A DNA stretch of 33,733 bases. It comes from Lachnoclostridium sp. (GTDB lineage Bacteria; Bacteroidota; Bacteroidia; Bacteroidales; Muribaculaceae). The notes beneath the pieces are model-generated. The model was not told the DNA's origin. It saw only the letters and a program-made list of their open reading frames with translations, and ran no database searches. The stretch covers positions 1 to 33,733 of the forward strand of contig JAMPAP010000012.1 in NCBI GenBank assembly GCA_023667185.1, read 5' to 3'. Both the position numbers and the translations under genes were made by a program. Positions 1 through 33,733 of this stretch are shown here, piece by piece. Position 1 is the stretch's first letter. Each line of letters opens with the position of its first letter.

Positions 1-85
1 CAATAGCAACGTCATGCCCATAAGTCTACTTTGCCGATAGCTGAGTAGTTACAATAAAAAGGCAATTTGTCAAAAACAATCAAAT

Positions 86-124
86 AACGCCCCGACCGAT
101 GCAGATGCACTCGGCCGGGGCGTT
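86..124 (-). terminator. Intrinsic terminator after the DUF3298-type lipoprotein gene
   Basis: A 9-bp perfect outer stem (AACGCCCCG with CGGGGCGTT) is extended after one mismatch by CCGA/TCGG around an 11-nt loop. Read on the minus strand it is followed by a T-rich stretch (ATTTGATTGTTTTTG), as expected for a Rho-independent terminator. It lies 22 nt past the stop of the lipoprotein gene. It could also serve a plus-strand gene ending near base 40, but that gene cannot be established from what is visible. Confidence 0.8.
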
Positions 125-145
125 CCGGATTGTAGAGCCTGTATC

Positions 146-1267
146 TTATTTCACGGGACGGAGAGTGTCGCTGATTTTTGAGTAAGGGATAAGGATGTAT
201 ATGATACCTTCGCTGAAGGGAGCAATATCATAAGGCTGGTAAACAAATGCCACCCCGTGAGGTGTCAGTGCCGGACGTGGATAAATGCGGCCGTTATATT
301 CAACATAGCCTATTGAGGTCTTCATACCGGCGGCATCGAGATAAGCCGTGATAACATTGCCTGATGAACGTTTGGCCACCTGGTCAGCCAGAAGCTTCTC
401 CACCTTGGCAAAGCCTGAGACAGTGAAAATATCACTGATGCCGAGCGGACGGTGAGCTTCGGTATCATAAGTGACATAGTAGCCATGCATCAGTCCATGG
501 GCACCGCCGAGATACTGCTCATCATAGAGCATATAAGTTACGAGTTTCTTATCAGCCGACTGCCAGTCAGGATAATAGAAGGCGTCAAATGAATAGCCGA
601 GCTGCTCATTTACGTCGCTGAACTCCTTGCGGTAAGCCTTTTCAAACTGCACGCCCAGAAAATCGATAGCCTGACGGACATCCATTTCGGGTGCCACGGG
701 AGCAATTGCCGATGAGTCAAACATCGTCTCGGTCATGGATGCCTGAAGTTGATGGGTAAGGAAGTCAGTGACATCAAGCTTGGGATGGCGACGCACATAC
801 ACCGAGGCCTCAAACGTAGACTTCGAGCCGAGATCGCCTACGGCAAACGTCTTGGTGCCGGTGACGAGCTCAGTATCGTCAATCACCATTTTTTCCACCG
901 GATTGATTTTCACAGGCAGCGAAGCCACGGGATAAAGAGCCGAGTCCACGCCGTTTACGATCACAAGATTACCATTATCCACGGAGATATTACTGTAGAA
1001 TCCGTCGATAAGCGTAGTGTCAGTCAGCAGATTGTCACGCTGGGTCTTCATCAGGATCACGTCTACGCCTGCATCGTCAGGCTTTGTGACATACGCCAGT
1101 GAAAGCACCATAGTATTATCCTTAAAGAGTGTATCGCCCTGAATAATCTCACCATAGTTCAGTTCAGTTTCCTCAACCTTTGTATCGGTCTTGGCTTTGG
1201 AGGAGCAGGAAGCAGCCACAGCAGTGATGGCTAAAGCTCCGGTCAAGATCATAATAGAAGTTTTCAT
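146..1267 (-). CDS. DUF3298 (RsiV/PdaC-like) domain lipoprotein
   Basis: This 373-residue protein is probably an outer-membrane-anchored lipoprotein. The N-terminus is a short signal sequence ending in AAS-Cys21. The first half (about 30-160) is not recognised. The second half carries the pattern of the DUF4163/DUF3298 family known from the RsiV and PdaC C-terminal regions: a YLGGAHG motif in the middle and a final block with FVYQPYDIAPFSEG followed by an IPY strand. Family members outside RsiV/PdaC have no fixed function; peptidoglycan or lysozyme binding is known for some relatives and is only an inference here. No Cys other than the lipobox and its neighbourhood stands out. It is transcribed alone, with a hairpin after it and another between it and the upstream leucine-rich repeat gene. 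Confidence 0.8.
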   Translation of the reverse strand: MKTSIMILTGALAITAVAASCSSKAKTDTKVEETELNYGEIIQGDTLFKDNTMVLSLAYVTKPDDAGVDVILMKTQRDNLLTDTTLIDGFYSNISVDNGNLVIVNGVDSALYPVASLPVKINPVEKMVIDDTELVTGTKTFAVGDLGSKSTFEASVYVRRHPKLDVTDFLTHQLQASMTETMFDSSAIAPVAPEMDVRQAIDFLGVQFEKAYRKEFSDVNEQLGYSFDAFYYPDWQSADKKLVTYMLYDEQYLGGAHGLMHGYYVTYDTEAHRPLGISDIFTVSGFAKVEKLLADQVAKRSSGNVITAYLDAAGMKTSIGYVEYNGRIYPRPALTPHGVAFVYQPYDIAPFSEGIIYILIPYSKISDTLRPVK

Positions 1268-1326
1268 TTCAAAATAGTTAAACGGTTTGTAATACTACCT
1301 TATAACACCTATGGTGTCAACAAAGT

Positions 1327-1358
1327 TTAAGCCGGATGTCAATTGACACCCGGCTTAA
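1327..1358 (-). terminator. Hairpin terminator after the leucine-rich repeat gene
   Basis: A 9-bp perfect stem (TTAAGCCGG with CCGGCTTAA) encloses the 12-bp palindrome TGTCAATTGACA. It stands 46 nt past the stop codon of the leucine-rich repeat gene. The downstream minus-strand tract is only moderately T-rich, so termination strength is uncertain. A second small palindrome (ACACC-TAT-GGTGT, 1305-1317) lies between it and the next start codon. Confidence 0.6.
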
Positions 1359-1404
1359 GAGATTATTTATCTAAAGGATATTGTAGTATGTCAAAGAGAG
1401 CTTA

Positions 1405-2463
1405 TCAATAGTTCCACTGGCAAGCGACCATTCGCAGACTTGTATCACCCATTGTACGGAAGTCAGTGATCATATTGTAGCGGCAGTTGACGTAAGTAAG
1501 AGCCGGGTCAAATGATACATCGAGCATCGTAAGCTGGTTGTTGTTGCAGATGACGCGCTGGAGGAAGTTCTGATTAGAGAGAGTGAGGTTTGTCAAGTCG
1601 TTGTAGCAGCAGTCTACATACTGGAGGTTGCCGCATCCATCGACGTTGAGGGTAGTCAGATCATTGTAGGAGCAAACGAGGTCAAGAAGGTTCTGGCAGT
1701 CACGGAGACCGAGGGTAACCATGTGGTTGTCAGAGCAGATGAAGGTAGCCAGTGAAGGAAGACCGGATACGAGCATACTTGTGATCTCGTTGTCATCAAT
1801 GTTGAGGTTCTGAAGGTTAACCACGCCTGTAAGGTCGAGTGAAGTCAGCTTGTTGTAACCGCAATAGAGGTTTTTCAGAGCTGTACATCCTGATACTGAC
1901 AGAGCTTCAAGGTGGTTACCCTGGCAGTTGAGGGTCTCGAGGTTATAGCTGTTGGCGAGGTCAAGGTCTACGAAGAGGTTGTTTGACACGTTGAGATTCT
2001 TCATAAGCGGAGCGTTCTCAATCGCGAAGTCAGTAAGACGGTTCTTGTAGAGCGAAACCTTCTGGAGGCTCTTGCAGCCATCGAAAGTAACTGAGGTAAG
2101 TTTGTTACGGCTTGCGTTCAGTTCAGTGAGGGCATTGTCGTTGGTAAGGTTAAGTGAAGTGAGCTTGTTGCGTGACACATCCACTTTTGTAAGAGCGGTG
2201 AAACCTGAGAGGTCGAGTTCGCCTGCAAGTTTCTTATCTTTCCATTCGATAGCGGTGACGTGACCGTTCTCGAAAGTCACACCTTCGATAGCCGTCAGAT
2301 TAGACATATCGGTCACCTTAAGTGCCGCAGCATTGGAAGTGGCTTCAGCAGCAGGCTGTGATAAGAAAGCCTTCAGCTGTTTAGCCTCATTCTTGTCAAG
2401 TTTCTGAGCGAAAGCTGTCATACATCCCAGCATGATAGCGATCATTAATAAAGCCTTTTTCAT
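1405..2463 (-). CDS. Secreted leucine-rich repeat protein with twelve 21-residue repeats
   Basis: This 352-residue protein has a cleavable signal peptide (MKKALLMIAIMLGCMTAFA before QK). After a 70-residue N-terminal region, residues 91-342 consist of twelve consecutive repeats, each exactly 21 residues with the frame LxxLxxxxNxLTxLxLxxxx; a half repeat ends the protein. From the fifth repeat on, most repeats have Cys at position 6 (NCQGN, YCGYN, ICSDN, VCSYN, DCCYN and so on), which would stack as a ladder along one face of the solenoid. No sorting domain, transmembrane segment or lipobox is seen. Such short-repeat LRR proteins are common exported proteins in Bacteroidales with presumed binding roles; the ligand cannot be inferred. 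The gene stands alone between hairpins. Confidence 0.85.
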   Translation of the reverse strand: MKKALLMIAIMLGCMTAFAQKLDKNEAKQLKAFLSQPAAEATSNAAALKVTDMSNLTAIEGVTFENGHVTAIEWKDKKLAGELDLSGFTALTKVDVSRNKLTSLNLTNDNALTELNASRNKLTSVTFDGCKSLQKVSLYKNRLTDFAIENAPLMKNLNVSNNLFVDLDLANSYNLETLNCQGNHLEALSVSGCTALKNLYCGYNKLTSLDLTGVVNLQNLNIDDNEITSMLVSGLPSLATFICSDNHMVTLGLRDCQNLLDLVCSYNDLTTLNVDGCGNLQYVDCCYNDLTNLTLSNQNFLQRVICNNNQLTMLDVSFDPALTYVNCRYNMITDFRTMGDTSLRMVACQWNY

Positions 2464-2565
2464 AATACAATAGTTTTGATGTTTTTGTTAATTTTATCTT
2501 CATAACAACTGCATCAAAAAAAAAGTTTATGAAAAGTCTTAATTTTTATCAAAAAAATGAATGTA

Positions 2566-2745
2566 TTATTTCAAAACCTTAAACAGAAGCCACACAATGA
2601 GCAATCCGACGATCGCAAAAATTATCGTGGAGGTAAAAAACATCTTCCATGAGCCGCTGCGGCGGGGCGACAACCAGGTGTAGACTCCGCCGCATACTAT
2701 ACCGTAACATATCGCGGCCACAATCCATAGACTTGTCTCACCCAT
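2566..2745 (-). CDS. Small two-helix membrane protein downstream of ddl
   Basis: A 59-codon frame starts ATG four bases after the ddl stop and ends TAA. The product begins MGETSLWIVAAICYG and has two hydrophobic segments (about residues 6-24 and 36-56). They are separated by a short polar and basic loop (SPRRSGSWK), which predicts a hairpin inner-membrane protein. The tight spacing argues for co-expression with ddl. I do not recognise the family and assign no function. The frame is too regular in hydrophobicity, and too well placed behind ddl, to dismiss, but its short length makes this a moderate call. A conserved counterpart behind ddl in related genomes would settle it. Confidence 0.65.
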   Translation of the reverse strand: MGETSLWIVAAICYGIVCGGVYTWLSPRRSGSWKMFFTSTIIFAIVGLLIVWLLFKVLK

Positions 2746-2749
2746 GATA

Positions 2750-3937
2750 TCACTTGGATTTAGCGCCTTTTACACCACCTTTTACACCACCGCCCATTGA
2801 GAAGATGTTGGCATCGTAGCTCACGGTCTTGAGCTGTTTCTCGCGATGACGCTTCAAGGCGAGCTGCACGAGGCGATCCATGAGCTGATCGAAGGTGATT
2901 CCGGTAGCTTCCCACAGGTAGAAAGAGAGCGAGCCCGGGATAGTGTTGATCTCATTGACATATATATTATCATTGTCAGCATCTACGATCACATCCACGC
3001 GGCTCACGCCATGGCATCCGAGCACACGGAAGGTCTCGCCGGCAAGAAATTGTATCCGCTTGGTCATCTCTTCAGGAAGGTCAGCGGGGATACGCTTCTG
3101 CGATGCCTGCATACCCTTTGCGCCCTTGGTACCACCCATATATTTATCAGTGTACGAGAGGATCTCGCCGCTCTTGATGGGCTCTTCCAGCACTGAGGTC
3201 TGGTAATCATTGCAGTCTCCGAGCACTGAGCAGTTGATCTCCTTGAGATTTTCCACCATATGCTCCACTATGATGCGCGAAGAATATTTCTCAGCTTCAG
3301 CCACACGCTCTACAAGCTGGGTACGATCAACGGCACGCCCGATGCCTACGCTTGAGCCGAGGTTGGCGGGCTTTACTATCACGGGATAGCCTATCTTTTT
3401 TTCGATTTTCTCGATAAGGTCAGCGCGCTGCTTGTACCACTGCTTGTCAGTGAACCATACATAGTCCACAACCGGGATGTCACACTCACGAAGAATCATC
3501 TTCATAGTAATCTTATCCATACCATTGGCCGAAGCCAGAGTGTCACATCCGGCGTATGGTATACCTATCGAGTCAAGTATTCCCTCGAAGGTGCCATCCT
3601 CGCCGTTAGAGCCGTGGAGCACGGGGATCACCACGTCGAGCTTGTCGGCAACCGGATTGCCAAACATTGAGCGCTTCACCTTATAAAGATTGCAGTCGCC
3701 AAACGAGGGCTCCATGTACACCTGGGTGCACTTGGCCAGCAAAGCGGGTATATCGCGATAGTTAGCGACGTCGAAGAGAGCCTCTCCGGTATACCATTTA
3801 CCCTGCTTGGATATATATACGGGCACCACATCATAGCGGTTACGGTCAATGGCATGCATGGCCTGATTGGCTGATATTACTGATATTTCGTGCTCGGTGG
3901 AACGTCCGCCGAAAAACACACCGATTTTTGTCTTCAT
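2750..3937 (-). CDS. ddl: D-alanine--D-alanine ligase
   Basis: This cytoplasmic ATP-grasp enzyme joins two D-alanines to make the dipeptide end of the peptidoglycan stem. Visible family motifs are GGRSTEHEISV (10-20, binding the first D-Ala), HGSNGEDGTFEG (108-119), the ATP-grasp lysine and loop VKPANLGSSVGIG (188-200), the omega-loop tyrosine region SYTDKY (261-266), and the metal-binding and signature block YVNEINTIPGSLSFY (326-340). At 395 residues it is longer than the compact 300-330 aa forms, resembling the longer DdlA type. The last 15 residues (GGGVKGGVKGAKSK) form a Gly/Lys tail encoded by a 12-bp tandem duplication, probably replication slippage and unlikely to be catalytic. A TACCTTTG promoter box lies 23 nt upstream of the ATG. 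Confidence 0.95.
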   Translation of the reverse strand: MKTKIGVFFGGRSTEHEISVISANQAMHAIDRNRYDVVPVYISKQGKWYTGEALFDVANYRDIPALLAKCTQVYMEPSFGDCNLYKVKRSMFGNPVADKLDVVIPVLHGSNGEDGTFEGILDSIGIPYAGCDTLASANGMDKITMKMILRECDIPVVDYVWFTDKQWYKQRADLIEKIEKKIGYPVIVKPANLGSSVGIGRAVDRTQLVERVAEAEKYSSRIIVEHMVENLKEINCSVLGDCNDYQTSVLEEPIKSGEILSYTDKYMGGTKGAKGMQASQKRIPADLPEEMTKRIQFLAGETFRVLGCHGVSRVDVIVDADNDNIYVNEINTIPGSLSFYLWEATGITFDQLMDRLVQLALKRHREKQLKTVSYDANIFSMGGGVKGGVKGAKSK

Positions 3938-3959
3938 TCTTAAGATTTCATTTGTCCGA

Positions 3960-3967
3960 CAAAGGTA
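3960..3967 (-). promoter_or_regulatory. Bacteroides-type -7 box for ddl
   Basis: TACCTTTG on the minus strand matches the TAnnTTTG -7 consensus of Bacteroidota sigma-ABfr promoters and lies about 22 nt before the ddl ATG. The -33 region is only T-rich (AATTTT), so half of the promoter is weak. Confidence 0.55.
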
Positions 3968-4009
3968 AGAAATATTTGGTGAGGATTAAAATTTTTCTTA
4001 CTGACCGGG

Positions 4010-4040
4010 TTGTGGATTTGAGAAAAATTTTGTAATTTTG
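4010..4040 (+). promoter_or_regulatory. Promoter of gyrB (TTG-N20-TAATTTTG)
   Basis: A TTG at 4010-4012 is followed after 20 nt by TAATTTTG (4033-4040), matching the Bacteroidota -33/-7 arrangement. The gyrB ATG is 91 nt further on, giving a leader of roughly 85 nt. No riboswitch-like fold is evident in that leader. Confidence 0.6.
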
Positions 4041-4131
4041 TTTGATTTTTCGTTGAAGCCATCGCGTAACTCTATCACGGTGACTTACAGGAATTTAAAC
4101 AAGTTGAATATAAAGAAATAGAAAATAGATT

Positions 4132-6069
4132 ATGTCAGAAGACTTGCAGAAAGAAGAATACAGCGCGAGTAACATTCAAGTCCTCGAGGGCCTTGAAGCC
4201 GTACGTAAGCGTCCGGCCATGTATATCGGTGATATTGGCGTAAAAGGACTTCATCACCTTGTATATGAGGTGGTTGACAACTCTATCGACGAGGCTCTCG
4301 CCGGTTATGCCACTCATATAGATGTTACCATCAACGAGGATAATTCAATCACCGTAGTTGACAACGGCCGCGGTATCCCCGTGGATATGCATGAGAAGGA
4401 GCATAAGAGCGCTCTCGAAGTTGTGCTCACAGTGCTTCACGCCGGCGGCAAGTTTGACAAGGGTTCTTACAAGGTATCAGGCGGTCTGCACGGCGTAGGT
4501 GTATCCTGCGTAAACGCCCTCTCGACCTACCTCCGCGCCGAAGTTCACCGCGACGGCAAGGCCTACGTTCAAGAATACTCCTGCGGCAAGCCCACCACCG
4601 AGCTTAAAGTCGTTGGTACATCAGATCACACCGGCACATCGGTAACATTCCTTCCTGACCCCACCATCTTCACTGTCACCGTCTACGACTACAGCACTCT
4701 GGCCAACCGCCTCCGTGACCTGGCCTTCCTCAACGCCGGAATTACCCTTACACTTACCGACAAACGCACCCTCGATGCCGAAGGAAACTTCGTTCACGAG
4801 ACTTTCTATTCTCGCAACGGTCTGCGCGAATTTGTGGAATACATTGACAGCAACAAAGAGTCGCTCATCGACGATGTAATCCACCTCAACACCGAGCGTC
4901 AGGGCGTACCCGTGGAAGTGGCTCTCACATATAATAATACGTATAACGAGAACGTCTACTCCTTCGTCAACAATATCAACACCATCGAGGGTGGTACTCA
5001 CCTTACAGGCTTCCGCCGCGGATTGACCACAACTCTCAAGAAATATGCCGAGGACAACAAGCTTCTCGAAAAAGTAAAAATCGACATTGACCCCGCTGAC
5101 TTCCGCGAAGGACTCACTGCCGTGGTATCAGTAAAGGTAATGGAACCTCAGTTTGAAGGCCAGACCAAGACCAAACTTGGCAACAACGAAGTGATCGGCG
5201 CCGTAAGCTCAGCCGTCAGCGAAGCTCTCCGCAACTATCTCGAGGAACATCCTCGCCAAGCTCGCACCATCGTCGACAAGATCATCATCGCCGCCCAGGC
5301 CCGCCATGCTGCGCGCAACGCCCGCGACAAGATACAGCGCAAGTCGCCCCTCAGCGGTGGCGGTCTCCCCGGAAAACTGGCCGACTGCTCGTCACGCCAC
5401 GCTGAAGACTGCGAGCTCTTCCTCGTCGAGGGTGACTCGGCAGGCGGTACTGCTAAGCAGGGCCGCGACCGTCGTTTCCAGGCCATACTCCCGCTCCGAG
5501 GCAAAATCCTCAACGTGGAGAAAGCCATGGATCACAAGGTGTTTGACAGCCAGGAAATCACCAACCTCTACCGTGCACTCCGTGTAACCATCGGCACCGA
5601 GGAGGATCCCAAGGAGGTCAACATCTCCAAGCTTGCCTACCACAAGATCATCATCATGACCGATGCCGACGTGGACGGTAGCCATATCGCCACACTGCTG
5701 ATGACATTCTTCTTCCGCCGTATGCGCCCCATCATCGAAAACGGCTACCTGTATCTCGCCACCCCCCCGCTGTTCAAGTGCACCCGCGGTAAAGTAGAGG
5801 AATATTGCTGGACAGAGCAACAAGTGCAGCAGTTCATAGCCATCAACGGCGACAAGACCAAGGTGCAGCGCTACAAAGGTCTCGGTGAGATGAGCGACAA
5901 AGAGCTCCGTGACACCACAATGGATCCCGAGCAGCGCCTGCTCAAGCAGGTCAACATCAGCGACGCCGCCGAGGCTGACCGCATTTTCTCCATGCTCATG
6001 GGTGAAGACGTAGGCCCCCGCCGCGACTTCATCGAAAGCAACGCCACTTACGCCAACATCGACGCATAA
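4132..6069 (+). CDS. gyrB: DNA gyrase subunit B
   Basis: This is the ATPase and TOPRIM subunit of gyrase, which with GyrA introduces negative supercoils. The order is classic: an N-terminal GHKL ATPase domain (EVVDNSIDEALAG, DNGRGIPV, GGLHGVGVSCVNALS), a transducer segment with the QTKTKLGN switch lysine, then the TOPRIM domain (EGDSAGGTAKQGRDRRFQA, PLRGKILNVEKA, MTDADVDGSHI). The C-terminus ends in the GyrB-type DFIESNATYANIDA. Its 645 residues fit the shorter GyrB class without the enterobacterial insertion. The RGKILNVEKA signature and TAKQGRDR distinguish it from the ParE homologue 22 kb away, which reads RGKPKNSYG and SITKIRN. It is monocistronic: a promoter precedes it and a strong hairpin follows. 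Confidence 0.97.
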   Translation: MSEDLQKEEYSASNIQVLEGLEAVRKRPAMYIGDIGVKGLHHLVYEVVDNSIDEALAGYATHIDVTINEDNSITVVDNGRGIPVDMHEKEHKSALEVVLTVLHAGGKFDKGSYKVSGGLHGVGVSCVNALSTYLRAEVHRDGKAYVQEYSCGKPTTELKVVGTSDHTGTSVTFLPDPTIFTVTVYDYSTLANRLRDLAFLNAGITLTLTDKRTLDAEGNFVHETFYSRNGLREFVEYIDSNKESLIDDVIHLNTERQGVPVEVALTYNNTYNENVYSFVNNINTIEGGTHLTGFRRGLTTTLKKYAEDNKLLEKVKIDIDPADFREGLTAVVSVKVMEPQFEGQTKTKLGNNEVIGAVSSAVSEALRNYLEEHPRQARTIVDKIIIAAQARHAARNARDKIQRKSPLSGGGLPGKLADCSSRHAEDCELFLVEGDSAGGTAKQGRDRRFQAILPLRGKILNVEKAMDHKVFDSQEITNLYRALRVTIGTEEDPKEVNISKLAYHKIIIMTDADVDGSHIATLLMTFFFRRMRPIIENGYLYLATPPLFKCTRGKVEEYCWTEQQVQQFIAINGDKTKVQRYKGLGEMSDKELRDTTMDPEQRLLKQVNISDAAEADRIFSMLMGEDVGPRRDFIESNATYANIDA

Positions 6070-6082
6070 TCGCTATAGCCGT

Positions 6083-6120
6083 AAACAGGTACAATTCCAC
6101 TAAAGAAATTGTACCTGTTT
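6083..6120 (+). terminator. Intrinsic terminator after gyrB
   Basis: A perfect 14-bp inverted repeat (AAACAGGTACAATT with AATTGTACCTGTTT) surrounds a 10-nt loop, 13 nt past the gyrB stop. The right arm ends in TTT and is followed by a mixed sequence. The stem is symmetric enough to fold on either strand. Confidence 0.75.
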
Positions 6121-6180
6121 ACTGTATTTTGAACACTTTAGCCCACTTAAACGTTAAAGTAATTAAAAATCATCAAGCAA

Positions 6181-8397
6181 ATGAACATTAAGAAGGAAGT
6201 TGTCGACTACGTAAACCGGCAAGAAAACAACACATATAATTATAAGCAGGTATCCTACGCCATCGGCGCCGATACTCCCGCTCAGCAGCGTCAAGTAGCC
6301 ATGCTTCTTATCGAGATGGCTTTTGACGGTAAAATCATTGAAGTTTCCCCCGGCAAATATAAATCGCCGAAACGATCCTCTGAAGCCACAGGCGTGTTTG
6401 TGCGCCGCTCAAATGGTAAAAACTCGGTAATCACTGACTCTGACGGCGAAACAATCTTCGTGGCCGAGCGCAACTCCATGCATGCCCTCAACGGCGACAA
6501 GGTGCGCATCTCTATCGCAGCACGCCGCCGCGGAGTGGAGCCGGAAGCAAAGGTGGAGGAGATTATCGAAAAGAACGACCAGACTTTTATCGGCACTCTC
6601 GAGGTGGACAAGCAGTATGCTTTCCTGAATACTGACTCTAAATTTCTTGCCGCCGACATTTTCATTCCCAAAGCAAAACTAAAAGGTGGACAGACCGGCG
6701 ATAAGGCCATCGTAAGAATCACCGAATGGAAGGATGACTCGAAAAATCCTCGCGGTGAAGTCGTCGACATCATCGGCAAGAAGGGCGAAAACAATACTGA
6801 GATGCATGCCATCCTTGCTGAATTCGGACTCCCTTACAAATATCCCGTCAACGTGGAGAAAGCTGCGGACAAGATCGATGGTGCTATCTCGGACGAGGAG
6901 GTGGCTCGCCGCATTGATATGCGTGACGTTGTGACATTCACCATTGACCCGCGCGACGCCAAGGACTTCGACGACGCCCTCTCGTTCCGCAAGCTCAAAA
7001 ATGGCAATTACGAAGTGGGTGTCCATATTGCCGACGTTACCCACTACGTTCATCCTGACACCCTTATCGACCGCGAGGCTGAGAAGCGCGCCACATCAGT
7101 ATATCTTGTGGATCGCACCATCCCGATGCTCCCGGAGCACCTGTGTAATGGCGTATGCTCGCTGCGTCCTGATGAGGAAAAGCTCACATTTTCAGTAATT
7201 TTCGAGCTCGACAACAATGCCAATGTCATAAACCACAAGATATGCCGCACCGTAATCAAGAGCAATCGCCGCTTTGCCTATGAGGAGGCTCAGGATGTGA
7301 TCGAAACCGGTCTCGGCGACTACGTGGAGGAGATCACCACCCTCAACGAGCTTGCCAAGAAACTCCGCGCCCGCCGCTACGAGAACGGCTCGGTTGAATT
7401 TGACCGCGCTGAGGTGAAGTTTGACATCGACAAGGATGGTCATCCCACAGGCGTATATTTCAAGGTGTCAAAGGATGCCAACAAGCTCATCGAAGAATTT
7501 ATGCTCCTGGCCAACAAGGCTGTAGCCACCCGTATAGGATGCGTTAAAGGATCGAAAAAGAAGGCAAAGGCTTTCGTTTACCGTGTGCACGATATGCCCG
7601 ATCCTACCAAGCTTGCCCAGCTTGCCGAAGTGGCTCGGACATTTGGCTACAAAGTGAAAACCTCCGGCACACCGCGTGATGTCAACCGCTCCATCAACAA
7701 GATGCTCAAAGAGATAAAAGGCGCAGGCGAGGAAAATTATCTCGCTACCCTCGCCATCCGCTCCATGGCTAAGGCTATATACTCAACCGATAATATCGGC
7801 CACTATGGTCTCGGGTTTGACTATTATACCCACTTCACATCACCCATCCGCCGCTACCCTGACATGATGGTTCACCGCCTGCTTCAGCGTTACCTCGACG
7901 GCGGCCGCAGCGTCAACCTCCAGAAACTCGAAGAGGAATGTAAACATTCCTCTGACATGGAGCAACTTGCAGCTAATGCCGAGCGCGCCTCCATCAAATA
8001 CAAGCAGGTGGAGTATATGCAGGATCATATCGGACAAGAGTTCGAAGGCATGATCTCGGGTGTCACCGAGTGGGGGCTCTACGTCGAGATCGAGGAGAAC
8101 CTTTGCGAAGGTCTTATCCCAATGCGTGACCTCGCAAATGATTACTATGACTTCGACGAGAAAAACCACTGCCTCACAGGCCGTCGCCACAACAACCGAT
8201 ACCGTCTTGGCGACAAGGTGAAGATTCGCGTTGCCCGAGCTGACCTTGATAAAAAACAACTTGACTTCGTGCTTGCTGACCTCCCGATGCAACCTGACGA
8301 GGATGACCTCGGCAAAAAAATTTCAGCACGCCAGGCTCTCTCTAACAGCAAACAGAAAAAACGTACCCGCCAGAAGTCAGGACGCCGCCGCAAATAA
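6181..8397 (+). CDS. rnr: Ribonuclease R
   Basis: This 3'-to-5' hydrolytic exoribonuclease of the RNB/RNase II family degrades structured RNA. An N-terminal winged-helix-like segment (about 1-65) precedes two cold-shock-type OB folds. The RNB catalytic core then carries the acidic active-site motif TIDPRDAKDFDDALS, followed by the HIADVTHYV strand and the YxHFTSPIRRYPDMMVHR block. An S1 domain (FEGMISGVTEWGLYVEI) comes next, and a strongly basic tail (QKKRTRQKSGRRRK) probably assists unwinding or ribosome association. The length of 738 residues is normal. The next gene starts 22 nt after it, so the two may be co-transcribed. A TATTTTG sequence between the gyrB hairpin and the start is a one-base-short -7 candidate and is not scored. 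Confidence 0.96.
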   Translation: MNIKKEVVDYVNRQENNTYNYKQVSYAIGADTPAQQRQVAMLLIEMAFDGKIIEVSPGKYKSPKRSSEATGVFVRRSNGKNSVITDSDGETIFVAERNSMHALNGDKVRISIAARRRGVEPEAKVEEIIEKNDQTFIGTLEVDKQYAFLNTDSKFLAADIFIPKAKLKGGQTGDKAIVRITEWKDDSKNPRGEVVDIIGKKGENNTEMHAILAEFGLPYKYPVNVEKAADKIDGAISDEEVARRIDMRDVVTFTIDPRDAKDFDDALSFRKLKNGNYEVGVHIADVTHYVHPDTLIDREAEKRATSVYLVDRTIPMLPEHLCNGVCSLRPDEEKLTFSVIFELDNNANVINHKICRTVIKSNRRFAYEEAQDVIETGLGDYVEEITTLNELAKKLRARRYENGSVEFDRAEVKFDIDKDGHPTGVYFKVSKDANKLIEEFMLLANKAVATRIGCVKGSKKKAKAFVYRVHDMPDPTKLAQLAEVARTFGYKVKTSGTPRDVNRSINKMLKEIKGAGEENYLATLAIRSMAKAIYSTDNIGHYGLGFDYYTHFTSPIRRYPDMMVHRLLQRYLDGGRSVNLQKLEEECKHSSDMEQLAANAERASIKYKQVEYMQDHIGQEFEGMISGVTEWGLYVEIEENLCEGLIPMRDLANDYYDFDEKNHCLTGRRHNNRYRLGDKVKIRVARADLDKKQLDFVLADLPMQPDEDDLGKKISARQALSNSKQKKRTRQKSGRRRK

Positions 8398-8419
8398 TTG
8401 ACCAACACACCACATAAAA

Positions 8420-9628
8420 ATGAAAAAGTATTTTCTGCTATCATTGGTGGCAATGAGTATATCTTCAGCCGCTTTTGCTGATGAGCCCATTGACACTGTG
8501 ATTCCTGTAGACTCTACAGGCTTCGTATTCACTGACATAAAGTTAGTTCCCACCAACTCTGTAAAGGATCAGAACCGCTCGGGTACATGCTGGTGCTTTG
8601 CCGGAACATCCTTCCTTGAAGATGAGATCCTGCGCAAGACAGGCAAGTCAATTGACCTCAGCGAAATGTTTACCGTGCGCCACTGCTACGATGACAAGGC
8701 CGTGAAATATATGCGTATGCAGGGCAACACCAACTTTGCTGCCGGCGGCTCAATCGTGGACGTTCCCAACGTGTTCCGCACTTACGGTGCTGTGCCTGAG
8801 GAGGTTTATACCGGACTTCAATACGGCGAGGAAAAGCATAACCACGGCGAACTTAACGCTGCTTTAAGCGCCTATCTCAAAGCAGTCTACAACAACAAAG
8901 GCAAACACCTCTCGACTGCCTGGAAGAAGGGCGTCGACGGAATTCTTGACGCTTATCTCGGCGAACTGCCGGAGACCTTTGAATACGAAGGCAAGACCTA
9001 CACTCCGCAGACGTTTGCTGCATCGCTTGGCCTGAATATGGACGATTATATTGCCCTCACCTCCTTCACTCATCATCCTTACTACAAGCCGTTTATCCTT
9101 GAAGTTTGCGACAACTGGACAAATGATGGCTACATGAATCTTCCTCTTGACGAGTTTAAAGCCGTAGTGGACAATGCGCTTGAAAATGGCTACTCCGTAG
9201 AGTGGGCGGCTGACGTCAGCGAGGGCGGCTTCAAGTGGAAAGAGGGGTATGCTCTTATGCCCAAAAAGAAAACTGAGGCCGACATGGAAGGCACCGAACT
9301 TTCACGCTGGGTGAAACTCTCTGATCGCGAGCGCGAAGAGGCTCAGTTTGACTTCAATAGCCCGGTTGAGGAGATCACCGTTACGCCCGAGAGCCGTCAG
9401 GAGATGTTTGACCGTCTTGAGACCACTGACGACCATGGCATGGTCATCATCGGCAAGGCTATTGATCAGGAAGGCAACAAATATTACAAGGTGAAAAACT
9501 CCTGGGACACTAACCAGATCTACGATGGTTACTTCTATGTATCAGAGCCTTACTTCCTTGCTAAGACTCTCAGCATCCTTGTTAACAAAGAAGCTATCCC
9601 CTCCTCCATCTCCAAGAAAATCAAGTAA
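8420..9628 (+). CDS. Exported C1-family cysteine aminopeptidase (bleomycin hydrolase/PepC-like)
   Basis: This papain-fold peptidase belongs to the C1B group. The catalytic cysteine is C57 in NRSGTCWCFAG, the histidine H339 in DDHGMVIIG, and the asparagine N360 in KVKNSWDT, all in family order. Classic PepC and bleomycin hydrolase are cytosolic hexamers. This protein instead starts with a clear signal peptide (MKKYFLLSLVAMSISSAAFA before DEP) and is therefore expected in the periplasm, as in many Bacteroidales homologues. A role in trimming peptides from the N-terminus is inferred from the family. It lies between rnr and an ATP-grasp-like gene that starts 7 nt after its stop. No terminator separates it from either neighbour. 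Confidence 0.9.
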   Translation: MKKYFLLSLVAMSISSAAFADEPIDTVIPVDSTGFVFTDIKLVPTNSVKDQNRSGTCWCFAGTSFLEDEILRKTGKSIDLSEMFTVRHCYDDKAVKYMRMQGNTNFAAGGSIVDVPNVFRTYGAVPEEVYTGLQYGEEKHNHGELNAALSAYLKAVYNNKGKHLSTAWKKGVDGILDAYLGELPETFEYEGKTYTPQTFAASLGLNMDDYIALTSFTHHPYYKPFILEVCDNWTNDGYMNLPLDEFKAVVDNALENGYSVEWAADVSEGGFKWKEGYALMPKKKTEADMEGTELSRWVKLSDREREEAQFDFNSPVEEITVTPESRQEMFDRLETTDDHGMVIIGKAIDQEGNKYYKVKNSWDTNQIYDGYFYVSEPYFLAKTLSILVNKEAIPSSISKKIK

Positions 9629-9635
9629 TCACATC

Positions 9636-10694
9636 TTGAAATTACATCTGTTCAATCCCGAAAACGATCTCGCTCTCGGGATTGATTGCATAAACTATAC
9701 GCCACCGCCCAATGCAGCAGCGCTGCATCGGGCCGGTGCGCTTTTTCCTCTTTGGTGGGCCGGAGAGGGTGATGCTGTAATCACTCCTAAAGGCTACGAA
9801 GAGGATAAGATATGGATGCGCTCAAGGTTCGGTCTTTCAGCTGATACATCTATAATTCCCGACGCCATTCCATCCCCCTGGGGATGGAGCAAAGATGCAC
9901 GCCGCCAGTTTCTGATGGCCGACAAGAATCTTGAGCTTTTGCCTTCTGATCAAGAGCTGGCTGACTTCCGCCGTCTGAGCAGTCGAGCCTCTTCAATCGA
10001 TATCCTCTCCCGCGCTGGTTATCAGGGGGTATTACCCATAAATGCAACTAATGTAGAGGATGCTCTAAGCTTCATTTCCACCTATGGCCGTTGCTATGTA
10101 AAAAGTCCCTGGTCAGGTAGCGGGCGCGGCGTTTTCTCTACTGCCGAGCTCCCGGGCGGAGCGTTGCGGCGTCGCATCGAAGGGATCATTCACCGTCAGG
10201 GCTCAGTAATTGTGGAGAAGGAGTTGGATAAGGTGATGGATTTTGCACTTCTGCTCTACAGGACTGGAAATGAAATAAGTATCGCCGGGCTGTCAGTTTT
10301 TCTTACCGAGCCGCGCGGCATGTACTGCGGCAACCTTGTCGCCCCTCAACATTTGCTGCGTGAAATAGTCTGCTCCAAGGCCTCAGAACAGGAGCTCGAC
10401 TATTGGACTGCGCGTATCACCCAAGCCGTCTATGAATTGATGGCCGGAGAAAGCTATCAGGGGCCAATCGGCATAGATATGCTCGTACACAGCGCAGGTA
10501 TCATGCCTTGCATAGAGATGAACATGCGCATGACCATGGGCTTCGCTGCTATGGCAGTGGCTGATCGTCTCGGAGTCACCTCACCTCACGTCATGGCATG
10601 GAATCATGGCGACATGAGCAAAGATTCTCTCCTGCTCCTGCCGCCACGTGAAGGGTTTGCTTTGACGCTCAATAAATTATTAAGTGACGATTAA
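9636..10694 (+). CDS. ATP-grasp-like protein of unknown substrate, TTG start
   Basis: The recognisable protein begins KLHLFNPENDLALG, so I place the start at the in-frame TTG 7 nt after the peptidase stop, giving 352 residues. Longer frames from upstream would run through the peptidase gene and add a low-complexity Ser/Lys/Pro stretch. ATP-grasp features are YVKSPWSGSGRGVFS (K156 plus glycine-rich loop), the VIVEKEL strand that usually reaches the adenine, GIDMLV, and the metal-binding CIEMNMRMTMG near the C-terminus. This points to a carboxylate-amine or peptide ligase, but the substrate is unknown and the fold assignment is by motif only. The last three residues (SDD) and the stop codon come from the inverted repeat of the adjacent MITE-like element, so the original C-terminus has probably been altered. 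Confidence 0.7.
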   Translation: MKLHLFNPENDLALGIDCINYTPPPNAAALHRAGALFPLWWAGEGDAVITPKGYEEDKIWMRSRFGLSADTSIIPDAIPSPWGWSKDARRQFLMADKNLELLPSDQELADFRRLSSRASSIDILSRAGYQGVLPINATNVEDALSFISTYGRCYVKSPWSGSGRGVFSTAELPGGALRRRIEGIIHRQGSVIVEKELDKVMDFALLLYRTGNEISIAGLSVFLTEPRGMYCGNLVAPQHLLREIVCSKASEQELDYWTARITQAVYELMAGESYQGPIGIDMLVHSAGIMPCIEMNMRMTMGFAAMAVADRLGVTSPHVMAWNHGDMSKDSLLLLPPREGFALTLNKLLSDD

Positions 10695-10842
10695 AAATAA
10701 TATGGTAAACTTTTCTATGTTATTTATGAATCTTCACTTTTTCCAAACAATCATTTAGCTCGCTAAAATCATGCTTGTTCAAAAGCAAATCTTCAAAAAT
10801 AACATTACGAAAAGTTTACCATATTATTTTTTAATCGTCACT
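10682..10842. mobile_element. MITE-like element copy 1 (161 bp, terminal inverted repeats)
   Basis: The ends are near-perfect inverted repeats: AAGTGACGATTAAAAA, then TAATATGGTAAACTTTTC, runs inward from both sides with a single one-base length difference. A weaker extension (TATGTTATTTATGAA against TAATGTTATTTTTGAA) brings each arm to about 50 nt. The centre is a 60-70 nt unique segment. It is much more AT-rich than the flanking genes. The left end supplies the codons for SDD plus TAA of the ATP-grasp gene; the right end supplies the final Lys and TGA of the OmpA-like gene. A second, shorter copy at 25597-25698 shares both arm types. No flanking target duplication is obvious. As RNA it would fold into a long hairpin and could end transcription from both converging genes. 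Confidence 0.75.
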
Positions 10843-11680
10843 TGGTGTCTTCTGACTCGGGCGCCTTGTCGATAAGGTCGAGGAACTGATCAAGCTTGGG
10901 AGTAATGATAATCTCCGTACGACGGTTACGCTGACGGCCGGCATCGGTTGAATTATCGGCTATGGTGTTATACTCGCCACGACCACCGGCAGTAAGTCTT
11001 GACGGATTGATACCGAAATCATTCTGCAGACATTGGACTACACTTGAGGCACGCAGAGCCGAGAGGTCCCAATTGTTGCGGATGTTCTGACGGGTGATAG
11101 GCACATTATCAGTGTTGCCCTCCACGAGTACGTCGTAATCGCTATAATCCTTGATGATCTTTGCTATCTTGCTGAGGGTTTCCATGGCCTTCGGACTAAT
11201 GTCATAGCTACCCGATTTGAAGAGCATATCATCTGACAGCGAGATATATACTACACCCTTGATAACCTTGACATTAACATCCTTCATCTCATCAGTGCTC
11301 AGCGAGCGGGTGAGATTAGTGGTCAGGGCAAGGTTAAGCGAATCAGATTTTGACTTGGCATCCACAAGCTGCTTGATATACTTGTTGGAGGCGTTAATCT
11401 CGTCCACGAGCTTTGAGATGTTGGTATTGCCCTGCATATTAGCGCTGAGGCTCTGATCAAGAGTCTGTTTCAGAGCAGCCATACCGTTTCGTAGCTCCTC
11501 ATTCTGTTTTTTGGTTGCATCGAGCTGGCTCTGGAGGTTGCGTGACTCGGCATTACATTCGATCAGGCTCTCCTTGGTGGAAGAATACTGATCCTGCATC
11601 AGATTGTACTTCTTGTGGCTTACGCATCCGCCGAATATCAGGCTGACTACCGCCACTGTAATTACAGATTTAAGTTTCAT
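10838..11680 (-). CDS. OmpA-family peptidoglycan-binding lipoprotein
   Basis: The start at MKLKSV is preferred over an ATG two codons upstream because it gives a normal lipoprotein signal ending FGG-Cys19. A coiled-coil-like region (about 25-115) spans LIECNAESRNLQSQLDATKK and the following heptads. The C-terminal OmpA domain (about 140-270) shows FKSGSYDISPKAMETL, VEGNTDNVP, NNWDLSALRA and GRGEYN, followed by the GRQRNRRTEI block that contacts diaminopimelate in OmpA/Pal folds. It probably links the outer membrane to peptidoglycan. It is the last gene of a minus-strand run after tamL and the HAD phosphatase. The stop codon lies in the inverted repeat of the neighbouring element, so its extreme C-terminus may have been reset by that insertion. 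Confidence 0.88.
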   Translation of the reverse strand: MKLKSVITVAVVSLIFGGCVSHKKYNLMQDQYSSTKESLIECNAESRNLQSQLDATKKQNEELRNGMAALKQTLDQSLSANMQGNTNISKLVDEINASNKYIKQLVDAKSKSDSLNLALTTNLTRSLSTDEMKDVNVKVIKGVVYISLSDDMLFKSGSYDISPKAMETLSKIAKIIKDYSDYDVLVEGNTDNVPITRQNIRNNWDLSALRASSVVQCLQNDFGINPSRLTAGGRGEYNTIADNSTDAGRQRNRRTEIIITPKLDQFLDLIDKAPESEDTK

Positions 11681-11739
11681 TTCCACAATAGTTTTGAGGT
11701 TATATACGTATATATAACAAACTATCGGGGAGAATGGTT

Positions 11740-12402
11740 TTAGAGAGATGGATGCAAAGCAAGCTCAAGTATCATGTCAGGAGTATCGACGATATGGTCA
11801 GCGTATGCACTCCGTAGCTCTCGCGCCGGGCGGAAGCCCCATGTAACGCCTACTGACTCGACGCATGCACGTCGTGCCGTCTCCATATCCACTCCTGAAT
11901 CACCTACATAGAGGACGTCATTTTTAGCCGTCGGCACCTTGGTAAGAATCTCAAACACAATCGATGGGTCAGGCTTTACAGGGACATCCTCCTTCTGACC
12001 CTCAAGTGCGCTCCATTCTACCATAGGGAAGAAATGAGGTATCAGCCGCGACACGGCCGCTTGGTATTTGTTTGACGCTACAGCCAGCTTTATTTCCTTC
12101 TCCTGAAGCGACTTAAGAAGGGTAACTATACCGTCATAAGGTCGGGTCTTGTCACACTGATGCACATCATAATACTCCATGAATTTCTCTCGCATACGGC
12201 TGACGTTCTCCGGCGTAGCCTCAGCCTCGGGTAATGCACGCTCGATGAGCCTGGTGACGCCGTTACCTACATATAGTGGATAAGCCGCAGCCTGATGTGT
12301 AGGAAACCCGAGCGACTGCAGGGCATAATTAGTGGCATCGCCAAGATCATCTATGGTATTGAGCAATGTACCGTCAAGGTCAAATATTACAAGCTTTTTC
12401 AT
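11740..12402 (-). CDS. HAD-superfamily phosphatase, phosphoglycolate phosphatase-like
   Basis: The start at MKKLVIFDLDGTLLNT puts HAD motif I (D8 and D10) in its usual place at the N-terminus; an ATG five codons earlier would add MLFII and is less likely. The alpha-helical cap domain is of the Gph/PGM type. Motif II is VASNKYQAAVSRLI, motif III is the lysine in VKPDPSIV, and motif IV is YVGDSGVDMETARRA. At 220 residues it fits Gph-like enzymes, which remove phosphate from 2-phosphoglycolate or other small phosphosugars; substrate assignment within this large family is unreliable. It follows tamL after a 33-nt gap and precedes the OmpA-like gene by 59 nt. That second gap holds the 14-bp palindrome TATATACGTATATA at 11701-11714. 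Confidence 0.85.
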   Translation of the reverse strand: MKKLVIFDLDGTLLNTIDDLGDATNYALQSLGFPTHQAAAYPLYVGNGVTRLIERALPEAEATPENVSRMREKFMEYYDVHQCDKTRPYDGIVTLLKSLQEKEIKLAVASNKYQAAVSRLIPHFFPMVEWSALEGQKEDVPVKPDPSIVFEILTKVPTAKNDVLYVGDSGVDMETARRACVESVGVTWGFRPARELRSAYADHIVDTPDMILELALHPSL

Positions 12403-12435
12403 AATAATGAATAACAACCTTACTGACTTATATGT

Positions 12436-14799
12436 TTAGAATGGATAACCCACGGCGAAGTGAAACGTTGCATCGCGATGCCAATTAGGATGTAGCAGCG
12501 GCCATCGCTCCTGGTTCATTGCAGGATTATGAGCTTTGAAGCCAAGATCAAGACGGAGCAGGAAGTAGGTGAAGTCCATACGCAGACCGACGCCGTATGC
12601 CAGGGCTATCTGTTTATAAAATTCGTCGAACTTAAACACTCCACCGGGCTGATTTTCATAATTCTTTATTGTCCAGATATTTCCGGCATCCACAAACACA
12701 CCTCCCTCAAGCACCCAGAACAGTTTGGCTCGATATTCCAGACTGAGATCAAGACGGATGTCGCCACACTGGTTAATAAAGCTCGTCACAGAGTTTTGGG
12801 AGTCATAACTACCCGGGCCGAGTGTTCTTACGCCCCACCCTCTTACGCCGTTGGCACCTCCGGCATAGAAGCGTTTCTCGAAAGGAAGTACCGTAGAGTT
12901 GCCATAAGGCACACCTAACCCGGCGCCGACGTGAAACGATAGCGAGTGGCGACGCGTGAAGTTACGCGTCAAGGTATAGTCAACTTCAGCCTTAGCGTAC
13001 TGCGAGAATTGTATTCCGAAAATATCGTAAACTCCTTCAGCATTAGGATGGGCAAAGGCCTCTGACAGAGCATATAGCAAATTACCGGCCGTCTCTATAG
13101 ACGCTCGTATGGTATAAATGGAGGGCTGAATATTGTAGTTGCGGAGCATCGTGGAAGCTATGCGACGGTTAGTGCGGTAATAGCTGTAGGACATTGACAT
13201 GATAAAGTGGTCTTCGTAACTGTAGCGGAGCAATGGATTATCAGGGGCTATCATGTCAAGGAAATCATTGGTTCGCTCAGGGAGATATACATAGTTGATA
13301 TCCACAAGATTAAATATATGCCTACGGGTGTTTTCACGGTTTACCCAGCGGTATTTCCACGCGCCGCCGGCGATGATACGGGTATATTCAGGACGCTCCT
13401 GAAAGTTAAACGATACGGCAAACTCGGTAGAGACGTTAAAACGCTGCTTCATAGCCCTCGTAGCAAATGGGAACTCAAATCGCGGGAAAGTTATTCCCAC
13501 TTCAGCAGCATATTCCGTATAGCGGTCATTGATAAGACCGTTAAAATTGCCCGAGAGGCTCTCGTAGTTCATGCGCAGACGCGTTGTCAAGAGCTGTGAG
13601 CCGTGGGCAAGGTTACGATGCTGGTAAGTAAGTCCGAGACCGAACCCGAGGTCACCCTCTGAGTTGGTACCCTCTACATCAAATGTCACTGATTGCTTCT
13701 TGTTGCGCTGAAGCAATATGTAAGCATCTATAAACCTGGTATTTCCTATACCTCCGACTGGAACAAAATCTATCGTTATGGCTCTCAAGATGCCTAGCCG
13801 GGCAAGTGATTCATAAGTGCGATCCACTTCAGCAGACCTGTAAAGATGTCCCGGTATGAGGAAGCACTTCTCTTCAAGCGAACCGGGAGTAAGATAATGG
13901 TCTTTGCCATAAAGAATTGTGACATCTTTATATTCCACCGAGTCAGTGACGAAAGCGCGGAAGTCGGCCGGTGTAGAGCCGCCCTGATAGTCTGTGACTA
14001 TATATACGCTCCGTATATAATACTTATCATGAATCGATGCCGCCACCGAGTCGATCATTGCAGCCGATGCAGCCGCGCGCCGCGGTGGATTGACGAGCAT
14101 CGTGAGATTCACCTCCTTGGAGTTTTCAGCCGTGTCGGCATAGAAGGTAATATACTCTTTATTAAACGAATAATATCCTGCATTGCGAAGACGCTCCGTA
14201 AGGCGAACTCGCTCGGCGTCAAGCTCGTTACGGTCAAAATACATACCCGGCCTGATGGTTGATCCCAGCGTATCACGCATGATGATGGCACTGATTGCAG
14301 TATCAGGAATCTCATAGCCTATTGTCGAGATACGGTGAGGCTTGCGTGGAGTCACATGGTATACAATATCCATCTTCTTTTTCTCAGGTCGCGGGAAAGA
14401 ATCCACCATCACGGTAGTCTCCATAAATCCGCGGTTCACGAGCGCCAGACGCAACTGTCGCGCCGATGCCTCGGTAAGCGCCTCATCATATATCACCGGT
14501 GGCTGGCCCATACGGCGCACCCAGCGGTTATACCACTTTGTAGAATCCTTGCCCGACATATTATATGTAGCAAGCTGAAGCTTAAGAAATCCGAGCACCT
14601 TATGATTAGGAGTCTGACGAAGATAATTCACAAGCTCCGATGTTTTCACATCATCGGTTTCATCCCCTTCAATGCTTATATCCACATGGTCAAGCAGATA
14701 CTTACCCTCAGGCACATGACGAGTGGTGCTGCACGACCCGAGACAAAGCGCCAGCACACCACATAGCAACGCAAGAAATATGTTACCTATCCTACGCAT
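12436..14799 (-). CDS. tamL: TamL: lipidated TamA/Omp85-family outer-membrane assembly protein
   Basis: This 787-residue Omp85-superfamily protein should have POTRA-like domains in its N-terminal third and a 16-stranded barrel at the C-terminus. The start MRRIGNIFLAL gives a lipoprotein signal ending LGS-Cys23, the lipid-anchored variant known in Bacteroidota as TamL; an upstream in-frame ATG would overlap the promoter and was rejected. The Omp85 barrel signature is GGANGVRGWGVRTLGPGSY, with the VRGW element equivalent to the conserved VRGF of loop L6. The protein ends in the aromatic strand FHFAVGYPF typical of barrel proteins. TamA homologues act with TamB, and tamB is the second gene of the divergent unit, which supports the assignment. 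A strong promoter sits just 8 nt before the ATG. Confidence 0.9.
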   Translation of the reverse strand: MRRIGNIFLALLCGVLALCLGSCSTTRHVPEGKYLLDHVDISIEGDETDDVKTSELVNYLRQTPNHKVLGFLKLQLATYNMSGKDSTKWYNRWVRRMGQPPVIYDEALTEASARQLRLALVNRGFMETTVMVDSFPRPEKKKMDIVYHVTPRKPHRISTIGYEIPDTAISAIIMRDTLGSTIRPGMYFDRNELDAERVRLTERLRNAGYYSFNKEYITFYADTAENSKEVNLTMLVNPPRRAAASAAMIDSVAASIHDKYYIRSVYIVTDYQGGSTPADFRAFVTDSVEYKDVTILYGKDHYLTPGSLEEKCFLIPGHLYRSAEVDRTYESLARLGILRAITIDFVPVGGIGNTRFIDAYILLQRNKKQSVTFDVEGTNSEGDLGFGLGLTYQHRNLAHGSQLLTTRLRMNYESLSGNFNGLINDRYTEYAAEVGITFPRFEFPFATRAMKQRFNVSTEFAVSFNFQERPEYTRIIAGGAWKYRWVNRENTRRHIFNLVDINYVYLPERTNDFLDMIAPDNPLLRYSYEDHFIMSMSYSYYRTNRRIASTMLRNYNIQPSIYTIRASIETAGNLLYALSEAFAHPNAEGVYDIFGIQFSQYAKAEVDYTLTRNFTRRHSLSFHVGAGLGVPYGNSTVLPFEKRFYAGGANGVRGWGVRTLGPGSYDSQNSVTSFINQCGDIRLDLSLEYRAKLFWVLEGGVFVDAGNIWTIKNYENQPGGVFKFDEFYKQIALAYGVGLRMDFTYFLLRLDLGFKAHNPAMNQERWPLLHPNWHRDATFHFAVGYPF

Positions 14800-14807
14800 T
14801 TCCGCTA

Positions 14808-14839
14808 CAAAGTTACTCACTATTCCCGCAAGAGCCAAA
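14808..14839 (-). promoter_or_regulatory. Promoter of tamL (TTTG-N20-TAACTTTG)
   Basis: On the minus strand TTTG (14839-14836) is followed after exactly 20 nt by TAACTTTG (14815-14808), a near-ideal Bacteroidota promoter. The tamL ATG begins only 8 nt after the -7 box, so the transcript should have a leader of a few bases or none. Confidence 0.75.
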
Positions 14840-14856
14840 ACAATCCCCAACAATTT

Positions 14857-14940
14857 CTAAAATCTAAAATCTAAAATCTAAAATCTAAAAACTAAAATCT
14901 AAAAACTAAAAACTAAAAACTAAAAACTAAAAACCAAAAT
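14857..14940. repeat. Tandem 7-bp repeat, 12 units
   Basis: Twelve uninterrupted 7-bp units read on the plus strand: CTAAAAT four times, CTAAAAA, CTAAAAT, CTAAAAA five times, and finally CCAAAAT. The tract fills most of the space between the divergent tamL promoter and the promoter of the thioredoxin-like/tamB unit, ending about where the -33 region of the latter should be. Such arrays change copy number by slippage. There is no spacer structure, so it is not a CRISPR array. Confidence 0.95.
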
Positions 14941-14966
14941 CTATTTCCCGGATGACTTTTTTTCTT

Positions 14967-14974
14967 TAACTTTG
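14967..14974 (+). promoter_or_regulatory. -7 box of the thioredoxin-like/tamB unit (TAACTTTG)
   Basis: TAACTTTG matches the Bacteroidota -7 consensus and is identical to the tamL -7 box on the other strand. It lies 28 nt before the ATG of the thioredoxin-like lipoprotein. The -33 region falls at about 14943-14947 (ATTTC), a weak match directly adjoining the 7-bp repeat tract. Confidence 0.65.
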
Positions 14975-15002
14975 TAGCTTGTAAACCAAATAACATTTCA
15001 CG

Positions 15003-16073
15003 ATGAATCGACTTTGCTCTATTATATCAGCTGCAACACTCCTGTCAATATCCTTACTTACAAGTTGCTCAAAGTCTAACCAATGGAATATCAATGGTAA
15101 AATCGCTGATGCCGAAGCCACGGATCTCGTTGTTGAGGCCTACGATAATGGCCGATGGTATATCCTCGACAGCATCAAGGTAAGCCAATCAGGCAACTTC
15201 TCTTACAGCCACGATGCTGCCGGATACCCTGACGTCTACCGCCTTCGTAGCGGGGATGCAACAGTTTATTTCCCTATTGATAGCATCGAGACTGTCACAA
15301 TTGCAATTTCAGGAACACCTTTTGCCGCTGAAACTGTACTTTCCGGTTCACCTCAAGCTGAAGCGATGACGGAAGTTGACAAATTAATAGCTTCATCAGC
15401 TCCTGATTTCAAAGACAACCTTTCTAAGAGAATCCTTGCTGACCCGGCTTCGATTGTTTCTTACTACGTCATAAACCGTAAGATTAATGGCAGGCCGATA
15501 TATGACCCGTCGGTCAAGGCCGATCTCAAGATCATCGGTGCCGTGGCTAACGCATTCAATCAATATCGCCCTACAGACCCCCGCACCGCGTATCTCAAAA
15601 ACCTATATCTGCAAAGCCGTCGCGCAGTAATGCCTTCTGACAACAAAACAGAAATAGAAGCCGGAGAGATCCAATTTCCGGAAATCTCTCTTTACGATAA
15701 TCTCGGCAAGCGTAACAATCTTAGCGAGCTCGCAACGAAAGGTAATGTAGTGCTTCTCAACTTCACGCTCTATTCTGACGATAATTCCCCGGCATTCAAT
15801 ATTCTGCTCAACAACATCTACCAGAAATACCATTCGTCAGGCCTTGACATTTATCAAGTGGCGCTTGACACTAATGAATACGAATGGAAAAAGGTAGCCG
15901 ACAATCTCCCCTGGACTACCGTTATCAACGATGCCGCTGATAGCGAACGCGTGTTGTTGACATACAACGTCGGCTCAATTCCCACGATCTTTATCATCGA
16001 CCGCAAAGGCGATATCGTGGAGCGCGTAACTGACATCACCAAACTCGAATCCACCGTAGCACGATACCTCTGA
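15003..16073 (+). CDS. DUF4369/thioredoxin-like lipoprotein lacking the CxxC motif
   Basis: A lipoprotein signal (LLTS-Cys22) leads into an N-terminal beta domain of DUF4369 type (about 27-115: WNINGKIADAEATDLVVEAYDNGRWYILDSI). This is joined by a helical linker to a C-terminal thioredoxin fold of the TlpA/AhpC class (about 220-356). The fold is recognisable from the NVVLLNFTLYSDDNSPAF strand-turn and the cis-Pro region VGSIPTIFIIDRKGDIVER. In redox-active relatives the strand ends in WCxxC; here that place reads LYSDDNSP with no cysteine at all. It therefore cannot be a thiol oxidoreductase and may be a binding or scaffold domain. It lies 2 nt upstream of tamB, and its position suggests a structural partner of the TAM complex, which is inference. 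Confidence 0.85.
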   Translation: MNRLCSIISAATLLSISLLTSCSKSNQWNINGKIADAEATDLVVEAYDNGRWYILDSIKVSQSGNFSYSHDAAGYPDVYRLRSGDATVYFPIDSIETVTIAISGTPFAAETVLSGSPQAEAMTEVDKLIASSAPDFKDNLSKRILADPASIVSYYVINRKINGRPIYDPSVKADLKIIGAVANAFNQYRPTDPRTAYLKNLYLQSRRAVMPSDNKTEIEAGEIQFPEISLYDNLGKRNNLSELATKGNVVLLNFTLYSDDNSPAFNILLNNIYQKYHSSGLDIYQVALDTNEYEWKKVADNLPWTTVINDAADSERVLLTYNVGSIPTIFIIDRKGDIVERVTDITKLESTVARYL

Positions 16074-16075
16074 GA

Positions 16076-19000
16076 GTGAAAACTCTGTACAGAATAATAC
16101 GTCTGCTTGTCGTTTTCCTACTGTTGCTGGTCCCGGCGACAATAGTGCTTCTGTACGTCACGCTCTCAATTCCGGCAGTCCAAAACTATATCCGCGACGT
16201 CACCCAGACTGAGCTCACATCGCTGCTTGGCACGAGTGTTGCCGTTGGAAAGGTCGAAATTGCACCATTCAACCGAGTGACTATCTCTGACGTAACCATC
16301 AATGACGACAATGGCCGCAATGCTTTGACCATCCGTCATCTCGGCGCAGGCGTCTCACTGTCAGACCTCTTCATCCGTCAGAAAATCGTCTTTTCCTATG
16401 CCGAACTCATAGGTTTCGATATCAGTCTTTACCGCGATTCAGTAGGCTCACCTCTCAATATTGATCCGATTATCAATCGCTTGAAAGGTGACGGCTCTGA
16501 CAAAGACGATAAATTCACACTTGCCGTGACCACTGTGGTCATACGACACGGCTCCTTGTCATACGATATATTATCGGCCACGGTAGCCGACTCTAACCGT
16601 TTTGACCCTCAACATCTGACCCTCAGCAATCTGCGGGCTGATATAAAAATCCCTGCAGCCGGCGCTGACAAAGTTGACATCGAGATCAAACGTCTGGCAG
16701 CCACTGAGTCAAGCGGATTACATCTCGATAATCTCCGTATGAACGTGGCGATGGATCGACAGTCGGCCACAGTGGCTGACCTCGCCATTGATTTCGGTGA
16801 ATCACGCCTCGCCTTCAATGATATACACCTTGATTTCTCACCGTTAGCAATGCCGTCGGAGGATTTGGGTTCAAAAAGCATCAGTATTGCCACTTTGGCC
16901 GGATCTCACATTTATCCCGCTGACTTCTCGGCATTCGATCCTCGTCTGGCCGACATCACCACCGGCATTGATATCCAGCTGGACGTTGAAGGCCCACTTA
17001 ACAACCTTGACATCAACACTTTTAGTCTGACTGCAACCGACAGCATTGCTTCAATTTCCACCCATGGGACAATAGACAATCTTCTCTCTGGTCACCCCGT
17101 AATCTCTCTGCATCGACTGAACATCTCGGCTGATGGACGAAAAGCCGTTAACGTGATACGCCCTTTCAGTCGTCTATCTGAACCTGCTGAACGATTTCTC
17201 GCGGCTTGTGGTCACGTCAGTCTCTTGTCTGACATCGACTTAGCTATAGCCCCATTTGATATGTCAATTGATGGCTCAGTAATTATGGATGCTGGAACAA
17301 TAGATGTTGACGCCCGAATTTGGAAAAAATCTTCTTCCTCGCCTATTGATATCGACGGCCACATTTCATCGGTAAATCTCAATCCATCAGCTGCACATGA
17401 AAGCCTTGCCAGACTGACAGCCCTGACCATGGAACTCGATACCCGCCTGACCATTGACGGCAAAGACTCCAAAGGTCAGCTTACAGCTGAAATTCCAGCT
17501 CTTACCTTCGACGATAATGAACTTGGCGGAATAAATCTTATCGCATCAGTGGCCGATCGTCATCTCTTCGCCGAGTTATCGTCATCCGGCGAACATCTTA
17601 ACTTCTCTTCATCAGGTGAAATTGATTTCTCTTCATCAGTGCCTCTTTCTACTATTTCCGGTCAATTTTCAGCTATTGACCTCTCACCCTTTATCACCAG
17701 AGGCAAATTCTCAGATACCGCATTATCTTTTGATCTTAATGCCTCAGTATCAGGTACATCCATTGACGAATTTAACGGCGCAGTTGACATTACCGACCTC
17801 TCGGCCTGGAATCTTGACACCGGCAAGCGAATGTCAATCAACAAGATAGCTGTAGAATGTAACGATATCGATTCCATCAAAACACTCTCCATTAACTCTG
17901 ATATCCTCAAGGCATCAGCATCAGGACAATTTAAATTTTCTACTCTCGCTACCTCGGTAACTGACATTTTAAGCCATGTTTATCCAGCCTTAATCGCTGC
18001 CCCTGACCATAAGTTAATGGCAGATAATCAAATCGATACCCACATAGTCCTCCTCCCCGACTCATCACTTGCATCTTACATGGATCTGCCGGTGCGTATC
18101 GTCCACCCCATCGATATTGCCGGTTTTATTGATTCAGAAAACGGCCTGATTTCGCTCAACGTCGATGCCCCGTATCTCCTTCAGAAAACCAAGTTGATAG
18201 AGTCAAGCGTGATATCGGCATTTATTGACGGTAACAATACCCGCTCCGAGCTAATGCTCACCACCGTAATGCCCACCAAGCATGGTCCTTTGACACTGAC
18301 TCTCAATTCGGAAGGAGCCATCAACACCGCAGCCACTGACATCTCATGGAAAGTCAACCGCGAGCACGACTATCATGGTAATTTCCGCTTCGATACATCA
18401 TTTGAAGCCGATACCGTGGATGCCCGCAAAGAGCTTGTTACGTCGATCAATATCAACCCCTCGACCATGATTTTCAACGACACGGCCTGGACTGTCAATC
18501 CCTCCGAGATAAATATTCGTCCCGGGCTGGTATCTGTCAACGATTTTCATGCCGGCCGCGAAGGCCAGCATATCATTATCGATGGTAAGGCCTCGGCTGA
18601 CTCTACCGATGTCATCAAGCTACAGCTCCGTGACATCGACCTGGACTATGTATTCGAGACTCTGAATATCAGCAATGTAATGTTTGGTGGAAATGCCACC
18701 GGTGACTTCTTCGCATCCCACCTCATGAGCGGCAACCCGGTACTTTACACGGATAATCTTCTGGTGCGCCACCTGAGTTATAACAACTGCGTGATGGGCG
18801 ACGGACAGATCCGCAGTGCATGGCATAATGATAATCAGTCAGTCACCATCGACGCTGACATCACTCAGGCCGACGGCCGTCATTCGATAATAAATGGCAT
18901 GATTCGTCCTATGGCCGAGGAACTTGACTTCAAGTTTAAAGCTGATCGAGCCCCGGTAGGTTTCCTCAAGCCATTCATGTCAGCTTTTACTTCTGACGTC

Positions 19001-20653
19001 AGCGGCTTTGCAACCGGTGACGCCCACCTCTACGGCACATTCAAGCTCATCGACATGACAGGCGAGATACTTGCCGAAGACCTGAAAATGAAGCTCGACT
19101 TCACTAATACGGTATATTCCGTCCGCCGAGATTCCGTCCATATCACACCCGGCCGCATTGACTTCTCTGACGTAAAACTATATGACGTATACGACCACGA
19201 AGCACGTCTGACAGGCCACGTCACCCACAAGTGTTTCAAAGAACCTACATTCCTCTTTGAGATCACTGATGCTAAAGATTTCCTTTGCTACGACATCAAC
19301 GAGCGCACAACCACTGATCCCTGGTATGGCCGAATCTTCGGTAATGGTGGCGTCACCGTCAAAGGTTGGCCCGGAATGGTCAACATCGACGTCAGAATGT
19401 CAACGGCACCAAATTCTAATTTCACATTCGTAATATCTGATGCCGAGCAGGCCACAGAATACAACTTTATCACTTTCCGAGACCGCGACAAAGCACGCAA
19501 GGACTCATTAGCCGTCGCTGACCGTCTTCCGCTCCTGATCCGCCGCATGCACGAGCGAGCAAAAGTAGAGGAGCAGGGACCACCTACGGATTATGTCATG
19601 AATTTCACTGTGGACGTCAACCCGTCAGCTCTTCTTACTCTCGTCATGGACCCTGTAGGAGGCGACCGCATTAAGGCTCACGGCTCCGGAACCATGCGCA
19701 TGAACTACTCCTCGACCGGTGACCTCCGTATGTATGGTCAATACAAGATCGTATCCGGAAGTTACAATTTCACCCTCCAGGATATATTTCTTAAAGATTT
19801 CACTATCGTAGAAGGCAGCTCTATCGAATTTAACGGCGATCCCTATGCTGCAACACTTAATATTAAGGCAGCTTACGCCGTCAATGCTAACCTTACTGAC
19901 CTTGACGAATCATTCGCTCAGGATAAGGAACTTAACCGCACAAACGTTCCCGTCAACGCGCTGCTGCTTGTAACCGGCGATATGCGTCAGCCTGAAATTG
20001 ACTTCGATATTGAGTTTCCTACACTTACGCGCGACGTAGACCGCAAGGTGCGCTCCATCGTTTCCACAAAGGACATGATGAACCGCCAGATTATTTACCT
20101 GCTGGCACTCAACCGTTTCTACACCCCTGACTATATGAACGCTACCCGTGGCAACGAACTCGTTTCGGTAGCATCTTCCACAATATCATCGCGCCTGTCG
20201 TCAATGCTCGGCCAACTCAGCGACAAGTGGAGCATCGCTCCTAACTTCCGAAGCGACCGCGGCGACTTCTCTGATGTGGAAGTCGATGTAGCTCTTTCAT
20301 CGCATCTGCTCAACAATCGTCTGCTCCTTAACGGCAACTTCGGCTATCGCGATAAGTCGCTCAACAACAACAGCTTTATCGGCGATTTCGACATCCGCTA
20401 TCTCCTTAACCGCTCCGGTTCAATAGCCCTCAAAGCTTACAACCGATATAACGATCAGAACTATTATCTCAAAAGCGCGCTCACGACTCAAGGTGTCGGC
20501 ATCGTATTCAAGCGCGATTTCGACAACATTTTCTCATTCCTCCGCCCGGTAGTGCGATGGTGGAACCAACGAAAACAAACGACTAATTCCTCCGCTGATG
20601 ACGGCGATTCTGAGCCAGCTCCTCAGCAAACTGATTCGGAAATTCAAGAGTGA
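16076..20653 (+). CDS. tamB: TamB-family inter-membrane transport/assembly protein (AsmA-like superfamily)
   Basis: The start is GTG, two bases after the preceding stop; it yields MKTLYRIIRLLVVFLLLLVP, an N-terminal inner-membrane anchor (about 8-30). The remaining roughly 1490 residues are dominated by short beta strands with hydrophobic alternation, as expected for the long groove-shaped TamB/AsmA-like beta-taco. The C-terminal TamB (DUF490) domain is recognisable near 1170-1490, with MNYSSTGDLRMYGQYKIVSGSYNFTLQDIFLKDFTI-type strands and VPVNALLLVTGDMRQPEIDFDIEFPT. It ends in an Asp/Gln/Glu-rich tail. The family links inner and outer membranes and works with TamA-type barrels, here the divergently encoded TamL. 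Its last 71 bp overlap the 3' end of lgt on the other strand. Confidence 0.93.
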   Translation: MKTLYRIIRLLVVFLLLLVPATIVLLYVTLSIPAVQNYIRDVTQTELTSLLGTSVAVGKVEIAPFNRVTISDVTINDDNGRNALTIRHLGAGVSLSDLFIRQKIVFSYAELIGFDISLYRDSVGSPLNIDPIINRLKGDGSDKDDKFTLAVTTVVIRHGSLSYDILSATVADSNRFDPQHLTLSNLRADIKIPAAGADKVDIEIKRLAATESSGLHLDNLRMNVAMDRQSATVADLAIDFGESRLAFNDIHLDFSPLAMPSEDLGSKSISIATLAGSHIYPADFSAFDPRLADITTGIDIQLDVEGPLNNLDINTFSLTATDSIASISTHGTIDNLLSGHPVISLHRLNISADGRKAVNVIRPFSRLSEPAERFLAACGHVSLLSDIDLAIAPFDMSIDGSVIMDAGTIDVDARIWKKSSSSPIDIDGHISSVNLNPSAAHESLARLTALTMELDTRLTIDGKDSKGQLTAEIPALTFDDNELGGINLIASVADRHLFAELSSSGEHLNFSSSGEIDFSSSVPLSTISGQFSAIDLSPFITRGKFSDTALSFDLNASVSGTSIDEFNGAVDITDLSAWNLDTGKRMSINKIAVECNDIDSIKTLSINSDILKASASGQFKFSTLATSVTDILSHVYPALIAAPDHKLMADNQIDTHIVLLPDSSLASYMDLPVRIVHPIDIAGFIDSENGLISLNVDAPYLLQKTKLIESSVISAFIDGNNTRSELMLTTVMPTKHGPLTLTLNSEGAINTAATDISWKVNREHDYHGNFRFDTSFEADTVDARKELVTSININPSTMIFNDTAWTVNPSEINIRPGLVSVNDFHAGREGQHIIIDGKASADSTDVIKLQLRDIDLDYVFETLNISNVMFGGNATGDFFASHLMSGNPVLYTDNLLVRHLSYNNCVMGDGQIRSAWHNDNQSVTIDADITQADGRHSIINGMIRPMAEELDFKFKADRAPVGFLKPFMSAFTSDVSGFATGDAHLYGTFKLIDMTGEILAEDLKMKLDFTNTVYSVRRDSVHITPGRIDFSDVKLYDVYDHEARLTGHVTHKCFKEPTFLFEITDAKDFLCYDINERTTTDPWYGRIFGNGGVTVKGWPGMVNIDVRMSTAPNSNFTFVISDAEQATEYNFITFRDRDKARKDSLAVADRLPLLIRRMHERAKVEEQGPPTDYVMNFTVDVNPSALLTLVMDPVGGDRIKAHGSGTMRMNYSSTGDLRMYGQYKIVSGSYNFTLQDIFLKDFTIVEGSSIEFNGDPYAATLNIKAAYAVNANLTDLDESFAQDKELNRTNVPVNALLLVTGDMRQPEIDFDIEFPTLTRDVDRKVRSIVSTKDMMNRQIIYLLALNRFYTPDYMNATRGNELVSVASSTISSRLSSMLGQLSDKWSIAPNFRSDRGDFSDVEVDVALSSHLLNNRLLLNGNFGYRDKSLNNNSFIGDFDIRYLLNRSGSIALKAYNRYNDQNYYLKSALTTQGVGIVFKRDFDNIFSFLRPVVRWWNQRKQTTNSSADDGDSEPAPQQTDSEIQE

Positions 20654-21455
20654 CCGGCTTGTTGACCAACGCATAGATTATCAATCCGATACCGGCAAGT
20701 ATAAATGGCACACTGAGCCACTGTCCCATATTCAGTGTCATCCCAGCCTCAAATGCCACTTGATCATTCTTGATAAACTCTATCAAGAAACGAGGCACGA
20801 AGATTCCGAGGAAAAACACTCCGAATATCAAGCCCGGACGGCGCTCGGCATTGCGCTTCCAGTACATCCACATCAGTAGCGCAAACAGTGCAAAGTAACA
20901 CAGCGCCTCATATATCTGTGTAGGATGACATGCCTGACCATAGTACATCTCCTGCCATTCCCTCGACCTTACAAACATAAAGCCCCAGGGCAGATCCGTT
21001 GCATGGCCGAAGATCTCCGAGTTCATCAGATTGCCGAGGCGTATCAAGCCTCCTACAAGAGCTATGGGTATCACCAGACGGTCAAATGTCCATATAGGAT
21101 TACGCTTGGTAGTGAATATCGAGTAGCACAGCACACCTATGATAATGCCTATCGTACCGCCATGACTCGCCAGCCCCCCCTGCCATACATATAATATCTT
21201 TATCGGATCCTGTGAATACACATCCCATTCGTAGAAAAATACATGACCCAGTCGAGCACCTATTATCGTGCCCGCCACGGTCCACATCAACAATATGCTG
21301 AGCCATCTTTCTGGGGCTCCCTCATGCTTATAAATTCTCGACTCTATCTCATATCCTATGATAAAGCCTATCATGAAAGCAAGGCTATACCACCTTATCT
21401 GGATAAAACCATTATAAAGAAACGGGCTTACGTCCCATGTTACAAAATCAAGCAT
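20583..21455 (-). CDS. lgt: Prolipoprotein diacylglyceryl transferase
   Basis: This inner-membrane enzyme moves diacylglycerol from phosphatidylglycerol to the lipobox cysteine, the first step of lipoprotein maturation; the window encodes several of its likely substrates. The 290 residues contain about seven hydrophobic helices. Family landmarks are IRWYSLAFMIGFIIG near the start, GGLASHGGTIGIIIG, and the Lgt signature GGLIRLGNLMNSEIFG, followed by the HPTQIYEAL and RFLIEFIKNDQ segments. The start overlaps the stop of the preceding DUF695 gene by 8 nt, suggesting translational coupling. The 3' end overlaps tamB, transcribed in the opposite direction, by 71 bp with no terminator between them. 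Confidence 0.96.
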   Translation of the reverse strand: MLDFVTWDVSPFLYNGFIQIRWYSLAFMIGFIIGYEIESRIYKHEGAPERWLSILLMWTVAGTIIGARLGHVFFYEWDVYSQDPIKILYVWQGGLASHGGTIGIIIGVLCYSIFTTKRNPIWTFDRLVIPIALVGGLIRLGNLMNSEIFGHATDLPWGFMFVRSREWQEMYYGQACHPTQIYEALCYFALFALLMWMYWKRNAERRPGLIFGVFFLGIFVPRFLIEFIKNDQVAFEAGMTLNMGQWLSVPFILAGIGLIIYALVNKPVTLEFPNQFAEELAQNRRHQRRN

Positions 21456-21888
21456 TACTTTCTAGTTTTAAGCGGGTCATTTCGTCATATTCGGCCCAGT
21501 CAGGGTCATTCTCGGTATAAATCTTTAGCGGCAGAAGGGGGAACGGCGCCAAGACTTCGTTGACCTTACGGCCGAAGATATTTGTCGACAGCGTATAGAA
21601 TATCCAATTACGCTCACCGGCACCGGTATAGATACCTGTCATCACCGCTACAGGATCCTTGCGAAATTCTCCATCAAGAGCATCTTGCACCTGCTCCATC
21701 AGGCGGGACGTCTCCTCCGATGGCATACCGGCCGATGATGACTCATCGTAAGTCCACGTAATCTCCACACGGATATTGAACTTCGGGTTGTCGCGGAATT
21801 TCTTTACGTTCTCGCGCCCGGAGACCATCACGAGGCGGCCATCTTCGCTCTCTGCCGGAGCTGTCCACCATTCATTATTATCGTTCAT
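21448..21888 (-). CDS. DUF695-like cytoplasmic protein of unknown function
   Basis: Starting at MNDNNEWW (an ATG four codons upstream is less likely), this 146-residue protein has no signal or membrane segment. The pattern EWWTAPAESEDGRLVMVSGRENV at the start, IRVEITWTYDE in the middle, and a C-terminal WIFYTLSTNIFGRKVNEVL segment resemble the DUF695 family, whose role is not known. Its stop codon overlaps the lgt start (8-nt overlap), so the two are very likely co-translated. A TAGTTTTG promoter box lies about 20 nt upstream. Confidence 0.7.
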   Translation of the reverse strand: MNDNNEWWTAPAESEDGRLVMVSGRENVKKFRDNPKFNIRVEITWTYDESSSAGMPSEETSRLMEQVQDALDGEFRKDPVAVMTGIYTGAGERNWIFYTLSTNIFGRKVNEVLAPFPLLPLKIYTENDPDWAEYDEMTRLKLESNA

Positions 21889-21908
21889 ACCTATTATCAA
21901 TATTTTTG

Positions 21909-21916
21909 CAAAACTA
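21909..21916 (-). promoter_or_regulatory. -7 box for the DUF695-lgt pair (TAGTTTTG)
   Basis: TAGTTTTG on the minus strand fits TAnnTTTG and lies 20 nt before the ATG. No good -33 TTTG is seen at the expected distance (sequence there is CTGGTGG). Confidence 0.5.
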
Positions 21917-21956
21917 CAAAAAATTTTCGAACCACCAGCTATCCCGCAATCGAAAA

Positions 21957-21980
21957 GCGGAGAGCCCGTGAGCCCTCCGC
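21957..21980 (-). terminator. Terminator after the coiled-coil lipoprotein gene
   Basis: On the minus strand GCGGAGGGCT and GGCTCTCCGC pair over 10 bp, with two G-U wobbles, around a CACG loop. TTTT follows directly. It lies 34 nt past the lipoprotein stop. The wobble pairs exist only on the minus strand, which fixes its direction. Confidence 0.8.
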
Positions 21981-22013
21981 CTTCAGAATATAGATGATTA
22001 ATTATGGAGTGTT

Positions 22014-22889
22014 TCAGTCTACTTGTATTACGAGGAAGTTGCTGAGCTCCCAGAATCGACTGGGATTAGTGATTTTCACAACTGACTGGCCGGAAGCGTC
22101 CTGAACTATTACATAGCTCTCCTTGGGCTGTGAGGTCATCACTTTGGCTTTCTTGCTATGGGTAGGAATTTCAGTCAGAGTGCGACGGTCGGCAGTAGTG
22201 AAGTAAGCTTTGTCGAAGTCGCCCTGCATAACTTTGGTTTTGCCGAGGAATTTCTTCTCAAGGATACCACGCTCTTTGAGCTCCTTGTTGGTGCCTATGG
22301 CGTAGTAGCAAGCATTGGCGGCGTCTTCAGCTTTCTTTACTTCGGCTGCAGAGGTCTCTTTGACTTGTACGATGTCGTTGTTAAGAGAGTCAACAGTGGT
22401 GTTGAGATCTGACACAGTGCGGTCAAGCTCGGAGATGCGGATATTGGCCGCTTCGAGTTGGTTAGTCAGAGTTGCTATTTCAGTCTGCTGTTCTGCGATC
22501 TGCGACTTGAGGTTCTGGATGGTACGCGATAATGTGGAGTTGTTTTTCTCTGATGAAGCGAGTTTGGCTTCGAGTTCTTCGAGTCGCTGGCGGCGCTCCT
22601 GAAGAGCCTGCTGGATGGCGATCATATCATTTTTCACCTGCTCCTTTCGCGAGGCTGACTCTTTGCCAAGGCCACCGGGAGTGGCAATGATTTTTTCGAG
22701 ATCTTTAATCTGGCTCATGCCTTCGGATATGTCGTTGACCAGCACGAGGAGGCTATCCTGTGTGGCGAGAGTCTCGCGGAGGTCTTCGCGCAACTGGTCA
22801 TTGCTTTCTTCGGCCTGGCGTAGTTTGTCACCATTGCAGGCTGTCAACATCCCTAATGTGACAGTGGCGAGAATAAATAGTTTTTTCAT
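22014..22889 (-). CDS. Coiled-coil lipoprotein (possibly Cbp1-type adhesin family)
   Basis: This 291-residue lipoprotein has a signal ending LTA-Cys18. Residues about 22-195 are a long predicted coiled coil rich in Glu, Gln, Leu and Asn heptads (LRETLATQDSLLVLVNDI; LEELEAKLASSEKNNSTL; LEAANIRISELDRTV). A compact C-terminal domain (about 200-291) contains ACYYAIGTNKELKERGILEKKF and ends in SRFWELSNFLVIQVD. It resembles a family annotated in Bacteroidales as Cbp1-type collagen-binding adhesins; I recognise the pattern only loosely and would not infer collagen binding from it. The start codon overlaps the rsmI stop (ATGA), so it is translated with rsmI. A strong terminator follows. Confidence 0.75.
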   Translation of the reverse strand: MKKLFILATVTLGMLTACNGDKLRQAEESNDQLREDLRETLATQDSLLVLVNDISEGMSQIKDLEKIIATPGGLGKESASRKEQVKNDMIAIQQALQERRQRLEELEAKLASSEKNNSTLSRTIQNLKSQIAEQQTEIATLTNQLEAANIRISELDRTVSDLNTTVDSLNNDIVQVKETSAAEVKKAEDAANACYYAIGTNKELKERGILEKKFLGKTKVMQGDFDKAYFTTADRRTLTEIPTHSKKAKVMTSQPKESYVIVQDASGQSVVKITNPSRFWELSNFLVIQVD

Positions 22890-23623
22890 AATGTTTTCTG
22901 TTTTGAAACGTTGATGTCTTTATATTTATTAGTGTGGACTTTGGAAACGTCAGTCTCGCATTGTCCTATAACTATAACAATTTCACCCCTCGGATTGTTG
23001 TCAGTGAAGTGCTGAATTAATTCAGCGAGGGTTCCGCGTACGGTGGTTTCGTGAAGTTTTGATATTTCGCGGGATACTGACGCCGGCCTCTCCGCACCAC
23101 ACACTTCGGCAAGCTGCTCGAGGGTCTTTACCAGCCGCAATGGTGATTCGTAAACTATTGACGTGCAGTCACTTGCGGCAATTTTTTCGAGCCTTGTACG
23201 ACGCCCTTTTTTCGGGGGGAGGAAGCCTTCGAAGGTGAAGCGGTCGCAAGGAAGTCCGGAGTTGACAAGTGCAGGCACAAAAGCCGTTGGGCCGGGCAGG
23301 GTAATCACCTCGATGCCACGGCGCCGACACTCGCGGCTGAGCATGAATCCGGGGTCACTTATTCCTGGCGTTCCGGCGTCAGAGATAAGTGCTATAGTCT
23401 CGCCGGCCTCCACACGGTCAATCAGCGGAGCCACTGTGGCATGCTCGTTGTACTTATGATGACTGACAAGAGGCGTCGTTATGCCAAATTGCTTCATCAG
23501 CGGAGCACTTGTGCGCGTGTCCTCGGCAAGTATAAGCGAGGCATCCTTGAGCACCTCTACAGCGCGGGGTGTCATGTCGGCCATATTGCCTACGGGGGTC
23601 GGGACGATATAAAGTGCGCTCAT
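22886..23623 (-). CDS. rsmI: 16S rRNA (cytidine-1402-2'-O)-methyltransferase
   Basis: This SAM-dependent tetrapyrrole-methylase-fold enzyme methylates the ribose of C1402 in the decoding centre of 16S rRNA. Diagnostic segments are YIVPTPVGNMADMTPRAVEVL at the start, LAEDTRTSAPLM, LISDAGTPGISDPG (the SAM-binding loop), LPGPTAFVPALVNSGLP and the late FEGFLPPKKGRR. The length of 245 residues fits. Its ATG overlaps the TAA of the upstream 165-aa gene by one base (TAATG), and its own TGA overlaps the start of the coiled-coil lipoprotein by four bases (ATGA). The three genes thus form one translationally coupled unit. Confidence 0.95.
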   Translation of the reverse strand: MSALYIVPTPVGNMADMTPRAVEVLKDASLILAEDTRTSAPLMKQFGITTPLVSHHKYNEHATVAPLIDRVEAGETIALISDAGTPGISDPGFMLSRECRRRGIEVITLPGPTAFVPALVNSGLPCDRFTFEGFLPPKKGRRTRLEKIAASDCTSIVYESPLRLVKTLEQLAEVCGAERPASVSREISKLHETTVRGTLAELIQHFTDNNPRGEIVIVIGQCETDVSKVHTNKYKDINVSKQKTL

Positions 23624-24120
23624 TAGCAGGGATAGCAGGGGGTGATCAGTGCTATAAAATCTTTTACATCTTCATTGTCGGCATCCCAGGCCAGGTCATT
23701 ATATAGATAGTCCTCGGCCTCCTCTATCGAACTCATAGCCTGAAGCACAGCGAGTGTCTCGACAAACTCACTCTCGGAATTCATGAAAAGCTCGCGGCGA
23801 AAGCGGAATTTATCGTTCAAATTAAATACTGACGTGATCTTAGGAGCGGCCGGAGAAGCGACCGGGGCTGCCGGTACAGGAGACGGTGTAGGCTCGGCAT
23901 CCTCTTCTTCCTCAAATATAACTGATTTTGCCACAGCCTCCTGCTCCTGCTTTTCCATCATTTCACAGTCTGTAGCCGCAAAAGCTTCTGCAAGTGCCGC
24001 AGTCTTCTGGCGTAGCAGCTGATCCACCTCTGCCGGAGTATCTTCAGCACGCTGCTGCTTTAGCTTCAGTAGCCCCTCTATCTCAAGGGTCAGATCAAAT
24101 AGTTGATTATAGTCCATCAT
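23623..24120 (-). CDS. Conserved-looking acidic protein, function unknown, upstream of rsmI
   Basis: The product has 165 residues, or 164 if the second of two adjacent ATGs is used. An N-terminal helical segment (MDYNQLFDLTLEIEGLLKLKQQ) is followed by an acidic patch (EEEEDAE) and a Pro/Ala/Ser linker (about 80-93). The C-terminal domain reads KFRFRRELFMNSESEFVETLAVLQAM through EEAEDYLYNDLAWDADNEDVKDFIALI. There is no signal peptide. The two-part layout, a helix then a linker then a small acidic domain, would suit an adaptor protein, but I do not recognise a named family. Its stop overlaps the rsmI start by one base, and a well-formed promoter lies 27 nt upstream, so it heads the rsmI operon. 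Confidence 0.75.
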   Translation of the reverse strand: MMDYNQLFDLTLEIEGLLKLKQQRAEDTPAEVDQLLRQKTAALAEAFAATDCEMMEKQEQEAVAKSVIFEEEEDAEPTPSPVPAAPVASPAAPKITSVFNLNDKFRFRRELFMNSESEFVETLAVLQAMSSIEEAEDYLYNDLAWDADNEDVKDFIALITPCYPC

Positions 24121-24146
24121 TAATGCTTATCTATAGAAAAGTGGTG

Positions 24147-24178
24147 CAAACTTACTCTAAAAATACTCCAAAAGCAAA
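24147..24178 (-). promoter_or_regulatory. Promoter of the rsmI operon (TTTG-N20-TAAGTTTG)
   Basis: On the minus strand TTTG (24178-24175) precedes TAAGTTTG (24154-24147) by exactly 20 nt, an ideal Bacteroidota promoter. It overlaps the last codons of dacB, showing that the 165-aa/rsmI/lipoprotein unit can be transcribed independently of dacB. Confidence 0.75.
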
Positions 24179-25497
24179 CTTTCAATCCCCTTTTTTAATG
24201 CCGGACCTGAACATTTAAGATTATTAGATATCACAATTATTATATGCGACGGTTGTCCGGATTCATTGAAGTGGTATCCGGCAAAGCTCCGCACCCCCTT
24301 CATAGAGCCGGTTTTCAGTGCGGTGACACCCTCAAGAGGTGTATCAATGAATGTATTACGCATAGTGCCGTCATATCCGGCGCGAGGGAAAAGCGAGGTG
24401 TAATCCGAGCCATATTCAATGGCAAGCATGCTCTTGAGCACGTCGAGCATAAACTGTGCCGTCACGCGGTCGTTACGCGAGAGTCCGCTTCCATCTTCGA
24501 TTTTCACTCCGGTAAGATCCACCCCCTTGTCGCGCCATATTTTCATTTCCTCGGCTATGGCATCGTTACGGCTTGCGCCGGGTGTAAGCGAGCGGAGCAT
24601 GCCCTCGGCCATGAGGTTATCTGACCTATACATAAGGCTCTGGAGTATCTCGCCGAAAGATGGCGATATATGAGTATAAATCAGTGTAGTCTGGTCATGG
24701 CTGTCGAGTGACTTTCCTTGGATGGTTATACCACTGTCAGCTATCACCTTAGCTACCTCATATTGCATTACTGAAGCCGGATTGGGAGTCGACAAGCGGT
24801 CGCTCCACCCTTTCGACGGGATGCGGCCCGAAATGGTGACCGTGCCTGAGCCGTCAGTACGTTTCACTGAGCGAGCTTTTGCTTTACGGTTTATATGATT
24901 GATTTTCAAGTCGGGGACGTGAGGTACAGTGGTGCGCGATGGCATACGTAGTATAAACTTATTGTCGCGATAGTTTGCCCCGTGAAGATCTGTTCCGTAA
25001 GGCCATGTAAGATCCTCCTTCATCCATCCCGGAGGCGTCCCGGTGTGCACAAAGTCAGTCTCATCGACTATCACCTTTCCCTCAATTTCAGTTATTCCCC
25101 GAGCCTTTAGTGCAGCGGAAATACTATCAGCAAAATGTTGTGCTGCAGGGAAATGCTCCGATTCGATAGTAGGGTCACCCGTTGTTTTAATCACCAGATT
25201 ACCCTTCAATGTCGAGCCATCTATGCGCCCCTCTGCGACCACCACGGTGTAAAACTGCTCATCACTTGAAGCAAGATTTAGCACCGAGGCCGACGTCACA
25301 GCTTTCATGATGCTGGCCGGTATCAGCGGCACGTCGGCATTCCGCATTACTATCGGTGTATTGAACGTCAGGTCGTAAATCACCACAGCTGTCGCCATAG
25401 TGTCTACACCCTTTACATCAATCGGAAAGGCTCGCGAAGTAAAGCCCAGCAGCCCCGAAATCAAGCATATTATGGAAGCGTATATCGATTTTTTCAT
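24157..25497 (-). CDS. dacB: D-alanyl-D-alanine carboxypeptidase/endopeptidase (PBP4, peptidase S13)
   Basis: This periplasmic low-molecular-weight penicillin-binding protein removes the terminal D-Ala and cleaves D-Ala-mDAP cross-links. The start MKKSIYASIICLISG gives a signal peptide; a longer in-frame start 20 codons upstream would run through the promoter. The S13 triad of motifs is present: SIMK in IPASIMKAVTS near the mature N-terminus, SDN in YRSDNLMAEG, and KTG in ALKTGSMKGVRSFAG near the C-terminus. Between SxxK and SxN sits the large insertion typical of PBP4. The 446 residues match the family. A TATCTTCG box 24 nt before the ATG resembles the -7 consensus with one change. The MITE-like element copy 2 ends 100 nt upstream of the start. 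Confidence 0.93.
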   Translation of the reverse strand: MKKSIYASIICLISGLLGFTSRAFPIDVKGVDTMATAVVIYDLTFNTPIVMRNADVPLIPASIMKAVTSASVLNLASSDEQFYTVVVAEGRIDGSTLKGNLVIKTTGDPTIESEHFPAAQHFADSISAALKARGITEIEGKVIVDETDFVHTGTPPGWMKEDLTWPYGTDLHGANYRDNKFILRMPSRTTVPHVPDLKINHINRKAKARSVKRTDGSGTVTISGRIPSKGWSDRLSTPNPASVMQYEVAKVIADSGITIQGKSLDSHDQTTLIYTHISPSFGEILQSLMYRSDNLMAEGMLRSLTPGASRNDAIAEEMKIWRDKGVDLTGVKIEDGSGLSRNDRVTAQFMLDVLKSMLAIEYGSDYTSLFPRAGYDGTMRNTFIDTPLEGVTALKTGSMKGVRSFAGYHFNESGQPSHIIIVISNNLKCSGPALKKGIESLLLEYF

Positions 25498-25520
25498 ATC
25501 ATTCAATAGATTTTCTAATG

Positions 25521-25528
25521 CGAAGATA
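25521..25528 (-). promoter_or_regulatory. Probable -7 box of dacB (TATCTTCG)
   Basis: TATCTTCG differs from TAnnTTTG at one position and lies 23 nt before the dacB ATG. The -33 region is not clear. It supports the shorter dacB start. Confidence 0.4.
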
Positions 25529-25596
25529 CTAAAAGAATCGCCCCAACACCCCCTCATTAAGCAATTTTAATAAAATTTCACCTCACCTCGACTCCT

Positions 25597-25698
25597 AAGT
25601 GATGATTAAAAATATGTTGGTAATATTTTCGTAATGTTATTTGTTTAGATTTATAAATAACATAGAAAAATTCAGAAGTTATTTTTTAATCGTCACTT
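25597..25698. mobile_element. MITE-like element copy 2 (102 bp), inverted relative to copy 1
   Basis: The left end is AAGTGATGATTAAAAA and the right end, read on the other strand, is AAGTGACGATTAAAAA. Just inside, the left arm has TTTTCGTAATGTTATTT, identical to the right arm of copy 1. The right arm has TTTTCTATGTTATTTAT, identical to the left arm of copy 1. The two copies are therefore the same element in opposite orientation, and this one lacks the 60-70 nt centre. The right end overlaps the TAA of the Rpn-type remnant. The left end lies 100 nt upstream of dacB. Confidence 0.75.
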
Positions 25699-26161
25699 AC
25701 AGTTTTTCGATATCCGAAATGCTCAAGCCGGTGCATATCGAAATTGTCGAAGTATCCACACCACTCTCCTTCATCTTCTTTGCCACCTCAAACATTGCCT
25801 CTTCGCGGCCTTCTTCGCGGGCATCTTCACGGGCGTAAGAAATGTTGTTTTTATAGTCTCTATAAGCTTTCAAACTACGGTCATAATCCATATGCTTTTC
25901 TCTACTGAGACTTGCATACGCAGCTTCCGATTCAAGCACCTTGAATGTATCATCCTCATTTGAAAATGCCATGTAATCCATATCTTCCATATTTATCAGG
26001 TTAAACAACCATTTCTCCATTTTTGTTTCACACTCCTGCTCTGTCCGCTTCTTGAATAGTGGCAACTGCAGGAATATATACCGCATTTTCGTGGTCAACG
26101 GCTCATGGGTATCTAAATCAAGGAGCATTCCGGTTAAAAAGGTCTTTTCGCAAAGACACAA
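25697..26161 (-). pseudogene. 5'-truncated Rpn-family (PD-(D/E)XK) recombination-promoting nuclease
   Basis: The readable frame holds 154 codons, but only the C-terminal half of the family is present. From about LDLDTHEPLTTKMRYIFLQLPLFKKR it follows the usual Rpn/PDDEXK_2 order, through MEKWLFNLINMEDMD and the YDRSLKAYRDYKN helix to the Arg/Glu-rich stretch (AREDAREEGREEAMFEVAKKM) and the end STISICTGLSISDIEKL. The nuclease core that normally lies in the first 150-180 residues is missing. The first dozen residues (MCLCEKTFLTGM) do not resemble the family, so the break is near 26125. It is probably inactive. The C-terminus looks natural, and its TAA is shared with the end of MITE-like copy 2. 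The parE promoter begins 22 nt beyond its upstream end. Confidence 0.75.
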
Positions 26162-26182
26162 AATTAATGTCAGAAAAATAAC

Positions 26183-26213
26183 TTGGCGATAAATATTTTT
26201 TTGATTATCTTTG
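26183..26213 (+). promoter_or_regulatory. Promoter of parE (TTGG-N19-TATCTTTG)
   Basis: TTGG (26183-26186) and TATCTTTG (26206-26213) are separated by 19 nt and lie 20 nt before the ATG at 26234. Because the boxes lie inside the longest possible reading frame, they exclude the upstream start. Confidence 0.75.
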
Positions 26214-26233
26214 CATATTATATTAATGTAACA

Positions 26234-28165
26234 ATGAGCGACGAACTGACTAACGATATTTTTACTGACGACGAATCAATCGTAGAATATACCGAGGATG
26301 ATATCAAGACCCTTGAGTGGAACGAGCATATCCGCCAGCGTCCGGGTATGTATATTGGTAATCTTGGCGATGGTTCTTATTCTGACGATGGTATCTATGT
26401 GCTTATCAAAGAGGTTCTTGATAATGCAGTGGATGAATATATGATGGGATTTGGCAAGCAGATTGACGTCACAGTCGATGATTTCACGGTTACCGTTCGC
26501 GACATGGGGCGCGGTATCCCTTTGGGCAAGCTCGTTGAGGCTTCGTCGCGCATGAACACCGGCGGTAAGTATGACGGCAAGGCTTTCAAGAAGTCAGTAG
26601 GTCTTAACGGAGTAGGCATCAAGGCTGTAAATGCGCTTTCAACACGCATGGAGATCACGAGCTATCGCGACGGCAAAATGAAAAACGTCGTATACTCGGC
26701 CGGACTTATTCTTGAGGAAACTCCCATCGAGCCAACTGATCAGCCATCAGGTACTATAGTGAAGTTTACCCCTGATGCTTCTATCTTCCGCGACTATCGT
26801 TTCCGCGAGGAGTTTATCATTCCGCTGATTAAGAAATACACTTATCTCAACACCGGACTGGTGATCGTATTCAACGGCCAGAAGTATGTGTCGCGCAACG
26901 GATTGCTCGACCTTCTCCGCGACTCCATGACCATGGAGCCGCTATACGATCCCATTCACCTCAAAGGCGAAAACATCGAGCTGACCCTCACCCACACTAA
27001 TCAGCGCGGAGAGGAATATCACTCGTTTGTCAATGGCCAGAACACAACCCAAGGTGGCACCCACCTGGCTGCCTTCAAGGAGGCTGTGGCTCGTACATTA
27101 AAGGATTACTACGATCGCAATTTCGACCCGGGTGACATCCGTAACGGTATGGTTGCAGCACTGTCAGTGAAAGTTGAAGCGCCCATTTTTGAATCGCAGA
27201 CTAAGACCAAACTTACTTCACGCGACATGGAGCCCGATGGCCCCACCGTAGCTAAATACGTAGGCGACTTCATCAAGAAGGAGCTCGACAATTACCTCCA
27301 CCGCAACCTTGAAGTTGCACAGATAATCCTCAAAAAAATTCAGGATAGCGAGAAGGAGCGTAAGTCGATGGCTGGTGTAGCAAAACTTGCCCGCGAGAAG
27401 GCCAAAAAGGTCAATCTTCACAACAAGAAGCTTCTCGACTGTCGCGTTCACCTCAACGACCAGAAAGGTAACGAGGAGAAAAAACTTGAATCATCGATAT
27501 TTATCACCGAGGGCGACTCGGCTGCCGGCTCTATCACCAAAATCCGTAATGTGGAGACGCAAGCTGTTTTCTCTCTCCGCGGCAAGCCGAAAAATTCCTA
27601 CGGCGTCCCCGAGAAGATTCTTTATGAGAATGATGAGTTCAACCTCCTTCAGGCAGCTCTCAACATTGAGGAGGGTATCGATGGACTCAGATATAATAAG
27701 GTCATAATAGCTACGGATGCCGATGTCGACGGTATGCACATACGCCTTCTACTGCTGACATTCTTCCTGCAGTATTTCCCTGACATGGTGAAGAAAGGAC
27801 ACCTCTATGTGCTTCAGACACCTTTGTTCCGCGTCAGAAACCGCAAGACATCCAAGCGCGGCTCTAAGGGCTCGAAAAGCCAGGCCGACGAGACTTATTA
27901 CTGTTACTCTGACGAAGAGCGTATTAACGCCATAAATCTACTCGGAGCCAACGCTGAAATCACCCGATTCAAAGGGCTGGGCGAGATCTCACCCGATGAA
28001 TTTAAAGGATTTATCGGCCCTGACATCCGACTTGACCGCGTAATGCTGAAGAAGGACGATGCCGTGGCTAAGCTCCTGGAGTTCTATATGGGCAAAAACA
28101 CTATTGAGCGTCAGCTATTTATCATCAAAAATCTGAAAGTTGAAGATGATTCCCAGATATCCTGA
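26234..28165 (+). CDS. parE: DNA topoisomerase IV subunit B
   Basis: This is the ATPase/TOPRIM subunit of the decatenating type IIA topoisomerase. The start [13 protein letters not shown] is chosen because the promoter boxes sit just before it; a start 17 codons upstream would add a hydrophobic stretch ([12 protein letters not shown]) not expected in this cytosolic enzyme. Motifs in order are [82 protein letters not shown] and [10 protein letters not shown]. The SITKIRN and RGKPKN readings, together with the [12 protein letters not shown] start, are of ParE rather than GyrB type. The 643 residues are normal. The coaD start lies inside its last codons, and four further plus-strand genes follow closely. 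Confidence 0.93.
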
Positions 28166-28631
28166 AATCGAGTGCGACGAGCGTATCGTGCTCTTTCCCG
28201 GCACTTTCGACCCCTTCACCGTCGGCCATAAATCATTGGTTGACCGTGCATTGCCTCTCTTTGACCGCATAATCATTGCCGTAGGCGAAAACGATAGCAA
28301 GTCGACCATCGTTCCCGTTGACGACCGCATCGAGGCTATAGCCCGCCTTTACGGTGACGATCCGCGGGTGGAGGTTATAGCCTACTCCGGACTTACTGTC
28401 GATGCCTGCCGTCAGCATCAGGCCCGATGGCTGTTGCGCGGAGTGCGCTCGGTAGTGGATTTTGAATACGAGCGCTCAATGGCCGACATTAACCGTATGC
28501 TGGCCGGTATCGAGACCGTAATCCTCTATTCGCTACCCGAATACGCCTCGATTAGCTCGTCAATCGTACGCGAGCTCGAAAAGTACGACCAGGATACATC
28601 AGCTTTTATACCGACACGCGAAGATTACTGA
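28146..28631 (+). CDS. coaD: Pantetheine-phosphate adenylyltransferase
   Basis: This cytoplasmic nucleotidyltransferase converts 4'-phosphopantetheine and ATP to dephospho-CoA, the penultimate step of CoA synthesis. Motifs are the [20 protein letters not shown] block containing the T/HxGH site, [25 protein letters not shown] in the middle, and the ISSSIVRE segment near the C-terminus, all typical of CoaD. I use the ATG at 28146, which overlaps the parE end by 20 nt; a TTG two codons earlier is possible. The N-terminus is about ten residues longer than usual ([19 protein letters not shown]), so a downstream GTG at the VLFPG position is another, weaker option. The 161 residues are close to the family norm. 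Confidence 0.95.
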
Positions 28632-28636
28632 AATCT

Positions 28637-30238
28637 ATGAAAATCAAATATTTCCTTTTACTCTTTCTGATATGTGCCTTACAACTTCAGGCGCAGAGAT
28701 TTGACATATCGTCCTTCACTCCTGATCGTAAACTCAACCTTGCTGAAGGCATTATCGAAAACTATTATGTTGACTCTGTCGACACGGAAAAGGTTGTAGA
28801 ACAAGCCATTATAGCCATGCTCAAGACCCTCGACCCTCACTCGGCATATTCCACCCCCGAAGAGACACGTCAGCTCAACGAGCCGCTCGAAGGCAACTTC
28901 TCCGGCATAGGCATCCGTTTCCAGATGCTCAACGACACGCTCTATGTCATTGAATCAGTGCAAGGTGGCCCGTCAGAAGAGCTGGGCATCACGCAAGGCG
29001 ACCGCATCATTGCCTGCAACGATACGGTGATCGCCGGCGTGAAAATGAAAAATACTGATATCATGAAGATCCTCCGTGGCCCCAAGGGCACAGTGGCTAA
29101 TCTGAAGGTCGTACGCCGAGGCGTCAAGGAGCCGATAGAGTTCAGGGTGGTTCGTCGCGACATCCCCATCAATAGCGTCGACGCTGCTTTCATGGCCGAC
29201 GGCACTACCGGTGTAATCGTCCTTTCACGCTTCGCTGACAACACCCTTTCAGAGGTCGAAGAGGCTATGCAATCCCTTTCAAAGCAAGGCATGAAAAACC
29301 TGATCCTCGACCTCACCGGAAACTCCGGAGGCTACCTCCGCTCAGCCTACGAAGTAGCTAATATCTTCCTCCGTAAAGGGGATATGCTCGTCTATACTGA
29401 TTCGCCCAAGCTCGGCATGAGCGAATACCGAGCCCCGGTCAGCGGCCCGTTCCTCAAAGGAAGAGTTGTGGTGATGGTTGACCAATACTCTGCCTCAGCA
29501 GCCGAAATTGTGGCCGGAGCCATTCAGGACAACGACCGCGGGGTCATCGTTGGCCGTCGCACCTTCGGCAAAGGTCTTGTGCAACGCCCCTTCCCATTTC
29601 CTGACGGCTCAATGATTCGCCTTACCGTTGCCCGCTATTACACCCCCTCGGGACGTTGTATCCAGAAACCTTACACCGATGGCGACGACAAGGATTACTC
29701 CGGCGACATCCAGCACCGCTACTCCACCGGCGAACTTATGAATGCCGACTCGGCTTACCATTTTGCCGATTCGCTCCTCTATCACACCATCCGTAACCAT
29801 CGCCCCGTATATGGCGGTGGCGGCATCATGCCTGACCGTTTCGTCGGCCTCGACACAACATTCTTTACTCCCTGGTATCGCGATGTAGTGGCGAAAGGCT
29901 TGCTCAATAAGTTCTGTGTCAACTATGTAGAGGCAAATCGTGCATCAATCAAGGCTCGGTATAAGGACGCTAAATCGTTTGTTGACAAGTTTGTAGTAAC
30001 ACCTGAAATCATTGGCGAACTCATCGAAATGGCTCGCGAAGAGGGCGTAGAGCCCGTGCCCGAGCAACTGGAGCGCTCGGAGGCTTACACCGCCGGCATT
30101 GTCAAGGGCGTTATCGGCAGGGATATATATGGTCAGGATACTTATTATATGTCGGTCTACGGAGGCAATCCGGTGTTTGAAGAAGCTCTGAAGATTATCA
30201 ATTCTCCCGAATTATACAACTCACTATTAGGATATTAA
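28637..30238 (+). CDS. S41-family C-terminal processing peptidase with PDZ domain
   Basis: This periplasmic serine protease has a signal peptide (MKIKYFLLLFLICALQLQA). A helical cap with LDPHSAYSTPEE precedes a PDZ domain (about 83-172: GNFSGIGIRFQM, GPSEELGITQGDRIIACND, RGPKGTVANLKVVR). The S41 core follows, with LDLTGNSGG and the catalytic Ser-Lys dyad S287 (YSASAAEIVAGAIQD) and K312 (RTFGKGLVQ), 25 residues apart as in Prc/CtpA. Such enzymes trim or degrade envelope proteins from the C-terminus, often with peptidoglycan-related targets; the substrate here is unknown. A C-terminal region of about 150 residues follows the core. The gene begins 5 nt after coaD and ends 12 nt before rhaM. Confidence 0.93.
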   Translation: MKIKYFLLLFLICALQLQAQRFDISSFTPDRKLNLAEGIIENYYVDSVDTEKVVEQAIIAMLKTLDPHSAYSTPEETRQLNEPLEGNFSGIGIRFQMLNDTLYVIESVQGGPSEELGITQGDRIIACNDTVIAGVKMKNTDIMKILRGPKGTVANLKVVRRGVKEPIEFRVVRRDIPINSVDAAFMADGTTGVIVLSRFADNTLSEVEEAMQSLSKQGMKNLILDLTGNSGGYLRSAYEVANIFLRKGDMLVYTDSPKLGMSEYRAPVSGPFLKGRVVVMVDQYSASAAEIVAGAIQDNDRGVIVGRRTFGKGLVQRPFPFPDGSMIRLTVARYYTPSGRCIQKPYTDGDDKDYSGDIQHRYSTGELMNADSAYHFADSLLYHTIRNHRPVYGGGGIMPDRFVGLDTTFFTPWYRDVVAKGLLNKFCVNYVEANRASIKARYKDAKSFVDKFVVTPEIIGELIEMAREEGVEPVPEQLERSEAYTAGIVKGVIGRDIYGQDTYYMSVYGGNPVFEEALKIINSPELYNSLLGY

Positions 30239-30250
30239 AACTTTTTTACC

Positions 30251-30568
30251 ATGAAAAGATTCGCTTTTAAAATGTATCTCAAGCCCGGCTGCGAGGAGGA
30301 ATATGCACGTCGTCACGCCATGCTTTGGCCCGAACTCCGCAAGCAGCTCGAGGAGTCAGGCGTCAAAAATTATTCTATCTTCTTTGACCCGGAAACCAAT
30401 GTGCTTTTCGGCTACCAGGAGGTGACCGGCGACGCTAATTCTCAGGATGCTGAAGCTGCTGACGAAGTGACCCGCAAATGGTGGGACTACATGGCTGAAC
30501 TCATGGAGGTTAACCCTGACAATTCGCCGGTGTCTGACCCTCTGAAGGAGCTCTGGCATCTCGACTGA
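30251..30568 (+). CDS. rhaM: L-rhamnose mutarotase
   Basis: This small 105-residue cytosolic dimeric ferredoxin-like protein interconverts the alpha and beta anomers of L-rhamnose. Hallmarks are the opening MKRFAFKMYLKPGCEEEYARRH with its catalytic-site histidine, the ESGVKNYSIFFDPETNVLFGYQEV block, and the C-terminal TRKWWDYMAELMEVNPDNSPVSDPLKELWHL, all diagnostic of the RhaM/YiiL family. No rhamnose isomerase, kinase or aldolase gene is present here. It sits between an S41 protease and a GH43 enzyme with spacings of 12 and 15 nt, so its expression may depend on the parE-coaD transcript. Confidence 0.95.
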   Translation: MKRFAFKMYLKPGCEEEYARRHAMLWPELRKQLEESGVKNYSIFFDPETNVLFGYQEVTGDANSQDAEAADEVTRKWWDYMAELMEVNPDNSPVSDPLKELWHLD

Positions 30569-30583
30569 TATCTTTAGCTTGAT

Positions 30584-32167
30584 ATGTATCGTATTTTGAT
30601 CTCCGCCTTGCTGATGATAGCAAGTGGCGGAGCATTTGCTGATGAATACAGGTGGGGCGACCAAGCCGACGGATCGTATGCCAACCCTATCCTCAATGCT
30701 GACTATTCTGACCCCGACGTAATCCGCGTGGGTGACCGTTTCTACATGACCTGCTCGGAATTTCACTTCATGGGTATGCCCATACTGGAGTCAGAAGATA
30801 TGGTCAATTGGCGCTTGATTGGCCGCGTTTACGATAGCATCGACCTCCCCGGCTACTCTGTCATGGCCAAGTACGCCGAAGGCACCTGGGCTCCGGCATT
30901 GCGTTACCACGACGGTAAGTTTTATATCTACGTCTGCACCCCCTCTGAAGGCCTGTTCATGACCACCGCCACTGACCCCGCCGGCCCGTGGGAGCCTCTC
31001 CACCTCGTCAAAGGTATTGAAAAATGGGAAGACCCTTGCCCGTTTTGGGACGAGGATGGCGAGGCATACCTCGTCAGAAGCCGTCACCGCGCCGGCCCGA
31101 TAATCATCCACCGCATGAGCCACGATGGTCGCGAGCTGCTTGACGATGGCGTGACAGTCTACCATGGCCCCGTGGCTGAAGGCCCCAAGATATTCAAAAA
31201 GGATGGGTATTACTACATCAGCATCCCAGAAGGGGGCGTCAGCACCGGCTGGCAGACAATCTTACGCTCCCGTGACATCTACGGCCCATACGAGAGCCGC
31301 CGCGTACTTGAGACCGGATCGACCCGCATCAATGGTCCTCATCAAGGTGCTCTTGTCGACACACCCGACGGCAGCCAATGGTGGTTTTATCACTTTCAGA
31401 ATGGCGGCGTAAGAGGGCGTGTAGTTCACCTTCAGCCCGTAGAGTGGCGCGAAGGGTTCCCCTTTATAGGCGCTGACTACGACGGCAACGGCATAGGCGA
31501 ACCAATGCGCTTCTGTCCCATGCCATCCATCACGTCATCAGGCGAAAAATTCACAATCTCTACGTCTGACGACTTCAGTTCGCCGCGAGTAGGCCTTCAA
31601 TGGCAATTCAACCATAATCCTGACACCGCTTTCTTCGCTATCGATACCATCAACCGCAGTTTCGACATCATCCCTCAGCCAGCCGACATCCTGCGTAACG
31701 CCCTAAACCAGCTGACTCAACGCCTCACCGGCTACCGCTCCGAAGCCACAGTACGCCTTGACTTCAGTATGATGCAGCCGGGCGATCGCGCCGGCCTCGA
31801 ATGTATCGGCAAGGAATTTCACGGCGCCGGAGTAATGATCCGGGAAGACGGCATCCCGGTAATCTACGCCGAAGCCGACAGCTCGGCAATAGTTTACACC
31901 ACACCGCTTCCCGAAAAAATCGGACATGTCTACCTGCGCTTGACAGCCGATGCCCCCGCCAACAGTTTCAGTTTCTATTACTCCCTCGACGGTAAAGACT
32001 ACACCACCGTAGGCGAGCCCTTCAGGATGCAAAGCGGCTTCTGGAAAGGCGTCCGCCCCGGCCTCTACGCCTACACCACCTCCACCATCGACGCCAAAGG
32101 CGTAAAAAGCGTCAACCCCTCCAAAGCCCGCTTCACCACCTTCCGCTACCACCCCACCGATCCCTAA
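30584..32167 (+). CDS. GH43-family glycoside hydrolase with C-terminal beta-sandwich
   Basis: This exported inverting glycosidase has a signal peptide (MYRILISALLMIASGGAFA before DEY). The five-bladed propeller domain (about 30-330) shows all three GH43 acids: the base in NADYSDPDVIRVG (D43), the pKa modulator in EKWEDPCPFWDEDG (D150), and the general acid in GPVAEGPKIFK (E199). Residues about 345-525 form the concanavalin-like C-terminal module frequent in beta-xylosidase/arabinofuranosidase-type GH43 enzymes. GH43 members act on arabinan, xylan or rhamnogalacturonan side chains; the neighbouring rhaM makes a pectic (rhamnose-containing) source attractive but not proven. No SusC/SusD pair is in view, so this is not a classical polysaccharide utilisation locus. 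The full domain length is present; the insertion sequence lies beyond its stop. Confidence 0.92.
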   Translation: MYRILISALLMIASGGAFADEYRWGDQADGSYANPILNADYSDPDVIRVGDRFYMTCSEFHFMGMPILESEDMVNWRLIGRVYDSIDLPGYSVMAKYAEGTWAPALRYHDGKFYIYVCTPSEGLFMTTATDPAGPWEPLHLVKGIEKWEDPCPFWDEDGEAYLVRSRHRAGPIIIHRMSHDGRELLDDGVTVYHGPVAEGPKIFKKDGYYYISIPEGGVSTGWQTILRSRDIYGPYESRRVLETGSTRINGPHQGALVDTPDGSQWWFYHFQNGGVRGRVVHLQPVEWREGFPFIGADYDGNGIGEPMRFCPMPSITSSGEKFTISTSDDFSSPRVGLQWQFNHNPDTAFFAIDTINRSFDIIPQPADILRNALNQLTQRLTGYRSEATVRLDFSMMQPGDRAGLECIGKEFHGAGVMIREDGIPVIYAEADSSAIVYTTPLPEKIGHVYLRLTADAPANSFSFYYSLDGKDYTTVGEPFRMQSGFWKGVRPGLYAYTTSTIDAKGVKSVNPSKARFTTFRYHPTDP

Positions 32168-32259
32168 CCCACCTAACCTTATCATTTTAAAAATGAGTAT
32201 CCCGAACTTTATCCTTCTGTGTAAAAACTAATCTCAAGCGCGGAACGCCGTCGTTGTCT

Positions 32260-32577
32260 TCTATGTTGCCGTGCAAGCGAATTGGTAATTTTAACATAAA
32301 CTTTAACACTTGAAGTCAAGGAATTAGAGTAATGTTGTGATGTAGAGACACAAAAACCTTGCTCTACGAGGTTTCATGACCCCGCAGAACAAGGGAAACC
32401 ACGATGTGCCTATGAACAAACTTCTATCAGTGGTACTGCCGTCGCAGCCCACATTACGCTGATTCAGTTATTAGGGTTGAGATGCAACATTCTTTAACAA
32501 GTAGTCACCGACGTTCGGCGCCACAGACAACGATAGGAGTCATCTCGATTTGAACCAGTCCACAGGCTGAGTCTGGT
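32260..32577 (-). ncRNA. Candidate bridge (seeker) RNA region of the IS110-family element
   Basis: No gene is seen from 32168 to 32577. On the recombinase strand this stretch contains, in order, three hairpins. The first is AACCAG/CTGGTT (32578-32553, overlapping the recombinase stop). The second is GTGG-g-CTGC, loop GACG, GCAG-ta-CCAC (32452-32430). The third is a fully paired 15-bp stem with an 8-nt loop (32394-32357) in which three positions are G-U pairs. The same three positions would be A-C mismatches on the other strand, so the fold is selected in the minus-strand RNA. IS110-family recombinases are known to be guided by a structured RNA from a non-coding end. Its exact 5' and 3' ends, and its guide loops, cannot be read from one copy. 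Confidence 0.55.
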
Positions 32578-33648
32578 TTATTTTGGATATGTTTTCTCAG
32601 GATTATAGTCCTGTTCATTTTTCATAATGGATAGTATTATATTGGATAATCGACGTGCCACCTTAACAATGGCATTGGTGGATTTCATTCGTTGGCAGCA
32701 TTTGTGGTGATACGCATTGAATGCGGCATCTTTGGCAATCGCTCGCCATGAGGCCTCAATCATCATAGAGCCAATCATTCGGTTGCCCCTAAATATCTTC
32801 TCACCGTGCGAGACGTTGGGCCCACTATCATGACACATGGGGACAAGTCCAAGCGCACAGGCAAAACTTCGTTCATTGGGAAAGCGATTGAAGTCACCGA
32901 TTTCCGTTAGCAACACCACCGCAAAATTTATACCTATGCCAGGAACAGTCATCAATCGTCGAAGTGGCTCTGCATACTTTTCAGATTTTATCATTTTCTT
33001 CACGGCACGACCGGCAGCAAGGACCTCCTTATGAAGCACCACAAGATGATCAACGAGCATCAGCAATGAATTGCGAGTTGTTCCCATCAATTGCGCATCC
33101 TGGCGCAACCACGATAAGAACGTAAGACTCCAATGTCTGGAAAATTGCTCCGGGATAGTAACTCCATTGGTATAAAGCAAATGCTTGATTCTGACTTTTG
33201 TGGCTGCTTCCTCGTTTTTAAAGGTCTTGCGGATACGTACTAACGACCTGTCGTCCAAGTCCTCAATAGCTCGTATGCTTATTCCTTGCAATTCTCCGGC
33301 ACGCAGCGACTCCGCTAACTTCTTGGAATCACGTCGGTCGGTCTTCAGAAGTTGTTCTTTCTGAGTCGTTGGCACATCTGCAGCATTAGCTATGATAGTA
33401 TGGATTCCCACCGCTGTAAGAGCATAGTAAGTTGAAAAACCGGTAAAACCGCTTTCATATACAGCGTGATATTCGCCCTCGGGAAACTCTCGAGTTAGAA
33501 AAGTTATCAACGCATCTGCCGATGGCGGCTGATTGAAGCTTTTGCAATAACCCTTATGGGTTACACAGGTGACATCCCAACTATTACTGTGGACATCAAT
33601 TCCGATAAAAATTTTTTGTCGTCTGCCGACTTTTTTGTTACTTCGCAT
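32578..33648 (-). CDS. IS110-family (DEDD) transposase/recombinase
   Basis: This 356-residue recombinase has both family domains. The N-terminal RuvC-like DEDD domain shows D18 (FIGIDVHSNSWDV), E65 (HAVYESGFTG), and D104 with D107 (KTDRRDSKKLAESL). A central helical region (about 130-225) precedes the C-terminal Tnp domain: MTVPGIGINFAVVLLTEIGDFNRFPNERSFACALGLVP, then the probable catalytic serine S280 in GPNVSHGEKIFRGNRMIGSMMIEASW. No frameshift or internal stop is seen, so it may be active. IS110-family enzymes act as RNA-guided dinucleotide-core recombinases that excise and reinsert the element through a circular intermediate. About 85 bp lie between its start and the window end. Confidence 0.93.
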   Translation of the reverse strand: MRSNKKVGRRQKIFIGIDVHSNSWDVTCVTHKGYCKSFNQPPSADALITFLTREFPEGEYHAVYESGFTGFSTYYALTAVGIHTIIANAADVPTTQKEQLLKTDRRDSKKLAESLRAGELQGISIRAIEDLDDRSLVRIRKTFKNEEAATKVRIKHLLYTNGVTIPEQFSRHWSLTFLSWLRQDAQLMGTTRNSLLMLVDHLVVLHKEVLAAGRAVKKMIKSEKYAEPLRRLMTVPGIGINFAVVLLTEIGDFNRFPNERSFACALGLVPMCHDSGPNVSHGEKIFRGNRMIGSMMIEASWRAIAKDAAFNAYHHKCCQRMKSTNAIVKVARRLSNIILSIMKNEQDYNPEKTYPK

Positions 33649-33733
33649 AGGCGTTCGTAGTTAATGATGTTTTTTATTATTGAAGTTGTCTAAACTAATT
33701 TGATTTGTGAATTTTTTTAAGAAAAATAACGAT

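What the first reader, a model, noticed from the sequence alone, without database searches (positions are those of the whole stretch)
10682..10842. MITE-like inverted-repeat element that writes the stop codons of two converging genes
The element's outer sequence (T)AAGTGACGATTAA contains stops in several frames. On the left it ends the ATP-grasp gene (AGT GAC GAT TAA). On the right it ends the OmpA-like gene (AAG TGA). An insertion between converging genes that replaces both C-terminal ends would spread with little damage while acting as a bidirectional terminator hairpin. The sequence and the stop codons are seen directly; mobility is inferred from the second copy.
Basis: partly seen in the sequence, partly recalled or inferred. 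Interest (0 to 1): 0.7.

Follow-up and report, generated by a model that had tools for sequence, protein, structure and literature searches.

The report
Mobile hairpin family near stop codons
A 158-bp hairpin between two genes belongs to a small mobile-DNA family with dozens of copies in this gut bacterium; copies sit in or beside stop codons more often than chance and their ends stop translation in every frame, which probably keeps them harmless, but it is a new example of a known kind of element.

Summary
The element is window 10684-10841, flanked by TAA and TTG, and supplies the stop codons of both converging genes. It is not local: the draft genome has 18 full-length copies and 33 two-ended elements of 18-239 bp by my settings, with consensus end GTGACGATTAAAAAATAAC. 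Insertion makes a 3-bp target duplication, mostly TAA or TTA: 14 of 18 full-length and 21 of 33 elements match, against 27% between unrelated elements. Relatives show empty sites. Hence a MITE family, probably moved in trans by a transposase that I did not identify. In 5 of 33 the flanking 3-mer is a neighbour's TAA stop (2.5% expected), and the end has stops in three frames.

The two proteins are not shortened compared with relatives. The window copy lacks matching flanks and its neighbours are apart in relatives, so it may mark a rearrangement. No intrinsic terminator was found. Fifteen exact single ends and the missing transposase remain unexplained. Verdict: new member of a known kind.

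The parts
10684..10841 (.). MITE, type 1, 158 bp, a near-complete fold-back (imperfect inverted repeat over its whole length)
   Evidence: 18 full-length copies in own genome, this one included
10681..10683 (.). left flanking 3-mer TAA (target-duplication position)
   Evidence: partner is TTG, so no matching duplication at this copy
10842..10844 (.). right flanking 3-mer TTG (target-duplication position)
10684..10715 (+). left terminal inverted repeat, GTGACGATTAAAAATAATATGGTAAACTTTTC; stops TGA (+4) and TAA (+11) reading inward; TAA at +11 ends the ATP-grasp ORF
10809..10841 (-). right terminal inverted repeat; TGA at +4 reading inward ends the OmpA-like ORF
10754..10767 (.). centre of the fold-back, TTTAGCTCGCTAAA; the core TAGCTCGCTA recurs in most copies of element types 1, 2 and 3
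   Evidence: alignment A1; pairs counted
9525..10694 (+). ATP-grasp-like ORF whose last codons and stop (AGT GAC GAT TAA) are in the element (family name from the finding and by eye, no family search)
10838..11686 (-). OmpA-like ORF whose stop TGA is in the element (family name from the finding and by eye, no family search)
25599..25696 (.). second, shorter member (98 bp) with similar ends, flanks TAA and TTA (not matching)
25697..26161 (-). C-terminal part of a PDDEXK_2 (PF12784) gene whose stop TAA is the right flanking 3-mer of the 25599-25696 element

Best explanation
[quoted passage not shown] The members have no gene. They share an end of consensus GTGACGATTAAAAAATAAC that is proposed to be bound and cut in trans by a DDE-type transposase that I did not identify. 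Insertion is mostly at 3-bp TWA sites (TAA/TTA), which are duplicated. A copy that lands in a TAA stop codon rebuilds it, and a copy that lands just before a stop gives the gene a new one within 0 to 18 nt, because the consensus end carries TGA (+4), TAA (+11) and TAA (+18) in three different frames. Positions at gene ends would therefore be among those left after selection. Recombination or deletion between copies would explain joints such as the window copy. Shown here: the copies, the ends, the 3-bp duplications, empty sites, and the stop codons. Inferred: the transposase and its class, selection as the cause of the bias, and the rearrangement.
For: 18 full-length copies at 88-100% identity plus shorter members in own genome. 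Exact end motif: 56 sites in G000 and 20 in four of the other 26 same-genus genomes, none in the remaining 22 (the reversed control gave one site, in G016). Identical 3-mers on both sides in 21 of 33 own elements and 14 of 18 full-length ones, including TAG/TAG, ATT/ATT and TTT/TTT. Over 51 candidates from all loci, 28 match over 3 bases and 1 over 4; cross-element rate 26.6%; binomial 9e-6 for 21 of 33. Empty sites: uppP-truB in 7 of 7 relatives where it was found (8 searched), with the insertion exactly at the uppP TAA stop; mgtE-ksgA in 7 of 8, the eighth not alignable; no paired ends in any of these loci. Whole-length pairing kept by paired changes: 52 cells changed on both sides against 11.5 shuffled and at most 20 when slid. 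Stops from the element or its flank in 12 of 33 elements. In 5 of 33 the flanking 3-mer is the TAA stop itself, against 2.5% of non-coding TWA sites (P 0.001); with matching flanks required it is 4 of 33 (P 0.009).
Against: No element with a transposase and these ends was found in a draft, 93%-complete genome. At the 15 single ends I read the first ORF inside by eye in 14, without a family search, and no search for DDE transposase families was made. The window copy has no matching duplication, nor do 11 other two-ended elements. Fifteen exact ends are single; one of them (C11:770990) has a fair partner 1362 bp away, the others no convincing one within 3 kb. TWA preference alone makes a quarter of 3-mers match.
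Confidence: 0.86

Rival explanations
1. REP-like palindromic repeats (GTAG or CGTC super-families) spread by a single-strand tyrosine transposase; the solo 54-56 bp palindromes would be the units and the 160-bp form an inverted dimer.
For: The left 57 bp of the 160-bp element is itself a rough palindrome and occurs alone. CGTC occurs in the ends. CGTC REPs are reported in Bacteroidetes and said to lack a dedicated transposase (PMC3733652, passages).
Against: A 3-bp target duplication is seen, which that chemistry is not expected to give (recalled). CGTC here is inside the stem at both ends, not an unpaired tag at one end; most units are far longer than 20-40 bp.
Confidence: 0.06
2. The PDDEXK_2 (PF12784) gene is the transposase and the MITEs are deletion derivatives of a PDDEXK_2 element.
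For: 3 of 6 PDDEXK_2 genes in the genome lie directly beside a member or a diverged member, one being the window copy at 25599. In two copies (C11:91627 onward and a deleted one on C36) the shared repeat begins exactly at the element end and runs to the stop codon.
Against: G002, G003 and G022 (99, 99 and 93% complete) have the elements but no PDDEXK_2 match; five genomes with PDDEXK_2 lack the elements. Right ends differ between copies. Rpn proteins, a related family by recall, are described as a toxin-antitoxin and anti-phage system (PMC10327210, abstract beginning in listing).
Confidence: 0.1
3. The end motif is a functional site (for example a regulator or DNA-uptake site) kept by selection, and the paired forms are only the palindromic version.
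For: 15 exact single ends, 12 of them with TAA or TTA outside, several just after terminator T-runs or between close genes; 18-19 bp palindromes.
Against: Absent from 22 of 27 same-genus genomes. 160-bp interiors are duplicated with it at about 90% identity. 3-bp duplications.
Confidence: 0.05
4. Fixed local bidirectional terminator at this locus only.
For: Strong hairpin between converging genes.
Against: Many copies elsewhere; no terminator-like site; no relative shows the two genes as neighbours.
Confidence: 0.02

Closest known systems
Bacterial MITEs such as MITEAba12 (Acinetobacter) and QMITE2 (Coxiella)
   Same: Short, no transposase gene, terminal inverted repeats; MITEAba12 has stops in all six frames and can add up to 19 residues to a gene (PMC6382973, passages); a QMITE2 copy adds the last 33 residues of a protein, with the stop just downstream of it (PMC5896051, passages)
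   Different: 3-bp duplication, mostly TWA, instead of 9 bp in MITEAba12; fold-back over the full length; no resident parent element found; the end sequence was not compared with theirs
IS1031 subgroup of the IS5 family
   Same: Prefers TNA and makes an exclusive 3-bp direct repeat (PMC12016507, passage)
   Different: No transposase gene linked here; the one end sequence seen (GAACCTGTCTAGTATCT, ISLrh) is unlike GTGACGATTA
Eukaryotic Tourist MITEs / PIF-Harbinger
   Same: 3-bp duplication (PMC2213677, abstract beginning in listing); TWA target and kinship to IS5 are recalled
   Different: Eukaryotic hosts; no shared sequence shown
Porphyromonas gingivalis MITEs (BrickBuilt, MITE464, MITE239)
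   Same: Bacteroidales MITEs whose ends match IS5-family elements (PMC4596501, passages)
   Different: Different ends; BrickBuilt duplications vary in length there

Membership tests
MITE | Short and without a transposase gene | tested here: met
   18-239 bp members; six-frame reading of two of them shows no long ORF
MITE | Terminal inverted repeats | tested here: met
   23 nt perfect within a longer imperfect repeat in the window copy; alignment A1
MITE | Target-site duplication | tested here: met
   21 of 33 and 14 of 18, 3 bp long; not met at the window copy itself
MITE | Multiple dispersed copies and empty sites | tested here: met
   empty sites shown at two loci
MITE | A resident autonomous element with the same ends | tested here: inconclusive
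   None seen at the exact end sites by reading ORFs; draft assembly, no transposase family search
IS5 / IS1031 derivative | TNA target, 3-bp duplication | tested here: met
   18 of 21 matching pairs fit TNA (TAA 10, TTA 8); TAG, ATT and TTT do not
IS5 / IS1031 derivative | IS5-type DDE transposase for these ends | not tested
REP (GTAG/CGTC) | 20-40 bp unit with an unpaired tetranucleotide tag at one end | tested here: not met
   CGTC lies inside the paired stem at both ends
PDDEXK_2 element | Elements occur only with the gene | tested here: not met
   G002, G003, G022 have elements without the gene
Intrinsic terminator | G+C-rich stem followed by a T run | tested here: not met
   0 found in 10300-11300; shuffles 0.8 on average

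The most novel reading that the evidence does not exclude
A mobile family adapted to stop codons: a TWA-preferring transposition that rebuilds the stop codon it hits, with ends that close all three reading frames within 18 nt, so that any stretch between two such ends, down to the bare 18-19 bp palindrome, can be a mobile unit; the solitary ends would be traces of its use in reshaping gene junctions.
Probability: 0.12. Interest if true: 0.65.

Novelty: new member of a known kind. Interest (0 to 1): 0.4.

Why it matters
It gives a clear case in which target choice (TAA/TTA) and the sequence of the ends together may explain how a small element can reach high copy number in a compact genome without breaking genes. 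It also gives a marker family (dozens of copies here, absent from 22 of 27 same-genus genomes searched) for following rearrangements, and leaves a concrete question: which transposase moves it. No title or abstract beginning in my paper listings names this family; those searches cover open-licence papers only and were few.

Tried and rejected
Rejected: fixed local terminator. REP/CGTC membership. PDDEXK_2 as the proven mover: attractive from linkage and from the repeat boundary, but the elements occur without it in three genomes of 93-99% completeness. The DUF4143 ATPase gene on C26, enclosed by two facing ends with TAA on both sides, was considered as an autonomous element. I do not claim it: a facing pair 1362 bp apart also encloses a gene that looks like a housekeeping formyltransferase (name by my reading), so two ends can enclose a gene by coincidence. 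In 500-bp flanks of the 8 other DUF4143 genes no pair with these ends was found. A peptide-like frame inside the 160-bp element was looked at and dropped. Rfam: three matches far below the gathering score, to microRNA hairpin families; none in six loci. No match in plasmids or phages or viral contigs. Of the 10 stretches with the exact 19-mer in genome contigs, 8 are in Muribaculaceae-, Bacteroides- or Amulumruptor-labelled records and 2 (L176, L181) are single ends in Bacillota or Clostridium records, which I take as chance.

Solo ends: deletion between A/T runs, decay of the hairpin and rearrangement were all considered. The secY-map single-mismatch site is likely chance: the relatives have TAATCGA (5) or TAACCGA (2) at that place in 7 of 7. 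For rho-nadC the two genes are not neighbours in the relatives looked at (8 rho, 7 nadC loci), and for two other single ends (beside an aldolase-like and an rpsA-like gene, names by my reading) the next genes are not found beside the orthologue in 8 and 7 loci, but gene order is poorly kept in general, so this proves nothing.

Full report
What is there. The element reported at 10682-10842 is real. Read directly, the ATP-grasp-like ORF runs into it and stops at TAA (10692-10694), and the OmpA-like ORF runs into it from the other side and stops at TGA (10838-10840 on the minus strand). The 160 nt form one hairpin (-56.3 kcal/mol, z -14.2, none of 200 shuffles as good). A second, shorter member lies at 25599-25696.

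It is a dispersed family. The draft genome (2.29 Mb, 43 contigs, 93% complete) holds 18 full-length copies including this one, at 88-100% identity, and many shorter matches. The end motif AGTGACGATTAAA occurs at 56 exact sites (control 0) and 107 with up to one mismatch (control 2; the last few of the 107 were not listed). All 56 exact sites lie in stretches I fetched: 37 are in two-ended elements; 2 are cut by contig starts; 2 face each other around a DUF4143 gene on C26; 15 are single. I count 33 two-ended elements, of 18-19, 42-56, 98, 156-162, 224 and 239 bp. They were defined by two ends with at most three mismatches in total and these length classes, so the number depends on those settings.

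Boundaries and target duplication. Comparing flanks shows that the element starts at GTGACG and ends at CGTCAC, with three bases repeated outside. In own-genome elements 21 of 33, and 14 of 18 full-length ones, have identical 3-mers: TAA 10, TTA 8, TAG 1, ATT 1, TTT 1. Over 51 candidates from all loci, a few of which are doubtful pairs that I kept in, 28 match over 3 bases and 1 over 4; 3-mers from different elements match in 26.6%. Binomial tail for 21 of 33 at that rate: 9e-6. Twelve of the 33 do not match, the two window copies (TAA/TTG and TAA/TTA) among them.

Empty sites. Between uppP and truB (names by my reading) the 55-bp member sits exactly at the uppP TAA stop codon; in 7 of the 8 relatives searched the two genes were found together, with 9 to 59 unaligned bases between the matches and no element. 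Between mgtE and ksgA, 7 of 8 relatives could be aligned and lack the 161-bp member; in the eighth (G002) the two genes are about 2 kb apart. None of these loci holds a pair of ends. Relatives are about 70-80% identical in DNA, so intergenic bases cannot be aligned one by one.

Spread. With the element as query, 5 of 41 genomes match (own included), all in the genus; none of 16 from other families. The exact end motif is in 5 of 27 same-genus genomes: 56, 6, 5, 1 and 8 sites; the reversed control gave one site in all. In the named collection the exact 19-mer is in 10 stretches, 8 of them from Muribaculaceae-, Bacteroides- or Amulumruptor-labelled metagenome assemblies. No match in plasmids, phages or viral contigs.

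Structure. An alignment of 28 copies (own genome and relatives; three sequence types with different interiors) was counted against the window's hairpin. 91.6% of cells pair; 19 of 65 pairs have changes on both sides and 52 cells are such, against 11.5 shuffled (0 of 500 reach it) and at most 20 when slid. Much of this is the difference between type 1 and the five sequences of types 2 and 3, so the events are fewer than the cells. A consensus fold on the same alignment keeps only 35 pairs, 11 with changes on both sides. The ends change together too: GTGACG becomes GGAACG or GTAATC with a mostly matching change at the other end. The hairpin is therefore kept, either because the two ends must match for transposition or because the fold matters.

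Stop codons. On at least one side, 12 of 33 elements hold a neighbour's stop codon in the element or in the flanking 3-mer; on both sides 2 of 33, the window copy and a 19-bp palindrome at C11:737681. The positions seen are 0, +1, +4, +11 and +18 from the end. In the consensus end, TGA at +4, TAA at +11 and TAA at +18 lie in three different frames, a property that 3.3% of shuffles of the 19-mer share, so it need not be an adaptation; copies with fewer A lose the +18 stop. In 5 of 33 the flanking 3-mer is itself the TAA stop codon (4 of these with matching flanks); among TAA/TTA sites outside coding parts of the same stretches 2.5% are stop codons (90 of 3559). P = 0.001 for 5 and 0.009 for 4. 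ORFs here are simple ATG ORFs of at least 90 codons, not curated genes.

The window copy. Relatives' OmpA proteins end within a few residues of ours (10 of 12 loci readable to the end; L116 and L118 gave broken ends), and ATP-grasp proteins likewise (19 loci looked at, of 24 relatives with a match). So nothing much was cut off. In the 11 relatives where both genes were found, they are on one contig in 4 (at least 0.58 Mb apart) and on different contigs in 7 (coordinates). With the unmatched flanks this suggests that the copy joins two formerly separate places, for instance by recombination between two copies. A single insertion with a later changed flank is not excluded, and gene order is poorly kept among these relatives in general.

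What moves it. No transposase with these ends was found. At the single ends I read the first ORF inside by eye (14 of 15), without a family search. A PDDEXK_2 gene is linked to members in 3 of 6 cases, and one repeat boundary coincides with the element end, but three genomes of 93-99% completeness have elements without it. The 3-bp TNA duplication matches the IS1031 subgroup of IS5 (PMC12016507, one passage); 18 of 21 matching pairs fit TNA. I did not search for DDE transposases by family, so the class is inference.

What stays open. Fifteen exact ends are single, and 12 of 15 have TAA or TTA outside. Several follow a terminator-like T-run directly or fill a short gap between genes. One has a fair partner 1362 bp away. 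Deletion between the A/T tracts of the element and of its neighbourhood would give such forms, but I could not test it.

Verdict. A new MITE family, a new member of a known kind, with an instructive match between target site, end sequence and stop codons. MITEs that add the last residues of proteins are already in print (PMC6382973, PMC5896051; passages).

Noticed in passing
L108 (G000 C26) 235-1511: An AAA_14/DUF4143 ATPase gene enclosed by two facing element ends with TAA on both sides (1277 bp); a possible passenger, or coincidence of two single ends. A perfect 18-bp inverted repeat lies just upstream of its start.
   Followed up: partly
window 25697-26161 (-); L143, L087, L142: PDDEXK_2 (PF12784) genes and a deleted gene remnant sit next to members or diverged members of the family; on L143 and L087 the shared repeat starts exactly at the element end.
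   Followed up: partly
G000 C11:166902-166919, C11:737681-737699, C11:973161-973178: 18-19 bp palindromes made of the two ends with nothing between; two of three are flanked by matching TAA.
   Followed up: partly
L041 4751-4974, L039 4519-4757, L100 2266 onward: Longer members or half-members with another shared interior; the first two include the palindrome-like CCCCACGTAAACGTGGGG.
   Followed up: no
ends of G000 C12, C30, C32 (L205, L105, L085): Three contigs end in the same 53-bp hairpin-like sequence, next to a single element end in two of them; probably a collapsed repeat of the assembly.
   Followed up: partly
L140 (C11:438584-439039 region): Another DUF4143 gene has a similar repeat of about 60-70 bp on both sides (AAAAGTTTACGGGTATA...), unrelated to this family.
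   Followed up: no
window 14857-14947: Tandem 7-bp repeat CTAAAAT/CTAAAAA between two genes.
   Followed up: no
window 32578-33648 (-): IS110-family transposase gene (PF01548, PF02371) close to the contig end.
   Followed up: no
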